Source: Rhizobium sullae
GTDB lineage: Bacteria > Pseudomonadota > Alphaproteobacteria > Rhizobiales > Rhizobiaceae
Length of the DNA stretch: 64,000 bases
Direction of reading: 5' to 3'
NCBI RefSeq assembly: GCF_025200715.1
Contig: NZ_CP104145.1
Span: 310,001-374,000 of the forward strand
The notes beneath the pieces were generated by a model. The model did no database searches, had not been told where the DNA came from, and saw only the letters and a list, made by a program, of their open reading frames with translations. How positions within the stretch are numbered: position 1 is the stretch's first letter; every line of letters begins with the position of its first letter. This document shows positions 1 through 64,000 of this stretch, piece after piece. The translations under genes and the position numbers were made by a program.

Positions 1-729
1 ACAGATTGCGATGTTGAAATTGCCGAGCACGGCCTCAATCCCCGGATAGGCCGGATCCTCGGCCCAGACAGCGTCTCCCCTCGTCAGCAGCACCGTTGCC
101 GCCAGGAACAGCCCCTGCTGCGTTCCCGCGGTGATGATGACCTGATCGGCGGTGCACTTCACTGCCCGCGCCTTGCGGACATACTCGGCTATCGCCGCGC
201 GCAGTTCCGGCAGCCCTTTTGGATCGATGTATCCAGAAGGGGCCGCGGGTCGCGTTGCCCGAACCCGGTTCCCCAGCCGCCGCCACTTGTCGTCGGGCGC
301 GACGTCGCCGGCCGGATGTGCGATTGCAAAAGGCTGCGCTCGCTGCGGTCGCAATGCCGTTGCGACGGCAGCGAGCCGGGCAACATTTGTCGGCAGGGGA
401 AGCTCTGCGGCGGGCGCGTCGAGCATCATTTCCGGTGAAACGCGATCAGACGCGTCCTCATGGACATTTGCGACAACCGTGCCGCTTCGCGCGCGGGTCT
501 GCAGGTAACCTTCCGCATAGAGCTGGTCGAAAGCTTCAACAATGGTACCGCGTGCAATTCCCAGAGTAGCGGACAATGCTCTGGTCGATGGTAGGCGCTC
601 CCCGGGCTTCAACTCCCCCTTCGCAATCGCATCACGAAGCGCTTGCGCGAATTGCTGGCCGATGCGGCCGCTCGTCCGATCAAAGGACCGCAGCGAAGCG
701 ATCGTGATTAGGTCTTGCCGCCGCGCCAT
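1..729 (-). CDS. MocR/PdxR-type GntR regulator with aminotransferase-like domain (3' end outside window)
   Basis: The minus frame is open from the ATG at 729 to the window edge, 243 codons. The N-terminus reads as a GntR winged helix (residues about 10-75, with GERLPSTRALSATLGIARGT). A linker follows, then the start of a fold-type-I aminotransferase domain, seen as TAGTQQGLFL and DPAYPGIEAVL. This order defines the MocR family, PLP-binding regulators that usually control vitamin B6, GABA, taurine or opine genes. The PLP lysine would lie beyond the edge, so cofactor binding cannot be checked. It is downstream of, and on the same strand as, the amidase and reductase genes, so it may control them and the divergent importer (inference). 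Confidence 0.85.
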   Translation of the reverse strand, partial: MARRQDLITIASLRSFDRTSGRIGQQFAQALRDAIAKGELKPGERLPSTRALSATLGIARGTIVEAFDQLYAEGYLQTRARSGTVVANVHEDASDRVSPEMMLDAPAAELPLPTNVARLAAVATALRPQRAQPFAIAHPAGDVAPDDKWRRLGNRVRATRPAAPSGYIDPKGLPELRAAIAEYVRKARAVKCTADQVIITAGTQQGLFLAATVLLTRGDAVWAEDPAYPGIEAVLGNFNIAIC

Positions 730-830
730 GACTTTCTGGACCACTTCCTATTTGAAATGTGAGCAACGATGATAGACCAACGACGTCGGAAGATGAAGAT
801 CCTTCAGCCAACTGGCCGGAGAATGTGTGC

Positions 831-2054
831 CTAGTTCAGCAACGCCGCGCGAAGCTCATACTGAGGATCGGCGACTTGCTCCGGCGTGACAGGTGCTTGT
901 TTGACAAGGAGCTGGCGTGCCAAAGCTTGGTCGTGAACACTGTTGAGGCTCTCGACGGCGCGCAGCCGGCGCTCTGAGAAATGCCATAAGGAGAAAGCGC
1001 CGGCTTCCCCTTCACGCCTTACCGTCAGATCGACGCCATCCAGAAATCCGACCCTCTGAAACTTGCAAAGCCTCTGATTCGACCAAAACACCGGGGGGAC
1101 AATATAGGGCGCGGGAGCCCCGACCAGCGTCGCCGCGGCTGTCGCCGCCTGTCCATGCGCGTTCTGGATACATTCGAGGCGTACAGGAACGCCGAGTTGC
1201 ACACTTGGAAATGTGGTGCAGTCACCGACAGCAAGGATATCGGGGTCCAAGGTTCTCATGAACGGATCGACGATGATGCCGTTTCCGCAGGCAAGACCGG
1301 CATCATGCGCGAGGTCGATGTTGGGGGAAGCTCCGGTCGCAAACAGGCAGATATCTGTTTCAACCCGAAGCCCGTTGGTGAGCGTGACACCGTGGAGACG
1401 GCCGGCCATTGCGTGGATTTCTGCAGTCCCGGCTTCGAGGTAGACGTTGACGCCGGCAGTGCGGTGAAGCTGCTCGATTGCCTCCGCGATTCCCGGCGAG
1501 CACGAACGGGCCATGAGCCGCCCGTGAAACTCGACCAGCGAAACATGGCAGCCGATGCTCGAAAGTGTCGATGCCATTTCAAGGCCGATAAGCCCCCCTC
1601 CCACGATCACCACTTGCTTAGGGGACCGGAGCGCGTCGCGCACAAACCGGGCCTCGTCCAGAGTGCGCAGGTTGACGACGCCATGCGGGATTGCCCCGAA
1701 GCTTTTCGGCAGGCTCCTCGCACGCGCGCCTATGGCAAGGACGAGCGAGTCGTAACGAAGCCGCCGACTGTCTTCGAGTTCAACGGCTCGTTCCCGCCGG
1801 TCGATCTTCACGCATCTTTTTCCCGAAAGCAGCCGGACATTTGCGTCCGCGAAAAATCGATCCGGGCGCAGCAGGATGTCGTCCGGCGATAGGTTTTGCG
1901 TCAAAAAGGCTTTGGAGAGGGGCGGTCTTTGATATGGTAGATCCCGTTCTCCGTTGATCAACGTGATCTGTTCCTGGTAGCCCATCTCACGACATTTTGC
2001 CGCGAGCTGAACGCCCGCATGTGACGCACCGACAATGATCAGTCCTCTTGGCAC
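831..2054 (-). CDS. NAD(P)/FAD-dependent oxidoreductase, ferredoxin-reductase type
   Basis: This 407-residue flavoprotein resembles putidaredoxin/rhodocoxin reductases, which pass electrons from NAD(P)H through FAD to a ferredoxin. An N-terminal FAD motif (IIVGASHAG), a second dinucleotide fold (VVIVGGGLIGLE, about residue 150), and a late FAD motif (DILAVGDCT) are visible, followed by a reductase C-terminal domain. I chose the GTG at 2054 because GGGAGGA lies just upstream and because longer starts would run into the amidase gene. No ferredoxin, Rieske protein or P450 is encoded nearby, so the electron acceptor is unknown. It probably follows the amidase gene in one transcript, with a 40-base gap. 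Confidence 0.85.
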   Translation of the reverse strand: MPRGLIIVGASHAGVQLAAKCREMGYQEQITLINGERDLPYQRPPLSKAFLTQNLSPDDILLRPDRFFADANVRLLSGKRCVKIDRRERAVELEDSRRLRYDSLVLAIGARARSLPKSFGAIPHGVVNLRTLDEARFVRDALRSPKQVVIVGGGLIGLEMASTLSSIGCHVSLVEFHGRLMARSCSPGIAEAIEQLHRTAGVNVYLEAGTAEIHAMAGRLHGVTLTNGLRVETDICLFATGASPNIDLAHDAGLACGNGIIVDPFMRTLDPDILAVGDCTTFPSVQLGVPVRLECIQNAHGQAATAAATLVGAPAPYIVPPVFWSNQRLCKFQRVGFLDGVDLTVRREGEAGAFSLWHFSERRLRAVESLNSVHDQALARQLLVKQAPVTPEQVADPQYELRAALLN

Positions 2055-2094
2055 CGGATTCCTCCCATCTTCCTTTTGGACAATGCATCTGAGC

Positions 2095-3528
2095 CTACGC
2101 GCCCAGACCAGCTCCAGCGATGTCGAGGACAGCCGGCGGCATGGCGGCCTCAAACGCCCGCGCGGCACGCAACACCAACTCATCTGCCCGCATAGGACCG
2201 ACGATCTGAAGTCCTATTGGCAAACCCTCGCTGCTGTGACCGCAGGGAACGGAAACTGCCGGTAGCTGGGTGATATTGAACGGGTAGGTGAACGGGCTCC
2301 AGCGGGTCCAGTCCTCCCCCCATTCGTCGACACCCGCAAAGCCCCGCGGCGGCGTATCCATGCCCGCCGGCAGTGCGACCGTCGGCATCTGCGGCGTGAT
2401 AAGCAGGTCATAGCTCTCAAAGATATGACTGAGCGAGGCGGACAGCTCCACGCGCTTGCGCGTCAGTGCCTCGATCACGCATGCGCCGCTGATCTCTCTA
2501 CCCCGTTCTGCTGCGCGTGCCATTCCAGGGTCGCAACGCGACCAATCTCCACGCGCATAGTTCCGCAAGAGAAGTGCCGCGCCGGCTTCCCAAAGGGTCG
2601 CGAGAATGTCCCTGGGATCCTCAAGCGCCAAGTCTATCTCATCGACTGAAGCGCCAAGCCTGGCAAGTTCCGCAGCGGCATGTTTGACCGCAGATACGAT
2701 CTCAGGATCGAGATGGTCTGCAAAGCCGAGGTCAATAGAGCAACCGATGCGCAGACCGCTCAGCTCCTGATTGGAGACTTCTTCATAGTCCGGCGGCGCA
2801 AGGTTCCATGCCGTCGGATCGCGGTGGTCCGGCTGGCTGATGACGGACAGCATCGTCGCGACATCCGAGACGCTCCTTGCGATCGGACCGACATGCGCGA
2901 GGCCACCCATGGCGGACAGGGGGTAAGACGGCACCCTTCCGTAGGAGGGTTTGAAACCCACGACACCACAGAAACTCGCCGGAATCCGAATTGAGCCGGC
3001 GCCGTCGGTTCCCAGATGAAGGACGCCCATGCCGAGCAGGGCCGCGACGGCAGCCCCCGCGGAAGAACCGCCGCTTGTTCGCGACAGGTCCCAGGGATTG
3101 CGGGTGATACCCGTCAGAGGACTGTCGCCCACACCTTTCCATCCGAATTCCGGCATCGTTGTTTTGCCGAGAAGGACGCAGCCGGCCTCCTTCAGACGTG
3201 CGACCGCCGGCGCATCGAAAGCCGCCGGTGTTTTTGCCGTCAGCAAGGAGCCTTGCCGATTGGGAAATCCGCTCCAGGCAATATTGTCCTTGATCGTGGC
3301 CGGAACGCCGTCGGCAGGACCTTTTTGATCGCCGCGCCGCCACCGACGCTCCGAGGCTCGGGCGGCTTTCAAGGCGCCCTCGCGATCGACGAAAACGAAA
3401 GCGTTGACCATCGGTTCGAACCGATCGATGCGTTCGAGACAGGCGCTCAAAACCTCTACCGGGGAAAGCTCCCCGGAACGATAGCCCTGCGTCAGTGCCT
3501 GAGCGGACAAAGATGCTAGATCGGTCAT
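2095..3528 (-). CDS. Amidase, amidase-signature family
   Basis: This is a 477-residue amidase-signature enzyme that hydrolyses a carboxamide to acid and ammonia. The Ser-cisSer-Lys triad can be placed: Lys80 in TIKDN, Ser155 in GGSSAG, and nucleophile Ser179 in DGAGSIR. Length is normal (about 450-500). No signal peptide is seen, so it should be cytoplasmic. An AAAGGA ribosome-binding site precedes the ATG at 3528. It is the first gene of a minus-strand group and is divergent from a peptide-type ABC importer, so the imported compound may be an amide (inference). The substrate cannot be read from sequence; AtzF-like, GatA-like and aryl-amidase relatives all share these motifs. Confidence 0.9.
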   Translation of the reverse strand: MTDLASLSAQALTQGYRSGELSPVEVLSACLERIDRFEPMVNAFVFVDREGALKAARASERRWRRGDQKGPADGVPATIKDNIAWSGFPNRQGSLLTAKTPAAFDAPAVARLKEAGCVLLGKTTMPEFGWKGVGDSPLTGITRNPWDLSRTSGGSSAGAAVAALLGMGVLHLGTDGAGSIRIPASFCGVVGFKPSYGRVPSYPLSAMGGLAHVGPIARSVSDVATMLSVISQPDHRDPTAWNLAPPDYEEVSNQELSGLRIGCSIDLGFADHLDPEIVSAVKHAAAELARLGASVDEIDLALEDPRDILATLWEAGAALLLRNYARGDWSRCDPGMARAAERGREISGACVIEALTRKRVELSASLSHIFESYDLLITPQMPTVALPAGMDTPPRGFAGVDEWGEDWTRWSPFTYPFNITQLPAVSVPCGHSSEGLPIGLQIVGPMRADELVLRAARAFEAAMPPAVLDIAGAGLGA

Positions 3529-4070
3529 GAGATATCCTTTGGTGACATGCAGATAGGCGCGCGGCCGTCCGCGAATTCTCCGAACAAACGAAGCCGCCTT
3601 TCGATCTGACTGACGACGCCGAAGGATTTGAAGCGCCAGATAGCTTTAAATCGACCGGTCCAGAATCATTCGTAGCGAGCGCCGGACCGGGTCCTGTCGG
3701 CTCTGCTAGCCAGTGGTCCTTCTGCGTTCGGCAACAGGACTTGAGCCGATGGACCAGTTTCACATCGTCTGAGCCAAATACGCGGGATTCTGGACCTACT
3801 CGGAAAAGCAATTGAACGTGATGATCTCGCGAACTGAAATTCGGAGATGCTCATGAACCAGAGTGTTCGATGTCCGGCCCGTCCACATCCTACGAGCAAG
3901 GCGAGAGCCGGTGAGGCGCCGCCGCCGGAGACCGTGTCCGTCTACGACCGTCCGACGCCTGACATCCGGCACTGAAACCCACACATGAGGGACCGCCCAA
4001 CGCGAAGCCCAAGTCGCGCGCATCCAGACATAATCGTTCACGCCGCATAGACAAAAAAGGGGAACCAACT
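3529..4070. other. Divergent intergenic region between amidase and importer
   Basis: This 542-base gap has no convincing reading frame. It must hold the promoters for the amidase group (minus) and for the ABC importer (plus). I saw no clear sigma70 pair or long palindrome. A ribosome-binding site, AAAAGGGGAACC, precedes the importer start at 4071. Confidence 0.5.
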
Positions 4071-5681
4071 ATGCCATCAATGAAAATGCTTCGCAGATCC
4101 TTTATCGCCGCGCTCGCGGCTACCGGCGGCATGATGTCCGTGCCGGCATTCGTCCTCGCTGAGGGCGAGGAAGACAAGGACACGCTCCGCGTCGTCATGC
4201 AGGGGGATGTTCGGATTGTCGATCCGATCTGGACGACGGCCTACATCGTCCGCGATCACGGCTACATGATTTACGACACGCTGTTTGCGATGGACGCGAA
4301 CGGCGAGATTCAGCCACAGATGGTGGATCGCTACACCGTGAGTGAGGACAAGCTCACCTACACATTCACGCTTCGCACCGGTTTGCTCTGGCACGACAAC
4401 CAGCCTGTCACAACGGCTGACATCATCCCTTCGATCAAGCGCTGGGCGGCACGCGATGCCCTCGGGCAAACCGTGATGACCTTCGTCGCGAACATCGATG
4501 CTAAGGATGATCTGACCTTCGAGATCAAGCTCAAGGAGCCGACGAGCCTTCTGGTCTTCGCGCTTGGTAAGCCGTCGTCGAACGTACCGTTCATGATGCC
4601 TAAGCGCATCGCTGAGACAGATCCGAACACTCAGATTTCCGAGTTCATCGGATCCGGTCCTTTCGTTTTTAAAGCCGACGAATGGCGGCCCGGTGACAAG
4701 GCCGTCTACACCAAATTTGAAGGCTACAATCCTCGTTCCGAGGCTCCATCGGGACTTGCAGGCGGGAAGGTCGCCAAAGTCAAGCGCGTGGAGTGGAGGG
4801 TGATTGCCGATCAGCAGCAGGCCGTCAATGCACTCCTCAACGGCGAGATCGACATCATCCAACAGCCCGGGCCTGACCTCTTTCCGCTGCTCAAGGACGA
4901 TCCATCGGTAAAGATAGTCGATTGGAACCCCTACGGCTATCAGTACAATTTGCGTTTCAATCAGGCGGTTAAGTCCTTTGACAATCCAAAGATCCGTCAG
5001 GCGGCACTCTATGCGCTGAATCAGGAGGATTTCCTCCAAGCGGCGATCGGCAATCCGGAATTCTATACAACATGCAAAGCCATGTTCGTTTGCGGAACGG
5101 CGCTCGAAACGACCGCAGGCATGGAAGACAAGCTTGATTCGAACTTCGAGAAGTCGAAGCAGCTTTTGGCAGAAGCTGGCTATAAAGGAGAACCTGTCGT
5201 TCTTCTTCATTCAACCGATCTCCCGGTACTGACCAATATCGCACCGGTGGCAAAGTCACTTCTTGAGCGTGGCGGCTTTGTGGTCGATATGCAGTCGATG
5301 GACTGGCAGACCGTTCTTTCGCGCCGCGTTCGAAAGGATCCGCCGTCCCAGGGGGGTTGGAACGCAATGGTGACCTATTGGTCGTCCGCCGACGTTCTGA
5401 ACCCCGTAATGGGCGCCTTTTTCAATGCCTCGGGCGACAAAGCGGCCTTCGGCTGGCCAAACGACCCGAAGATGGAGGAGCTGCGTCGACAATTTGCTCT
5501 CGCGGGCACGCCGGAAGAACGCAAAAGCACTGCCGAAGCTGTGCAGCTTCGTGAGGCGGAAAGTCCGACACATATCGTTCTCGGGCAATTCAACTTGCCG
5601 GGAGCCGCCCGATCGAATGTGGCGGGATGGATTCCGGCAGCAGCGCCTGTGTTCTGGAACATCGAAAAAATCGACGAGTGA
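4071..5681 (+). CDS. ABC transporter substrate-binding protein, family 5 (dipeptide/opine type)
   Basis: This 536-residue periplasmic solute receptor is of the DppA/OppA family. The N-terminus carries a signal with a twin-arginine-like motif (LRRSFIAALAA), followed by a small-residue stretch ending in VLA. Family features include the LTYTFTLRTGLLWHDN region and IRQAALYALN. It is the first gene of an operon with two permeases and a fused two-domain ATPase, ending in a DapA-like enzyme and a GMC oxidoreductase. The adjacent catabolic genes suggest a peptide-like, amide or opine substrate rather than general peptides (inference). The start is supported by AAAAGGGGAA about 8 bases upstream. Confidence 0.92.
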   Translation: MPSMKMLRRSFIAALAATGGMMSVPAFVLAEGEEDKDTLRVVMQGDVRIVDPIWTTAYIVRDHGYMIYDTLFAMDANGEIQPQMVDRYTVSEDKLTYTFTLRTGLLWHDNQPVTTADIIPSIKRWAARDALGQTVMTFVANIDAKDDLTFEIKLKEPTSLLVFALGKPSSNVPFMMPKRIAETDPNTQISEFIGSGPFVFKADEWRPGDKAVYTKFEGYNPRSEAPSGLAGGKVAKVKRVEWRVIADQQQAVNALLNGEIDIIQQPGPDLFPLLKDDPSVKIVDWNPYGYQYNLRFNQAVKSFDNPKIRQAALYALNQEDFLQAAIGNPEFYTTCKAMFVCGTALETTAGMEDKLDSNFEKSKQLLAEAGYKGEPVVLLHSTDLPVLTNIAPVAKSLLERGGFVVDMQSMDWQTVLSRRVRKDPPSQGGWNAMVTYWSSADVLNPVMGAFFNASGDKAAFGWPNDPKMEELRRQFALAGTPEERKSTAEAVQLREAESPTHIVLGQFNLPGAARSNVAGWIPAAAPVFWNIEKIDE

Positions 5682-5743
5682 GAAAAGTCGGTCGGCCGGC
5701 GATCAGGCCGACCGTCTTCCCTCCCTGGAAAGGCGTATGTCCC

Positions 5744-6685
5744 ATGATTCAATATACTCTTCGTCGACTTGCTGCGACTGTGCCGGTAATGCTGGTTGTG
5801 GCAGCGCTGGTGTTCCTGATGCTGCGACTGACACCTGGAGACCCTGCCGCCATCATTGCCGGCGACAATGCCACACCGCAGCAGCTCCTGGAGATTCGCC
5901 AGAAGCTCGGTCTGGAAGAACCGGTCGTCACCCAATATTTCGTTTGGCTCGGTCAGATCGTCACTGGCAACTTTGGCGACAGCTTCTTTTTTAAGAAAAC
6001 GGTCTGGGACCTCATTTCGGATCGGATCGAACCGACACTATCCCTCTCTGTCGTGACCATTCTTCTCGCGGTCACGGTCGCGATCCCGCTTGGCGCGATA
6101 GCGGCATATCGACAAGGTACGATCGTGGATCGGGTTGTCATGAGTGTCTCTGTGCTCGGATTTTCGATCCCGGTGTTCGTTATCGGGTATCTGCTGGTCT
6201 ACGTGTTCGCGATCGAACTGAAATGGCTCCCCGTCCAGGGTTATCAGAGAATTACGGGGGGGATCGGTCCCTGGTTCAAGAGCCTTGTTCTGCCGGCCAT
6301 AACATTGTCCGTTATTTACATCGCGCTAATCGCTCGCATGACGCGGACGAGCATGCTGGAGGTCCTCTCCGAGGATTACATCCGCACTGCCCGGGCGAAG
6401 GGGCAGACAGAAGCGAAAGTGCTCTTCGGACACGCGCTTAAGAACGCCGCCGTGCCCATCGTTACGGTGGTAGGGCTTGGTGTCGCGCTGCTCATCGGCG
6501 GTGTCGTCGTGACTGAAAGTGTCTTCTCCATACCCGGCCTCGGACGCCTTACCGTGGATGCAGTGCTCGCCAGAGACTTTCCGGTGATCCAGGTAATCAT
6601 TCTTCTTTTCGCTTTTGTCTACGTCCTGATCAACCTGATCGTAGATCTCTCATATACGATCTTTGACCCGAGGATAACTCATTGA
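5744..6685 (+). CDS. ABC transporter permease, DppB type
   Basis: This 313-residue inner-membrane permease begins with the DppB-like N-terminus MIQYTLRRL and the conserved LRLTPGDPA segment. The EAA loop with DYIRTARAKG (about residue 205) is present, which docks to the ATPase. Six or so hydrophobic segments are visible. I chose the ATG at 5744 over longer in-frame starts because those would overlap the end of the binding-protein gene and add an atypical polar tail; GGAAAGG lies upstream. The stop overlaps the next start in the sequence ATTGA. Confidence 0.92.
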   Translation: MIQYTLRRLAATVPVMLVVAALVFLMLRLTPGDPAAIIAGDNATPQQLLEIRQKLGLEEPVVTQYFVWLGQIVTGNFGDSFFFKKTVWDLISDRIEPTLSLSVVTILLAVTVAIPLGAIAAYRQGTIVDRVVMSVSVLGFSIPVFVIGYLLVYVFAIELKWLPVQGYQRITGGIGPWFKSLVLPAITLSVIYIALIARMTRTSMLEVLSEDYIRTARAKGQTEAKVLFGHALKNAAVPIVTVVGLGVALLIGGVVVTESVFSIPGLGRLTVDAVLARDFPVIQVIILLFAFVYVLINLIVDLSYTIFDPRITH

Positions 6686-7617
6686 CCGCACACACCTCAG
6701 TCCGCTCCTTGCCTGAACCGGAAATCAAGCCCCTCAGCGTGCGTTCCGCGCTCGTTTACAAACTCCTCCGCAACCCTTCTGTTGTGATGGGTTTGATTAT
6801 CGTGCTCGTGATGCTCGTCGTCGGCCTTGCCGCACCGCTTCTAGCGAGCGTCGATCCTATCGCGATCGACCCAACGGCCAGAAACCGCTTCCCCATGGCG
6901 GAAAGCAGTCACCGGCTTGACGACGGGACGCGTTCAACCGTCGCGCACCTGATGGGCACTGACTCGCTCGGGCGGGATGTCTACAGCCGCGTTCTTTACG
7001 GCGCCCGGGTCTCTCTGCTCGTCGGTATCACCGTGGCGGTCGTGTCGATCACTCTCGGATTAGCGATCGGTCTGATCGCCGGCTATTTCCCGTGGCTCGA
7101 CAGGATCGTCATGCGGATCATGGACGGTCTGATGGCGATTCCAGCAATTTTGCTTGCGATCGCGCTTGTCTCTTTGTCGAGTGCGGGCATACTGACGGTC
7201 ATCGTCGCCATCATAGTTCCTGAAATCCCGCGTGTCGTCCGGTTGGTCCGTTCTGTTGTGCTCTCTGCGCGGCATGAACCCTATGTCGAGGCCGCCGTTA
7301 CGGTCGGGACCCGTACTCTCCCTCTTCTAATCCGGCACATCCTGCCGAATACGGTCGCGCCTTTGATTGTCCAAGGCACCTTTATCTGCGCTTCGGCAAT
7401 CTTGGTCGAGGCTATCCTGTCGTTTCTCGGCATCGGCATCCCGCCAGAAATACCCACCTGGGGAAATATCATGGCGGAGGGACGGCAATTGTTCCGGCTC
7501 TTCCCGCACAATATTCTGTTTCCCGGGATTTTTCTCGGCCTGACGGTTCTTGCAATCAATATTCTCGGCGACGGTCTTCGCGACGTGCTCGACCCCAAGA
7601 TGGAGAAACGCGCATGA
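6682..7617 (+). CDS. ABC transporter permease, DppC type
   Basis: This 311-residue second permease forms the channel with the preceding one. It has the DppC hallmarks: an N-terminal membrane span in a cytoplasmic tail (NPSVVMGLIIVLVML), the HLMGTDSLGRDVYSR motif, and an EAA loop with EPYVEAAVTVG. The start is a TTG at 6682 that overlaps the previous stop, indicating translational coupling. The end overlaps the ATPase start in ATGA. Confidence 0.92.
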   Translation: MTAHTSVRSLPEPEIKPLSVRSALVYKLLRNPSVVMGLIIVLVMLVVGLAAPLLASVDPIAIDPTARNRFPMAESSHRLDDGTRSTVAHLMGTDSLGRDVYSRVLYGARVSLLVGITVAVVSITLGLAIGLIAGYFPWLDRIVMRIMDGLMAIPAILLAIALVSLSSAGILTVIVAIIVPEIPRVVRLVRSVVLSARHEPYVEAAVTVGTRTLPLLIRHILPNTVAPLIVQGTFICASAILVEAILSFLGIGIPPEIPTWGNIMAEGRQLFRLFPHNILFPGIFLGLTVLAINILGDGLRDVLDPKMEKRA

Positions 7618-9233
7618 GTGTGCCGCTACTTGAAATCAGGAATCTCGCAGTTGAACTGCCGCAGTCCGCCGATCGCCCGCATGCGATCGAGGCCATCTCG
7701 TTCACGGTTGGGGCAGGAGAAATCGTTTGCGTCGTGGGAGAGTCCGGTTCGGGCAAGTCCGTCACGTCGCACGCTGTCATGGGCCTGCTTCCGAAAGGAT
7801 TGACGGTGGGAGCAGGTGAAATCTTGCTTCAGGGCGAAGACGTGCTCAAGGCCTCCCCCGCGCGTCTTCGCGCGCTTCGCGGAACTCGCATGGCCATGAT
7901 CTTTCAGGAGCCAATGACTGCTCTCAACCCGGTCGTCCCTTGCGGCGAGCAAATTGACGAGGTCCTGCGAATCCATACCGATCTCAATCCCGCTGAGCGA
8001 AAAGAGAAAGTGCTCGCGATCATGGAAGCGGTCCACCTTCCTGATCCGCAACGAATGTACGCGTCCTATCCCCACCAGCTCTCCGGTGGTCAGCGCCAGC
8101 GCATCATGATCGCCCAGGCGCTAATTCTTGATCCCGCGTTGTTGATCGCCGATGAGCCAACGACCGCGCTTGACGTGACGACGCAGGCACAGATCCTCAA
8201 GCTTATCGCGGAGGTGCAGCAGCGCCGCGGAACGGGTGTGCTTTTCATTACGCATGACTTCGGTGTAGTCGCCGACATCGCTGACCGCGTTGTTGTTATG
8301 CAAAGAGGGAAACTGGTGGAGCAGGGTGGCGCTTCCCAAGTGTTGAGATCGCCAGCGCAACCGTACACCCGGATGCTGATTGACGCTGTCCCGAAACTCA
8401 ATCCCCCGAACCGAATCGAAAATACCGGGCCAATCCGACTGGAGACGGTCAAGCTCTCGAAATTCTACGGCGCACCCCGTTTGATCAAGGAGGGCGCCGG
8501 GGTCCATGCGGTGAATTCCGTCGACTTCAGGTTGCGAGCCGGTGAAACGTTGGGCATTGTCGGCGAGTCAGGCTCCGGAAAGTCAACCGTTGCGCGCTGT
8601 ATTGCGCGGCTCGTCAATCCTACGTCCGGGGCGATCATTACCGGCGAGGCGGACATTGCGAATCTTCCTGAAAGGCATTTGCGGGCACATCGCCAACGCT
8701 GTCAGATCGTCTTCCAGGACCCATACCGATCCCTCAATCCACGCCGCACCGTGGGAGCGTCCATCGTCGAGGGGCCAATCAATTTCGGTGCCACGTCGGA
8801 CCACGCGCGCGCCCGAGCGCGCGAATTGATGTCTCTCGTCGGTCTTTCACCCGACTCGCTAGATCGCTATCCGCATCAATTCTCGGGTGGCCAACGGCAA
8901 CGCATCTGCATAGCGCGCGCCTTGGCGATGGATCCAGAGATCCTCATCGCCGACGAGGCCGTTTCCGCACTCGACGTTTCCGTTCAGGCGCAGGTGCTCG
9001 AGCTCCTTGAAGACGTGCGGCGAAGGTTCAACCTTGCCATGTTGTTTATCACACATGACCTGCGTGTCGCAGCTCAGATTTGCGATCGTATCCTTGTCAT
9101 GAAAAGCGGCCGCGTGATTGAACACGGCCCGACTGCAGAGCTCTTTGCGACACCAAAGGACCCGTACACCAAAGCGTTGTTCGAAGCCGCTCCCGGTCAG
9201 GCATTCGAATTCGCCAGCGCATCTCCGGTATGA
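7614..9233 (+). CDS. ABC transporter ATP-binding protein, fused DppD-DppF type
   Basis: This 539-residue protein has two nucleotide-binding domains in one chain. Domain 1 has Walker A GESGSGKS near residue 43, signature LSGGQRQR, and Walker B LLIADEP. Domain 2 has a second GESGSGKS near residue 320, signature FSGGQRQR, and LIADEAVSALD. Such DppD-DppF fusions are common in rhizobial peptide and glutathione-type importers. The ATG overlaps the DppC stop. Both domains keep Walker A, signature and Walker B, so both sites should hydrolyse ATP. Confidence 0.93.
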   Translation: MSVPLLEIRNLAVELPQSADRPHAIEAISFTVGAGEIVCVVGESGSGKSVTSHAVMGLLPKGLTVGAGEILLQGEDVLKASPARLRALRGTRMAMIFQEPMTALNPVVPCGEQIDEVLRIHTDLNPAERKEKVLAIMEAVHLPDPQRMYASYPHQLSGGQRQRIMIAQALILDPALLIADEPTTALDVTTQAQILKLIAEVQQRRGTGVLFITHDFGVVADIADRVVVMQRGKLVEQGGASQVLRSPAQPYTRMLIDAVPKLNPPNRIENTGPIRLETVKLSKFYGAPRLIKEGAGVHAVNSVDFRLRAGETLGIVGESGSGKSTVARCIARLVNPTSGAIITGEADIANLPERHLRAHRQRCQIVFQDPYRSLNPRRTVGASIVEGPINFGATSDHARARARELMSLVGLSPDSLDRYPHQFSGGQRQRICIARALAMDPEILIADEAVSALDVSVQAQVLELLEDVRRRFNLAMLFITHDLRVAAQICDRILVMKSGRVIEHGPTAELFATPKDPYTKALFEAAPGQAFEFASASPV

Positions 9234-9251
9234 ACTCGAAAGGGTTACGAA

Positions 9252-10148
9252 ATGAAATATCCAGACGGTCTCTCTGCTTTTCCAATTACTCCGGCCAACG
9301 TCGACGGCAGCGTAGATCTGGGTGCTCTTCGTCAAGTGCTCAGCCCGCTCCTGGATGCCCGAGTTGACTCCATCGGGCTTCTGGGCAGCACCGGCACCTA
9401 TATGTATCTGTCGCGTGAAGAGCGCTGTCGTGCCATCGAAACTGCAGCAGATATGTCGGGACCTGTACCGATCATCGCCGGCATCGGCGCGCTCAGAACG
9501 GACGACGCGGTGCGGTTGGCTCAGGACGCACGGTCAGCAGGCGCATCGGCCGGCCTTCTCGCACCCGTCTCCTACACACCACTGACCGACGACGAGGTGT
9601 TCGAGCATTTCTCCACTGTCGCACGTGAGAGTGGACTGCCCCTCTGCATATACGACAACCCAGGCACCACCCATTTTAAGTTCACGTCCGGGCTTATCGG
9701 TCGTCTGAGCAGGATCGAGCGCATTGTGGCCGTCAAAAGCCCGGCGCCCGAGCCCGCCGGGATCAAATCGCATCACGCTGAGCTAAGGGCGGCAGTTCGC
9801 GACGGCTTCTCGCTCGGCTATAGCGGCGATTGGAATTCCGTAGAGGGCCTGATCGCCGGCGCATCGACCTGGTACAGCGTCCTGGGGGGCCTATTTCCGC
9901 ACACCTGCCTCTCGATGGTTCGTGCGGCGCAACGAAATGACGCTGATGAGGCCCGACGACTTAACGCGACGCTTGAGCCGGTCTGGTCGCTGTTCAAAGA
10001 GTTCTCAAGCCTGCGGGTGGTCTATACGATAGCCGAGCTCAATCACGCTATACACGCAAAGCCACCTCGGCCGATCCTGCCTCTCGCGCCGTCGGCAAGA
10101 GCGAAAGTCGAGGCTGCGCTCGCCGGCCTTCCTTCTGGCCTTCGCTGA
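9252..10148 (+). CDS. Dihydrodipicolinate synthase/N-acetylneuraminate lyase family protein
   Basis: This 298-residue TIM-barrel class I aldolase is DapA-like. The Schiff-base lysine is Lys162 in IVAVKSP, and the supporting tyrosine is Tyr134 in IYDNP. The substrate-carboxylate motif appears as LGSTGTY (44-50), where DapA has GTTGE, so the substrate probably differs from that of true DapA. The ATG follows AAAGGG and starts 18 bases after the ATPase stop, so it belongs to the importer operon. A role in breaking down or forming a keto-acid from the imported solute is inferred. Confidence 0.88.
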   Translation: MKYPDGLSAFPITPANVDGSVDLGALRQVLSPLLDARVDSIGLLGSTGTYMYLSREERCRAIETAADMSGPVPIIAGIGALRTDDAVRLAQDARSAGASAGLLAPVSYTPLTDDEVFEHFSTVARESGLPLCIYDNPGTTHFKFTSGLIGRLSRIERIVAVKSPAPEPAGIKSHHAELRAAVRDGFSLGYSGDWNSVEGLIAGASTWYSVLGGLFPHTCLSMVRAAQRNDADEARRLNATLEPVWSLFKEFSSLRVVYTIAELNHAIHAKPPRPILPLAPSARAKVEAALAGLPSGLR

Positions 10149-10309
10149 CGGGCGAACCTCATCAGACGCCTGATCCTATCATCCACCCCGCCTCTTCGGG
10201 CGGCCATCGAACAAACAAGCAGGACAGACGCCAGGCACACTCGCCTGAACGGTGCGAGCCATCGATTGGCTCCCCTTCAGCAATGAAGTGACGGCGAGCG
10301 AGGACAATT

Positions 10310-11932
10310 ATGATGAAAGTGCTCGAGGGCGAATACGACTATATCGTCGTGGGTGCTGGGACAGCCGGCTGTATCGTCGCCAACCGGCTTTCGGAGGATC
10401 GCCGAAAGCGCGTGCTACTATTGGAGGCCGGCGGCCGGGACAACTGGATCTGGTTTCATATTCCTGTCGGATACTTGTTCGCGATCGGCAACCCCCGCGC
10501 CGACTGGCTGTTCAAAACCGAAGCGGAGCCGGGCCTCAACGGCCGAGCTTTAGCCTATCCGCGCGGAAAGGTGATAGGTGGTTCGTCCGCGATCAACGCC
10601 ATGATATCGATACGTGGTCAGGCCGCAGACTACGATCATTGGCGGCAGTTGGGACTGAACGGTTGGGGATGGGACGACGTCCTGCCGGTTTTCAGGCGCT
10701 TCGAAGACCATTTCCTCGGAGAAACTGAACATCATGGGGCCGGCGGCGGATGGCGGATCGAGGCTCCCCGCATTTCCTGGAAGGTTTTGGACGCGGTCGC
10801 CAGCGCGGCCGCCGATATGGGCATTCGAAGCGTCCCCGACTTCAACACAGGCGACAACGAGGGGACCGGCTACTTTCACGTCAACCAGAAATGTGGACGT
10901 CGCTGGTCGTCGGCTCGCGGGTTCCTCAAACCTGCGCTGTCACGCCCGAACCTGCGCCTCGAAACCCATGTCACCGTCGAACGTCTGGTCATCGAGAACG
11001 GTCGGGCGGTCGGCGTCGAATTCTCGCGCGGAGGCGAAGTCTTGCAAGTGCGGGCCAGTGGCGAGGTCATCCTTTCGTCCGGATCGATCGGGTCGACGCA
11101 AATCCTGCACCGTTCCGGAGTGGGCCCCGGCGAGTGGCTCGCGCCGCTTGGCATCGACGTTCGCCTCGACAGACAAGGGGTCGGGCGAAACCTCCAAGAC
11201 CACCTCCAGCAACGGGCGATCTATAGAGTTCACGGTATCCGGACGCTCAACGAAAGTTATTACTCGCTGGCTTATCGCGCGTGGATGGGAGCCGATTATG
11301 CGCTGCGCCGCCGCGGACCTCTCACGATGGCACCATCGCAGCTGGGGATATTCACCCGCTCGGACGCCAGGCAGGAGCGTGCCAATATCCAGTTCCACGT
11401 TCAGCCGCTGTCCTTGGAAAAATTCGGCGAACCCCTGCACCGGTTCCCGGCCATCACTGTGGCGGCATGCAATTTGCGACCGACGTCTCGCGGAACTGTT
11501 CGACTGAAATCGAGTGCGGTTTTCGAAGCACCGGAGATCAGACCCAACTACCTCTCCACAGACGAAGACCGGCAGGTGGCGGCCGACGCGATCCGCGTCA
11601 CCCGCAAGCTCATGGCTCAGCCGACCCTACGGCCCTACCGTCCCGAGGAATATCTTCCCGGTCGCGCGGTGGGCGACGATGAGGCATCTCTCGCAAAGGC
11701 CGCCGGCGACATCGGCACGACGATCTTCCATCCGGTCGGAACGGCAAAAATGGGATTGGCGAGCGATCCGATGGCCGTGGTGGACGATCGCCTTCGATTC
11801 CATGGGGTCGATCGGCTTCGTGTGATCGACGCATCGATCATGCCTACAATCACGTCCGGGAATACGAACACTCCGACGGCCATGATCGCCGCGAAGGGAG
11901 CAGCCATGATCGTGGAAGAGGATCTCGCCTGA
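10310..11932 (+). CDS. GMC family oxidoreductase (choline/alcohol dehydrogenase type)
   Basis: This 540-residue FAD enzyme of the glucose-methanol-choline family oxidises an alcohol to an aldehyde or ketone. The N-terminal FAD-binding motif is [15 protein letters not shown], followed by LLLEAGG. The GMC signature covers [16 protein letters not shown], and the catalytic histidine is in HPVGTAKMG, with the terminal [11 protein letters not shown] region. Two ATGs (10310 and 10313) are possible; GAGGA lies 5 to 8 bases upstream. It follows the DapA-like gene after 161 bases and is probably the last gene of the importer operon. Confidence 0.9.
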
Positions 11933-12001
11933 TCCACAGCCACCGCTTCCGTGTGTTACTGTGCGGGCTCGTATGTGTCACGATCAGCAAATACCCGTAT
12001 T

Positions 12002-12330
12002 AACCTTCTGGGGCTGGTCATCGTCTTCGCCTTCAAACTGCGGGGCTACTTGATGCAAGGCCTGACCATGGGCTCCGTGACGTGACAGGCATGGTTGGTG
12101 CCATCGCTCGGAGAAGGGCATCCGCAATATCACCAAGCGCTATGGCGCTCTGACGGTGGTCCCTCAGCATTCTTTCAAGACAGCGGTCGTGATCGTGGGC
12201 GCCCCCGAGTCTTTCTGTTCGACGAGCCGTCATCCAATCTCGACGCCGGGGTGCAGATGCGGGCCGAGATTAAGGCCCTGCACCAGAGGCTGAAAATCGT
12301 CACTGTTTGTGTAACGCACGATCAGAAGCA
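12002..12330 (+). pseudogene. Relic of a sugar-type ABC importer (permease tail and ATPase fragments)
   Basis: At 12002-12085 a frame reads FKLRGYLMQGLTMGSVT then stop, which looks like the C-terminus of a carbohydrate ABC permease (usually ending GLTxGAVK). From 12117 a frame begins with [14 protein letters not shown], the start of a MalK/UgpC ATPase. Further on, in another frame, [12 protein letters not shown] (Walker B and D-loop) and VTHDQ (H-loop) appear. The Walker A and signature regions are missing between the pieces. The order permease then ATPase matches intact sugar importers, so this is one decayed operon end. Confidence 0.65.
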
Positions 12331-12333
12331 ACG

Positions 12334-13686
12334 CTATTCGGCGCCTTGCTCCTTGAGAAGGCGATAGAGGTGTGCACGGCTGATGCCGAGCAATTCGGCC
12401 GCGCGGCTTTTGTTGCCTTGCGTTTGTTTGAGAGCGGTACGAATCTCCGCGTCCGTTTGGGATTGTATTCTCTGTTTGAGAGACGTCGTTGGGGCTGGCT
12501 GAGCCGGGTTTGAGGAAGGTTCCGTAACAGAAATGGAAAGCTTGCCGGTGATGAGCATCCGCGTCAGCCCGTTTTCCAGCTCGCGCACGTTCCCCGGCCA
12601 GGCGTATCCGAGCAGTAGTTTGCGATCTTGGGCCGTCAAGTTTGGCGTGGGCTTTCCAAGCCGGCCTGCGATGCGCGCAAGCAAGCGCTCGGCAAGATAT
12701 GGAATGTCTTCTCTTTCTCGCAGGGGAGGGACGTTTATCGACAGCACATTCAGCCGGTGATAAAGGTCCTCACGAAAGCGGCCCGCTCTCACCAGGTCAA
12801 GAAGAGGTTTATTGGTCGCGCAGACTATGCACAAGTCGATGCTGACCGGATTGGTGCCGCCGACGCGCACGATTTCGTTCATCTGGAGAACGCGCAGCAG
12901 ACTGCCCTGAAGCGCAAGCGGCATGTCGCCGATCTCGTCAAGGAAGAGCATGCCGCCTGTGGCAAGCTCGAACTTGCCTGGTTTGCCCTGGCTGCGCGCG
13001 CCGGTGAAAGCACCACCTTCGTAACCGAAGAGTTCGGCTTCAATGAGCTCGCTGGGAATGGACGCGCAGTTGACCCACACAAACGGCCCGGCACACCTGT
13101 CCGACAGTGCATGAAGCGCATGCGCGGCCAGTTCCTTGCCCGCGCCGGTCTCGCCACAAATCATCACGGGCAGCTCGTAGGCAGCGGCCACCTTGATGGC
13201 GTCACGATAGGAATCCATCAACTCGCCCGTGCCGATGATGTCATTCAGGCTGAACTTCGATTGCCAGGATCTGGGATTATGCGGAATGGCGAGTTCCGCC
13301 TTCGATATGCGGCTGTAGGTCTTCTTCAAGGCATCGTAGTCGGAAAAGAGGGCAAGGCCGACGGCGCCGATGATCTTGCCGTCCCGGTGCACCGGCACTT
13401 GCTTCGTCACCAATTTGTGGCCCCGCACCTCGAGCGGATAGCCGACATGGGTGCCGATCCCGCGTGCAACGAAATGAAGCTTAGTCTGCGGCCCAACCAC
13501 ATCGGTTATGTGGCGCCCAAGGAAGTCATCGGCCTCCCCTCCGAGCAGCCGGCAGTAGGGCTCATTGATCAGGACGATTGTTCCGGCAGTATCGACCGCG
13601 ACGAGGCAGTCCGAGACATGATCGAGCACAAGCCGAAGAAACCCAGCTTCTTCCGATGAACCCGAGAACCACTCCGGAAGCGTCAT
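12334..13686 (-). CDS. Sigma54-dependent transcriptional activator (PAS, AAA+, Fis-type HTH)
   Basis: This 450-residue enhancer-binding protein has a PAS-like sensory domain (residues about 15-115) and an AAA+ core. The core has Walker A GETGAGKE (178-185), the sigma54-contact loop GAFTGA (225-230), and Walker B LFLDEI (247-252). A Fis-type helix-turn-helix ends the protein ([20 protein letters not shown]). There is no receiver domain, so activation is likely by a ligand bound to the PAS domain. It is divergent from a hydrolase gene that has a sigma54 promoter, its probable target. AAGGCAGG precedes the ATG. Confidence 0.93.
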
Positions 13687-13746
13687 CTAAGCCTGCCTTG
13701 GTTGGAACCCCGATGAATTGCGTCACCGGTACACTAGCGGCTGATC

Positions 13747-13774
13747 GTCTCTAAAGCGAGACAAATTATGTCTC
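13747..13774. promoter_or_regulatory. Candidate upstream activator sites (overlapping inverted repeats)
   Basis: Two overlapping inverted repeats share an arm: GTCTC-6-GAGAC at 13747-13762 and GAGACA-5-TGTCTC at 13758-13774. They lie about 120-150 bases upstream of the sigma54 promoter, the normal distance for enhancer-binding-protein sites. They also lie just upstream of the activator gene, so they could serve autoregulation. Confidence 0.5.
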
Positions 13775-13895
13775 CCTTAGGTGACAGTGTGGCGCTGGAG
13801 GCTGACGTATAAACGCCTTCTGAGGGGCCAAGCCCCCTCGAAATTTACGCATGTTTCCAGCGCATTAATCAATGTTCTCCTCGAACGCCGCGAAC

Positions 13896-13911
13896 TGGCC
13901 CGACCCTTGCG
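13896..13911 (+). promoter_or_regulatory. Sigma54 (-24/-12) promoter
   Basis: The sequence TGGCCCGACCCTTGCG carries the invariant GG (13897-13898) and GC (13909-13910) exactly 10 bases apart, matching the consensus TGGCACG-N4-TTGC. Transcription would start near 13922, just ahead of the hydrolase start at 13947. The sigma54 activator gene lies next door on the other strand. Confidence 0.8.
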
Positions 13912-13946
13912 ATGCTCCCGGTGTAAAACCGGAAAGGGGAGCAGAA

Positions 13947-14777
13947 ATGATGCATATCGAAACCATGATGATTGGCGATACGGTTGTCCAGCTGTCGGGC
14001 GCAGGTTCGCCGCTCGTGTTCGTGCACGGGTTCACGACCACCGCCGAATTTTGGCGGGAGCAAGTTGAGGCGTTCTCGTCCCGTTACAGGGTCATCCGCA
14101 TCAATCTTCCAGGACACGGTGTATCGCCACGACCAGACGGACGCAGCTACACGATCCCGGCCTTCGCGAATGACATCCTGGCGGTCTATCGCGCACTCGA
14201 AATCGACGAGGCCATTCTCGTCGGTCTCTCGATGGGCGGAACCGTGGTGCAGAGCTTCACCCTTTCCCACCCCGAGCGTGTCCGCGCGCTCGTCCTGGTC
14301 GGGGCCACACCCCACGGACTTGGAGAGGATGTCAACGTCGACAATGTGCTCATGGCAATTGATGACCTCGGCGTTGTCCAGGCAAGCCAGAATGTCATCG
14401 ACCGGTCGTTCGGCAGTTCGGCAAGCCGCGAACTCGTCGAATTTGCCAGACAAGAGGTCGCGCAGACGCCGGCCTTCGTGGCGCGGGAGGCGATTGCCTC
14501 GCTCAATGCCTCGGACAGCCGGGCCAATCTTCGCGATATCGGCGTCCCCACGCTGGTCGTGGTCGGGAATGAGGACATCATCACGCCACCTGGCGAATCC
14601 GTTATCCTCGCAGAGGGGATTCCGGAAGGCCGCCTTGAGGTTATTGCGGACGCGGGTCATTTCCCGATGCTCGAGCAGCCTCAGGCCTTCAACCATGTCC
14701 TCGAGAGCTTTCTCGGGGACTGCGATCCTCGTTCTTTTCGGTCGAGTGGCGCAGGCCTCTCGCGTCAAGCCGTTTGA
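13947..14777 (+). CDS. Alpha/beta hydrolase
   Basis: This 276-residue alpha/beta-fold hydrolase has the oxyanion region VFVHGFTTT, the nucleophile elbow GLSMGG (Ser near residue 95), and a late histidine in DAGHFPML. The family includes 3-oxoadipate enol-lactonases, C-C bond hydrolases and esterases; sequence does not settle which. An upstream in-frame ATG at 13872 is rejected because the sigma54 promoter lies inside that extension. AAAGGGGAG sits 7 bases before the ATG at 13947. The MFS transporter follows 13 bases later, so the two are co-transcribed. Confidence 0.88.
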   Translation: MMHIETMMIGDTVVQLSGAGSPLVFVHGFTTTAEFWREQVEAFSSRYRVIRINLPGHGVSPRPDGRSYTIPAFANDILAVYRALEIDEAILVGLSMGGTVVQSFTLSHPERVRALVLVGATPHGLGEDVNVDNVLMAIDDLGVVQASQNVIDRSFGSSASRELVEFARQEVAQTPAFVAREAIASLNASDSRANLRDIGVPTLVVVGNEDIITPPGESVILAEGIPEGRLEVIADAGHFPMLEQPQAFNHVLESFLGDCDPRSFRSSGAGLSRQAV

Positions 14778-14790
14778 CTGGGAGGCTCAC

Positions 14791-16413
14791 ATGTCTGTTC
14801 AAGAGGTGACTTCACGGGTCACATCACAAGCGCGCGATCTGGACCGCAACACGAAACGGACCGTATTTGCGGCCGCGCTCGGGACCGTTTTCGAATGGTA
14901 CGACTTCTTTATCTACGGCTCCCTTGCCGCCTTCTTCAGTACGCTGTTCTTCCCGAAGGGCAACGAAACGGCGGCGTTGCTCGCGGCCTTGGCGACCTTC
15001 GGCGCGGGCTTCGTCCTTCGACCCTTTGGCGCAATCGTCTTTGGCAGGCTCGGTGACCTTGTCGGCCGGAAGAAAACCTTCCTCGTGACCATGCTGGTCA
15101 TGGGGCTTGCCACGGCCGCCATCGGTCTGTTGCCGACTTACGAGTCCATCGGCTGGGCGGCGCCTGCTTTGCTGGTGGGGCTGCGCCTGCTGCAGGGCTT
15201 GGCTGTCGGCGGCGAGTTTGGGGGCGCGGTGACCTATGTTGCGGAGCATTCTGACCTCAATCGGCGGGGTCTCACGACAAGCTGGATCCAGATCACCGCA
15301 ACGCTTGGCCTGTTCCTGTCGCTCATTGTGATCGTTCTTTGCCGGTCCCTGCTATCGGCTGAGGATTTTGCCAGTTGGGGATGGCGCATACCCTTCATCG
15401 GTTCGATCCTGCTTTTGGTTTTGTCGCTCTACATCCGCCTCAAGCTGCATGAGTCGCCGGTCTTTCAGGAAATGAAGGCGCAAGGAAAAGGTTCGAAGAA
15501 CCCGATCGCCGAGACGTTCGGTGACGGCAGAAACCTGCGCCTCGTGCTGGTGGCGATCTTCGGCGTCGTCGCGGGGCAGGCGGTCATTTGGTACACGGGC
15601 CATTTCTACAGCCTGTATTTCATGACCACCATCCTCAAGATGACTCATGATCAGGCGAACTTCTACCTTCTCGTGGCGCTCACACTCGGCACGCCGTTCT
15701 TCCTATTCTTCGGCTGGCTTTCCGACAGGATCGGACGCAAGTGGATCGTCGTGACGGGATGTGCCTTATCGGCCCTGCTGATCATGCCACTTTTCCAAGC
15801 GCTCGCGACCTATGGCAATCCTGCGCTGACGGAGTTCCGCGCCAAAACATCCGTGGTGCTGGCGGGCAATGACTGCGACCACGATCAGTCCTTTATCGGA
15901 CAACTTTTCCGACCGCAGGCAACGACGGAATGCCAAAAAATGAAGGCGTCGCTGACTGGGCGTGCCGTTCCCTACATTGTGAAGATTGACGGCGAGCCTC
16001 TCCGAATCCAGATCAATGGCGGTAAGGGGAAATCCCTGAATGAGGGCGAGCTCGTTGACGCCCTGACGCAAGTGGGGATGCCGGCGGCAAAGGCCCCGGT
16101 CCAGCCGAATGGTCCGATGGTTGTCCTGGTCCTCTTTGCCTTGGTTTTCCTGGCGACAATGGTCTATGGACCACTCGGGGCTCTTCTGGTCGAACTCTTT
16201 CCCGTTCGCATACGCTACAGCGGTGTTTCGGTTGCCCTGCAACTCGGCAATGGATGGATCGGCGGATTTGCGCCTTTCGTGGCAACGGCAGTAGTGCTTA
16301 CGACAGGAAACATCTTCGGCGGCCTCTGGTACACGGTCGCCTTTGCCGGTTTGACGGCGGTGATCGGTGCGCTTCTTCTGCCAGAGACGCGCGGGCGCGA
16401 TCTGAACACATAA
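14791..16413 (+). CDS. MFS transporter, metabolite:H+ symporter (MHS) type
   Basis: This 540-residue transporter starts with the MHS-like segment TVFEWYDFFIYG and has the cytoplasmic loop-2 motif GRLGDLVGRKKT. A second GWLSDRIGRKW copy follows the seventh helix. Relatives import dicarboxylates, shikimate, betaines or aromatic acids. It is about 100 residues longer than usual because of a hydrophilic insert at about 340-440, between two membrane helices. GGGAGG precedes the ATG. An upstream extension in this frame exists only as a shadow of the hydrolase gene. Confidence 0.88.
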   Translation: MSVQEVTSRVTSQARDLDRNTKRTVFAAALGTVFEWYDFFIYGSLAAFFSTLFFPKGNETAALLAALATFGAGFVLRPFGAIVFGRLGDLVGRKKTFLVTMLVMGLATAAIGLLPTYESIGWAAPALLVGLRLLQGLAVGGEFGGAVTYVAEHSDLNRRGLTTSWIQITATLGLFLSLIVIVLCRSLLSAEDFASWGWRIPFIGSILLLVLSLYIRLKLHESPVFQEMKAQGKGSKNPIAETFGDGRNLRLVLVAIFGVVAGQAVIWYTGHFYSLYFMTTILKMTHDQANFYLLVALTLGTPFFLFFGWLSDRIGRKWIVVTGCALSALLIMPLFQALATYGNPALTEFRAKTSVVLAGNDCDHDQSFIGQLFRPQATTECQKMKASLTGRAVPYIVKIDGEPLRIQINGGKGKSLNEGELVDALTQVGMPAAKAPVQPNGPMVVLVLFALVFLATMVYGPLGALLVELFPVRIRYSGVSVALQLGNGWIGGFAPFVATAVVLTTGNIFGGLWYTVAFAGLTAVIGALLLPETRGRDLNT

Positions 16414-16492
16414 AGCTCAGAACCGGAGACGCGCCGCACACAGGGGACGGCTGCGGATACAGCTCCTCGTCCAACTCCCTTAAAAACCGCAT

Positions 16493-16524
16493 CGAAGAGT
16501 CCGGGCGCTTGCCCGGTCTCTTCG
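16493..16524. terminator. Terminator-like hairpin after the MFS gene
   Basis: CGAAGAG-T-CCGGGC, loop GCTT, then GCCCGG-T-CTCTTCG forms a 14-pair stem with one T-T mismatch, 80 bases after the MFS stop. There is no clear T-run after it, so termination may be weak or Rho-assisted. Confidence 0.55.
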
Positions 16525-17080
16525 GTCACAGCGCGGGTCAGGCGAACCATGGAAACCATGGACACCTCGTTGTTGTGGCGCAGCCACGACTTGTGAGTTC
16601 GCAGATCCAGCAATGATCGTCGTTCACCTCTCTGCTCGAAGAGGTAGATCTTAGGATGGATTGCCGGCAGAGGGCGATATTGGTATCGGCGAAAAATTTG
16701 AACGACGCATTGAAAGTCATGCTTCCGAACACCAAGCTCATCCGCCGAACCAACCCCCAATGACGCCACGCGTTGCGAGCGTGCACGCCGGGCGTTTTAG
16801 AAGACGGCTAAGAAAAAATCATAGACTATCTGTTTTTTAAGCATGCTGCTTATTTAAGCAGCAGCCGCTACAGAGTGCGAAATTTTGGCGGATTCTGCTA
16901 TCATTTTGGCCGGAAATGCCCACCTCGGCACTATTGCGCAACCGGCTGGTTTTACCCCTTAATGCCGCTCAAGCAAGCGTAGCGGCTCGCCTACAATAGC
17001 ATCTGTAAATCGAGAACTGGCTCGGATCTGGCCCGCCTTGCGCGGGACGGCGAAGTTATGCCAGCACGGAGTAAGCGACA
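16525..17080. other. Intergenic region upstream of the nitrile hydratase locus
   Basis: No gene was recognised in this 556-base stretch. A perfect small hairpin, GCTGCTT-ATTT-AAGCAGC, lies at 16845-16862. It could be an operator for the downstream operon, but lacks a T-run to be a terminator. The promoter of the 17081 gene must be here. Confidence 0.4.
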
Positions 17081-18055
17081 ATGTCGAAGTTGAAAACGAC
17101 GATCCTGACGGGGTTTCTGGGTGCGGGAAAGACAACCCTGCTGAACCGGATCCTGAGTTCGGGAAGCAGCGAGCATATCGCCGTTATCGTCAACGAGTAT
17201 GGTGAGGTCGGTATAGATGGACAGCTCGTCGTTCAGACAAAGGACGAAATCGTCGAGCTAAACAATGGTTGCATTTGCTGCACGGTCCGTGACGATCTGA
17301 TCGCCGCCATCCGCAGCCTGCTCGCATCTGGACGACCGATCGATCGGTTCATCATCGAGACGTCGGGGCTCGCCGACCCCGCTCCGGTCATTCAGTCGTT
17401 TATTCTCGACGAGGTTCTATCGGCAAGGCTGGAGCTCGATGCGATCGTGACGGTCGTCGACGCCCGTCACATATCGCGCCAGCTTTCGCAGGAGGAGGCG
17501 GTCGAGCAGATCAGTTTCGCCGACGTCCTCTTGCTCAACAAGATCGATCTTGAAGACGAATATCGTTTGATCGAAATCGAACGCGACCTTACGAAGCGCA
17601 ACCCGCTGGCCCGGATCATCCGCACAAGTTCCTGCGACGTGGAGCTGGCCGACATCCTGGGAATCGGCGCCTTCGATCTCAAGAACATTCTGGCGATCGA
17701 TCCAAACATTCTGGACGAACATGACCACGAGCACGACCAGACGATCGGCTGCGTTGCAATCCGCGACTACGAAGCTCTCGACCCGGCCGCGCTTAACGGT
17801 TGGCTAACCCGACTTGTCCAGGAGATCGGTACCGATCTTTTCCGCATGAAGGGCGTGTTGAACTTCGCCGGCGAGGCGCGGCGATACGTCCTCCATGGCG
17901 TCCACATGACCCTGGAAGGACGTCCCGGCAAGATCTGGCAGCCCTCAGAAGCTCGCCTCAGCGAAATGGTCTTTATCGGCCGCAATCTCGACGAAGGCGG
18001 CTTGCGCGAGGGCTTCAGAAGCTGCCTCGCCAAGCGGCATGCGCTCGCTTCCTGA
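17081..18055 (+). CDS. CobW/P47K-family G3E GTPase, probable metallochaperone
   Basis: This 324-residue G3E GTPase has Walker A GFLGAGKTT (11-19), the CXCC metal site CICC (64-67), an NKID nucleotide-specificity motif, and a CobW C-terminal domain. A His/Asp-rich stretch EHDHEHD near residue 214 may bind metal. Members of this family deliver metals to target enzymes, and P47K-type members activate iron-type nitrile hydratases. Here it heads a locus encoding a cobalt-type nitrile hydratase and cobalt uptake proteins, so cobalt delivery is the likely role (inference). Confidence 0.9.
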   Translation: MSKLKTTILTGFLGAGKTTLLNRILSSGSSEHIAVIVNEYGEVGIDGQLVVQTKDEIVELNNGCICCTVRDDLIAAIRSLLASGRPIDRFIIETSGLADPAPVIQSFILDEVLSARLELDAIVTVVDARHISRQLSQEEAVEQISFADVLLLNKIDLEDEYRLIEIERDLTKRNPLARIIRTSSCDVELADILGIGAFDLKNILAIDPNILDEHDHEHDQTIGCVAIRDYEALDPAALNGWLTRLVQEIGTDLFRMKGVLNFAGEARRYVLHGVHMTLEGRPGKIWQPSEARLSEMVFIGRNLDEGGLREGFRSCLAKRHALAS

Positions 18056-18101
18056 CGCCTTTATTTCCGCAAATACCGTTTGTCCATTAAGGAGACAGAA
18101 C

Positions 18102-18602
18102 ATGCCCCCTCTCGTTGCTGCAATGATCAGCCTTGGCATCCTGGGCGCGATCGACACATATATTACCGCGACGGTATTCCCCGTTCCCGTCTGGGTGACG
18201 TTCATCGCCTGGGCTTCCTTTTTCGCCTGCGGCGGCGGCCAACGCGGACTGATCAAGAGCATCATTTCGAACTGGACGGGCATCATCATTGCCACAATGA
18301 CGCTCCTGATCATCCAGTTCGGTCTCGCCCATCCAATCTTCGCTGCCATCTTGGTCGGTCTCGGCACGTCGGCAATGGTGTTTGCTTCCTCAATTCCGAT
18401 CCTGAACTTTACGCCAGCGATCGTCTTTGGCTTCGCCTCCTTCGTTGGCACGACGGCCGCCACCAACACCACCGTTGTGACCTCCGGCATCAATCATCCA
18501 ACACTTGTTGCCATGGCAGCCATGCTGCTTGGCGTCGTGTTCGGGTTGCTCTCCGAAATGGGCACCAATCTTCTGGCGGCCAAGAAGCCGGTCACCGCCT
18601 AA
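18102..18602 (+). CDS. DUF1097-like small membrane protein
   Basis: This 166-residue protein is almost entirely hydrophobic, with about five membrane segments, and resembles the DUF1097 family (function unknown). It starts at the ATG 18102 after AAGGAGACA. It lies between the CobW-type GTPase and the nitrile hydratase beta gene, in the same direction. A role in uptake of nitrile, amide or metal is possible but unproven. A short His/Cys set is not present, so direct metal binding is not evident. Confidence 0.7.
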   Translation: MPPLVAAMISLGILGAIDTYITATVFPVPVWVTFIAWASFFACGGGQRGLIKSIISNWTGIIIATMTLLIIQFGLAHPIFAAILVGLGTSAMVFASSIPILNFTPAIVFGFASFVGTTAATNTTVVTSGINHPTLVAMAAMLLGVVFGLLSEMGTNLLAAKKPVTA

Positions 18603-18628
18603 CTCCGCAACGCAGAAAGGACGACGTC

Positions 18629-19372
18629 ATGAAACTGCAACACTATCTAGGCGGTCTTGAGGGTCTTGGCCCCGTGAGTACCGAAACCCGCGTCTTCGTC
18701 GAGACCTGGGAAACCCGCATCTTCGGCATCCATACGGCGATGATGGCGCTTTCTTCGCAACTGCCACTTCCACGGACGTCGTCCACATTCACGACCGTTT
18801 GGACGTGGGCGGACCTTCGAAAGGGTGCGGAATCCCTGAACCCGTTCGACTACTTCAAATTCCGCTATTACGAAAAATGGCTTGGCGGCATTTCCGGCTA
18901 CTTCATATACAACGGATATATCACCGCGAAAGAACTCGATGCGTTGACGGAAGAATACTATAACGATCCGTCGAAATCGGTTCCGGCCGCCGGCGACGCG
19001 GCCATCGACGATCGAGTCGTGCAGTATCTCGTCGAAGGCGACAGCCCGAAGCGCGACACCAATGTGTCCTTTGATTTCGCAGTCGGCGACTTCGTTTCGA
19101 TCAAGAACGTCCCCTCCATCGAGCACACCAGACTTCCGGGCTTTCTCCGCAACAAGAACGGCACCGTCGAGACAGTCTACGACGGAGCCTACGTGTACCT
19201 CTGCGATACCGGGACTGATGGAATCGGCGCTGCTATGCCTGTCTACTGCATTCGCTTCGAACCGGAAGACCTCTGGCCCGGCAACGCCGAGAAGAACTTC
19301 AGTCTCTACGCCGATCTTTACGCGCATTACCTCGAAGCGCCCGCGGCAGCATCTGCCAAACAGGCGGCCTGA
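18629..19372 (+). CDS. nthB: Nitrile hydratase beta subunit
   Basis: This 247-residue protein is the beta subunit of nitrile hydratase, which hydrates nitriles to amides. Family features are the N-terminal MKLQHYLGGLEGLGPV, a central YYEKWLGG segment, and the SH3-like C-terminal barrel with FAVGDFVSIKN, HTRLPGFLRNKNGTV, and FEPEDLWP. The arginine in HTRLPGF corresponds to one that contacts the active-site sulfinate/sulfenate groups in known structures. Beta precedes alpha, the order usual for cobalt-type enzymes. The spacing to alpha is 27 bases. Confidence 0.93.
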   Translation: MKLQHYLGGLEGLGPVSTETRVFVETWETRIFGIHTAMMALSSQLPLPRTSSTFTTVWTWADLRKGAESLNPFDYFKFRYYEKWLGGISGYFIYNGYITAKELDALTEEYYNDPSKSVPAAGDAAIDDRVVQYLVEGDSPKRDTNVSFDFAVGDFVSIKNVPSIEHTRLPGFLRNKNGTVETVYDGAYVYLCDTGTDGIGAAMPVYCIRFEPEDLWPGNAEKNFSLYADLYAHYLEAPAAASAKQAA

Positions 19373-19399
19373 CCCGCCATCCGATAGGAGCACACTCAC

Positions 19400-20017
19400 A
19401 TGATCGACCGCTTTCAATATCGCGAGGATCGCGAAGCCTACAGTGCCGCGCGGGTCAAGGCTCTCGAAGCCCTGCTGATCAAAAAGGGCATTATCACGGA
19501 CAAGACCGTCGACACGGTCCTCGACTTCTTCGAAACAAAGATGGGACCCTTTAACGGTGCAAAGATCGTCGCCCGAGCCTGGGTTGACCCGTCCTTCAAA
19601 GACCGACTCGTGGCAGACACGCCGGCGGCGATCGCCGAACTCAACCTGCCCGAGGGCATGGCAGGCGCCGAGGGCGAGCATATGCGCGCAGTCGCGAACT
19701 CGCCGAATGTGCACAACCTTATCATATGCACGCTTTGCTCCTGCTATCCCTGGCCAGTCCTGGGGCTGCCTCCCTACTGGTACAAGGATCCGACCTTCCG
19801 CAGCCGCGCCGCCCGCGAACCGCGCGCCGTTCTGAACGAGTTCGGACTTCCAGTCCCCGAGGCCATCGAAATCAAGGTCTGGGATTCCAGTGCGCAGATC
19901 CGCTGGTTCGTCGTTCCTGAACGTCCTGTTGGCACGGAAGGAATGACCGAGGCCGAACTCGAGGCGCTCGTCACTCCCGAAGCAATGATGGGCGTCGCCA
20001 TCGCCAAGGCCGCTTGA
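19400..20017 (+). CDS. nthA: Nitrile hydratase alpha subunit, cobalt type
   Basis: This 205-residue catalytic subunit carries the metal site C110-T-L-C-S-C115. Threonine at the second place marks cobalt-type enzymes, where iron-type ones have serine. Cys113 and Cys115-equivalent positions become sulfinic and sulfenic acids in known structures. The flanking YPWPVLGLPPYWYK region is canonical. It follows beta in the operon, with AGGAGC upstream of the ATG. The product amide could be handled by an amidase; one is encoded at 2095-3528, but it is 16 kb away and not evidently linked. Confidence 0.95.
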   Translation: MIDRFQYREDREAYSAARVKALEALLIKKGIITDKTVDTVLDFFETKMGPFNGAKIVARAWVDPSFKDRLVADTPAAIAELNLPEGMAGAEGEHMRAVANSPNVHNLIICTLCSCYPWPVLGLPPYWYKDPTFRSRAAREPRAVLNEFGLPVPEAIEIKVWDSSAQIRWFVVPERPVGTEGMTEAELEALVTPEAMMGVAIAKAA

Positions 20018-20025
20018 GGTCGTCG

Positions 20026-20355
20026 ATGATGCTGACCCAGTTCGAACACTTCGCAATCACCGAGATGATGGGGAAGACCGACAATCCTCCTCGCGCCAAC
20101 GGCTCTCTCTGCTTCGGTTCGGAGTGGGAGCGGTCCTCGTTCGGAATGGCCCTGGCGCTCGCCAAGAACGGCTTTTTTGAATGGGATGATTTCCGCGACG
20201 AACTCATCTGGACGATCAAGGACTGGGAGGATGCGCATCCTGTCGATCGTTCGACCTGGAACTACTACGACCAGTTCCTAGCGGCGCTCGAGAAGGCGGT
20301 CGTCAAGGCTGGCATCATCGATCTGGAAGAGATCCGGGCCGCGCTCGCGGCCTGA
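20026..20355 (+). CDS. Nitrile hydratase accessory protein (P14K/epsilon-like)
   Basis: This 109-residue protein resembles the N-terminal half of nitrile hydratase beta subunits (WERSSFGMALALAKNGFFEWDDFRDELIW). Such proteins chaperone cobalt insertion into alpha by subunit swapping. Starts at 20014 (TTG overlapping the alpha stop), 20026 or 20029 are possible; GAGGT at 20016-20020 favours the ATGs. Finding both this chaperone and a CobW-type GTPase beside one enzyme is unusual. Confidence 0.85.
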   Translation: MMLTQFEHFAITEMMGKTDNPPRANGSLCFGSEWERSSFGMALALAKNGFFEWDDFRDELIWTIKDWEDAHPVDRSTWNYYDQFLAALEKAVVKAGIIDLEEIRAALAA

Positions 20356-20414
20356 TCAAATCAGCAACAGAAACTTCGCAAAGGGCACGCCGCCCGTCTC
20401 GAAAGGTACAAAAG

Positions 20415-20603
20415 ATGTCAGTATCCGCATCATCAACCATCTCGACGCCCATCGTGGCGAACTCCGCAACCAGAATTCTTCAGGCGGCGATGGCCGTGTG
20501 CTTTGGCATGATCATCGTCGGCTTCGTAGGGTTTTCCCATATCGAGATCGTTCACAACGCAGCGCATGACACCCGCCATGCCAATGCGTTTCCTTGCCAC
20601 TGA
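20415..20603 (+). CDS. cbtB: CbtB-type cobalt transporter subunit
   Basis: This 62-residue protein has one membrane helix and ends in a His-rich tail (EIVHNAAHDTRHANAFPCH), the hallmark of CbtB. CbtB with CbtA is thought to form a cobalt uptake system, usually under cobalamin riboswitch control. Here the gap upstream is only about 60 bases, too short for such a riboswitch, so it appears to be co-transcribed with nitrile hydratase. GAAAGG lies upstream of the ATG. Confidence 0.88.
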   Translation: MSVSASSTISTPIVANSATRILQAAMAVCFGMIIVGFVGFSHIEIVHNAAHDTRHANAFPCH

Positions 20604-20615
20604 GGGGTCAGCGCA

Positions 20616-21341
20616 ATGTCTTTGTTTCGCTCTATCGTTTTCACCGCCGCCCTTACCGGCGTCATCGTCGGCGTGTCCGTAAGCGCGGTTCAGTTTGCCG
20701 GTACAAGCCAGTTGATCGCCAAGGCGGAGGTCTACGAAAAGGCGGGCGAAGCCGAGTCCGGGGCGATCACTGTCACTCCCATGGCGGATGCCCACGTCCA
20801 CGAAGCTGGTCACGATCACGAAGAAGGCGGCTGGGAACCCGCAGATGGGTTTGAACGAATAGCATTCACGGTGGCGGCCGACGTGTTGACCGCGATTGGA
20901 TATGCGCTGGTGCTGTGCGGCCTTATCGCGATGCGCGGAAAACCCGTGACGTGGCGCGAAGGCCTGCTTTGGGGATTGGCAGGATTCGCATGTGTCATGA
21001 TCGCTCCCATGTTGGGCCTGCCGCCCGAGCTGCCAGGGACGCCCTCCGCTCCGCTTGGGGACCGGCAGTTCTGGTGGATCGGAACCGCCCTGGCGACTGC
21101 CGCAGGCATCGGACTGATCGCGTTCCAGCGAAAGCCATGGGCAGCCGTGGTTGCGATCGCGGTGATCGCCGCGCCTCATCTGATCGGCGCGCCCGCGCCC
21201 CCGGAAGGACTGCATGCGCTGACGCCAGAAGCTCTCCGGCATCAATTCGGTGCCGCGGCGGTCATGACCAGCCTCGTGTTCTGGGCGATCCTGGGGTCGT
21301 TGAGCGGGACACTCTTCAACCGCTTCGAATGCGCGGCGTGA
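20616..21341 (+). CDS. cbtA: CbtA-type cobalt transporter subunit
   Basis: This 241-residue integral membrane protein has about five or six helices. It resembles CbtA, including the N-terminal LFRSIVFTAALTGVIVG, a His-rich loop HVHEAGHDHEEGG (about residues 53-65), and the ending LSGTLFNRF. It starts 12 bases after cbtB. With CbtB it should supply cobalt for the nitrile hydratase made by the same operon. Confidence 0.88.
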   Translation: MSLFRSIVFTAALTGVIVGVSVSAVQFAGTSQLIAKAEVYEKAGEAESGAITVTPMADAHVHEAGHDHEEGGWEPADGFERIAFTVAADVLTAIGYALVLCGLIAMRGKPVTWREGLLWGLAGFACVMIAPMLGLPPELPGTPSAPLGDRQFWWIGTALATAAGIGLIAFQRKPWAAVVAIAVIAAPHLIGAPAPPEGLHALTPEALRHQFGAAAVMTSLVFWAILGSLSGTLFNRFECAA

Positions 21342-21349
21342 GCAACGGC

Positions 21350-21640
21350 ATGATCTGGCGGGAGGACCTCGATGCGCTGCAATTCGCCGCCGAAAACGGT
21401 GGCAACTGCATCGTTCATCGCAGAGCATTCCGCGCAATGTTACGGAACCCCCCAATGCAACACGACTGTATCGAGTTCTACGAACAAAACGCCGCAGCGT
21501 TTGAGGCGGCAGCCAAGGCGAAGATCGATAATGGAGATGTGCATGAGGCATCCAACTTCCACCTCAACAGCAGGCAGATCCGAAACAGCCTGACAGTGCT
21601 GGGACTGGCAGCGATCTTGCATGACCAATTTGGCGAATGA
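21350..21640 (+). CDS. Small protein of unknown function in the nitrile hydratase locus
   Basis: This 96-residue soluble protein starts at the ATG 21350, 8 bases after cbtA, and its TGA overlaps an ATG of the next gene. It has two cysteines (CIVHRRAF and HDCIEFY) and a helical AAAFEAAAKAKI segment. It faintly resembles DUF1488 proteins of rhizobia, but I do not recognise it with confidence. Tight spacing on both sides indicates a real gene of the operon. Confidence 0.6.
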   Translation: MIWREDLDALQFAAENGGNCIVHRRAFRAMLRNPPMQHDCIEFYEQNAAAFEAAAKAKIDNGDVHEASNFHLNSRQIRNSLTVLGLAAILHDQFGE

Positions 21641-21660
21641 CAAACCAGGAGATTAAAGCC

Positions 21661-22737
21661 ATGCGGATCGTCATCCTCGCGCCACCCGGCGTGCAGTCAC
21701 TCGACATCGTTGGTCCTGCCGAGGTCTTCTGGGAGGCGGCAAGACGATTGGGAGACATGGACGCTTACGATATCCAAATAATGTCGACTGGCGCCCCTTC
21801 CGTGGCGGGAACGGGCCAGTTGCGGTTCATGGCCGATCGGACAATCTTTGACGAGGACGAGGATATCGACACGCTGCTCGTAGCAGGTGACCCGGCCTTC
21901 TTCGAAATCGACCCCGCTGTCATCGCCTGGCTCCAGCGTCGCGTACCGACGGCCCGACGGTTCGGATCGATCTGCACCGGAGTGTTCCTGCTCGCAGCCG
22001 CAGGTCTTCTCGATGGAAAAAGGATCACCACGCATTGGGAATGCGCCGCGAAATTCAGCGCTGAATATCCCGATATCGATCTGGATGCCGACGCCATCTA
22101 CGTGCGCGACGGATCTCTGATAACGGCTGCCGGTGTCACGGCAGGTATCGATCTCGCATTGTCGCTTGTCGAGGAAGACCACGGCAAGGACACCGCGATG
22201 ATCGTCGCTCGCTATATGGTCATGTTCATGAAAAGACCTGGTGGGCAGTCGCAGTTCAGTGCGTATCTCGTCGGCCAGATGTCGGAAACGACGCTGATCC
22301 AGAAGGCGCAGGAATACGTCTTGTCGAATTTGAACGGCCACCTCGACGTGGAGAGTCTTGCCCACGAGGTCGGGATGAGCACACGGAACTTCGCTCGGGT
22401 CTTCCGTAAGGAACTTGGCTATACACCGGCGGAATTCGTTGCAGCCGCCCGCACGGACGCCGCGAGACGACTGCTGCAGGACACCACGCAGCCGCTTCTG
22501 AGGATCGCGACCACTTGCGGCTTCGCAGACGTGAATGCCATGCGCAGGGTCTTCACCAAGACCATCGGCGTAAGTCCGAACGACTATAGGAGCCGTTTCC
22601 AGACGTCGTCGAAGCCATCGCTGGCCGCGCCGATCAGCGACGCTCAAGGGCGCTCGGGGAGCGCTCTCGCGATGGAGATCGCGTTAGCTACCTCCCACCC
22701 GGGCGCGCTCGCTGCGCAAGGAGCGCGAGCGGTCTGA
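21661..22737 (+). CDS. GlxA/FtrA-type AraC regulator (DJ-1/PfpI domain plus HTH)
   Basis: This 358-residue regulator has an N-terminal DJ-1/PfpI-like domain (ILAPPGVQSLDIVGPAEVF, with the FGSICTGVFLLAAAGLL elbow) and a C-terminal AraC helix-turn-helix pair (GMSTRNFARVFRKELGYTPAEFV, residues about 240-320). I chose the ATG at 21661 because AGGAG lies 10 bases upstream; an ATG at 21637 also overlaps the preceding stop. As the last gene of the nitrile hydratase locus, it is the probable regulator of that locus (inference). Confidence 0.88.
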   Translation: MRIVILAPPGVQSLDIVGPAEVFWEAARRLGDMDAYDIQIMSTGAPSVAGTGQLRFMADRTIFDEDEDIDTLLVAGDPAFFEIDPAVIAWLQRRVPTARRFGSICTGVFLLAAAGLLDGKRITTHWECAAKFSAEYPDIDLDADAIYVRDGSLITAAGVTAGIDLALSLVEEDHGKDTAMIVARYMVMFMKRPGGQSQFSAYLVGQMSETTLIQKAQEYVLSNLNGHLDVESLAHEVGMSTRNFARVFRKELGYTPAEFVAAARTDAARRLLQDTTQPLLRIATTCGFADVNAMRRVFTKTIGVSPNDYRSRFQTSSKPSLAAPISDAQGRSGSALAMEIALATSHPGALAAQGARAV

Positions 22738-22844
22738 GTTCGACTCGTGGCATCGAGTAACAGCAGGATCTTCCGCGGAGTTCCCCAGCGTCGCCATGGT
22801 CGTCCCATCACACTGTCTCGCAGCAACTGCCCCAGGCGATGCTG

Positions 22845-23134
22845 CCGCGAGTGTCAATTGCGATCTTGGTCAAAACCGCTTCGGTTGGAATGCCGCCTTA
22901 GATCCTTAGATGATGTGTGCCGGAGCCGCCCTGGATGACGCCGTCTCCGTTTTTGAAGGCATACTTCAGTCAGCGCATGACGATGCCACGGAACTTCGCC
23001 GCATGACATCCAGACGTTCAGAGACATTTTCTTCAATCAGGATCTTCTGCCTGCCCGCATGCTCCGGCAGATCCTCCGGCTCGATAACGGCCTCGAAGCG
23101 CTCAAGATGGGGTGCGAAGCGCTTGCGTGGCCGT
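22845..23134 (-). mobile_element. IS66-family transposase (TnpC) fragment
   Basis: Read on the minus strand across several frames, the piece shows KRFAPHLERFEAVIEPEDLP, ILIEENVSERLDV, KYAFKNGDGVIQ and GIPTEAVLTKIA, in the order found in IS66 TnpC. Both ends of the gene are missing and frameshifts separate the blocks, so it is an inactive scar. No terminal repeats were found. Confidence 0.75.
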
Positions 23135-23396
23135 GTTTGCTACACTGATCACACGATGCCATGACGGTCTCATAGCAATGCAAAGGACATCATAAGTTTG
23201 GTCCCGGCGTCATCAGCATGAGGGCGTATGGCAAGACCAGTGAGCTGAATAGCGCTACCATGACCCTCGTTGCACCCAAAGAACCGTCAGATCAAGATTA
23301 CGATTTTCCTGTGCGAGGCATCATGCGATCGGGTGATCAGCGAGTCGTGCGAAGTTCTCGCCTCGAGTGCAGGATAGGGCCGATCGTAGTCGGCTA
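23135..23396. other. Intergenic region between IS66 scar and patatin gene
   Basis: This 262-base gap holds no recognised gene. Short open frames here continue as shadows into the patatin gene. Confidence 0.4.
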
Positions 23397-24533
23397 TCAC
23401 CGAAATACCGGTCTATTCCTCCACAGAGTTCCGGCGGAGAGCTCGGCATATCCGAGATTAAAAACGGCGCGCATGTAGTTGGTGTTGAATGGATCGCGCA
23501 TGGAATAGGGCACTTGAACGTCGATCGAGGCGAGATGGAAACGTGCGTTTGTTAGTTTGGAGTAGTTGTAGAGGGCCGTCAGCGCGCTCTGTGTCTGCGA
23601 TTTGACGAAGATCGAGTATGCCCTTGTGATCACAGACAGCGTTTTGTCCGGCGTGATAACATATTCCGGCATGAGTGCGTTGTTGGTAATCACATAAAAA
23701 TCGACGCTTTGCCTTTTGGCTGCCAGACGGGTGCTACTTGTCAGCAGAAATTGTGGAATCGTGAGGACCGGAGACGCGGACCCTCCATCTGAGTGCATTT
23801 CCTTGAAATGGCGCCCTTGCGACTCGACCTCAATCATGACCGCCGGATAGACTCCTGGTATGCTTGAAGAGGCCACCATGACGTCCTGAAACAGTCTCAA
23901 CGCGTCAGGCCGGCCGCTGTTTGCGATGACGCCCATGTTCCACACGACGGCACGCTGGGTGTCCAGATTGGTAGTTAGGATAAGGAGACGGCGGCCTTTG
24001 CGATGTTCGGCTGCAACCTGTTGCAATATCGCGGGAGTAATCGAGCGTTCGATCATCCGTCTCAATGGATCGGCTCTCAGCAAGCTTTGCCCAAACAATC
24101 CGCCGGCTCGTTTGCTTCGGACAAGGTCTTCGGCGATGCCGCTTGTGTAAAGATGTATCAGGGTGTCGTCATAAGCTGATCCTAGAAATGCAAAAGGTGC
24201 AATCAGGGCACCGGTACTGACGCCGGTGACGACATCGAATTGCGGGCGAGACTTCTTGGCGCTCCACGCTGAGAGAACGCCGACGCTGAAGGCGCCACCC
24301 GCGCCGCCGCCCGAGATCATCAGAGCGTCGAGTCTATTCCGCTTGGTCGCCGGCGCCCAGTCGAGAGTATTTCGTGGAGCTTCGTCGGGGCGGACGTCGA
24401 GATAGGAGCGAATCTCGCCATACCCAGCGACCGAAGCATTTTCCGCCTCCTTTGCGCTAACGGCTCTATCCAGCGTCTGCGTGCATGCGGACAAGATGAA
24501 GGCGATCGGAATAAGCGCGATAAGTGCTCGCAT
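23397..24533 (-). CDS. Patatin-like phospholipase, lipoprotein
   Basis: This 378-residue protein begins with a lipoprotein signal peptide whose lipobox is LSAC, so it is probably anchored to a membrane facing the periplasm. The patatin motifs are present: oxyanion-hole glycines in SGGGAGGAF, nucleophile in GVSTG, and the catalytic aspartate in SDGG. The expected activity is acyl-ester (phospholipid) hydrolysis through a Ser-Asp dyad. I chose the ATG at 24533 because AGAGGGG lies just upstream, inside the longer GTG-initiated alternative at 24554. Confidence 0.88.
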   Translation of the reverse strand: MRALIALIPIAFILSACTQTLDRAVSAKEAENASVAGYGEIRSYLDVRPDEAPRNTLDWAPATKRNRLDALMISGGGAGGAFSVGVLSAWSAKKSRPQFDVVTGVSTGALIAPFAFLGSAYDDTLIHLYTSGIAEDLVRSKRAGGLFGQSLLRADPLRRMIERSITPAILQQVAAEHRKGRRLLILTTNLDTQRAVVWNMGVIANSGRPDALRLFQDVMVASSSIPGVYPAVMIEVESQGRHFKEMHSDGGSASPVLTIPQFLLTSSTRLAAKRQSVDFYVITNNALMPEYVITPDKTLSVITRAYSIFVKSQTQSALTALYNYSKLTNARFHLASIDVQVPYSMRDPFNTNYMRAVFNLGYAELSAGTLWRNRPVFR

Positions 24534-24746
24534 GAGGCCCCTCTTCAAGGGCACGCCGTTCCATCACCGGGCCGCCTCCCAACAGGTGGCAGGACGCGCA
24601 GGCGGCCCAGGGCCGCCTGCGGGGGTCTACGTCCCGCGGCCCCGTTCCCGGGGGAGGGAACGCGACCGAAGAGGTTGCCACGGAAATCAACAAGCATCGC
24701 CTTCACCTGGGTCATCTTGCCAGTCGCTTGCGGAGAAAAGGGTTCG

Positions 24747-27700
24747 TCACTGAACACGCCCTCGCTTCGAAAGCTCGGGCTTCAATGCGATCGCTGCGTG
24801 ATCGTTGCATGCATGCGGTTCGTCGTTAGCGGTTTCCTGATCCGGCCCGCGCCCGCGCACGAGGCGCTTGAGCGCCTCCTGCAGGTCGTCGACGAAGGTG
24901 AAGATGACAGGGATGACGATGAGGCTGAGCAGCGTCGACATCATCACCCCCCCGATCACCACGATCGCCATCGGCCGGCGGAAACTCGAATCGCCACCCG
25001 TCAGGCTGAGAGCGACGGGAAGCATGCCGGCTGCCATGGCGATCGTGGTCATGACGATCGGCCGGGCGCGCTTGTGGCAGGCGTCCACGAGGGCATCGAA
25101 CCGCGACATGCCCTGGCGGCGCGACATGATCGCATATTCGATGAGAAGGATGGAATTCTTGGTGACCACTCCCATGAGCATGAGCAGCCCGATGACGGCC
25201 GCCATCGAGAAGCTGGTTCCGGTCACCACCAGCGGGACGAGCGCGCCGCCGAGCGAGAGCGGCAGGGCCATCAGAAGGGTGAGCGGCTGCAGGAAGTCGT
25301 GGAAGAGCAAGACGAGAACCGCATAGATGCAGAAGACGCCGATCGCCATTGCAAGGCCAAAGCTCTGGAACAACTCCGAACTGCGCTGAAGTTCGCCTTG
25401 TTCGACAAGGATGACCCCTGGCGGCAGGCGCTGGAGCGCCGGCAGGGCCTGCGCCTCACCGTTGACGTCGCCCAGGATGCGGCCGTTGAGTTCGACGGAA
25501 AGGGTGACATTGCGCATTCGGTCGATGCGGTCGATCTCCGACGGACTGCCGCCGATCCGGATATCGGCGATCGATCCGAGATCGACATTGCCGTTCGTTC
25601 CAGACACTCGCATGTTCTTGATGTCGTCGAGCTTCGTGCGTGTCTCGGGGCTGAAGCGAACGACGATCGGAACCTGACGCTGCGGCAGGTTGAGCTTTGG
25701 CAGATCGGCGGAATATTCCCCATTCGTCGCCACGCGCACCGCTTCGGCGATGGCGCTCGAGGTCACTCCGAGCGCTGCGGCGCGCGCGAAGTCGGGCGTG
25801 ATCTGGATCTCCGGCGCCTGCCTGGCTGCGGTCGATGTCACCGCGCCGATCCCCTGCAGTGTGCGGAGCTGCTCTTCGAGCGCAGTGCTTGCGCTGTCAA
25901 GCGCATTGGCATCATCACTGGCAAGGGTGATCTCCAGCTTCGTACCGTTGCCGCTGCCGACCGCGACCCGCACGCCGGGAAGGACCGCGAGAGCCTGCCG
26001 GATGTCGTTTTCGATCTCCGACTGCTTGCGATCGCGCTCGCCGATGGGTGACAGCACGGCAACAATAGTGGCGGATCCGACGCTGCTCGTGGTGCTGGAG
26101 TCGGGGCCGCCGCCCGAGGATGCTGAACCGACCGCGGAAAAGACATGCGTGACGTCCTGGAGCTTGCCGACGATATTGGCGGCCTTCGTGGTGGTGGCGT
26201 CCGTCTGCTCGATCGTGGCGCCTGGCTGCATGGTGAGCGTGATCTGAGCTCGCGCGTCGTCGGAAGCGGGCAGGAAGCCGGATTTCAGGAATGGGATGGT
26301 GGCAAGCGAAAGTCCGACGACGATGGCAGTCACGGCCACCGTCATCTTCCTGTGGCTCATGGCCGCCTTCACGATTGCGAGATATGTGCGCATGAGCAGG
26401 CCGTCTTTTTCCTCGGTGGGATGGGCCTTCATGAAATAGGCGGCCATCATCGGCGTCAGCAGGCGTGCGACGACGAGCGAGGCAAGGACCGCAACGGCGG
26501 CAGTAACCCCGAACTGGCGGAACAGAAGTCCCGGAATGCCACTCATGAAGGCCGTCGGCAGGAAGACGGCGACGAGCGTGAAAGTGGTTGCGATAACGGC
26601 GAGCCCGATCTCGTTGGCGGCTTCGAGAGCGGCGTCGACCGGTCGCTTGCCCATCTGCAAGTGACGGGCGATGTTCTCGACCTCGACGATGGCGTCGTCG
26701 ACAAGGATGCCGACCACCAGCGAAAGCGCCAGCAACGTGACGATATTCAGGCCGAAGCCGGCCAGATACATGACAAGGAAGGTCGGTATGACCGACAGCG
26801 GCAGCGCCACGGCGGACAGGATCGTCGCACGCCAGTCCCGAAGGAAGAGCCAGACGACGACGATCGCCAGGACGGCCCCTTCGTACAGCATGTGCATCGA
26901 ACCATTATAGTTATCGACGATCGGCCCGACCGTGCTGTACGCTTCCTCGATCTGCACATTGGAGTGCGTGGCTGCGAACCGTTTCATTGCCGTGTCGACA
27001 TCGGCCGCGACACCGCTGTCCGAAAACCCGTTCGAGCGTTTGATCTCGACCGCGACCACCGGTTTGCCGTCGAGATAGGCCATCGAAGAACGCTCCGCGA
27101 AGCTGTCCGTGACGGATGCGACGTCGTCGAGGCGAACCTGCTCCCCGTTGGCCAGGGGAATTCTAAGCGCCTTCAGAGCATCGACCGATGCTACGGCGCC
27201 GAGCGTGCGCAACGTCTGACGGGTGCCGCCAATCTCCCCAAGGCCACCTGAAGTATCAGCCTGAACCGACTTCAATTGCGCCGACACAGTGGTCGCCGTC
27301 ACGCCGAATGCGGCCATCGTCGTCGGATCGAGGTCGACGTGAACTTCGCGGTCGACACCGCCGATGCGATTGACCTGTCCGACGCCCGGTACCGACAGGA
27401 GCGCCTTGGTCAGATCGTTGTCGATGAACCAGGAAAGCTCGGTTTCATTGAGGACGGCAGATTGGATGGCATAGGTGACCAGCGCCGAATTCTGCACGGT
27501 GACTTTGGTGACGCTTGGCGTTTGCATCTGCGCCGGCAGATCGGCCTTTGCGCTGTCCACGGCGTTGCGGACCTCGTTCAGGGCGGTTTCGCTGTCTTTC
27601 TCCAGTTTGAAGGACACGCTGATCGACACCGTGCCGTCGGTGATCGTGGTGGTGACGTGGTCGAGATAACTCAACGAGGCAAGATTGTCCTCGATCGTGC

Positions 27701-27893
27701 GGGCGACCTCGGTTTCGAGCTGCGCCGGCGCAGCACCGTCGAGCGTCGCGGCAACTTTGATGGTCGGGAGGTCCATATCCGGGAAGTTCTGAACCGGCAG
27801 ATGCTGGAAGGCCAGCAAGCCGCCGCCGGCAAGCATCGCAAAAAGCAGTATTGCCGGTACGGGATTGCGGATCGAAAATTCGGAAAAATTCAT
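24747..27893 (-). CDS. RND efflux transporter, inner-membrane permease
   Basis: This 1048-residue pump is of the AcrB/MexB (HAE1) type: proton-driven export of hydrophobic compounds as a trimer. It has the N-terminal helix (SIRNPVPAILLF), periplasmic porter domains and a second set of helices. The helix-4 motif LVVGILVDDAIVEVENI carries the paired aspartates needed for proton relay. Length fits the family. The ATG at 27893 overlaps the fusion-protein stop by one base, so the two genes are coupled. The outer-membrane partner is at 31341-32795, beyond the divergent two-component genes. Confidence 0.93.
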   Translation of the reverse strand: MNFSEFSIRNPVPAILLFAMLAGGGLLAFQHLPVQNFPDMDLPTIKVAATLDGAAPAQLETEVARTIEDNLASLSYLDHVTTTITDGTVSISVSFKLEKDSETALNEVRNAVDSAKADLPAQMQTPSVTKVTVQNSALVTYAIQSAVLNETELSWFIDNDLTKALLSVPGVGQVNRIGGVDREVHVDLDPTTMAAFGVTATTVSAQLKSVQADTSGGLGEIGGTRQTLRTLGAVASVDALKALRIPLANGEQVRLDDVASVTDSFAERSSMAYLDGKPVVAVEIKRSNGFSDSGVAADVDTAMKRFAATHSNVQIEEAYSTVGPIVDNYNGSMHMLYEGAVLAIVVVWLFLRDWRATILSAVALPLSVIPTFLVMYLAGFGLNIVTLLALSLVVGILVDDAIVEVENIARHLQMGKRPVDAALEAANEIGLAVIATTFTLVAVFLPTAFMSGIPGLLFRQFGVTAAVAVLASLVVARLLTPMMAAYFMKAHPTEEKDGLLMRTYLAIVKAAMSHRKMTVAVTAIVVGLSLATIPFLKSGFLPASDDARAQITLTMQPGATIEQTDATTTKAANIVGKLQDVTHVFSAVGSASSGGGPDSSTTSSVGSATIVAVLSPIGERDRKQSEIENDIRQALAVLPGVRVAVGSGNGTKLEITLASDDANALDSASTALEEQLRTLQGIGAVTSTAARQAPEIQITPDFARAAALGVTSSAIAEAVRVATNGEYSADLPKLNLPQRQVPIVVRFSPETRTKLDDIKNMRVSGTNGNVDLGSIADIRIGGSPSEIDRIDRMRNVTLSVELNGRILGDVNGEAQALPALQRLPPGVILVEQGELQRSSELFQSFGLAMAIGVFCIYAVLVLLFHDFLQPLTLLMALPLSLGGALVPLVVTGTSFSMAAVIGLLMLMGVVTKNSILLIEYAIMSRRQGMSRFDALVDACHKRARPIVMTTIAMAAGMLPVALSLTGGDSSFRRPMAIVVIGGVMMSTLLSLIVIPVIFTFVDDLQEALKRLVRGRGPDQETANDEPHACNDHAAIALKPELSKRGRVQ

Positions 27894-28966
27894 CAACCTT
27901 CTCCCGCAATCTTCACGAGATCGTTGTCCGACAGAAAAGCTCCGCCCGACGTCACCACTCTCGCCGAGAAGTCTATGCCGGACACGATCTCGACTTCGCC
28001 GTCGATGCGGCGGCCGGTCTCGACCCGCACCCGTCTTACCCGCTTGTCCTCGCCGGCCGTGAAGACATAGTTTATCCCGTCACGGAAAACGATCGCCGTC
28101 TCCGGAACCGTCAGCGCCGGCGTGGTTGTCAGTTCGATGGTGCCGGTGACGTAAAGACCGGTGCGCGGCTGAACATCCTGGGGAAGCGCCACATAGACAA
28201 TCGCCCGGCTTGTATTGGTGTTGATCGAAGGTCCGACGAGCCTTACCTTGCCCTGAAGGAGACGTCCGTCCGGCCCGTCGATGTCGACGCTCAATCCTTC
28301 CGAGATGCGTGAAAGGTAACGAGCCGAAACCTCGGCCTGCCATTCGACCCGCTGCTGGCGGACCAGACGAAACAGCTCGGTGCCGGATGAGACGACGGCG
28401 CCGAGTTCGGCTGATCGCGAGGTTATCAGGCCGTCATCGACGGCCGTGACGGTTGTCTGGTCGAGCTTGATCTTCTGGCTGTCGAGTGCCGCCTCTTCGG
28501 ACGCAAGACTTGCCGTTGCCGTCTGTTCGTCGGCGAAATATTCGATAATCTTCTCATCCGAGAGGGCGCCGGAAGAGCGAAGCTGCCGAGCCCGATCCGC
28601 ATTGGCCTTCGCCTTTGTCAGGTTTGCCTGAGCGGTCACGACGGCCGCCTCCTGCTTGCGAAGGTCGGCCAGCACGCTGTCCTGCGACAGCCGGACGAGT
28701 ATCTGCCCCTTCTTAACAACGGAGCCGACCTCAGCCAGGATTTCGGTTACGCGCAGGCCGCTCGTCTCGGAAGCAATAATGGCTTCCTGCCAGGGCTTCA
28801 GCCAGCCGCTTGCGGGAACGGTCTCCGGCCAGTCTCGCTGAGCCGGTGCCACGAGGGAGACGGTAAGGGCAGGTGCCGCGGACTGATCCGTCATGGCGCT
28901 GCGGAGGGGAAGCAGGAGCGTTGCCGCAACAAGAGCGGTAGCGAATACTCCAGGCGGTTTTCTCAA
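27893..28966 (-). CDS. RND efflux periplasmic adaptor (membrane fusion protein)
   Basis: This 357-residue adaptor has an N-terminal hydrophobic segment, a lipoyl-like half (VGSVVKKGQILVRL), and a long helical hairpin (about residues 85-165) rich in Ala and Lys. The beta-barrel and membrane-proximal domains follow. It links the inner pump to the outer-membrane channel. I chose the TTG at 28966 because AAGGAG lies 7 bases upstream; a longer TTG start at 28987 is possible. Its promoter region holds a CpxR-like box array. Confidence 0.88.
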   Translation of the reverse strand: MRKPPGVFATALVAATLLLPLRSAMTDQSAAPALTVSLVAPAQRDWPETVPASGWLKPWQEAIIASETSGLRVTEILAEVGSVVKKGQILVRLSQDSVLADLRKQEAAVVTAQANLTKAKANADRARQLRSSGALSDEKIIEYFADEQTATASLASEEAALDSQKIKLDQTTVTAVDDGLITSRSAELGAVVSSGTELFRLVRQQRVEWQAEVSARYLSRISEGLSVDIDGPDGRLLQGKVRLVGPSINTNTSRAIVYVALPQDVQPRTGLYVTGTIELTTTPALTVPETAIVFRDGINYVFTAGEDKRVRRVRVETGRRIDGEVEIVSGIDFSARVVTSGGAFLSDNDLVKIAGEG

Positions 28967-29101
28967 CGATCCACTCCTTGTGGTCAAAGGCGTTGGTGCC
29001 TTTTCCCGATCTGCGCCGACTCGATGAAGGGTTGCAGCTCATGTGGAGGCACCCGATCCTGGCTCGCGGTGATGTCATGGCAGGATAAGTAACGGGGCGA
29101 A

Positions 29102-29139
29102 CGTTAAGTGCGGTCAAGTTAGTGTTAAGTTAGGTAAAA
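29102..29139 (-). promoter_or_regulatory. CpxR-like direct-repeat box array, copy 1
   Basis: On the minus strand four half-sites follow one another: TTTTAC (29134-29139), CTTAAC (29124-29129), CTTGAC (29113-29118) and TTAACG (29102-29107), with steps of 10, 11 and 11 bases. The same array occurs at 31254 and 32857. Read the other way these are GTAAA-type repeats like the E. coli CpxR box. It lies between the efflux operon and the response-regulator gene and could control both. Confidence 0.75.
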
Positions 29140-29200
29140 CTCGGTCGCGCGGCTGTGTTTGTGCTGTATGGCTCACCAGGATCAATGACGGACGAAGTGA

Positions 29201-29887
29201 ATGAACAAGGTTCTCCTCATCGACGACGATGCCGAGCTGACGACGCTTCTGCAGGAATATCTGCTCGAAGAAGGATATGACGTCGTCACGGATACGGACG
29301 GTCGCGCCGCCATTGCGGCGGCTGCCGGCAATGCGGTCGATATTATCGTGCTCGACATCATGATGCCTCGGATGAACGGGATCGAAGTTCTGCAAAGGAT
29401 CAGGAAGCTCAGCCAGGTTCCTGTGCTGATGCTGACCGCAAGGGGCGATGACGTCGACAGGATATCGGGTCTCAATCTCGGCGCCGACGACTATGTGCCG
29501 AAGCCATGCTCGCCGGGCGAACTTGCGGCGAGACTGCGCGCCATCCTCCGTCGGGTTGGTCAGCCGTCAGCCGGCGCGACGACCGACACGATAAGGGCGG
29601 GAAAACTCGTGATCCATCCGGCCAGCAGGATCGCCGAATGGCGCGGCGAAACCTTGGAACTGACCGGCACGGAATTCAGCCTGCTCGAGGTCCTCGCCCG
29701 CAGCGCCGGCCAGCTCGTGTCGAAGCAGGACATTTCGAAGCGGGCCTTCGGCAAGCCGCTGACCCCGTTCGATCGCCGTATCGACGTCCATATCAGTAGC
29801 GTTCGCCAGAAGCTCGGACTGAGGGAGGATGGACAATCCTGGATCCAGTCCGTTCGCGGCCAGGGCTATCAACTTCTCGTGGACTGA
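29201..29887 (+). CDS. OmpR-family response regulator, CpxR-like
   Basis: This 228-residue regulator has a receiver domain (acidic pocket IDDDAE, phospho-acceptor Asp in VLDIMMP, near residue 51, and Lys in YVPKP) and a winged-helix output domain. The output end (GKPLTPFDRRIDVHISSVRQKLG) is close to CpxR. It lies 3 bases ahead of its sensor kinase gene. The presence of GTAAA-type boxes at three neighbouring promoters, as bound by CpxR in E. coli, supports the CpxR comparison. Confidence 0.92.
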   Translation: MNKVLLIDDDAELTTLLQEYLLEEGYDVVTDTDGRAAIAAAAGNAVDIIVLDIMMPRMNGIEVLQRIRKLSQVPVLMLTARGDDVDRISGLNLGADDYVPKPCSPGELAARLRAILRRVGQPSAGATTDTIRAGKLVIHPASRIAEWRGETLELTGTEFSLLEVLARSAGQLVSKQDISKRAFGKPLTPFDRRIDVHISSVRQKLGLREDGQSWIQSVRGQGYQLLVD

Positions 29888-29889
29888 CC

Positions 29890-31200
29890 ATGCCCCGACT
29901 TTTCTGGAAGTTCTTCACGACGATCTGGTTGACGATGGCGGCGACTGTGGGCGTGATCTTCCTGCTCGTCATTTTTCTCCAAGGGGTTCCTTTTGCGCGC
30001 GAACTGGAGGAAGAGCGGCGAGCGATCGCCCTGAACCTGACAGCAAACGTGCTCGCGAGAGATGGCGAAGATGCCGCCGCGCATTTCGTGCGCACAAGCC
30101 AAGAGACGCTTCCGCCTGGCCTGACGATCTCCAAAGCCGCGAAAGCCGATGCTTGTGCGGTTCCAAAAGCCGTCGACACAAGATCCGTCCTGAAGGACGG
30201 GGTTTGCTATCAGATTTCCCTGCCGGCCCAAGCGACGTTCACCTTCGAGAACTTCGGCCCGTTCTTGCCCTGGCTCACGATCCTGATTTCGAGCACGATA
30301 TCGGCAGGCGCACTCGCCCGATACCTCATTCGTCCCGTCGTGCATCTGCGTGATGGCTTGAGTGCGCTCGCCAATGGCCGCTTCGATTTCCGCATCGGTG
30401 ACAAGATGGCCGGCCGGAAGGATGAAGTCACCGCGCTTGCGCATGACTTCGATTCCAGTGCCGCCCGGCTTCAGGAGCTGCAGGATGCGCAGCAGAGGCT
30501 GTTCCATGACGTGTCCCATGAGCTGCGTTCGCCCTTGTCCCGTCTGCAGGCCGCTGTCGGCGTCCTCCGGCAGAGCCCGGCGAAACTCGGCGCCATGCTG
30601 GACCGCATGGACCGGGAGGTCGAACGGCTGGACGCGCTGGTCGGCGAAGTTCTGACGCTTGCCAGATTGACGGCGGGATCCAGCCGGCCGCTGAAGACGC
30701 ACACTCTTGATGTCATCGAGCTGCTGAACGAAATCCTCGGCGACGCGGCATTCGAAGCCCAGGCACGGGAGGTCTCGATCACAACCAGTGTCGAGGGCAC
30801 CTTCCGCGCCGAGGTCGAAGGTGAGCTGATCTACAGGGCGCTCGAAAACGTCGTCCGCAACGCCCTCAAGTATACGGCCGAGCATTCGCGCATATCAGTG
30901 GCTTGCGAGGCGACGGCCGACCGCCTCAAAATCTGCGTCACGGATCAGGGACCAGGTGTCAGGCGAGACGAACTGGAACGGATCTTCCAGCCGTTCTCAC
31001 GTGGGACAGAGGCTGTGCCAAGAGGCGGATACGGCCTGGGTCTGGCAATCACCAGGCAGGCCATCGAGCGCCACGGCGGGCGTGTGCATGCGTCATTGCC
31101 TGATACCGGTGGCCTGGCAATCACCCTGGAGCTTCCCAGGAAACCGATGCCCTATGGCTTGGCTGACGACCACGCCTGGCGACCACTCGACGAAGCTTGA
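29890..31200 (+). CDS. Sensor histidine kinase, CpxA-like
   Basis: This 436-residue membrane kinase has a first helix (about residues 10-32), a periplasmic sensor region (about 33-120), and a second helix (about 125-150) followed by HAMP. The phospho-acceptor histidine is in HDVSHELRSPLSRLQ. The ATP-binding boxes are N (ENVVRNALKY), G1 (DQGPGV) and G2 (GYGLGLAI). It should sense envelope stress or a pump substrate and phosphorylate the adjacent regulator. The gene starts 2 bases after the regulator stop. Confidence 0.92.
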   Translation: MPRLFWKFFTTIWLTMAATVGVIFLLVIFLQGVPFARELEEERRAIALNLTANVLARDGEDAAAHFVRTSQETLPPGLTISKAAKADACAVPKAVDTRSVLKDGVCYQISLPAQATFTFENFGPFLPWLTILISSTISAGALARYLIRPVVHLRDGLSALANGRFDFRIGDKMAGRKDEVTALAHDFDSSAARLQELQDAQQRLFHDVSHELRSPLSRLQAAVGVLRQSPAKLGAMLDRMDREVERLDALVGEVLTLARLTAGSSRPLKTHTLDVIELLNEILGDAAFEAQAREVSITTSVEGTFRAEVEGELIYRALENVVRNALKYTAEHSRISVACEATADRLKICVTDQGPGVRRDELERIFQPFSRGTEAVPRGGYGLGLAITRQAIERHGGRVHASLPDTGGLAITLELPRKPMPYGLADDHAWRPLDEA

Positions 31201-31253
31201 GGCGGTGGTGGACGAGGCCGCGCAGCTCGGTGGAATCGAGACGTGCAACCAGA

Positions 31254-31291
31254 CTTTACCTAACTTTACAGTGTCTTTACCGCCATTAACG
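31254..31291 (+). promoter_or_regulatory. CpxR-like direct-repeat box array, copy 2
   Basis: Three exact CTTTAC repeats (31254, 31264 and 31275) plus TTAACG at 31286 give the same 10-11-11 spacing as copy 1. It lies 50 bases ahead of the outer-membrane channel gene. About 90 bases, including this array and the leader to the start codon, are nearly duplicated at 32857-32948. Confidence 0.8.
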
Positions 31292-31340
31292 TTGGCGCCG
31301 CTAAGCCTGAACCTACGATCCCGGTTCAGAAAGCTCGCCA

Positions 31341-32795
31341 GTGACTCCGTCGCTCTGCACAAGAATACCATCCCTCCGCTACGCCACATCGGCACTCACG
31401 CTTCTGTTGGCAGGCTGCGTCAGCGGCCCGGATCACGTCCCCCCACAGACGCCGCTTCCTGCTAAATTCAAAGAGGGTGGTGGCAAGAGCCACGGCGATG
31501 TCGTGACGGCGCAGTGGTGGACGGCCTATCGTGACGAACAGCTCGACAGCCTGGTGGCTCAGGGCCTCAGCGAGAACCTCGATGTGCTGCAGGCGATCGA
31601 GAGCATCAACGCGGCCTCCGCCAATGTCACGGTTGCCGGGGCCGGCGGTCTGCCGAGCCTCTATGTCGACGCATCGCACACTGTGTCGGGTGAGAAGGGT
31701 TCTGAGCGTACGACGATCGGCACCACGAATACGACAGGCGGCGAGGCCAGCCTTTCATGGCTGCTCGATCTCTTCGGCCAGTACCGTCGCTCTAGAGAGA
31801 GCGCAATCGCCTCGCTTGGGGCCGCCTACGCAACGGCCGATGATGCGAAGCTCTCCTTTCTGAAGGACCTCGTCTCGAGCTATGTCGACGCCCGCTATTA
31901 TCAGCAGCGCGTCGCGCTTTCGAAGGCGAATTTGAAATCCCGTCAGGAGACCTACGAACTCACGCAGCTGCAGCTCAAGGCAGGTGCGGCCTCTCGTCTT
32001 GACGTCGTTCAGGCCGAAGGCCTTGTTCGGTCAACGAAGGCAGATATCCCCGGCCTCGAACAGAGCTTTACCGTTTCGGCCCACCACATCGCCTTGCTCC
32101 TCGGGATGCCGGCGGCCTCGCTGATGAATGAGCTGCAGAGGAGTGCGGGCCAGCCGGTCTTCCGCGGCGACATTCGAGCCGGCATTCCGGCCGATCTCAT
32201 CCGCAACCGTCCCGATATCCGCAAGGCCGAACGCGATCTAGCGGCGGCCGTTGCCGATATCGGCGCTGCCGAAGCCCAGCTCTACCCGTCGATCTCCCTA
32301 TCCGGGTCGATCTCGCCGAGCTGGGTCAAATCATCCGGTGCCAGCGGTGGAACCCTGACCAGTTGGTCCTTCGGACCGACGCTCAACCTGCCGATCTTCG
32401 ATGGCGGCAAATTGCGTGCGAATGTCGACATCGAAAAATCCGATGCCAAAACCCAATATCTCGCCTGGAAAGCGGCGGTGCTGAATGGGGTCGAAGAGGT
32501 GGAAAACGCCCTGTCGGCCGTTCGCCATGACGCGCAGACGTTGGAGCCGCTACGCAGACAGGTGGAAACCGCCCAGGAAGCGCTCGCGCTTTCAACGACG
32601 AGCTATACAGACGGCGCCTCGTCGCTGCTTGATGTCCTGGACGCGCAACGATCCGTCTCCGATGCTCAGGCAAGCCTCGCAGCCACCGTGCAGCAAGTTG
32701 CTAAGGATTATGTGGATCTTTATGTCGCCGTGGGTGCCGGCTATCTGTCCCGACAAGCGCCTGTCGCTTCCGAGCGAGCGGCGAAGTCGGGCTGA
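31341..32795 (+). CDS. RND efflux outer-membrane channel lipoprotein (OprM/NodT type)
   Basis: This 484-residue TolC-like lipoprotein has a signal peptide with lipobox LAGC. Two tandem OEP repeats follow (NLKSRQETYELTQLQLKAGAASRLDVVQAE and the later SLLDVLDAQRSVSDAQ). It should complete the tripartite pump with the proteins encoded at 24747-28966. The start is GTG at 31341; it aligns exactly with the ATG of the next gene in the duplicated leader, which supports it despite a weak ribosome-binding site. Confidence 0.92.
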   Translation: MTPSLCTRIPSLRYATSALTLLLAGCVSGPDHVPPQTPLPAKFKEGGGKSHGDVVTAQWWTAYRDEQLDSLVAQGLSENLDVLQAIESINAASANVTVAGAGGLPSLYVDASHTVSGEKGSERTTIGTTNTTGGEASLSWLLDLFGQYRRSRESAIASLGAAYATADDAKLSFLKDLVSSYVDARYYQQRVALSKANLKSRQETYELTQLQLKAGAASRLDVVQAEGLVRSTKADIPGLEQSFTVSAHHIALLLGMPAASLMNELQRSAGQPVFRGDIRAGIPADLIRNRPDIRKAERDLAAAVADIGAAEAQLYPSISLSGSISPSWVKSSGASGGTLTSWSFGPTLNLPIFDGGKLRANVDIEKSDAKTQYLAWKAAVLNGVEEVENALSAVRHDAQTLEPLRRQVETAQEALALSTTSYTDGASSLLDVLDAQRSVSDAQASLAATVQQVAKDYVDLYVAVGAGYLSRQAPVASERAAKSG

Positions 32796-32856
32796 TGGAC
32801 CACCTGGCCACCCGCGGTGCAAGGCAAACGGCGCCTGCGGACCTTGGATTTCACGA

Positions 32857-32894
32857 TTTTACTCAACTTTACACAGGCTTTACAGCCATTAACG
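32857..32894 (+). promoter_or_regulatory. CpxR-like direct-repeat box array, copy 3
   Basis: TTTTAC (32857), CTTTAC (32867), CTTTAC (32878) and TTAACG (32889) repeat the 10-11-11 pattern. The leader that follows (GGCGTCTC to GCCAATG) matches the leader of the 31341 gene closely, so the whole promoter was duplicated or is under strong constraint. Confidence 0.8.
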
Positions 32895-32943
32895 TTGGCG
32901 TCTCTAAAACAGAACCCACAGTCCCGGTTCAAAAGATTCGCCA

Positions 32944-33783
32944 ATGACCTTCAACGTTCAAGCAGTGGAAATTCCCGTGCAGGCGGCAATCTGCGCCGTC
33001 CTCTTCGCTTCGCTCTCCTCCTGCGCAAACGTCCCCTTACAGGAAGGGACGTCCCTTGGATCCTACACGGGAATGGTGGCATCGGGCGGCTCTCTGACCA
33101 AGGCGAAATTGCGCGTGAATTCGCCGGTCGTACTCGCCGCGCAGACAGTGCGCATCGTTCCCACCACGGTGGAAAGTGCTCGCGGCTCCTTCGACGCCAA
33201 AGACCTGGCACTCCTGACCAACGCCGTCGACCGGGCGCTGTGTATGGGCCTCAGCAATCGGTTCAAGGTCATGGGTCTAAACCAGCCGGCGGACCTCGTT
33301 GTCCACGCGATGGTCACCGACATCGTCGCGACGAACCAGGCGATCGCCGCGACCTCCACTGTCGCCACGCTCGGCGCTTCTGTGGCTCACGTTCCAATCC
33401 CGAGGATTCCGATCGGTCTCGGCGGTTTGTCGGCAGAAGCCGAAGCGGTCGGCCAGGACGGTTCTCAGCAGGCCGCGATGATCTGGTCACGCGGCGCGAA
33501 CATGGTGACGACAAAGGCACGGATATCCGCGGTCGGGGATGCCTATTCCCTTTCATCAGCATTCGGCGCCGATTTCAGCCGCATGCTGGTGAAGGGTCAG
33601 GACCCGTTCAAGGGAACGTCGTCCACCCGGTTGATGCAAAAGATCAAGGCGGCATTCGGCAGCGAGCCGAAATACGATGCCTGCAAGGCATTTGGAGCTG
33701 CGCCCGGTATCAAAGGGGCGGTCGCCAGTCAGTTCGGTTTGCCGCCAAGCTGGAGCGACAAGGGTGCGACGGCCTCTCAATAG
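32944..33783 (+). CDS. DUF3313-like lipoprotein
   Basis: This 279-residue lipoprotein has a signal peptide with lipobox LSSC at about residue 27. The body resembles DUF3313 outer-membrane lipoproteins (function unknown), including the repeated small-residue region ATSTVATLGAS. It has its own CpxR-like promoter, so it probably belongs to the same envelope-stress or efflux regulon. The ATG at 32944 lies at the same distance from its box as the GTG of the channel gene. Confidence 0.75.
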   Translation: MTFNVQAVEIPVQAAICAVLFASLSSCANVPLQEGTSLGSYTGMVASGGSLTKAKLRVNSPVVLAAQTVRIVPTTVESARGSFDAKDLALLTNAVDRALCMGLSNRFKVMGLNQPADLVVHAMVTDIVATNQAIAATSTVATLGASVAHVPIPRIPIGLGGLSAEAEAVGQDGSQQAAMIWSRGANMVTTKARISAVGDAYSLSSAFGADFSRMLVKGQDPFKGTSSTRLMQKIKAAFGSEPKYDACKAFGAAPGIKGAVASQFGLPPSWSDKGATASQ

Positions 33784-33858
33784 CTGCCGACAGTCCTCAA
33801 TCACCCGCAGCGCCGGCGACTGCGGTACTTCAGCAAACAATCATGAAAGGACATCGAC

Positions 33859-34215
33859 ATGAAGAGATATCTACGATTTGCGGGGGCGGTCATCGCAGTT
33901 CTTGCGGCGAGTCCGTCGTCCTCAGCGCAGGAACAGTTCCTGCCGTCTGAGAAGGCCGCCGAAATCCTTGCCGATGGAGCGCCCTGGTCGGCACTTGCGC
34001 CGGATGGCAAGACTCTCAAATTCACTCTGAAGAAAGACGGCACCGGAAGCATTCGCGGCCCGTTGCCATTCACGCTCTCCATCACCTGGACGGTCAAGGA
34101 CGACGCGATGTGCATATCCGGCAAGATGGGCACACGATGCCTTCGATTCCGGTCGGTTCCCGGCGGACTTCAGGGATGGGACGGTGAAAAACCGGACCTG
34201 AAGTTTAGCCGTTGA
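33859..34215 (+). CDS. Small secreted protein of unknown function
   Basis: This 118-residue protein has a clear Sec signal peptide (cleavage likely after SSSAQ, near residue 24) and a mature region with two cysteines (AMCIS and TRCLRF) that could form a disulfide. No family was recognised. GAAAGGA precedes the ATG. It follows the lipoprotein gene by 75 bases and may be co-transcribed with it. Confidence 0.65.
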   Translation: MKRYLRFAGAVIAVLAASPSSSAQEQFLPSEKAAEILADGAPWSALAPDGKTLKFTLKKDGTGSIRGPLPFTLSITWTVKDDAMCISGKMGTRCLRFRSVPGGLQGWDGEKPDLKFSR

Positions 34216-34296
34216 TGGCAAGCCTGCCTCTGTGGCGCGTAACGAAGTTCAGGAAACAGATCACGCTTTTGAACGGCGTGGGTATGAGGAAGACTG

Positions 34297-34593
34297 ATGA
34301 AATATCTCCGGATGTTCACCGCGATCTCGTTGCTGCTGGCAGTGCAATCGGCTGCCATGGCGCAAGTTGGGCCGCCCATTCCATCAATTCCAGGTCCTCT
34401 AGGGCCGCCACCGTTTGTCATGCCTCCTCCGCCTCCTCCGCCTCCTCCGCCGCCAGCTGAGGACTATTCGATCCGATATGACGGAAGACATTATGACTGG
34501 TGCGCGCGCCGTTATCGGTCGTATTCAGCCTATGATAATAGTTTTCAGCCCTACGGGGGCTCGCGCAGACAATGCTACTCCCCCTACAATTGA
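34297..34593 (+). CDS. BA14K-family secreted protein
   Basis: This 98-residue protein has a signal peptide (to about residue 22), a proline-rich linker with an unbroken run of prolines, and a C-terminal BA14K motif ([15 protein letters not shown] and a final RRQC). BA14K proteins are alphaproteobacterial lectin-like envelope proteins known from Brucella. Two cysteines bracket the motif. GAGGAAGA precedes the ATG. Confidence 0.85.
34423..34454 (+). repeat. Proline-codon tandem repeat (CCTCCTCCG)n
   Basis: Three and a half copies of the 9-base unit CCTCCTCCG encode the polyproline linker of the BA14K protein. Copy number changes here would keep frame, changing linker length. Confidence 0.8.
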
Positions 34594-34629
34594 GTTGGCA
34601 CGGCTCTCGCTTCGTTGGTGCGGTTTGCC

Positions 34630-34889
34630 CTATCGGCCTGATATCTCCGGGATGCGGCTCGCGAGCTTGAGATGTGGCAGGTCCAGCATGCGTCCGTCGA
34701 GCTGAATGACGCCTGCGTCGGGTCTGGCGGCAAAGGCGGCGGCCACTTTCCGCCCCGGCGATTTCGGATGAATCCGGCGTGAAGGCGTGATTGATCACTT
34801 CGACCTGGCTGGGTGGATGGCCATCACGCTGGAAAAGCCGTCGCGCCGCGGCATCGGGAGGGGAGTTCGAGCGACGCAGCTCCATCGCC
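34630..34889 (-). pseudogene. CitE/HpcH-type acyl-CoA lyase fragment
   Basis: The minus strand reads GHPPSQVEVINHAFTP and then, after a frame change, AAAFAARPDAGVIQLDGRMLD with PHLKLASRIPE and a stop. These are the C-terminal blocks of CitE-like lyases (malyl- or citramalyl-CoA lyases). The N-terminal two-thirds, including the metal-binding residues, is absent. It abuts a truncated MaoC gene, so a deletion fused the two. Confidence 0.7.
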
Positions 34890-35204
34890 TCAGTTTCCAT
34901 GCAGGGTATCACCTATGAAGACGGGCTTCGGCATCGTCACCGTGTCATAGCCGAGATCGGCGACGAGCGCGCCGAGCGTGATGTCGCCGACCGAAAGGCC
35001 GACGGTGAGCGCAAAGGTGAAGGTGCCGTTTACGATGATCCGGCCGAATTCGGCGCCGGCCGCATAGTCGGCATCGAGATGCAGCGGTTGCGGATTGTGA
35101 GAGAGCGTCGTGAAGAGCAGCTTGTCGGCCTTGGTGACCGTGCGGCGGATGTCGTGGGCTATGCGGTCGCCGACCGTCCTCTCGTCGAAATAACGGCCGG
35201 CCAT
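34890..35204 (-). pseudogene. Truncated MaoC-family acyl-CoA hydratase
   Basis: This 104-residue frame begins with MAGRYFDERTVGD and contains the hot-dog hydratase motif HNPQPLHLDADYA (catalytic Asp and His region) and GLSVGDITLG. It stops after KPVFIGDTLHGN, whereas full-length relatives run about 45 residues further. The ATG overlaps the stop of the carboxylase remnant upstream. It may still be translated, but as a shortened protein. Confidence 0.7.
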
Positions 35205-36000
35205 CAATTCTGCTCCTTCACAATGCTGACGATCAGCTGGTTTTCCGGGACCCTGACCCCGAGGAAACCTGCAATTTTTCGACGATGCCGTCGAAGGGCG
35301 CACGCAGCGAATGATCCATTTTCATCGCTTCGACTGTCAGCAGGCGGTCCCCCTTGGCGACACGATTGCCTTCGGCGACATCCACCGAAATGACGAGGCC
35401 GGGCATGGGCGAAAGGATCGCGCCATCGCTGGCACTCTGACTTGCCTCGACTTCGTTTGCGATGGGCAGGCTGATCGGCCAGGCATTGCCGGCGTCGAAA
35501 AGCATCGTCGTTTCACCGATCGTGACGGCATTTGCCTCAAGCTTCGGACCTGATTGCCCCCGAAGGAGGTGATCGCCGATACTGACGCGCACTCTATTAT
35601 CATCCAGGCCGGCGATGCGGAACTCGGCAAGCGCGGACCAGGGAAGCCATCCGTATTTCTCGAAACCACAGTAGCCGCGGTGTCGATCGCGGCTTTGCTC
35701 GGCGCCGTCCCCACAAGCCTATCGCCATGGCGGTCGAGGTAGCCGGTATCGGACTCAGCAGCGCAAAAATCCGGATCGACGGCGATGCGGGCAAGCAGGC
35801 CGGCATTGGATGTGACCGGCCAGACCTCGATGCCGGCACACGCGGCTGCGAGCTTCGAAAGTGCGGCGTCGCGGTTCGGCCCATACGCAACGATCTTGGC
35901 AATCATCGGGTCATAGAAGGCGGGGACTTCATCCCCTTGCTCGACGCCGCCATCGACAAGGATTGTTTCTGGCAGTCGCAGAGGGCCGGGTGACGCCAGG
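35204..36000 (-). pseudogene. Biotin-dependent acyl-CoA carboxylase alpha subunit, C-terminal remnant
   Basis: Blocks of a biotin carboxylase/carrier chain appear in several frames. Near 35990 down to 35890 it reads LRLPETILVDGGVEQGDEVPAFYDPMIAK. Next come the middle segment around 35600-35900 and the biotinylation site VEAMKMDHS at about 35330. Another frame then ends in PENQLIVSIVKEQN and a stop at 35204-35206. At least two frameshifts break it, and the ATP-grasp half is gone. In relatives, this subunit precedes maoC and citE in leucine or dicarboxylate operons. Confidence 0.75.
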
Positions 36001-36359
36001 GGTCTGGACCGCCGGGGCGATAGTGGTTATCTGCAGGGCTTGTTGCGATGCTGAAAACGTCGCCGAAACATCACCGCAGACACCCAAGGCCTCTCAAAGT
36101 GAAAAAAGTCCAGCGCAGCTTTGCCGTCGAGTATAGATCTGGTCGGCGAAAACTCAATTCCAATCCGAACTCGATCTGGGGAGACGTGGATCTCAAGTCC
36201 GTTGCGCAGGATCTGCAGGACGAGGCAATGCCATTCCTGCCGGAAACTTCCCAGGTTGGCAGCACCGGAATGTCTTTCGCCGGAGAACAACAGGCGGCGG
36301 CGTTGTTGACACCGCCGATTGAGCAGGAGACAAATGCATCGGCCTTACAGGAGACCATA
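36001..36359. other. Intergenic region upstream of the first SyrB-like gene
   Basis: No gene is assigned here. An in-frame extension of the following gene up to 36048 exists, but lacks a good ribosome-binding site and family resemblance. Confidence 0.4.
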
Positions 36360-36743
36360 ATGGCCGACGACAACAATACGATGACTGACGCCGAGACGCC
36401 GGCCGTAGCGGCGCCCGCACCGAAGAAGGAGCGCAAACCTCGCGCCAGGAAGGCGGCGCCTGAGACGGCCTCAGCCGCAGTTTCGGCGCAGCCGGCAGCG
36501 GCTTCGAATGCCGCAGCTGGAAAGCCGAAGAGAGGACGCAAGGCAAAGTCTGACGAGGGTGTGACAAGCGTCAAACGTGCTCCGAAGGCCGTGCAGGCAG
36601 CGACCGCACCGTCGGTGGCGGCAGTCGATGAGTTTGCGGATCTTCTGCAGCTGGAAGAGGAAAACCAAAGACTGCGCAAGCTGCTGGCCGAGAAGCTCCG
36701 TGCTGAAAATGCCGATCTGCGAAAGCGGCTCAACCTCGGTTGA
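36360..36743 (+). CDS. SyrB-like regulatory protein
   Basis: This 127-residue protein has an Ala/Pro/Lys-rich basic N-terminal region (PKKERKPRARKAA and KPKRGRKAKS) and a C-terminal leucine-zipper-like coiled coil (FADLLQLEEENQRLRKLLAEKL and AENADLRKRL). The tail is close to that of Sinorhizobium SyrB, a repressor-type factor affecting symbiotic genes. The central block usually seen in SyrB-like proteins appears absent. I chose the ATG at 36360 because AGGAGACC lies just upstream. It likely acts as a DNA- or protein-binding dimer. Confidence 0.7.
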   Translation: MADDNNTMTDAETPAVAAPAPKKERKPRARKAAPETASAAVSAQPAAASNAAAGKPKRGRKAKSDEGVTSVKRAPKAVQAATAPSVAAVDEFADLLQLEEENQRLRKLLAEKLRAENADLRKRLNLG

Positions 36744-36874
36744 TTGGCAGCAGCCGGTCAAGCGCCGGCCGCATTCTCATGCTTATCGAGACGAACATCT
36801 TGGCGGCGGCTAGTCCCGCCGCCAACGCTTTTGCTCGCAGCCTGCATGCGGGGTAGAATACGAGGTCGAATAAA

Positions 36875-37435
36875 ATGGCGTCTCCATGGAAACTTCTTGC
36901 CCGGCTTGTGTCACCGCGACGTCAGCAGCGCCGAGAACACGGCCCGACCGATGACGTGAAGCCGGACGTATTGGCCATCGCCAAACCGACTGAAACGGCT
37001 GCCGACAACGGGCTCAACACCGCCGATCCTCGGGTCGACGAAAAACCCGCCCTTCACGATCAATCGGAGGCGGTGTCAGCGGGCCCGGATCATTCCGAAG
37101 AAACGGCAAGCGGTATCCATGGCGCGGCAGATACCGAAGGCGCCAGGCCCGTGGAGGTGGCTGATCCGGCCTTGTCCGATGAGGCCGGTACGGCCGAACA
37201 CGACGCATTAAAACCCTCTCAGACTGGCGAAGGTGCAACGCGAAAGCGCAGCACCCGGGGCCAGAAAGCGGCAGGGGGTGAAGCCGTTCCGCCACCCTCT
37301 CCAGCCGTTCCGGCCGTTTCTGACGATGCAATCCGCCTTGATGAAGAGATCAGGCTGCTGCGGGACCAGCTGGCGCGCAAGCTTCAGCTGCAAAATGCAC
37401 AACTGAGGAGGATGCTGGAGCGGTTCGAACGCTGA
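36875..37435 (+). CDS. Low-complexity SyrB-related protein
   Basis: This 186-residue protein starts with a basic segment (MASPWKLLARLVSPRRQQRRE), continues as a long acidic, Ala/Glu/Asp-rich disordered stretch, and ends in a coiled coil (LDEEIRLLRDQLARKLQLQNAQLRRML). That end parallels the coiled-coil tail of the SyrB-like protein upstream. The two could form a heterodimer (inference). Function is unknown. Confidence 0.6.
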   Translation: MASPWKLLARLVSPRRQQRREHGPTDDVKPDVLAIAKPTETAADNGLNTADPRVDEKPALHDQSEAVSAGPDHSEETASGIHGAADTEGARPVEVADPALSDEAGTAEHDALKPSQTGEGATRKRSTRGQKAAGGEAVPPPSPAVPAVSDDAIRLDEEIRLLRDQLARKLQLQNAQLRRMLERFER

Positions 37436-37488
37436 ACGTGTCATTAACCGCTGCGCCCGACCGGCCAATATGCCCTCAGCCGGCACGA

Positions 37489-37953
37489 CTATCGGACACC
37501 ACCGTCAACGATATCTCCTGTCAGTCGTTGCAGCTCGAGAAAGAGAAAGCGGGTCTCAAGCAAGTTGACGATACGGAGCACGGTTTCGACCGCGTCCAGC
37601 GGCTTGACGAGAAAATCCTTGGCTCCCAATGACAATGCCCGGCGTCGCGTCGTTATTGACGTGTCCGCCGTCAGCACGACGATGGGAACAAAGTTATGCG
37701 GACCGACAAGACGGGAAAACGCCTCCAGCAATTGAAACCCGTCAATGTGCGGCATCATGAGATCTAGCAGCACGATATCGGGCTTTATGTCGCGGAACAT
37801 GTCCAGCCCACTGCGCGGGTCGAATGTAGAACTCAGCCGTTGAAAGCCCTCGCGTTGCAGAAGGCGCGTCAAGAGGGCGACATTGGCCGCCTCGTCGTCG
37901 ATGATGAGGACCTTTGCGTCGGCGGGAATTTCGATAGTCGTGTTCAATTGCAT
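37489..37953 (-). CDS. Stand-alone receiver (REC) protein
   Basis: This 154-residue protein is a single receiver domain: acidic pair in IIDDE (about residue 18-22), phospho-acceptor in IVLLDLMMPHIDG (Asp near 63), and Lys in FLVKPLD. No output domain follows, only a short C-terminal helix. Its ATG overlaps the end of the hybrid kinase by 10 bases, so it is translationally coupled. It is likely a phosphate sink or relay partner of that kinase. Confidence 0.88.
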   Translation of the reverse strand: MQLNTTIEIPADAKVLIIDDEAANVALLTRLLQREGFQRLSSTFDPRSGLDMFRDIKPDIVLLDLMMPHIDGFQLLEAFSRLVGPHNFVPIVVLTADTSITTRRRALSLGAKDFLVKPLDAVETVLRIVNLLETRFLFLELQRLTGDIVDGGVR

Positions 37954-40289
37954 CCGATGGCTTCCACGGACTTTATAAAAAGGCGAAGGTCAAGCGGCTT
38001 GGTGAGATAGTTCGTGGCCCCGGCCATCATCGCCTTCTGCCGGGTCGCCACCGTGGCATCGGCACTGATTACCACGACCGGGATCGCGCGGGTCCTTCGA
38101 TCGCTTCGCAACCGCTGAAGAACATCAAGGCCGCGCATATCCGGAAGATCGAGGTCGAGAAGGATGAGGCCCGGCTTGTGCTGCAGAGCCAGGGCCAGGC
38201 CCAGCTCACCAAGCATTGCCGGCATCACACGGCAGCCAAAACGGCGCGTCAGCACATTCTCGATCAGATTAAGGCTCTGAGGATTGTCCTCAATGCATAG
38301 TACATTGGCAATCATGATGTCGCCCGGTACCGACACAACCGCATGCGTCAGGCCCATTTCTTCCGCCATCCTTTCCTCAGTTGCGATTGGCAAATGGAGA
38401 GAAAAAATCGTTCCCTGCGCCGACGTTCCCGTAAGATCCAATCGTCCGCCCATCGCTTCCATGAGATGTTTGGACAGGGCAAGACCCAGCCCCGTGCCGT
38501 CTGTCGTGCTGCGTTCTTTTCCAAGCCGCTCGAATGGCCGGAACAGCCGTTCCACGCCCTCAGCCGAAATGCCGGATCCGGTATCACAGATATCCACCAC
38601 TAACACATCAGAGCCAACTGCGCGCGCGACGATCCTGACCTCGCCGCTGGCGCGATTGAACTTGATGGCATTCGACAGGAGGTTCAGAAGAACTTGTAAC
38701 AGCCGCCGGCGGTCGGCGGTCGCAAATGTCTGCCCGAGTGGCGTATCGTCGAGACGCAAGTCGATCGCTCGTTCCTCTGCCAAAGGACGGGCGAGCGCCA
38801 AGGCCTCCTGCAAGACCTCCCCCGCATCGATAGTGTCGAGCACCAGGTCCATCCGTCCGGCTTCGATCCTCGCCATGTCGAGGATCTCGTCGATCAGGCT
38901 CAACAGGTGCCGGCCGGCTGTCAGAATCTGCCTGACAGAAAACTGAGCGTCCGGATCTTCCATGTCCATTTCGAGGATCTGGCCGAAGCCGAGGATCGAG
39001 TTGAGCGGCGTACGCAATTCGTGGCTCATCCGCGAAAGAAACTCGCTCTTGGCCTGGCTTGCCCGCTCAGCTTCCCGGCGTGCCGCCTGCAGGGTTTCCT
39101 CGGATTTCTTTCGATCGGTCATGTCCCGGGTGATTTTGGAGAAGCCTCGTGAATTGCCATGCTCGTCCTTCAACTCTGTGACGACGACATTGGCCCAGAA
39201 GCGCTCTCCATCCTTGCGAATGCGCCACCCCTCGTTCTCGACCCGGCCGAAGGCGAGCGCCTGTGCCAGTTCCTGCGCCGGATGTGTTTGGCGTGTATCC
39301 TCCGGATAAAATCTGGAAAAATGCCCGCCTATGACCTCGTCTGCCCTATAACCCGTAATCCGCTCAGCGCCGACGTTCCAGCTGACTACACGGCCCGTTT
39401 CGTCCAAGCCGAAAATGCCGTAGTCATGCACGCCGTCGACCAGTAGGCGGAACCGTTCCTCGCTTTCGCGCAAAGCTTCTTCGCGCGCCTTGAGCAAGCG
39501 GCTTGCCTCCTGAAGGGCCGTTGCAAGCGAGCCAAGCTCATCGCGTCCTGCCGGAATCGATTGGAGATCCTGTCCGCTGGCCAGCTTGTGCGCCTCCTTC
39601 TGCAGTGCGCCCACGCGCCGAACAATGCCGTTCGACATCAGCATAATTGCGCTGACGCCCCCGAGCAGACCGAACAAGGCGCCAACCAAAGTGATCCATT
39701 TGGAGCGGTCACGGATGGCGTCTGCTTCACCGGTGCGCGCGGCCAAAAGAAAATCTTCCCGTTCGCGCATCTCGTTGATCTTTGTCCGAAGCGTGTCCAG
39801 CAAGACCTTGTTGTCGAGGAGGGTTTTGCGAATGTCGTCCAGGGCCGGTTTTTCCGGTCGTCCGCTGCCGTCACGCAAGGCGCTGAGGCCTGCCAGTTTC
39901 TGGCGCACCAGCGGTTCCATCTCGTCGAGCCGTGCACGCTGTTCGCTGTCCCTGATCAAAGGACGCATGCTGGAAAGCACCGTTGGCAGTTCTACGCTTG
40001 CCTTGTTGAAGGGCGCCAAGAACGCCTCGTTGCCGGTCAGAAGGAAACCGCGCACCCCCGAGGCCGCCTCAGCAAGCAGTGCGTGCAGCTCCAGGATATC
40101 TGACTGGATGGCGAAAGTAACGCGCACATAGTTTTCCGCCCGGCGACTTTCCCGGTCGGCAAGGAAAACCGAAGCCAGCGCGATCAGGAAGCAGATCAGC
40201 GGCACGGCAATGACGATAAGACCTTTGTAGGCAAGCGGCTGGTCCAGAAACCGCTTGGAGATGGAGGCGAAAAAGCGTGAAGCGATCAT
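37944..40289 (-). CDS. Hybrid sensor histidine kinase (CHASE3, HAMP, PAS, HisKA, HATPase, REC)
   Basis: This 781-residue membrane protein has a first helix (about 20-42), a CHASE3-like periplasmic domain (about 45-180), a second helix (about 185-205) and HAMP. A PAS domain follows (about 275-385, with GYRADEVIGGHFSRFY). HisKA has its acceptor in MSHELRTPLNSILG, and the ATPase boxes include NAIKFN and GTGLGLALSKHL. It ends in a receiver domain (LDLDLPDMRG and LTKPLD). The ATGA start overlaps the stop of the LuxR-type regulator. It is the third gene of a four-gene relay operon. Confidence 0.92.
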   Translation of the reverse strand: MIASRFFASISKRFLDQPLAYKGLIVIAVPLICFLIALASVFLADRESRRAENYVRVTFAIQSDILELHALLAEAASGVRGFLLTGNEAFLAPFNKASVELPTVLSSMRPLIRDSEQRARLDEMEPLVRQKLAGLSALRDGSGRPEKPALDDIRKTLLDNKVLLDTLRTKINEMREREDFLLAARTGEADAIRDRSKWITLVGALFGLLGGVSAIMLMSNGIVRRVGALQKEAHKLASGQDLQSIPAGRDELGSLATALQEASRLLKAREEALRESEERFRLLVDGVHDYGIFGLDETGRVVSWNVGAERITGYRADEVIGGHFSRFYPEDTRQTHPAQELAQALAFGRVENEGWRIRKDGERFWANVVVTELKDEHGNSRGFSKITRDMTDRKKSEETLQAARREAERASQAKSEFLSRMSHELRTPLNSILGFGQILEMDMEDPDAQFSVRQILTAGRHLLSLIDEILDMARIEAGRMDLVLDTIDAGEVLQEALALARPLAEERAIDLRLDDTPLGQTFATADRRRLLQVLLNLLSNAIKFNRASGEVRIVARAVGSDVLVVDICDTGSGISAEGVERLFRPFERLGKERSTTDGTGLGLALSKHLMEAMGGRLDLTGTSAQGTIFSLHLPIATEERMAEEMGLTHAVVSVPGDIMIANVLCIEDNPQSLNLIENVLTRRFGCRVMPAMLGELGLALALQHKPGLILLDLDLPDMRGLDVLQRLRSDRRTRAIPVVVISADATVATRQKAMMAGATNYLTKPLDLRLFIKSVEAIGCN

Positions 40290-40939
40290 AGGCGGTCCCG
40301 ATCCACAAGGCCGGCCCTTACCGCCATGACCGCCGCCTGCGTTCGATCGGCCACCCGTAATTTGTAGAGGATGCGTTCGACGTGCACCTTAACGGTGCCG
40401 GGTGAAATGTCGAGCGACTTGGCGATCTCCTTGTTCGTTTCGCCGGTGGTGAGCCGGACTAGGATTTCACGCTCGCGAACGGTCAGCCGCTCAATGGTGG
40501 TTTCACCGGGTGTTTCGGGAGAAACACGCCGAAGCAGGCGACGCATCAGGTCGACGTTGAAGAAAGACTGCCCCGCCGCGACATTGGCAATCACCTGCAG
40601 CAACTCGTCGCGCCGTATGTCCTTCAATGCATAGCCGCTGGCCCCAGCCTTGATGGCGGCTTCAAGATAGTCCACGCTGTCATGCATGGTCAGCATGATG
40701 ATGCGGGTTTCGGGCGATCGGACTCCAATCTCCGCTGCGGCCTCGAGGCCATCCATGCTGCCCATCCGTATGTCGAGCAGGGCAATATCCGGTCGGAGAC
40801 TCTCGCTGAGAGTTACCGCGCTCATGCCGTCTGGCGCCTCGCCAACGATCTCCAGGTCGGGAGCGCTTGCAAGCACGGCGACAAGACCCGACCGAGCTAG
40901 CTCATGATCGTCTGCAATCAATATTCGGTAGCGTTTCAA
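40286..40939 (-). CDS. NarL/FixJ-family response regulator
   Basis: This 217-residue regulator has a receiver domain (IADDHE; acceptor Asp in IALLDIRMG; Lys in YALKDI) and a LuxR-type helix-turn-helix (LTVREREILVRLTTGETNKEIAKSL). The start is a TTG at 40939 that overlaps the kinase stop and follows AAAGGAAC. It should be phosphorylated by the DegS-type kinase encoded just upstream. Confidence 0.92.
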   Translation of the reverse strand: MKRYRILIADDHELARSGLVAVLASAPDLEIVGEAPDGMSAVTLSESLRPDIALLDIRMGSMDGLEAAAEIGVRSPETRIIMLTMHDSVDYLEAAIKAGASGYALKDIRRDELLQVIANVAAGQSFFNVDLMRRLLRRVSPETPGETTIERLTVREREILVRLTTGETNKEIAKSLDISPGTVKVHVERILYKLRVADRTQAAVMAVRAGLVDRDRL

Positions 40940-42117
40940 GCGAGTTCCTTTGCGGGACCGGAAATAGGCGCTCGAGCGACGGCAACCGTTCCTTGGCCGG
41001 GACCCGATCGGATTGATATGGAGCCGCCGATCAGTGCCATTCGTTCGCGCATGGCCGACATACCGACGCCCCTTCCATCTTGCTTGACGACGAGAGCGTC
41101 AGCGATGCCGCAGCCGTTATCCGCGACGGAGAGGGTAACAAACTGCGGCTCGTCCAACGTAAGCCGCAGGTCAATCCGGCTGCAGCCGGAGTGTTTTACG
41201 GCATTTGCCAAGGCCTCCTGCGCCACTCTGTAAAGGCTCACCTCGAGCGCGCCGGGCAAGCGGTAGCCGTTCAGGTCCGAATGAAAGCAAAGCTGGACCG
41301 ACTGGATATCATCCAGGCGGGCGCGAAGTGCTGCTTCGAGGCCGAGATCGTCCAGTTCCGCGGGACGAAGGGCACCGATTGCGCCTCTGACCTCGCCGAT
41401 CGACGTTCGAACAATTTCGATGCCGCCTTCGATTGCATCTTTTGCCGATTGTGTATCTTCCATGGCAACCACCGCGGCTTCCAACCGAAACAGCAGGCTC
41501 GCCAAAGACTGCGCGACGCCGTCGTGGAGGTCATAGGCAATCCTGCGCCGCTCCTGCTCCTGCGCGCCGATCATTGCCTCGATCAATCGCGCCAGGTCGC
41601 GCTCGCGTGCCTGGAGGTCGGATGTCAGTTGCTCGCGAAGAATGCGCTGGCTCTCTGCTGCCAGAAAGGCGGCGAGCTGATCCGTCACGATCTGGATCGC
41701 CTCACGATCCTGTTCATTCATGGGGAAGGCGAGACGTGACAGCCGGAGTTCCAGCATCTCGCAGCCTATCCATGCCTTGCAGACGGCTACCGGGTCGGCC
41801 CCCTCAGCCGTTTCCTCGCCGGCGGCGCTCCGGGTGGGAAATTGCCAAGCTGTGCCGGTTTGCGAGCGAATCGTGGCCGTGCTCGCTCCGGCAAAGCCGG
41901 CAATAGCGGATAACGCCTCGTACATCGCCGTATCCAAAGGGCCACGGTCCAGTACCTTGCGTACGTCCACGATCAGCCGCAGACGAGCGGCCTTGGCTTC
42001 CGCATCGCGATAGAGACGCCGCAGTTCGCGAATGGGAGACGCTATGCCCTCGTAGTCTTTGTCTTGCACGAATTCCCTGTCCTTAAGAAGTTTGACATGC
42101 CCTAGATAGGAAGCCAT
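40936..42117 (-). CDS. Sensor histidine kinase, HisKA_3 (DegS/NarX) type
   Basis: This 393-residue kinase has no membrane helix and so is cytoplasmic. A GAF-like sensory region (about residues 40-165) is followed by a coiled coil. The HisKA_3 acceptor is in RRRIAYDLHDGVAQSL, and ATPase boxes are QEALANAVKHS and DNGCGI. This type pairs with NarL-family regulators, and such a regulator follows with overlapping codons. It is the first gene of the four-gene relay operon. Confidence 0.9.
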   Translation of the reverse strand: MASYLGHVKLLKDREFVQDKDYEGIASPIRELRRLYRDAEAKAARLRLIVDVRKVLDRGPLDTAMYEALSAIAGFAGASTATIRSQTGTAWQFPTRSAAGEETAEGADPVAVCKAWIGCEMLELRLSRLAFPMNEQDREAIQIVTDQLAAFLAAESQRILREQLTSDLQARERDLARLIEAMIGAQEQERRRIAYDLHDGVAQSLASLLFRLEAAVVAMEDTQSAKDAIEGGIEIVRTSIGEVRGAIGALRPAELDDLGLEAALRARLDDIQSVQLCFHSDLNGYRLPGALEVSLYRVAQEALANAVKHSGCSRIDLRLTLDEPQFVTLSVADNGCGIADALVVKQDGRGVGMSAMRERMALIGGSISIRSGPGQGTVAVARAPISGPAKELA

Positions 42118-42252
42118 CCGTCACAATGCATAGGCCGTTCGGCATATGCGATTGCAGCCATCCGGCAGACGCGCGGCGGATCGCGGCAAACCATCTCTGA
42201 CAGGCCGGCAAGAAAATCGCCGGAGAGATAATGTCATACGATGGAGATTGAA

Positions 42253-42705
42253 ATGAAAAGACATCTGCTTGCCGCTTTTGTTAGTGCCCTGCTGGCGACG
42301 CCTGCTCTTGCAGAGGAATGTGCGCCGATCACCAAGCCTCAGGTCGAGCAGTTGTTTGATCGCTGGACCTCCTCGCTGGCAACCCTGGATCCAGAAAAAG
42401 TCGTCGAGAACTATACGCCTGATGCAGTCCTCCTCCCGACACTGTCGAACAAACCGCGCCTGACGCAAGACGAGCGCCGGGACTATTTCGTGAGCTTCCT
42501 GAAGAAGCATCCGTACGGCGAAATCGACAGCCGCACGATCAAGCTTGGCTGCAACGAAGCGCTCGACACCGGCAACTATACCTTCACTTTGAAGGATGGT
42601 AGCAAGGTTCCGGCGCGCTACACCTTTACCTACGAGTTCAAGGACGGCAAGTGGCTGATCTCGTCACATCACTCCTCTGCTATGCCGGAGAAGCCCGCGG
42701 GCTAA
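42253..42705 (+). CDS. Secreted SnoaL/DUF4440-like protein (SgcJ/EcaC type)
   Basis: This 150-residue protein has a Sec signal peptide (cleavage likely after TPALA) and a cone-shaped NTF2-like fold. Blocks are LFDRWTSSLATLDPEKVVENYTPDAVLLPT and the final WLISSHHSSAMP. Family members include the SgcJ/EcaC group, of mostly unknown function. Two cysteines may pair. I chose the ATG at 42253 following GGAGAT, rather than the one at 42241. Confidence 0.75.
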   Translation: MKRHLLAAFVSALLATPALAEECAPITKPQVEQLFDRWTSSLATLDPEKVVENYTPDAVLLPTLSNKPRLTQDERRDYFVSFLKKHPYGEIDSRTIKLGCNEALDTGNYTFTLKDGSKVPARYTFTYEFKDGKWLISSHHSSAMPEKPAG

Positions 42706-42712
42706 TATGTAC

Positions 42713-42739
42713 GGGAGCGTCGGGTAGTCTCGCGCTCCC
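42713..42739. terminator. Terminator-like hairpin
   Basis: GGGAGCG and CGCTCCC form a 7-pair stem around a 13-base loop, starting 8 bases after the stop at 42705. No T-run follows, so the call is weak. Confidence 0.35.
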
Positions 42740-43112
42740 CAAGCTCCTTGCACTGAGAAAATAAACTAGCCAAGGCGACCCTCGGCCCACGATTCTTCCA
42801 TGATTGAATGTTGCGTTCCTTGCGACGAATGGCGGTGCCATTGGTTCGTATCTCATCAAGGCGGGCCATAGAAAGGGCGTCTGACCGGAGCAGGAATATC
42901 ATCGTTCAGACGTCGATGAGAAGGCCGTAGGAAGGTGCCGTAGACGGATTGAACGCACGGGTGGCATAGTCGCTTGCCTGCGGTTGAGATTTCCCAGGCG
43001 CGTGCGCGACAGCGGCTACGGGGTTAATCGTCGTCTAGCCAATCGCAGTTAGGGATAGGGCCAGCTCCGGCTGTCCATAATGAGGAGGCCTGCCGAATGA
43101 ATCGGGCCGACT
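42740..43112. other. Gene-poor stretch before relic genes
   Basis: No recognisable gene lies in these 373 bases. A short minus-strand frame (about 42700-42900) shows no family resemblance. Confidence 0.4.
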
Positions 43113-43432
43113 TCACCACCGTTGCGTACCGGTGCCGTCATCGCTGCGATCATTCGGTCCCCCAGCGGGCCTGGCGACAGTCTCGAAGGCGGCGATCATT
43201 GCACGGTCGACCGCCTCCCGGGTGCGCACGTCGGTCAGGTAGACAACGAGTTTGGTGACGTGCTCCACTTTGCCGCCGGGTTCCTCGACGGTATGTGGCT
43301 GCCGATGTTCTTTTGCGGCGCCGAAATCCTGAGGGCACTTCCGCGAAGGAAAATCATCCTGCCGCGCGCAACGACGGCCTGACTAAGATCGTTGCCTAGC
43401 TTCTGCTCCATCTTCTCGTTTCTCTTCTCCAT
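43113..43432 (-). pseudogene. RidA/YjgF-family (L-PSP) relic
   Basis: The minus strand begins with KLGNDLSQAVVARGRMIFLRG, typical of RidA-like proteins. After a gap and frame change it reads VEHVTKLVVYLTDVRTREAVDRA, ending at 43113. The middle is deleted, so the trimer-forming fold is lost. It follows a flavin monooxygenase relic in the same direction; such pairs occur intact elsewhere. Confidence 0.7.
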
Positions 43433-43439
43433 CGGATAA

Positions 43440-43685
43440 GGCAAGCAATGCAGGATGACGGTTCAGGGGCAGGGGTAATCGGCGGCGAGCAGCCCCCGTG
43501 GAGCGTAGGCCGGATATTCTCCTTGATGAGGATATGGCCGGCCACAACCTTGGCATCATGCCAGTTCCCGGATGAAGCTAGAGCCTCGGCCGGAAAGCCA
43601 GGGAAGGCCGAGGAAGTAGACTCCGTTTTCAGAGGAGACGCCACGCTGGTGCTTCGGACGGGCCACCTCATCGACTCATGGCAAA
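43440..43685 (-). pseudogene. CzcO-like flavin monooxygenase, C-terminal relic
   Basis: The minus strand reads QRGVSSENGVYFLGLPWLSG and RGSSFI, then, in another frame, NWHDAKVVAGHILI. These are the last blocks of FAD-dependent CzcO/baeyer-villiger-like monooxygenases. The nucleotide-binding domains are absent and a frameshift separates the blocks. Confidence 0.65.
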
Positions 43686-43697
43686 TACAATGAATGG

Positions 43698-43714
43698 CTA
43701 GCCCGGCTTATTCA
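43698..43714. repeat. Left copy of a 17-base inverted repeat (IS end)
   Basis: CTAGCCCGGCTTATTCA at this site is the exact reverse complement of 45148-45164. The pair brackets an SDR gene and a transposase tail. Confidence 0.75.
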
Positions 43715-43898
43715 CCGGAGCAGGACTGAAGGGTCGGCGGGAGTGGTGTAAGCGTTTGCTTTGAAGTAGAAAAGGGGGGGCGAACCCAGTCCTGCAACGA
43801 AGCAGAAAAAAGCGCCTCTTTATTGCAGTTCCGGCTGACCGCTACATCTAAAAAGCGATAATTCCATGGTAGAAAGTCCACCCGCTTCCGCTTCGGAG

Positions 43899-44846
43899 CT
43901 ATAACGCATCACAGCGGGTATGGGTTAGCTGCTCCGACACGTCCCAGAGCCGCGTCGCAATGCTCTCTGTTCGTGCGCTACGCGGAACCTTAGCAGATGC
44001 AGGAAAACCCTTTGTTTCTCCAAGACCACCTGGACCGTAGTACATTCCGCTCTTCGCCTCCGGTGCCGTCGCCGCAAAAAGCAGCGGCAAAGCGCCTTGT
44101 TCGCCTGAATGGAGGACAAGTGACCCCAGCAAGCGAAACAGGAGGGGCACCTTGTTTTCTTCTGATCTGTTGATTCCCCGCGCCGACAGGTCCGAGCGCG
44201 CCAAGCCCGGATGGGCGGCAATGCTCTGGATACCCCATTGTTCTGCCATGCTGCGGCGATGAAGCTCGATCGAAAAGATGAGGTTCGCCAGTTTCGACTG
44301 CCCATATGCAGCCATTGGCTTGTATTCCCGTTCGGACTGCAAGTCGTCAAAGTTGATCTTCCCGCGGTTAGCCGCGAGCGCACAGACGTTAACAACGCGC
44401 GAATCATCCCCTTTGCGCAAAAGCGGCATCAGATTTGCTGTCAGCGCAAAATGCCCGAGATAATTCGTTCCGAATTGCAGCTCGAAACCATCCTTCGTCA
44501 CTTGGCGGCGCGGCGACATTATCACTGCAGCGTTGTTGATGAGGACATCTATCCGTTCACATCGCGCCCGCAGCTGTTCCCCGCAAGCCTCAACAGAACT
44601 GAGTTCCGCAAGGTCAAGCTGTTCAAAGTGAAGGATCGCCCCTGGGATTTTTTCGCGGATAAGCCCGATGGAAGTCTCGCCCCTGACTCTATCGCGCCCG
44701 GCAAAGATGATCTCCGCACCAGCACGCGCCAGTGCTAAGGCACATTCATAGCCTAGCCCAGCGGTGCCGGTGATAACGATCACGCGCCCGCGCTGAGAGG
44801 GGATGTTGGCTGCTGTCCAGCAGTCTCTTTTTCTTGCATCGGTCAT
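43899..44846 (-). CDS. Short-chain dehydrogenase/reductase, retinol-dehydrogenase-like
   Basis: This 315-residue SDR has the nucleotide motif TGTAGLG (one glycine of TGxxxGxG replaced by Ala), the NNAA motif, and the active-site pair YGQSK. Ser is expected near NVCALAAN, where Cys is seen. The protein resembles retinol-dehydrogenase-like SDRs, which reduce or oxidise carbonyl compounds with NADP(H). AGGAAGG precedes the ATG. The gene lies between two inverted repeats of an IS scar, so it may have been carried in or been trapped there. Confidence 0.82.
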   Translation of the reverse strand: MTDARKRDCWTAANIPSQRGRVIVITGTAGLGYECALALARAGAEIIFAGRDRVRGETSIGLIREKIPGAILHFEQLDLAELSSVEACGEQLRARCERIDVLINNAAVIMSPRRQVTKDGFELQFGTNYLGHFALTANLMPLLRKGDDSRVVNVCALAANRGKINFDDLQSEREYKPMAAYGQSKLANLIFSIELHRRSMAEQWGIQSIAAHPGLARSDLSARGINRSEENKVPLLFRLLGSLVLHSGEQGALPLLFAATAPEAKSGMYYGPGGLGETKGFPASAKVPRSARTESIATRLWDVSEQLTHTRCDAL

Positions 44847-44902
44847 TCAACCTTCCTTTCACAATGAACCTGAACTTTTGCTGGCATGAGTAAATGGTGA
44901 TG

Positions 44903-44992
44903 TGGCGGATCCGCATCGCCTTCGCATCCGCCTATCCCGACGCCGCCCTCTTCAGGACCATCGCAAGCGCGCTTAGGCCCGCTCCGACATAG
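44903..44992 (+). mobile_element. Transposase C-terminus, IS1380-like
   Basis: The plus strand reads WRIRIAFASAYPDAALFRTI then SALRPAPT and a stop, resembling the end of IS1380-type DDE transposases. It lies 155 bases inside the right inverted repeat, the position expected for a transposase end. The rest of the transposase is missing. Confidence 0.5.
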
Positions 44993-45147
44993 TAGGCGCG
45001 GCCGTGCCGCCGAACCCCGGAGCTCAGTCCACCAACCTCGCAAACCTCACGATCGTCCGCGATGCAGCAGGCGCCGCGGCAGCGCCCGTCCTGTTCACGC
45101 CGCCAGGGCCGCTCGGCTCCAGAACCCGACCGTTACCCGCACCCTCA

Positions 45148-45164
45148 TGAATAAGCCGGGCTAG
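45148..45164. repeat. Right copy of the 17-base inverted repeat (IS end)
   Basis: TGAATAAGCCGGGCTAG here mirrors 43698-43714. I could not find a matching target-site duplication on the outer sides. Confidence 0.75.
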
Positions 45165-45330
45165 GCACGCAGGTTGAGTATCAACGCTGCCGACTTTGCT
45201 GCAAAACCGCTGGGGATCGCCGCCTTGCAGGCGGAAGCGCGAAGAGACGGCGACGTGGCAAACGGGTGCGTCTGACTATACTGGAACTCATGCTCTCCTG
45301 TGCCCCCTGATCGGCAAAGGAGCAGCCCCT

Positions 45331-47034
45331 TCACAAGGTTATCTCGGCTTGTTGGTTGGCTTTACCATCTTCTCTGGCATCCAGACGCCCTGTCACAATA
45401 TCAATTATGTGTGCCGCATCAATGTCATCATTTCCGCGCCAAGCAACGACTTGATCAGGGCGGATGAGAATGAGGGGTTGATGGTAAAGACCGAGAATAT
45501 CGTTCGAATCGATATCGAGGACCGTCAGATCCATACCCGCATTTGCAGCTGCTTCGATGAATTTCCCGCCACGATTTGAAAACGGTTGAAGTCGCAGTAG
45601 CGTCCACTCAAAGCCAAAACGATCGTACAGCGAGACTCGGTTATCCAACCAAAGATGTGGAGCGCGTCCACCTGGGGCGGCAGTGGGATTGTAGACATTC
45701 GGAAGGTCCGCATTCGGAGCGAGCGGCTCGGAGCAGATTACTGGCGAGTGATCGTAGCGCGCGCCGAAAGTAATGCCAGGTATGTTGAATTCCGCGCGCC
45801 CGTGCGCTTCAAGGTATCCGCCCGCTTCCTTGCGCAGCGCCGTTCCCGTCTCAGAGTCGTCTTCCAGTGCGGTCGTCGGGGTATAGCTCCCGATTGACTC
45901 GGCGAATTGCTTGGCGAAGCCGGTATTGCGAACAGCCACGGGACGTCTCTCGATCTCGTAGGTCGCAAGCAGCGAGGGCGGCGCCTTTCCCTTGATCACC
46001 GCGGCGAGTTTCCAACCAAGATTGACGGCATCATCGATGGCCGTGTTGTAGCCCAGACCACCTGCAGGTGTGAAAAGGTGAACAGCGTCGCCTCCGAGTA
46101 GGACGCGCCCGACCTGATAGCGCTCAGCCACAAGCGCATAACCAGCCATCCACGTTCCGCGAGAGAGGATTTCGGCCTGAACGGGGTAGCCGACGGCCGA
46201 CTGGAACATGGCGAGTGCCTGCTCGTCGGAAATGTCCTCGTCCTTTTCTCCGTCCCGTAGTTGCGTGTGGAACGCAAACTCGCCCTTGCCGTCCACAGCC
46301 GCCATGAAGGCGCGTCTATCGCAGTTGAAGGTGACATTCATCCAAGCCGGAGGAAACGGCACAACGTCATAAAACTGCGGGCATCGCAGATAGAGCGCAA
46401 ACATGCGGCCGCCAAAGAAGTCTCTTACGGCGCCGCCATCCCCTTCGTAACGGATGCCGAGGGTTTTGCGTACGAAACTTTTTGCCCCATCTCCCCCGAT
46501 CAGGTAGTTGCAGCGGACGGAACGTGTGGCCCCATCTCCGGTCCGCGTCGCCTTGACAACAACGCCCTCTCCATTGTCGTCGAATCCGGAAATACGCCAG
46601 CCATAGTTCACCGATATGGCGTCCAACGCTTCGGCATGGCGGCGGAGAACCTGCTCGACGAACTTTTGCGAGACGCGGTGTGGCAGCTCGGCCGCACTCC
46701 AGGACCCCGACAAAGTAGTCACCTTTTCGCGAGCTTCCTTTGCCGAGGGCAACCGGAAACGGGCAAGTTCATGCCGGCAATATCGGGTGAAATAAGCGAT
46801 ATCGGTGGGAAAGTCGCCTGGCAGACCCAGAGCACGTATTTCCTCTGCAAAGCCTAGCCGCCGATAATGCTCCATCGTTCTGGCCTGAGTCGCGTTTGCC
46901 TGTGGATTGACCGCAGTCGAAGGCTTCTCATCGAATATGACAGCCGAAATCCCTCGGCGCCCGAGCTCATTTGCGAGCATCAGGCCGAATGGGCCGCCGC
47001 CTGCAATAGCGACATCATAAGCTTCCTCGGTCAC
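45331..47034 (-). CDS. FAD-dependent aromatic hydroxylase, probably resorcinol/phenol hydroxylase
   Basis: This 567-residue class A flavoprotein monooxygenase has the FAD motif AGGGPFGLMLANELGRRG, the second motif around VGRVLLGGDAVHLFTPAGG (GD motif), and a thioredoxin-like C-terminal domain of the phenol hydroxylase type. It uses NAD(P)H and O2 to hydroxylate an aromatic ring. Because the adjacent operon encodes hydroxyquinol dioxygenase and maleylacetate reductase, resorcinol to hydroxyquinol is the likely reaction (inference). I chose the GTG at 47034 because GGGAGG lies 6 bases upstream. It follows the MarR gene on the same strand, with a putative operator between. Confidence 0.88.
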   Translation of the reverse strand: MTEEAYDVAIAGGGPFGLMLANELGRRGISAVIFDEKPSTAVNPQANATQARTMEHYRRLGFAEEIRALGLPGDFPTDIAYFTRYCRHELARFRLPSAKEAREKVTTLSGSWSAAELPHRVSQKFVEQVLRRHAEALDAISVNYGWRISGFDDNGEGVVVKATRTGDGATRSVRCNYLIGGDGAKSFVRKTLGIRYEGDGGAVRDFFGGRMFALYLRCPQFYDVVPFPPAWMNVTFNCDRRAFMAAVDGKGEFAFHTQLRDGEKDEDISDEQALAMFQSAVGYPVQAEILSRGTWMAGYALVAERYQVGRVLLGGDAVHLFTPAGGLGYNTAIDDAVNLGWKLAAVIKGKAPPSLLATYEIERRPVAVRNTGFAKQFAESIGSYTPTTALEDDSETGTALRKEAGGYLEAHGRAEFNIPGITFGARYDHSPVICSEPLAPNADLPNVYNPTAAPGGRAPHLWLDNRVSLYDRFGFEWTLLRLQPFSNRGGKFIEAAANAGMDLTVLDIDSNDILGLYHQPLILIRPDQVVAWRGNDDIDAAHIIDIVTGRLDAREDGKANQQAEITL

Positions 47035-47073
47035 GGCGTACCTCCCATTTTCCGCAATCGCAGAAATATAGTA

Positions 47074-47091
47074 AGGTAACCGGACTAATGT
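47074..47091. promoter_or_regulatory. Putative MarR operator, copy 1
   Basis: AGGTAACCGGACTAATGT here matches 47662-47679 at 15 of 18 positions. It lies between the MarR gene and the hydroxylase start, while the second copy lies ahead of the MarR gene and the divergent operon. Confidence 0.6.
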
Positions 47092-47095
47092 CAAT

Positions 47096-47557
47096 CTATT
47101 GGCGGCTCTTCATGTCCACTGTCTGATTCTCAACATATTTGCCGAGAACCTCGATCATCAGATCCACCATCGCCGAGCCAAGCTCGTCGCGCATTTCTTT
47201 CTCAGCGACTTCCAGGCTCTCCTGGAAAGCCTCGAGCCATTCCAGTCCCTTTTCGGTGAAGCACACAAGCTTAGCTCGGCCGTCCGACGGATCGCGACGC
47301 TTTTCGATCAGCCCGGTTTGCTCTACCTGGTCCACCAGCTCGCTCATCGACTGCTTCGTTAGCGAGGCGCGCCGGGCCAATTCGGTCAGGCGGGTTCCGT
47401 CCTCATCGAGATTACGGGTCAGATTTATATGAGCCGCGGTAAGTTCGCTGTGACCGTTTGATCTCAAGTTGTCGATGATACGGCCCTCGAACAGTCTGAC
47501 AGCCTCATTCATCCGACGCCCGATGTTGTTCCGCCGCCATGCGTTTCGTAAAATCAT
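47096..47557 (-). CDS. MarR-family transcriptional regulator
   Basis: This 153-residue regulator has a winged helix (LTELARRASLTKQSMSELVDQVEQTGLIEKRRDPSDGRAK split across recognition helix and wing, about residues 55-100). MarR proteins of aromatic clusters normally repress until a substrate binds. Two similar 18-base sites flank its gene, one ahead of the hydroxylase and one ahead of the divergent dioxygenase operon. GAGGA precedes the ATG. Confidence 0.9.
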   Translation of the reverse strand: MILRNAWRRNNIGRRMNEAVRLFEGRIIDNLRSNGHSELTAAHINLTRNLDEDGTRLTELARRASLTKQSMSELVDQVEQTGLIEKRRDPSDGRAKLVCFTEKGLEWLEAFQESLEVAEKEMRDELGSAMVDLMIEVLGKYVENQTVDMKSRQ

Positions 47558-47661
47558 GCTCGGTATCCTCGATGATGCGCCGCGAAGATAAAACGTCTCC
47601 AGCGCAATTCCAGCCCCTGAGTCAATGTGATTGACAGTGTTGACGGCTCAGTTGTATGGTC

Positions 47662-47679
47662 AGGTATCCGAACTAAAGT
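47662..47679. promoter_or_regulatory. Putative MarR operator, copy 2
   Basis: AGGTATCCGAACTAAAGT matches copy 1 at 15 of 18 positions. It lies about 105 bases upstream of the MarR gene and 225 bases upstream of the chimeric ORF that starts the plus-strand operon. Confidence 0.6.
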
Positions 47680-47903
47680 AGATCGGCAAGTTCGTTGCCG
47701 CAGGAGGAGAATGCGCTTGGAAAGGGCTGTCGCCGATAGGGGCCGGCGCGGCCTGTGGTTCGTCCGTCAGTTGCCGCCTGCTTTCTGAGTTTCATGAGCG
47801 CACCTGAGCCGCTGCCTGTCTTGCGCACGGCGGTCGGGATTTAACTCCTGCGCCAGGGATGGTGCGGGACGAATGTTAACATTCTGAGGAGGATAAGCAT
47901 ACA

Positions 47904-48326
47904 ATGGTAAAGGCGAACGGCGGCAAATCGCTGCAGAATATGGTCGATGAAAAGAACAATGATCTGGTCGACCATTTCTTCAATGACACGGTGGCGCCGC
48001 ATTATCGCGCCCGAACAGGTCTCACCGCCCCGCTCATCCCGCCCGAAGTGATCGATGACAAAGAGGCGGCAGCATCCGTGATTGCAGCAGTAACCGAGAC
48101 GAACGGATCTCTTGAGAGGGAAACGGGCGTCCAGCCGGGGCTCGTGGTTGCCATCGTCGGCGACGCTCCGGCGAGCCACGCCTATGTGGACCACACGAGC
48201 AAGATGGCCAACCAGTGCGGGTTCAATTCGATCCAGCATAACCTAGGTGAAGAGACGACGCAGGAAGAGCTTGAAGACCAAAATGAGCTCACCCAGACCG
48301 TCCTCATGAGAGAGAGCCATGCGTGA
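47904..48326 (+). CDS. Chimeric ORF: O-demethylase (GcvT-like) N-terminus fused to FolD N-terminus
   Basis: This intact 140-residue frame appears to be a fusion of two gene starts. Residues 1-48 ([19 protein letters not shown], with [12 protein letters not shown] and IPPE) look like the N-terminus of THF-dependent aryl O-demethylases of the LigM/GcvT type. Residues about 49-120 ([56 protein letters not shown]) look like the first third of FolD. The last 20 residues match neither. Neither enzyme could work: the folate site and FolD active site are absent or incomplete. GAGGAGGAT gives it a strong ribosome-binding site, and its stop overlaps the next start. Confidence 0.65.
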
Positions 48327-49380
48327 ATTTCTATACATCGGTAATACGGCGCGCGTTATCTTCGGTTGCAGAACGATTTCCAAGTTGGCTGATGAGATAC
48401 GTCGGCTTGGCGCGAGCCGCGCGCTCATCCTGTCGACCCCTTTTCAGCGCAATGATGCTGAGGCGCTCGCTCAAAAGCTTGGAGCCCTTGCAGCCGGAGT
48501 GTTCACGCGGGCAACGATGCATACTCCCGTCGAAGTGACGATGGAGGCCATTTCAGTTTACGACAAGCTTGAGGCGGATTGCATCGTCTCTTTCGGTGGA
48601 GGATCGACGATCGGCCTGGGCAAGGCCATCGCCTATAGGAACGATGCGCCACAGCTTGTCGTCGCGACGACCTATGCAGGCTCGGAGGTTACACCGATCC
48701 TCGGGCAGACCGAAAATGGCATTAAAACGACGGTTCGAGCCCCTTCAATACTTCCTGAAACAGTCATCTACGATCCCGAACTAACCTACAACCTGCCCAT
48801 TGCAATGAGTGTCACGAGCGGCCTCAATGCCATGGCGCATGCAGTGGAGGGTCTCTATGCTCAGGATCGTAATCCAATAGCCTCGATTATGGCATTGGAG
48901 GGGATAGGGGCTCTCCACAAAGCCCTTCCGGCAATAGTCGCGAATCCGCAGGATACCGCTGCCCGCGCACACGCGCTCTACGGTTCTTGGCTTTGTGGTG
49001 CCATTCTGGGCACGGTCGGAATGGCTCTGCATCATAAGCTCTGTCACACGCTGGGGGGAAGCTTTGATCTGCCGCATGCGGAAACTCACGCCATTCTTCT
49101 CCCGCACACGATAGCCTACACAGAAGCAGCGGTTCCGGACCTGCTCGCACCCGTGGCGGAAATACTCGGAGCGCGACGTGCTGGTACGGGTCTTTATGAT
49201 TTCGCGCTTGGTATTGGCGCGCCGATGAGGCTCCGCGATTTAGGAGTGACCGCTCAAGATCTTGATACAGCAGCGGAAATGGCCATGAGCAATCCCTACT
49301 GGAATCCGCGCCCGCTGGAGCCCGCTGCAATCCGGGACTTGCTTCAGAAGGCATGGAAAGGAGAAAGGCCCAGTTCGTAG
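48319..49380 (+). CDS. Maleylacetate reductase
   Basis: This 353-residue iron-type alcohol dehydrogenase-family protein has [14 protein letters not shown] (nucleotide binding), [13 protein letters not shown] and the [20 protein letters not shown] segment typical of maleylacetate reductases. It reduces maleylacetate to 3-oxoadipate with NAD(P)H. Its ATG overlaps the end of the chimeric ORF by 8 bases, so translation is coupled. It precedes the hydroxyquinol dioxygenase gene by 115 bases. Confidence 0.92.
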
Positions 49381-49495
49381 CGAAGGAGCCCCTTGGGCGA
49401 TGGCATCATGCGTAGAGTTGGGCTCAGCCGCTGTGCAGACAACGCAACTCGAGGCCGGAATCAGACGAAGTCTTTCAATGACGGGAGGAACAGCA

Positions 49496-50335
49496 TTGAT
49501 AGGTTATTTCACGGAAGGCGCCTCGGTCGAGGGAGTGAACGAGCGGATGGCCGCTGACATCGACCCTCGTCTGAGAGAGATTATGAGCTCGCTTGTGAAA
49601 CATCTTCACGCTTTCATTAAAGAGGCCCGTATTTCGCAGCAGGAATGGGAAGCTGCGATCCGGTTTCTCACCGAAACCGGTAGGATTTGTTCAGAAGAAC
49701 GGCAGGAGTTCATTCTCCTATCTGACACTCTTGGGGTCTCTATGCTGGTGGATGCCATCAACAACCGCAGGCAGTCAGGCGCCACGGAAAATACCGTGCT
49801 TGGGCCGTTCCATGTGGCTGGAGCGCCTCATCGCAAGATGGGGGATTGCATTACGCTAGACGGCAAGGGCGAAAGCTGTCTTTTCGAGGGAATAGTTGCC
49901 GATCTGGATGGTCATCCGGTCCAAGGTGCAAGTATCGATGTCTGGTCGGATAACGCTGATGGTTATTACGATGTGCAGCAACCTGCGCTTCAGCCCCAGT
50001 GGAACAACCGCGGTATTTTTGTGACCGGCGCCGATGGCCGTTACAGTTTCATCGGGATCAAGCCCGTATCGTATCCTATTCCAGACGACGGCCCGGTCGG
50101 CCAGATGTTGAACCATCTCGGCCGGCATCCCTACAGGCCGGCGCATATGCATTATATCGTCATTGCGACAGGCTTCCAGAAGGTCGTAACCCATACCTTC
50201 GTTGGAGACGACGTCTACCTTTCATCTGATGCGGTGTTTGGCGTCAAAGAGACCTTGATAGCGCCATATGAACGTGTCGTGGACGGAGAAACCGAATGGC
50301 GTTCACCGTTCAATTTCGTCCTCAACCCCATATAG
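49496..50335 (+). CDS. Hydroxyquinol 1,2-dioxygenase (intradiol)
   Basis: This 279-residue non-heme Fe(III) dioxygenase cleaves hydroxyquinol (1,2,4-trihydroxybenzene) to maleylacetate. The N-terminal helical domain includes FILLSDTLGVSMLVDAINN, and the iron ligands are in DGYYDVQ (Tyr), KPVSYPIP (Tyr) and RPAHMHYIV (His pair). The VGQMLNHLGRHPYRPAH stretch is typical of hydroxyquinol rather than catechol enzymes. I chose the TTG at 49496, since GGGAGGA lies just upstream and the length fits; ATGs at 49400 and 49478 lack good ribosome-binding sites. Confidence 0.9.
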   Translation: MIGYFTEGASVEGVNERMAADIDPRLREIMSSLVKHLHAFIKEARISQQEWEAAIRFLTETGRICSEERQEFILLSDTLGVSMLVDAINNRRQSGATENTVLGPFHVAGAPHRKMGDCITLDGKGESCLFEGIVADLDGHPVQGASIDVWSDNADGYYDVQQPALQPQWNNRGIFVTGADGRYSFIGIKPVSYPIPDDGPVGQMLNHLGRHPYRPAHMHYIVIATGFQKVVTHTFVGDDVYLSSDAVFGVKETLIAPYERVVDGETEWRSPFNFVLNPI

Positions 50336-50346
50336 GAGACATTCCG

Positions 50347-50679
50347 ATGCCGAATGTGAAGATTTACCTGGATCATAGCCTGCCTGAGCAAGTCCGTCTC
50401 GATATCCAAGCAACTCTGGCGGCGTTGGGTAACGTGCTCTGCGCGAGGTTGCAGGTGGAAATGACCGCTTGCCAATTCGCAATCATGCCGGTGTATGCTA
50501 TGGCCGGTCTCCCGAGCGTGAATGTTGAGCTTGCTATTCTGCCTAAACCAGAGCGCACTCGCAAAAGACTCGAAGACCTCGCAGAGGAGATTCAGCGATT
50601 GGTCGGCGAAGCTGCAGGAACGCATGTCGCCGTTCGGATGGTTCTTCTTGATCCAACGACCTACATAGCATTAAAATAA
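50347..50679 (+). CDS. Small tautomerase-like protein of unknown function
   Basis: This 110-residue protein starts with Met-Pro, the arrangement of 4-oxalocrotonate tautomerase-like enzymes (catalytic Pro after Met removal), and has a beta-alpha pattern with ILPKPERTRKRLEDLAEEIQRL. Resemblance is weak. AGGAGA precedes the ATG at 50347, 11 bases after the dioxygenase stop, so it belongs to the hydroxyquinol operon. It could isomerise a ring-cleavage product (inference). Confidence 0.55.
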   Translation: MPNVKIYLDHSLPEQVRLDIQATLAALGNVLCARLQVEMTACQFAIMPVYAMAGLPSVNVELAILPKPERTRKRLEDLAEEIQRLVGEAAGTHVAVRMVLLDPTTYIALK

Positions 50680-50883
50680 TGTGAATAGAGCCGAGGCGGC
50701 GGCACTGCAGGCTTTATCAGCCGTACGATGTTCTGGATCTTTTGCGAGGCATCGGCGCGCGGGCCTGTCTATCGCTCTTTCAAGCGCAAGGGGCGGTTTA
50801 TGTCAGGCGTAAATCGCGCCTGTCGTAGACCGTGCGTCGCAGCTGCGGACGCGATTTCCCGAGCATCCTTCAAAGCGAGCATA

Positions 50884-51740
50884 TCAGGCCGCCCGCACGG
50901 CGACGTTCATTTCACCGATGCCGTCGATCCGGCAATTGAGGATGTCACCCGGTTCTACGGGTGCAACGCCCTCTGGCGTGCCCGTCATGAACACGTCGCC
51001 AGGCTCGAGCGTATACGCTTCGGATGCGTAAGCGATCAGCTTCCTGCAGTCGAAGATCAGATCGCGGGTGTTGGCCTTCTGGCGCGCTCACCCCCAATCT
51101 TGAGTTCGAAGTCGACATCGGAGGGATCGCCGAATTCGTCAGCGGTCACGAGCCAAGGACCGAAGACCGTGAACGTGTCACGCGACTTGCGATAGCTACG
51201 CTCCTCGGGACCGCGGATCGTCATGTCCAGGCCGATCATGAATCCTGCCACGTAGTCGAGGGCGTCCTCCTCGCGAACATGCCGGCCCCTCGTTCCGATG
51301 ACGAAGCACAGTTCGATCTCGTGATCGGTGCGGCGGTCGGAACGGTCGGATACGACGGCTTCCGCGGCGCCGATCATGGAGCTGGTTGCCTTGAGGAAGA
51401 CGCCGCATTCCTCGATCGTCTTGACGTGCGAACCGAAGTGGATGCCCTGGTCGGCACGCGACTCCTCAAGGTGAAGCTTATAGTTGACGGGCGCGGCTAC
51501 GATCTTGCCGGGCTGCGCGACTGGGCTGAGGAGCTTCACGTCCGCCAGCTTAACGCGGCGGCCGTCGGCGGCGAGATTGCGCATCTCCGGAACCAGATCC
51601 GGGAGGTTAGCGATGAATGCGTCGCCACGAGGGTAGGGCCATTTCACAGGCGGGAGCCGGTCTACGATCGCGGAGACGTCGACGATCTCATCACCCTCCA
51701 CAACGCCAACCCGATTGTCGTCAAAACGGCAAATGCGCAT
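50884..51740 (-). pseudogene. FAH-family hydrolase with a single frameshift
   Basis: The first 222 or so codons from the ATG at 51740 encode an FAH-family protein: NYKLHLEESRADQG, the ligand motif DHEIELCFVIG, and DMTIRGPEERSYRKSRDTF. Near 51085 one base is missing (GCGCCAGAAG where GCGCCCAGAAG is expected) and the frame ends in RRPTPAI. The next frame continues without a gap as NTRDLIFDCRKLIAY and MTGTPEGVAPVEPGD to a stop at 50884. Restored, it would be about 285 residues. Family members hydrolyse or decarboxylate ring-cleavage products. It is either a recent pseudogene or a sequencing error. Confidence 0.8.
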
Positions 51741-51755
51741 TTTCCATCCCTATCT

Positions 51756-52493
51756 CTATTCGGTGATCTTGAGTGCTGGTCTCATTCCTGCATGAGGATC
51801 GAATCCTTCGAGGTTCGCCTTCAAAAGGTCGCCCGTGTGCCGATAGTGTTCTACGAGAAGGCTTCCGGCGAGATCGCCGTCACGCTTGAGCGCGGCGTCC
51901 GCGATCCGCTTGTGCTCCTCCACCGCGCCCGAGCGCGAGCCGCGTCCAAGGCGGGCGATGTAGCGGTACCGGTTGCTCTCGTTGTAGAGCTGCTCGCAGA
52001 AGCGGAGCAGTGACTTCGAAGGGCATGCAGAGATGAGGACTGAATGAAACTCCTCGTGAGCGCGCTCCCACTGCTTCAATGCGTCGTCATCGTCCGCGTC
52101 GAGCCGGTCGGACTCGCGCTGGAGATGGTACTGCGCCAATACAACTTTCTCTTCCCATTCCACGCCTCCATGCAGGACAGCTTCGCGGATCGCGCGTTCC
52201 TCGACGAAGCAGCGGGTCCAAAGGATCTCGGCGTAGTGCTCGGCGCTGACAACGCCGACACGAAAACCGCGGTTCTCCATGCGCTCAACGAGACCTGTGG
52301 TCGAGAGGATCGAGAGCGCTTCGCGCAACGGACTGGCGCCCGTCGCATATTTCTCAGTCAGCAGTTCTATTTTCAGCTTCAAACCGGGTTCCAGCGCGCC
52401 GTGAAGGATGTCGCTGCGGATCTGCTCAAGGACGGTCGTAGTCTGAGAGACCGAGGAGTTTTTCTCCTTCGGTGTTTTCGAAGTCCCTGCCAC
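51756..52493 (-). CDS. GntR/FadR-family regulator (FCD domain)
   Basis: This 245-residue regulator has an N-terminal winged helix (LEQIRSDILHGALEPGLKLKIELL and SPLREALSILSTTGLVERMENRGFRVG) and a helical FCD ligand-binding domain (about residues 85-230, with conserved His and Asp positions such as HEEFHSVLI and EHKRIADA). The start is GTG at 52493 after AAGGAAT. It is divergent from the extradiol dioxygenase, with a palindrome between the two, so it probably represses both sides until an aromatic acid or its product binds. Confidence 0.9.
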   Translation of the reverse strand: MAGTSKTPKEKNSSVSQTTTVLEQIRSDILHGALEPGLKLKIELLTEKYATGASPLREALSILSTTGLVERMENRGFRVGVVSAEHYAEILWTRCFVEERAIREAVLHGGVEWEEKVVLAQYHLQRESDRLDADDDDALKQWERAHEEFHSVLISACPSKSLLRFCEQLYNESNRYRYIARLGRGSRSGAVEEHKRIADAALKRDGDLAGSLLVEHYRHTGDLLKANLEGFDPHAGMRPALKITE

Positions 52494-52575
52494 GGATATT
52501 CCTTCCCGATAATTGCTCGCGTCATTTCAACCAGATTTTCGGCGCTGTCAAGAAAACATCGACAAAATCACTTTT

Positions 52576-52609
52576 ATCGATATCTCTTGCAGAAGGCAAG
52601 AATATCGAT
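52576..52609. promoter_or_regulatory. Candidate GntR operator: long inverted repeat
   Basis: ATCGATAT-C-TCTTGC, a 5-base loop AGAAG, then GCAAGA-ATATCGAT forms 14 matched pairs with a single unpaired base. It lies 33 bases ahead of the dioxygenase ATG and 82 bases ahead of the GntR GTG. Its position suits an operator for both divergent genes. Confidence 0.65.
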
Positions 52610-52642
52610 ATAGATAAGCTGCTAATGAGAGGGTCCTTGTCA

Positions 52643-53656
52643 ATGACCGTACCGACTACCAACAGGTCGCCTGCATTCTCAATTCGACGAGCGAGCCACA
52701 TATCGCTGGCTGTTTCGGACCTGAAGGCTAGCATTGCCTTCTATACTGAGGTGATCGGGCTCGTCGTTTCGGCCCAAGGCGATGATGTCGCCTACCTTCG
52801 TGGTGTCGAGGAAAGTGCTCACCATAGCCTGACCCTGGTCCAGAAGAAGGACCAGCCGTCATGTCTCAGGCTCGGATTTCGAGTCGATAGCGAGGCCGAA
52901 CTCGATCGGGCGTTCGACCACTTCTCAGGATCAGGCCGCAATCCCGCTTTCGTCGATGTTCCCCATCAGGGCCGGACCCTGCACGTGCCGGACAGCATGG
53001 GCGTGCCGCTTGAGTTCTGCGCGACCATGCCCGCACAGCATCGGCTGCATGACCAGTTCCATGTCCAGAAGGGAGGGGCGGCACTCCGCTACGATCACGT
53101 TCAACTGCTTGCGCCCGACGTCGCCAAGGCGAGCGAGTTCTATACGGACCTCGGCTTCCGGATTTCCGACTACTTCGTCGACGGCGAGCATGACGAAAAA
53201 CCGCTCGGCATCTTCATGTACCGGAAGAACAATCCCCACGACATCGTATTTCTGACCCGGCCGGGTCCGGTTCTCCACCACTTCGCCTACATCGTTGCGG
53301 ACTCGACGTTCCTCTTCCGCGCACTGGATACCGGTGGCTCGCTGGGCTATGCGTCGAACCTTGAGCGTGGACCGGCAAGGCATGGCGAGGGCCATGCGCT
53401 CTATGTCTATTTCCGGGATCCCGATGGTCACCGGGTGGAGATCATGTCTCCGCCGATCCAGATGGGGGACGCGGAAGATGTCCCCATGCGGTGGCATCGC
53501 GGCAACCGGCATTCCTGGGAATATCCTGCACCGAAGAGCTGGTTGTACGAGGCGTCCAAGTTCGAGGGCGTCGAAATCGAGGGCAAGGGCACGGCGGCGA
53601 AGCTCCGTAGCCTCGAGGACTTTCTCGCGAACCGCCCGCTCAAGGTCGCGGAGTGA
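52643..53656 (+). CDS. Extradiol ring-cleavage dioxygenase, VOC type (HPCD-like)
   Basis: This 337-residue two-domain vicinal-oxygen-chelate protein cleaves a catechol next to its hydroxyls. The metal triad is His152 (YDHVQLL), His212 or 213 (LHHFAYIV) and Glu266 (HRVEIMSP), nearly the same numbering as the homoprotocatechuate 2,3-dioxygenase of Brevibacterium (His155, His214, Glu267). The tail DVPMRWHRGNRHSWEYP is of the same class. I chose the ATG at 52643 since family resemblance begins there; one at 52625 is also possible. A GntR palindrome lies upstream. The substrate is a catechol, not further resolved. Confidence 0.87.
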   Translation: MTVPTTNRSPAFSIRRASHISLAVSDLKASIAFYTEVIGLVVSAQGDDVAYLRGVEESAHHSLTLVQKKDQPSCLRLGFRVDSEAELDRAFDHFSGSGRNPAFVDVPHQGRTLHVPDSMGVPLEFCATMPAQHRLHDQFHVQKGGAALRYDHVQLLAPDVAKASEFYTDLGFRISDYFVDGEHDEKPLGIFMYRKNNPHDIVFLTRPGPVLHHFAYIVADSTFLFRALDTGGSLGYASNLERGPARHGEGHALYVYFRDPDGHRVEIMSPPIQMGDAEDVPMRWHRGNRHSWEYPAPKSWLYEASKFEGVEIEGKGTAAKLRSLEDFLANRPLKVAE

Positions 53657-53658
53657 TC

Positions 53659-54282
53659 ATGACCGAGCGCCTGACGTTGCAGGGATTCGAATATCATACC
53701 TTCGGGACGCTGGAGAGGGACAGTCGTCCGATCGTGGTCTTCCACAAGACCGGCGGCGACGAGGGTGAACTCGTGCCGCTTGCGAACACCGTGGCACCTG
53801 GGACAGCGGTCGTCGGTCTCAGAGGTCAAGTCGTTGAGGATAGCAAGCTTCGTTTTTTCAAGCGGCTTGGAGCCGGCCGGTTCGACGAAGCCGACCTCGC
53901 GACGAGAGCGGATGACCTGAACGAGTTTCTGCGCCAGTTCATTTCGACCCATCGTGTGCGGCCTCCAGTCGCTCTTGGACTGTCGAATGGCGCGAACATC
54001 ATCACGGCGGCACTGTATCGAGGCGATCCGCCTCTGAGCGCGGCCGTGCTGCTGCGTCCTGCGATTCCATTCAGGAACGCGACGCCCGCTTCGATCGGCG
54101 GCACGAAGCTGGTGGTCGGGGGAATGTCAGACGAAACGGTGAAGCCCGACGAAATCCTCAGGCTCACTGACGCTCTCAGGGCGGCCGGGGCTCGTGTCGA
54201 TCTTACGATGATCGCCGCCGCTGGCCACAGGCTCGTGACGGGAGACGAAGCCGCCATCCAGGGATGGCTAAAGATGATTTAG
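53659..54282 (+). CDS. Alpha/beta hydrolase, phospholipase/carboxylesterase-dienelactone hydrolase type
   Basis: This 207-residue hydrolase has an early HKTGGDEGEL oxyanion region, the nucleophile elbow LGLSNGANI (Ser near 112), and a late Asp and His (GGMSDETV and AAGHRLV). It resembles the small YpfH/dienelactone-hydrolase-type enzymes found beside VOC dioxygenases. I chose the ATG at 53659 with GGAG just upstream; its start region overlaps the dioxygenase stop region, so it is coupled. It likely acts on the ring-cleavage product or an aromatic ester. Confidence 0.82.
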   Translation: MTERLTLQGFEYHTFGTLERDSRPIVVFHKTGGDEGELVPLANTVAPGTAVVGLRGQVVEDSKLRFFKRLGAGRFDEADLATRADDLNEFLRQFISTHRVRPPVALGLSNGANIITAALYRGDPPLSAAVLLRPAIPFRNATPASIGGTKLVVGGMSDETVKPDEILRLTDALRAAGARVDLTMIAAAGHRLVTGDEAAIQGWLKMI

Positions 54283-54310
54283 TCGACTTTGTCGGCTAGT
54301 GGGAGGTGCA

Positions 54311-55123
54311 ATGCAAGCGCAAATGCTCGATTTACCCGGTAGCCGGAACAAGCCCGATGGTGCGAAGACGCTGATATCCCTGTCAGACGTGCACATCAGC
54401 CTCGGACGCCGCCCGATCCTCACAGGAATCAATCTCGAAATCGCAAAGGGCGAGTTCCTCTGCATCGTCGGTGGTTCTGGATGCGGCAAGACGACCTTGC
54501 TCCGCGCTGTGGCAGGCCTTATCCAGCCCACCAGCGGATCGGTCAAGATCGACGGCAAGGCGGTCCTGGAACCGCGCCAGGATGTCGCCGTCGTTTTCCA
54601 GGACTATGGTAAGGCGCTGCTTCCTTGGCGCACCGCGTACGGAAATGTCGAGCTCGCACTTGAAGCGAACGGCACCCCCAGGGAGCGACGGAAGACCATC
54701 ATAGAGGACTTGCTCGCGAAGGTGGGCCTCGGGGAGCAGGGGGCGAAGTACCCGTCCGAACTGTCAGGTGGCATGCAGCAGAGGCTTCAGATCGCACGTT
54801 GCCTTGCGCAGTCTCCGGCCGTCATGCTTATGGATGAGCCTTTCGGCGCGCTCGACGCGATGACGAGGCAGGCACTGCAGGACGAAATCCTTGAACTCGT
54901 TGCAAGCACCGGTACGACGGTCTTCTTCGTCACGCACGATCTCGAAGAGGCCGTCTATCTCGGCGACCGCGTCATCGGCCTGCGGCCGAACCCCGGCCGC
55001 GTCGGGATCGAAACTGGTGTCTCCCTTGCACGGCCGCGCAACCAGCTCACCTCGCGCGAGGACGCCGAATTCCTGCGTCTGCGCCGAAAGCTGTTCGACT
55101 TCATCCAGGAGGCCGAGGCATGA
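54311..55123 (+). CDS. ABC transporter ATP-binding protein, SsuB/TauB type
   Basis: This 270-residue ATPase has Walker A GGSGCGKTT (about residue 52-60), a Q-loop in VVFQDYGKALLPW, signature LSGGMQQR, Walker B VMLMDEPFGALD, and the switch His in FVTHDLEEA. It belongs to the nitrate/taurine/aliphatic sulfonate group, which also contains importers for aromatic compounds and hydroxymethylpyrimidine. The ATG at 54311 follows GGGAGGTGCA directly; the GTG at 54299 is less likely. Its stop overlaps the next start. Confidence 0.92.
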   Translation: MQAQMLDLPGSRNKPDGAKTLISLSDVHISLGRRPILTGINLEIAKGEFLCIVGGSGCGKTTLLRAVAGLIQPTSGSVKIDGKAVLEPRQDVAVVFQDYGKALLPWRTAYGNVELALEANGTPRERRKTIIEDLLAKVGLGEQGAKYPSELSGGMQQRLQIARCLAQSPAVMLMDEPFGALDAMTRQALQDEILELVASTGTTVFFVTHDLEEAVYLGDRVIGLRPNPGRVGIETGVSLARPRNQLTSREDAEFLRLRRKLFDFIQEAEA

Positions 55124-55926
55124 GCCAGCTCACCGTGACAATAGAAGATGAGGCCGCCGCGCCTCGCTTCACCTTCCCTCGTGGACTGGTTATTCCAGTG
55201 ATCCTCGTGGCGGCGTGGGAGCTAGCGTTCCGGGTGGGCGGCTTCCAGAGTGACAGTCTTGCTGCTCCGGGCGGAGTCGCCGTTGCTCTAGTGCGCGGCC
55301 TTGCGAGCGGAGAGATCCTGCAGGCGACCGGCCAGACACTCTCGGCAGCCATGCTGGGTCTTGCCATCGCTGGGGTCATAGGTCTCGTCATGGGAGTGTT
55401 CCGGGGCCTCTTCTGGCGACTGGACTACGTGCTGGATGTCACCACGGAAGCGCTTCGGCCAATCCCGTCGTCCGCGCTGATCCCGGTGATGATCCTCATC
55501 TTCGGCTTCGGCTACAGGCTGGAGAGCGCCTGCGTGGCGTTCAGTTGCACCTGGACGATCTTCATCCTGACGCGCACAGCGGTCATGGGCGTCGAGCCGC
55601 GTCTCATGGAGGTCGCGAAAGTCCTCCAGCTCGGTCTGATTGACCGGACGTTCAAGATCATTCTCCCGGCGGCGCTGCCGCGCATATTCGTCGCCTTCCG
55701 CCTGGCAGCAGGCTTGGCGCTCGTTGTCGCCGTCACCTGCGAAGTCACCGCCAATCCGTTGGGTATGGGCTTCGAGATGATGTCGGCGAGCCAGTCACTC
55801 CGTCCCCAGCTGACGCTCGCATATCTTGTTTGGATCGGCTTAATTGGCTGGTCGCTGAATGCGATCCTCGTGTACGCACAGCACCGCTTCTTCGGTCCTG
55901 CCGCCTCGATCGGAGCAGCGAAATGA
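55120..55926 (+). CDS. ABC transporter permease, SsuC/TauC type
   Basis: This 268-residue permease has about six helices and the EAA loop (MEVAKVLQLGLIDRTFKIILPAALPRIFVAFR). The start ATGA overlaps the ATPase stop. A second, different permease follows, so the channel is a heterodimer rather than the usual homodimer of the Ssu/Tau type. Confidence 0.92.
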   Translation: MSQLTVTIEDEAAAPRFTFPRGLVIPVILVAAWELAFRVGGFQSDSLAAPGGVAVALVRGLASGEILQATGQTLSAAMLGLAIAGVIGLVMGVFRGLFWRLDYVLDVTTEALRPIPSSALIPVMILIFGFGYRLESACVAFSCTWTIFILTRTAVMGVEPRLMEVAKVLQLGLIDRTFKIILPAALPRIFVAFRLAAGLALVVAVTCEVTANPLGMGFEMMSASQSLRPQLTLAYLVWIGLIGWSLNAILVYAQHRFFGPAASIGAAK

Positions 55927-56684
55927 CCGATAACCGACTCATCTGGCGCATCGGCGGCTTCGTCTTCGCGGCGCTCGTAGTGGCGATATGGCAGATCCAG
56001 GCCAACCTCGGCCTGATCTCCCCGATCTATCTGCCCAGCCCCCAGCGGGCCATGAATTCGCTCATCAACGGCTTCTCAAACGGCCTGCTGCTGGACCGAA
56101 TGATGAGCACGGTCGAGCGGATGATCTACGGCTGGGGGCTAGCATCACTCCTCGGGGTCGTGCTCGGCTCGATCATAGGCATCTCGAGGGCTGCGCGGTC
56201 CTACCTCGAGCCCATGCTGGAATACCTCCGGCCGATGCCCGCATCCGCTGTCATTCCGGTCATGATTCCGATCCTGGGTCTTACAGAGACCATGGTTCTC
56301 ACGGTGATTGGCTTCGCTGCGCTGTGGCCGACGCTGCTCGCAACGATTCATGGGTTCTCTTCCATCGAGCCCCGTCTGACCGAGGTTGCGCGAATCCTGA
56401 AGCTCAGCCGTGCGGGCTTCATCTGGAAGATCGCGCTGCCGAATGCCCTTCCTGACATCATTGCGGGCGCACGCATCAGCCTCACCTACGCACTGATCCT
56501 GTCGGTCGTTGGCGAAATGCTCTCTGGCCGCGAAGGTCTCGGCCAGTTCATCCTATCGTCGGCACGACTGTTCAAGGCGCCGGACCTGTTCGCAGGTGTA
56601 ATGCTACTCGGTCTGCTCGGCTACCTGTCCGCCATGCTCGTCGCCCAGTTGGAGAAACATCTCCTGAAGTGGCGGAAAACCTGA
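55923..56684 (+). CDS. ABC transporter permease, SsuC/TauC type (second)
   Basis: This 253-residue permease has the EAA loop TEVARILKLSRAGFIWKIALPNALPDIIAGAR. The ATGA start at 55923 overlaps the first permease stop; a longer in-frame start lies inside that gene and is rejected. It forms the membrane channel with the 55120 product. Confidence 0.92.
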   Translation: MTDNRLIWRIGGFVFAALVVAIWQIQANLGLISPIYLPSPQRAMNSLINGFSNGLLLDRMMSTVERMIYGWGLASLLGVVLGSIIGISRAARSYLEPMLEYLRPMPASAVIPVMIPILGLTETMVLTVIGFAALWPTLLATIHGFSSIEPRLTEVARILKLSRAGFIWKIALPNALPDIIAGARISLTYALILSVVGEMLSGREGLGQFILSSARLFKAPDLFAGVMLLGLLGYLSAMLVAQLEKHLLKWRKT

Positions 56685-56724
56685 TCAGCCTGGCATTGCA
56701 AACATCTTTGAGGAGGAAAGAAAG

Positions 56725-57652
56725 ATGAGGAAGACAGTTCTCGCAGTTGCATTTGCCCTAGGCTTGGCGACACCGGCATTCTCGCAATCCCCGGTGAAGA
56801 TCAACGTCGGCTTTACACCGGTCATCGATTGCCTAGGCGCCTTCGTCGCAAAGGACCTAGGCTTTTTCGAGAAGCGCGGCCTGGACGTGACGATCACTCA
56901 GATGCCGAACAGCCAGTCCATGCCGCCTGCGCTCCTCGCGGACAGCCTTCAGGTAGGCGCCGTTGCCGCTCCCATCCTCATTCAGTCCAGGACGGGCGGC
57001 TTCCCGATAAAGATCATCTCTGGGGGCACGTTTGTCACCAACGCCAATCCGAACGGCGCCATCGTCGTGCGCAACGGCGTGAACATTAATTCCCCTGCCG
57101 ATTTCGTTGGGAAGCGTGTCGCATCTGGCGCACTCGGAAGTTACTTTAACGTGCTCTTCCGCCAGTGGCTGGCAGACAATAAGGTCGACCCGGAGAAGGT
57201 GACCTACGTTGAAGTCGGTTTCCCGCAGGTCGGAGACGTGATGCGCAAACGGCCAGATCGATGCGTCGACTATCGGTCAGCCCTTCATCTCACGTATTGA
57301 AGAAGCGGGTGTTGGCAAGGCTTATCGCTGGTACGTCGGCGACTTCCCAGACGGTCTCCTTTCCAACGTCTACACGACGACAGAGGACTGGATCGCTAAG
57401 AACCCGAAGGCCGTAGCGGACTTCAAAGAAGCGCTTAACGAAGCGAACAACTTCATCAAAAGCAATTCGGAAAAATCCCGCGAAATTGCTGCAAAGTACC
57501 TAAAACTGCCGCCGGAAGGGATGAAGAACGTCCCGTTCTCCAACTATTCGATCGACGTCACCGAGGCCCAGGTCAAGGCCTGGAACGACATCATGAAAAG
57601 GAATAAGTTCATCGATGGCGATGTGGATGCTGCATCATTAATAGTGAAATAA
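56725..57652 (+). pseudogene. SsuA/TauA-type substrate-binding protein with a single frameshift
   Basis: The frame from the ATG at 56725 (strong GAGGAGG upstream) has a signal peptide ending FS-Q and an NMT1/SsuA body (VGFTPVIDCLGAFVAKDLGFFEKRGLDV). Near 57247 one extra A (GCGCAAACGG where GCGCAACGG is expected) shifts the frame, and translation ends in RSALHLTY. The next frame continues as NGQIDASTIGQPFISRIEEA and runs to a stop at 57652 (ending SLIVK). Restored length is about 309 residues, normal for the family. Without it the importer would lack its receptor. Confidence 0.85.
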
Positions 57653-57682
57653 GAAAGTGCTGTTGGGAGCTAGGCAAGGCAC

Positions 57683-58606
57683 ATGCATTGGGTGACTCTT
57701 AACGGCCTCATGACCTTCCATTCGATTGTAGAGCTGGGCAGCATCAACCGTGCTGCCCATGCTCTCAATGTCTCGCAATCCTCCCTGACCAGGACACTGC
57801 AGCATCTCGAAGCGAGGCTCGGCGGTACACTGGTGACGAGAAGTCCCAAGGGGATTGAACTCACGGCCTTCGGCGAACTGGTGTTCGCGCACGCGAATGA
57901 CATCAAGCGACAGGTTGGACGAGCAGAGACATTCATCAAGACCCATCAAGATGCGTCCGCCCAACTCCTGAGAGTGGGTGTTGTCATGGTCCATCCCCTT
58001 ATGGCTTTCTGCGACAGCATCGTGAGCTTGGTCGAGAAGCATCCGGAATTCCGCGTAGAACTACGGTTCGGATCGGCGACCGAGATGCTGCAGGCTTTAC
58101 AGCAGGACGCTCTTGATATCGTGCTCTACTACACGTTGATGGGCACAGAGGCGGAAGGGCTGGTTCAGGATGTGCTCGCGGATGAGGAAGTCGCGATCTT
58201 TGCGAGCCCATTGCATCCCCTTGCCGAGAATCCAGCACCGTCCGTCGAGGATCTAGCCTCCGCAAGATGGACTCTTGGCCCGACTGATGTTTCCATCACT
58301 CGCTTGATTGCAGCAGTATTTGAAGAATCCGGTATCCCTGGGCCGGATATAGCAATAGAGGTCGACATGATCCCATTACGGCGGGCTATTACACAGAACT
58401 CCCGCTTTCTGTCCGCGTTTCAGACGCATCACGTTAGCCCCGAACTCGCGAACGGGAAGCTCGTCAGAATCCGGTTTCCATTGAAGCAGGAGCGGCGGTC
58501 GATCGGCACCATCCGGATCGGCCCTCACACGCGGCTGACGCGCACGTTCGTTTCCATACTTAAGGATGTGTACCAGCGTGAAGTAGGATTCGGCCGCTCC
58601 GGCTAG
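57683..58606 (+). CDS. LysR-family transcriptional regulator
   Basis: This 307-residue regulator has an N-terminal helix-turn-helix (LMTFHSIVELGSINRAAHALNVSQSSLTRTLQHLEARLGGTL, read across residues 9-50) and a two-lobed effector domain. It follows the importer by 30 bases on the same strand and probably responds to the aromatic substrate or an intermediate. It is the second regulator of the module besides the GntR protein. Confidence 0.9.
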   Translation: MHWVTLNGLMTFHSIVELGSINRAAHALNVSQSSLTRTLQHLEARLGGTLVTRSPKGIELTAFGELVFAHANDIKRQVGRAETFIKTHQDASAQLLRVGVVMVHPLMAFCDSIVSLVEKHPEFRVELRFGSATEMLQALQQDALDIVLYYTLMGTEAEGLVQDVLADEEVAIFASPLHPLAENPAPSVEDLASARWTLGPTDVSITRLIAAVFEESGIPGPDIAIEVDMIPLRRAITQNSRFLSAFQTHHVSPELANGKLVRIRFPLKQERRSIGTIRIGPHTRLTRTFVSILKDVYQREVGFGRSG

Positions 58607-58993
58607 GTGGATTCCGCGGGCCCGAGTGGCAGCAAGCAAAACACTTCAAGCCCCGCAGCAATGATCGACAATGTCTTCGTTTGAAGAGGCAGTTTTCACG
58701 CATTAAGAGCGAGAGGTTTTCGACCGGATCAGGTTCGGGAGATTTCCATCAGATGCCGGGTCATGGCAAGGAGTGATGATTGTCCCGTAACTTGTTCTTC
58801 CGGACGATACGAGCACAGGGAGTGGATAAGGTCCTGCTCGAGCAGATCATCCGTTAGCCGAATGGGCAGGCGATCTAGGTCGAGGTCAGCGCACCGGTCG
58901 ATGCGGCAATCGCCTTTGCCAGCCTGTCAGCACTGATGTCTTGAGGTCTCTCTAGATGGCGATTCGTGCCAGCGCCTGCACCGTCATGCAAAG
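58607..58993. other. Gene-poor stretch with an unassigned minus-strand fragment
   Basis: A minus-strand frame, about 58750-58915, reads LPIRLTDDLLEQDLIHSLCSYRP and ends in LMEISRT and a stop. It looks like a real protein end but has no recognised family. No other feature was seen. Confidence 0.35.
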
Positions 58994-59390
58994 CTAAAAT
59001 TCGAGACTGAATGGCGCCTTGCGCAACCGCTTTCCCGTGGCGGCATGGATCGCGTTCGCCAATGCGGGAATCGATGGCGGGACTCAGCACTCTCCTGCAC
59101 CGCCGATCCGAGTCGAATGTTCCAGGATGCTCGATTTCGGGGCATTGCGCCATTCGCGCGGCATCGAATTCGTCGAAGTTGGCCTGCACGACGCGCCCGT
59201 CTTTGAGGGTGGTGGCCTGACCCATTGCAGTTGAAAATCCGAAGATGATGCCTGACATCATCTGGTCGGCATAAATGCCAGGGTCAATGACGCCTATGGC
59301 CGAGACGCGGCAGCGGCGCCGGATCTGCACGCCGATCTCGGCCGGCGCGTCACGCGGCTGCTCGTAATGGCGCCCGCAGCTACGCGGCAA
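58994..59390 (-). pseudogene. Xanthine-dehydrogenase-type molybdenum subunit, C-terminal relic
   Basis: The minus strand reads SGIIFGFSTAMGQATTLKDGR and VVQANFDEFDAARM. In a second frame it reads GAGEC, a stop, and PPSIPALANAIHAATGKRL with KAPFSLEF and a final stop at 58994. These are the last blocks of molybdopterin-binding aldehyde/xanthine dehydrogenases, including the region of the catalytic Glu (GAGE). A frameshift, an in-frame stop and loss of the N-terminal majority make it non-functional. Confidence 0.75.
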
Positions 59391-59431
59391 AGAGCCGATA
59401 TGATGGTGGCGATCCTGATCAGCGAAGATAC

Positions 59432-59705
59432 TCAGTCCGCAAAGGCCGGCACGACGACCAGCGACTGCTCAAGCCGGCGGCTTGATCTCTTCGGACTCGT
59501 AACTGGCCTTGGTGTTTGTCGTGGCGAACTTCTTCTTCCACTCGTAGAGCGAATGCTGGCACACGCCGAGCCGTTGCGAAACCTCCGCAACCGAATAACC
59601 CGTTCCGTGATCTGACGCACCGCATCACGCTTGAAATCGTCGCTGAAATTGCCTTTGCCCATGAAGGCCTCCTTACCTCAAATTTAGGGAAGAAGGCGTC
59701 TACAA
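59432..59705 (-). mobile_element. IS3-family OrfA relic with one element end
   Basis: From the ATG at 59662 the minus strand reads MGKGNFSDDFKRDAVRQITER, then, after a frameshift, CQHSLYEWKKKFATTNTKASYESEEIK and a stop. This is an IS3-type OrfA. AGGAGG precedes the ATG. Just upstream (59680-59705) TGTAGACGCCTTCTTCCC may be the element end. OrfB is missing. Confidence 0.7.
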
Positions 59706-59962
59706 ATCTAGGGGCTTATTCAGGGCCTTCGATTTGTTCCTGACACAAAGCTGGTAAACGCCCTTAAAATCTGTTCGTCTAGCCGTTCCACCTTGGGCGC
59801 GTTCGCGGAACTGGTTGAAGCTACGTCGTGGTTTCGGCAGTCCGCACCTCTGGGGTCGCGCCAGCGACTGTTCGTGGTGCTTGACGAATGCGCCCAGGAT
59901 TTGAACACCGGAGGCCTCGGCCCTCAGCTAACCGGTGCAGCGGGCTTGGCGCACGGGCGGCT
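59706..59962. other. Gap between IS3 relic and hydrolase gene
   Basis: No gene is recognised in these 257 bases. A frame on each strand is open but shows no family resemblance. Confidence 0.35.
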
Positions 59963-61102
59963 TCACCGTGTGCCCACTATATGTCCAGCCAAGTGGAATG
60001 GGCTTGCCACCACAGTGCCGGCCGCATCCAAGACAAAAGCACCAACGTCGCCGACGGTCGACCGCCTGCTGCTTTCAAACGTGGCAAGCTGTGCGCCGAA
60101 TTTGGCAAGCGACGCGTACCGATCGTGCCCCAATCCGTCAGATCCATGGGTGGAGGTGATGTCGATCACCCGCAGCCTCTCTTTGGCAGCGGCCTCTTTG
60201 ATGATGGGATCGTCGATATTCAAGCGGCCAACACGTGGCCGCTCCCCTGCTATAAGGCTCGAGGCTGTGAGTGCCCGGTCATCCTTGGAGACAAGAAGCG
60301 TTATTGGCGTGGCCATTTTGCCGATATCCTTTAGCTGCGATCGGAATACATCCACATCGATGTCCGGCGCGCCTAAGATCACCACAAGCCTGTCGATCAC
60401 ATCTTCGCGGTGCTGCAGTTTAAGCTGGCGTACTGCCTCCATGATCAGGAACCCGCCCATGCTGTGTCCGAAGAGGATGATACGTTTCACCCTTTCCGAC
60501 TCCGAAAGTGACTTTACCAAAAAGTCGAGATCGCTGCGCGAGTACAAGGACGCGTCCCGATCGGCGATATATCCGGCGACAGCTGCTGCCGAGGGCCAGG
60601 AGAATAGGACAAGAGTGCCCGGCACTTTTGCGTCTGCGGCTAGCTGCGCCGTCCTGAACAGCGCCTCCTGATAGCTGTAGTTGTAACCATGCACAAATAT
60701 CCCGACGGTGCCGTCAAATTTCGACGAGCGTATCGTCTCTTGCACAAACGCTTTCTTCGGCAGTTGCTTGCGCCCGATGACTATAAATTGTCGCTCGCCG
60801 TTTGGGATCGACGTTGGGTAAATAATCGTGGCGTTTTTCCTGTCGGGAGGCACCGAAAACTCATACTGCTCGTATGCCAGTTCCCCGGACCACGTTCCGC
60901 CGAATCCGCCCCGCGTGGCGTCCCGGGTTCTGTTCGTTGCAACCAGAATTTTCACGGGCTGGGAAATGGCTTGGTTCAGCTGAACCGGATGCAGGACATC
61001 TGGAGAAGGCCTCGTGGTGCAACCCGCCAGAAACAGCATGCCGACAGCAATCATAACTTGAGACGTCACGCTCGAAGTCTCTTTTGAAGAAGGTTCTGTC
61101 AT
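59963..61102 (-). CDS. DUF900-type alpha/beta hydrolase, lipoprotein
   Basis: This 379-residue protein has a lipoprotein signal with lipobox LAGC and a mature alpha/beta-hydrolase domain of the DUF900 type. Blocks are VKILVATNRTRD, VGIFVHGYNYSYQEALFRTAQL, the nucleophile elbow FGHSMGGFL, and a late STHGSDG with the likely catalytic His. The substrate is unknown. It starts 6 bases after the TetR stop, so it is the last gene of a minus-strand group with TetR and the RND pump. Confidence 0.85.
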   Translation of the reverse strand: MTEPSSKETSSVTSQVMIAVGMLFLAGCTTRPSPDVLHPVQLNQAISQPVKILVATNRTRDATRGGFGGTWSGELAYEQYEFSVPPDRKNATIIYPTSIPNGERQFIVIGRKQLPKKAFVQETIRSSKFDGTVGIFVHGYNYSYQEALFRTAQLAADAKVPGTLVLFSWPSAAAVAGYIADRDASLYSRSDLDFLVKSLSESERVKRIILFGHSMGGFLIMEAVRQLKLQHREDVIDRLVVILGAPDIDVDVFRSQLKDIGKMATPITLLVSKDDRALTASSLIAGERPRVGRLNIDDPIIKEAAAKERLRVIDITSTHGSDGLGHDRYASLAKFGAQLATFESSRRSTVGDVGAFVLDAAGTVVASPFHLAGHIVGTR

Positions 61103-61108
61103 GAAAGC

Positions 61109-61726
61109 TCACTTCAGAGGGGCCAAAGGAATTGGCTGTTTCAGGGCATTGCACAGGATGTCCAAAAGCTCATCAGGACGATCGTTCCGGCAGGTCGAAA
61201 GCAGCAACGGATGCCAAATTTTTATTGTCGCCATGATGAAGATCGTGGGCAATCGGCTGAGATCTTGGGGTGCAAACTCGCCCCTATCGATACCGTCTGC
61301 GATGACGGCTGCCAGCACGTCACTGACGCGTGCGATGTGACCGTCGACGAGATCACGGTCGCGGTTGAAGCTCAGAAGGATGAGCTCGTGCACGGTCCTA
61401 TGATAGGCGATGACATTGATGCTCATCGCGTGCTGCAGCTTAAGGTATCTCTTGATCCGAGAGGCCGCGCCGATCGGCAACTTAGAGATTGAGAGCGCTC
61501 TGGAGTAGGCGGTATCGAGGGTGCGGCCGAAAACCGCCCGCCGCAGCTCTTCCTTTGAATGGAAGAAACGGTAGATATTCGCCGGTGACATTCCGAGGCC
61601 CTTGGCGATATCCGCGACGGTCGTCTTGTCAAAGCCGCGCTGCCGAAAGTGATGCTCCGAGGCTTCGATGATCATCTCGGCGTTGGCTCTCGGGCGTTTT
61701 GGCCTACCTATTCCATCAATCACCAT
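61109..61726 (-). CDS. TetR-family transcriptional regulator
   Basis: This 205-residue repressor-type protein has the N-terminal TetR helix-turn-helix (IIEASEHHFRQRGFDKTTVADIAKGLGMSPANIYRFFHSKEEL, read across residues 17-60) and a helical ligand domain. I chose the ATG at 61726 because AGGAG lies 10 bases upstream; a longer frame reaches 61813. It lies directly downstream of the RND permease gene and probably controls the pump. Confidence 0.88.
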   Translation of the reverse strand: MVIDGIGRPKRPRANAEMIIEASEHHFRQRGFDKTTVADIAKGLGMSPANIYRFFHSKEELRRAVFGRTLDTAYSRALSISKLPIGAASRIKRYLKLQHAMSINVIAYHRTVHELILLSFNRDRDLVDGHIARVSDVLAAVIADGIDRGEFAPQDLSRLPTIFIMATIKIWHPLLLSTCRNDRPDELLDILCNALKQPIPLAPLK

Positions 61727-61841
61727 GTCGCTTCTGCTCCTGCCTCGCATGGCGTTGCACGCGCCAATAGCACCTTTGATATGAACGCGCGTTGCGACCG
61801 CCATCGTGGCCATCGAATGAGATGGGCCCCGAAGGTCGACC

Positions 61842-64000
61842 TCATGCCTCTACGGTGCTGTCGGCCTGAGCGCCTTCATCCTGGGCGATGCGGAACCAAA
61901 CGACGTAGAGCGCGGGCAGGAACAGGAGAGTGAGTGCGGTTCCGACGACGATGCCCCCCATCATGGCGTAGGCCATCGGTCCCCAAAAGATCTCCCTGGA
62001 AATCGGGATCAGAGCCAGAGTAGCGGCGGCGGCGGTCAGCATGATCGGCCGCATGCGATGCTCGGTCGCTTCGATGACGGCCCGCCATGCCGGTACACCT
62101 TCTTTTCGGAGGTTCTCGATCTGGACAACCAGGATGACCGAGTTTCGGATCAGGATGCCGATCAGGGCAAGAATGCCGAGGATCGCAACGAAGCCCATCG
62201 GCGCATTGCTGAGGAGCAGGGCAGCGACCACGCCGATGAGCGCCGTCGGGGCGACTGCAAACACCAGGAATAGCCTGCTAAAACTCTGCAGCTGGATCAT
62301 GAGGATCGTCGCCATGACGAATAGCATCAGCGGAGCAACCGCGACGATCGGCCCCTGGGCGTCTGCGCTCGATTCCACGGATCCACCGATCTCCACACTA
62401 TAGCCGACGGGGAGGCCCTTCTGGAACGCCTCCACCTGCGGCCGCAGCTGCTCAACGACCGTAGCGGGTTGGGTCGGACCGACGACCGCCGCTTTGACGG
62501 TGATGGTCGGGATCCGGTCGCGGCGCCAGATGGTCGGCTGTTCGAGTTCATAGCGGAAGTTGGCGACAGCCGACAGCGGCACGGATTTTCCATTCGATCC
62601 CGGCAACTGCAGGTTCTGCAGCGTTTCGATCGAACCTCGTTCGGATGCTGCCGCCCGCCCGATCACGTCGATCAGATAGATGTTGTCGCGCACTTGCGTG
62701 GTAGAGGATCCTTCGACGATGCTATTCAGCACTGTTGCGATATCCTCGGATGAAACACCAAGTTGGCGCGCCTTGTCCTGGAGGACATCGACCTTGACCA
62801 CTCTCGACGGCTCGTTCCAGTCGAAGATCAGGTTGGAAAGCAGCGGATGGCCGCCGACGATCGATGCGAACTGCTGCGATAACTCGCGGAGCTTCTGGAT
62901 ATCCGGACCGCTGATGCGATACTGCACAGGCTTTCCGACCGGCGGGCCAATGTCCAGCAGCTTCACGAAGGCATCTGTCCCAGGGAAAGTTTTCGTCAGG
63001 TAGTCCTGTAGTTCTGCCTGCACTTTGTCACGGACGTCCAGGCCTTTCGTGACGATGACCGTCTGACCGAAGGTGATGTCAGGCGTCTGAACGTCGAAGG
63101 ACAGGATGAAGCGGGGTGCTCCTTCACCGATATAGCTCGTCCAGTGCTCGATGTCCTGGTTTTTCGCCAGCATCTCCTGTTCGAACTTTGTAATCTGTCT
63201 GTTGGTCTCGGCGATCGAGCTGTTCTGCGGAAGGTTCCAGTCGACGATCAACTCCACACGGTCGGATGCTGGGAAGAACTGCTGTTGCACCAATCCGAGG
63301 CCGCCGATGGAGACCGCAAACACGGTAATGGTGAGTACGATCGTGGCCCATCGCCACCGCATAGCCAGACCAAGTAGCCAGGAGAAGGCTGAGGCGAAAC
63401 GCCCCTTCTTCTCGTGGTGTGATTTCATGGTTTTGGGTAGGATCGCCACGCCCAGAAGAGGCGTAAAAAGGACTGCGACTATCCAGGATACAATAAGCGA
63501 GACGGCGATGACGACGAACAGCGTGAAGGTGAACTCGCCTGCTGCGCTGTTATTCAGACCCACGGGAATAAAACCGGCGACGGTCACCAGGGTACCTGTC
63601 AGCATTGGAAAGGCAGTCGAGGTGTAAACATGGGTCGCCGCTTTTCTCAGGTCGTCACCGGCCTCGAGCCGCGCAACCATCATCTCCACCGCAATCATGG
63701 CATCGTCGACGAGAAGGCCAAGGGCGATGATCAGCGCACCGAGCGAAATACGCTGCAGCGAGATACCGGAATATTCCATGTAGACGAAAGTGATGGCGAG
63801 CACGAGCGGGATGGAGATCGCGACCACCATGCCAGCCCGAAGTCCGAGACTGATGAAGCTGATGACGAGGACGATGGCGATTGCCTCGAACAGCGCGGTC
63901 GTGAACCCTGAAACAGCCTCTTCAACGACCGCCGGCTGGTCTGACACGCGGTGCACGTCCGCCCCGATAGGCAGGTCGGCAACAATCCGCTGCATCTGGG
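61842..64000 (-). CDS. RND efflux transporter permease (5' end outside window)
   Basis: The minus frame is open from the stop at 61842 to the window edge, over 717 codons, and lacks the N-terminus. It shows the helix-4 motif ALGLLVDDAMIAVEMMVARLE with the proton-relay aspartates, a second porter domain, and C-terminal helices (ILGILALIGILIRNSVILVVQIENLR). The closest look is to the CzcA/MdtC-like efflux proteins of about 1020-1040 residues. It differs from the pump at 24747 in sequence. Its adaptor gene presumably lies beyond the edge. Confidence 0.92.
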   Translation of the reverse strand, partial: QMQRIVADLPIGADVHRVSDQPAVVEEAVSGFTTALFEAIAIVLVISFISLGLRAGMVVAISIPLVLAITFVYMEYSGISLQRISLGALIIALGLLVDDAMIAVEMMVARLEAGDDLRKAATHVYTSTAFPMLTGTLVTVAGFIPVGLNNSAAGEFTFTLFVVIAVSLIVSWIVAVLFTPLLGVAILPKTMKSHHEKKGRFASAFSWLLGLAMRWRWATIVLTITVFAVSIGGLGLVQQQFFPASDRVELIVDWNLPQNSSIAETNRQITKFEQEMLAKNQDIEHWTSYIGEGAPRFILSFDVQTPDITFGQTVIVTKGLDVRDKVQAELQDYLTKTFPGTDAFVKLLDIGPPVGKPVQYRISGPDIQKLRELSQQFASIVGGHPLLSNLIFDWNEPSRVVKVDVLQDKARQLGVSSEDIATVLNSIVEGSSTTQVRDNIYLIDVIGRAAASERGSIETLQNLQLPGSNGKSVPLSAVANFRYELEQPTIWRRDRIPTITVKAAVVGPTQPATVVEQLRPQVEAFQKGLPVGYSVEIGGSVESSADAQGPIVAVAPLMLFVMATILMIQLQSFSRLFLVFAVAPTALIGVVAALLLSNAPMGFVAILGILALIGILIRNSVILVVQIENLRKEGVPAWRAVIEATEHRMRPIMLTAAAATLALIPISREIFWGPMAYAMMGGIVVGTALTLLFLPALYVVWFRIAQDEGAQADSTVEA

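Follow-up and report, generated by a model that had tools for sequence, protein, structure and literature searches.

The window analysed here, a stretch of 64,000 nucleotides of Rhizobium sullae DNA, contains a locus in which the genes of an RND efflux pump lie divergent to those of a two-component system, and the genes of an outer-membrane channel and of a probable lipoprotein follow:

24747-27896, minus strand: RND inner-membrane pump (RetPC55 ortholog)
27893-28966, minus strand: RND membrane-fusion protein (RetPC56 ortholog), TTG start, AAGGAG site at 28974-28979
29201-29887, plus strand: CpxR-like OmpR-family response regulator (RetPC57 ortholog)
29890-31200, plus strand: sensor histidine kinase (RetPC58 ortholog), resembling CpxA only in HAMP/HisKA/ATPase
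31341-32795, plus strand: NodT-family outer-membrane efflux channel (nodTc ortholog)
32944-33783, plus strand: DUF3313 protein, probable lipoprotein (LSSC signal read by eye), predicted third target

The DUF3313 protein has 370 homologs, a single PDB match (E 0.6) and an AlphaFold model with a mean pLDDT of 70. The regulator is composed of a receiver domain (PF00072) and an OmpR-type winged helix (PF00486). It shares 48% identity with E. coli CpxR and keeps the sequence LTPFDR.ID.HIS..R.KL in the output domain, a conserved recognition region which we take to hold the DNA-contacting residues of CpxR-type output domains. The best family for this protein is the NCBIfam CpxR model (250.5-250.9 bits, under the curated cut-off of 341 bits), and among 22 stretches of its own genome matching this model at E ≤ 1e-20 it is the best one, the next reaching 183.5 bits. 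This supports the CpxR-like output domain proposed in an initial annotation of this DNA, which had also described the two proteins together as a CpxRA-like system; for the kinase this holds for the cytoplasmic half only. The kinase scores 205.5 and 221.4 bits on the NCBIfam CpxA models (cut-offs 486 and 800), its alignment to CpxA begins at residue 128-129, and a CpxA-type periplasmic sensor was not recognized in it. Moreover, residues 89 and 106, taken to be in the periplasmic part, are cysteines in 24/24 aligned kinases, and E. coli CpxA has no cysteine.

Three arrays of four half-sites each, all half-sites of an array being direct repeats in the same orientation, are located upstream of the pump operon, the channel gene and the lipoprotein gene, i.e., at the promoters and positions given in the initial annotation:

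29102-29139, minus strand: array 1, TTTTAC-N4-CTTAAC-N5-CTTGAC-N4-CTTAAC, steps 10, 11, 10, upstream of the pump operon
31254-31291, plus strand: array 2, CTTTAC-N4-CTTTAC-N5-CTTTAC-N4-ATTAAC, steps 10, 11, 10, upstream of the channel gene
32857-32894, plus strand: array 3, TTTTAC-N4-CTTTAC-N5-CTTTAC-N4-ATTAAC, steps 10, 11, 10, upstream of the lipoprotein gene

Array 1 is placed between divergent genes and in the other reading direction lies upstream of the response-regulator gene. Aligned in a common register, they read NTTWAC (A, T or G being allowed in the third one) and have the offsets 0, 10, 21 and 31 within each array. The steps of 10, 11 and 11 reported initially have to be corrected to 10, 11 and 10, the hexamer TTAACG used there for the fourth half-site being shifted by one base relative to the first three. 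The identification of the unit as the GTAAA half-site of E. coli CpxR read from the opposite strand holds: GTAAA-N5-GTAAA is exact at half-sites 1-2 of arrays 2 and 3, and variants of it are found in array 1 and at half-sites 3-4. The array pattern as initially formulated has exactly three matches in the whole own genome (7.6 Mb) and none in the backwards control, and a looser pattern with up to three mismatches found only these three arrays within the window and none in 100 shuffles of it. A profile (R1) derived from 37 arrays found in other genomes likewise retrieved only these three arrays up to E = 10 when the best 150 of 1136 first-look candidates of the own genome were scored.

The three arrays had been presented as independent instances, which has to be rejected for two of them. 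Arrays 2 and 3 are identical in 31/38 positions within the array and in 37/49 from the array to the start codon, but in only 13/60 further upstream and 19/60 within the coding region. Since the likeness stops upstream and in the coding sequence, arrays 2 and 3 are, as judged from these alignments, copies of one duplicated promoter segment (31254-31340 and 32857-32943, both plus strand, each from the array to the start codon). Array 1 matches the other two in 28-30/38 positions of the array and in only 15-17/49 downstream. A shared leader hairpin, GAACC/GGTTC, considered as an RNA element was dropped; its arms no longer pair in L032 (by eye), so that the leader likeness is better explained by copying. 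It is very improbable that all three arrays are alike merely through copying of one promoter and are non-functional as operators. The sequence common to arrays 2 and 3 down to the start codon would fit such an origin, but the likeness of array 1 is confined to the array while its flanks differ, and when 39 distinct upstream regions are aligned at the start codon of the regulator gene, the array is better conserved than its flanks (mean 0.82 vs 0.38 bits).

Downstream of each array a -10 element can be predicted, and the regulator gene may have a promoter of its own:

29090-29091, minus strand: TA within the -10 predicted for the pump promoter, 11 nt past the last half-site
31302-31303, plus strand: TA within the -10 predicted for the channel promoter, from sequence and conserved offset
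32905-32906, plus strand: TA within the -10 predicted for the lipoprotein promoter, from sequence and conserved offset
29140-29145, plus strand: CTCGGT, -35-like hexamer of the regulator promoter, weakly conserved
29164-29169, plus strand: CTGTAT, -10 predicted for a separate promoter of the regulator gene, a conserved block in start-codon-aligned upstream regions

The TA 11 bases after the last half-site (array offset 48-49), a position outside the array search pattern, is present in 48/51 non-redundant arrays. The -10 hexamer (CTANNN) follows the third half-site at 20 nt and the fourth at 10 nt. The array covers the -35 region at a fixed distance to the predicted -10, which is the layout of a class II (PhoB-like) activated promoter.

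The half-site spacing, for which conservation in relatives had been expected, is indeed kept. Among chains of four TTDAC half-sites with any steps of 7-14 in 80 named loci, 94/98 have the steps (10,11,10), two have (10,10,10) and two (10,10,11), and the reversed DNA of the same loci gave no four-half-site chain. Within the genus, the regulator is encoded in 70/148 genomes and the array is found in 69/148, all of them among these 70, and R1 detected it in 0/78 genomes without the regulator; the training arrays of R1 included some from several of these same genomes, and scoring was limited to the top first-look candidates of each genome. This co-occurrence is partly trivial, since the arrays are mostly inside the regulator's own locus. 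The distance from array 1 to the start of the regulator gene is 61 bp in the window, as in 24/39 named loci; the distance is 59-62 bp in 30/39, and 6/39 have no array within 300 bp. In relatives, arrays recur before pump, channel and DUF3313 genes, and in 15 further loci one of these genes is next at 24/37 arrays and another gene at 13/37. In the wider family, 4/14 regulator-positive genomes are without an R1 match (by eye: two variant arrays, one single pair and one with nothing within 230 bp upstream), and a partial array occurs in 1/283 regulator-negative genomes. For distant regulators (<64% identity) the strict array is kept in only 9/28 loci.

The link between pump, channel and regulator was already published in 2020 for the close relative R. 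etli, where, according to the available text, RetPC57 activates its own, the pump and the nodTc promoters; upon overexpression of the regulator, fusions rose from 45 to 793 units for RetPC57, from 5 to 190 units for RetPC56 and from 5 to 1099 units for nodTc (PMC7769827). That the basal activity is higher for the regulator promoter would fit its having its own -35/-10. The published RetPC57 coordinates, pRet42c 55707-56393 in the text available (PMC7769827), are matched by G009:C5:55707-56390, whose product is 94% identical to the window regulator. The loci share the orthologous regulator and kinase, the RND pump pair and nodTc in the same order with a divergent pump. They differ in that genome G009, which we equate with R. 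etli CFN42, gave two R1 matches only, before the pump and channel genes, and array 3 has no counterpart among them. In the available parts of that paper no binding site of RetPC57 is reported ("motif" and "binding" appear once each in other senses), the authors call the mechanism of RetPC57-RetPC58 unclear, the word "lipoprotein" is absent, no CpxP or NlpE is recorded in the rhizobial strains studied, and 18 OmpR-family regulators are counted in R. etli (PMC7769827). The literature search brought up no account of such a DNA element. The arrays very probably represent the missing operator of the RetPC57-type regulator, consisting of two CpxR-type boxes 21 bp apart. The single regulon proposed initially has experimental backing, in the R. 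etli ortholog, for the regulator, pump and channel promoters, whereas the DUF3313 lipoprotein gene is a new, predicted target.

We consider it likely, with a probability of roughly 85%, that each array is an operator of the CpxR-like, envelope-stress-type regulator encoded at 29201, that pump, channel and lipoprotein are switched on via the arrays in a class II manner, and that the regulator itself is activated via array 1. Two regulator dimers would bind each array on one face of the helix, which is compatible with the 10/21/31 phasing. The TA of the -10 comes 11 nt after the end of the fourth half-site, so that the bound regulator would replace a -35 element and thereby turn on the genes of the RND pump, the NodT-type channel and the DUF3313 lipoprotein. 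Via the separate promoter on its other side, array 1 would also activate the regulator-kinase operon, resulting in positive feedback. Direct binding, the two dimers, the class II contact and control of the lipoprotein gene are what we infer here.

Binding of the arrays by another OmpR-family regulator, with the encoded one acting on these genes merely indirectly, appears unlikely. The 22 own-genome matches to the CpxR model would provide candidates, and the R. etli activation came from overexpression, as far as the text is available (PMC7769827), which in our own assessment can cross-activate. Against this, the arrays are absent from the 78/148 genus genomes without the regulator, which presumably keep other OmpR-family regulators, and the half-site is that of CpxR, to which the encoded regulator is by far the closest (250.5 vs 183.5 bits). 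Somewhat less improbable, though still doubtful, is that a single box of two half-sites forms the binding site in each array and that the remainder is promoter sequence (-35-like CTTGAC/TTAAC) resembling half-sites. CTTGAC resembles the rhizobial -35 consensus, and in distant relatives and E. coli cpxP the first pair is best kept and half-sites 3-4 decay (by eye). Yet half-sites 3 and 4, lying 20 and 10 nt before the -10, both miss the usual -35 spacing, and all four are in phase in 94/98 chains. Two other site types were rejected on the available descriptions: the CenR-type site TGA-N8-TGA (PMC9275681) differs in half-site and has fewer repeats, and the AgrR-type sites (PMC7380067) are inverted repeats, whereas the half-sites here all point in one direction.

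Known systems resemble the arrays in part. The E. coli CpxR box shares the half-site GTAAA/TTTAC and pairs 10 bp apart. At cpxP, CTTTAC-N4-TTTTAC is present on the promoter strand followed by TAAACT at offset 47, and the box lies between the gene and the divergent regulator gene, but half-sites 3-4 are degenerate there (by eye). A strict pair pattern applied to eight E. coli start regions found a pair facing its gene only in the shared cpxR-cpxP region, one pair each on the opposite strand at htpX and yccA, and none at spy, yebE, degP and dgcZ; the likeness is therefore claimed to cpxP only. In P. aeruginosa a CpxR-type regulator is reported to directly activate the RND pump mexAB-oprM, its control covering mexAB-oprM and muxABC-opmB; the available text gives mexA one box at -246 from the start codon and lists two overlapping sites, -78 and -89, for muxA (PMC5063474, PMC12802237). 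The latter can be read as three phased half-sites stepping by 11 bp, in contrast to four stepping 10-11-10 here. For S. meliloti, SMb21562-SMb21560 are described as CpxP/CpxR/CpxA homologs with GTAAAN5GTAAA before the operon and targets reported as unknown (PMC2912261). This is likewise a rhizobial CpxR homolog with a CpxR-box match, differing in the CpxP-like gene; an adjoining pump is not mentioned in the available part of the account (PMC2912261).

The arrays would supply the DNA step, so far missing, for a two-component system affecting bean nodulation, and bring a lipoprotein of unassigned function into the predicted target set. They are specific enough for genome-wide target prediction in Rhizobiales. 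The initial annotation had called the array an extended version of the known box; with the E. coli cpxP layout (by eye) in mind, it may instead describe that box more completely, suggesting that CpxR-type promoters are better read as having as many as four half-sites tied to the -10 instead of one 15-bp box. A tentative extension is that the four-half-site array with its fixed 11-nt step to the -10 might be the ancestral activating module of CpxR-type regulators, the two-half-site CpxR box being its best-kept half and the second half having become degenerate in E. coli cpxP. The tandem pho boxes of PhoB at E. coli pstS, assigned together with the -10 on the retrieved sequence in what we take to be the usual way, likewise form four phased direct half-sites with 11 nt from the last one to the -10, but with the half-site CTGTCA and steps of 11.

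Judged from their sequence, the arrays very probably are operators of the RetPC57-type regulator encoded between them. The arrays and the genes of the locus are as follows:

29102–29139 (−), array 1, pump side
31254–31291 (+), array 2, channel
32857–32894 (+), array 3, DUF3313 lipoprotein
29201–29887 (+), OmpR-family regulator; best NCBIfam model CpxR with 250.9 bits, cut-off of 341 not reached
29890–31200 (+), sensor kinase; best two NCBIfam models CpxA, both under cut-off
TTG start at 28966, strand opposite to the regulator, membrane-fusion protein
Strand opposite to the regulator, together with the membrane-fusion protein, RND pump
Downstream, NodT-type channel, DUF3313 protein, 118-residue protein (no family match) and BA14K protein

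The regulator shares 48% identity with E. coli CpxR and is the top of its own genome's 22 CpxR-model matches at E ≤ 1e-20, which include some receiver domains only. The closest named matches outside the own genome are in Rhizobium leguminosarum-group strains, and in some matching strains the locus is plasmid-borne, e.g., on pRL10 of R. johnstonii 3841. Kinase and CpxA differ in the presumed periplasmic part, in which residues 89 and 106 of the kinase are cysteines invariant in 24/24 aligned kinases (L071 and L110 omitted), suggesting a putative disulfide- or thiol-dependent sensor. Directly downstream of the pump gene lies a patatin-like phospholipase gene (23397–24554), which also adjoins the pump in some relatives (loci L032, L036, L188).

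The exact pattern of the initial annotation was found at these three places only in the 7.6 Mb genome and nowhere when read backwards, and a looser pattern (≤3 mismatches) returned the same three arrays in the window and nothing in 100 shuffles. The steps of 10, 11 and 11 given there need correction, as the fourth hexamer TTAACG was shifted by one base: in a single register, the arrays read NTTWAC at 0, 10, 21 and 31, the third half-site having A, T or G at its middle position. With steps left free within 7–14, chains of four TTDAC in the 80 named loci (L071–L150) take the form 10-11-10 in 94 cases and 10-10-10 and 10-10-11 in two each, and reversed DNA of these loci contains no such chain. 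The regular phasing is kept in relatives, as 10-11-10. In the regions before the 80 regulator genes, distances between half-sites peak at 10, 11, 21 and 31 (139, 46, 102 and 63 pairs), the next commonest distance being 20 with 16 pairs; coding regions of the same loci, taken as control on both strands, hold 5 pairs in total.

The strict pattern yielded 34 arrays in 18 of 20 loci fetched around the regulator, most of them at promoters of the pump, channel and DUF3313 genes. Among the named loci it is present in 29/31 with a regulator identity of at least 80%, in 9/11 at 70–80%, in 3/10 at 64–70% and in 9/28 below 64%, and in 0/80 in reversed DNA. When 39 distinct upstream regions (window and L071–L109) were aligned on the regulator start codon alone, array columns averaged 0.82 bits vs. 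0.38 in the flanks. A counterpart of array 1 lies 59–62 bp before the regulator start in 30/39 of the loci L071–L109, and 6/39 have no strict array within 300 bp of it. Two Mesorhizobium loci (L097, L105) carry the 10-10-10 form, and in distant beta- and gammaproteobacterial loci the first pair is, by eye, often kept and the third half-site lost.

Regulator and array also co-occur. The regulator (E ≤ 1e-70) was found in 70/148 genus genomes and the array profile R1 (E ≤ 0.001) in 69/148, every one of them regulator-positive, and in 0/78 without the regulator, in a comparison in which most arrays belong to the regulator locus itself. The 37 sequences behind R1 came from some of the searched genomes, the own genome excluded, and scoring was limited to the best first-look candidates. 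In the sole genus exception, genome G010 (regulator identity 64%), the two arrays are degenerate, their third half-site reading CTAAC (L045). Of 297 genomes sampled from the family, 14 carry the regulator, 11 the array and 10 both; by eye, the four regulator-positive genomes without R1 match comprise two with a variant array, one with a single pair and one with no array within 230 bp upstream. Genome G370, without regulator match at 1e-45, holds a partial array (L202 near 4157, −) after which no open frame of 80 residues starts within 350 bases; it is probably a relic.

A TA at offset 48–49, i.e., 11 nt after the last half-site, is present in 48/51 arrays (122 distinct contexts reduced at 80% identity), at a position that the search pattern stops short of, and in all three window arrays (29091–29090, 31302–31303, 32905–32906). 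An array over the −35 region with a fixed TA is a class II promoter layout. The fetched E. coli pstS promoter, with what we take to be its pho boxes and −10 element, likewise has an 11-nt step after the last CTGTCA. Towards the regulator, bases 37–30 before the start codon form a conserved CTGTATGG block, which is preceded by a weakly conserved −35-like CTYGGY adjoining the array. About 110 bp of repeat-like DNA separate regulator promoter and start codon in L080 and L085 (R. redzepovicii, R. phaseoli ATCC 14482) and, judged by distance, in genome G009 (L037).

The R. etli ortholog RetPC57 is 94% identical to the regulator. Its coordinates in PMC7769827 (pRet42c 55707–56393) coincide with G009:C5:55707–56390, and we take G009 as the genome of that study. 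There, extra regulator raised uidA fusions of RetPC57 from 45 to 793, of RetPC56 from 5 to 190 and of nodTc from 5 to 1099 units; regulator and kinase form one operon, and a deletion mutant forms fewer nodules (PMC7769827). For the pump, the channel and the two-component genes, the regulon claimed by the initial annotation is thus already known from these fusions. The accessible text reports no binding site, using "motif" and "binding" once each in other senses, and the literature found, seen in part, holds no description of the four-half-site array; the new parts are the operator and the lipoprotein target. The regulator is predicted to bind the arrays directly, as two dimers, and to control the lipoprotein gene. 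Core elements of the regulator promoter, together with pump and channel promoters lacking a −35 element, would explain the basal activities of 45 vs. 5.

The E. coli cpxP promoter carries CTTTAC-N4-TTTTAC and, at offset 47, TAAACT; between them, by eye, lie two stretches that weakly resemble half-sites. In P. aeruginosa, a pair of overlapping CpxR sites is listed for muxA, at −78 and −89, and CpxR directly activates mexAB-oprM (PMC12802237, PMC5063474); CpxR control of RND pumps is thus known. Four half-sites at 10-11-10 anchored to a −10 element were not described in the partly accessible literature searched.

The three arrays had been counted as separate instances. Channel and lipoprotein promoters match at 31/38 positions in the array and 37/49 from array to start codon, compared with 13/60 farther upstream and 19/60 within the coding sequence, and array 1 has the array alone in common with either. 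The likeness is confined to this segment, and the lipoprotein gene therefore probably joined as third target through a copied whole promoter segment, so that arrays 2 and 3 make one piece of evidence.

In 15 further loci, picked for their profile match, 37 arrays were found, and open frames were sought within 450 bases of each. A membrane-fusion, channel or DUF3313 frame is next at 24/37; of the other 13, six lie ahead of other genes or of no clear gene (L187:5953, among these six, looks like a chance match), and seven are a recurrent fourth array:

L181:3975 (−), fourth array
L182:3846 (−), fourth array
L183:3669 (−), fourth array
L186:6345 (+), fourth array
L191:3653 (−), fourth array
L194:10041 (+), fourth array
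L195:3171 (−), fourth array

In R. leguminosarum-group relatives this array, absent from the window, is usually located downstream of the pump gene and precedes a conserved open frame of 63–93 residues with a GGAG site before it; in the seven sequences both ends of the frame are conserved and length differences are multiples of three. There are two membrane-fusion genes in some relatives (L039, L184, L189, L190), both of which have an array of their own; one of the two is shortened and adjoins the regulator. In genome G088 the system is present a second time, as a more distant copy (L185:2–4458) whose regulator match falls into pieces in different frames; its array and pump genes are kept.
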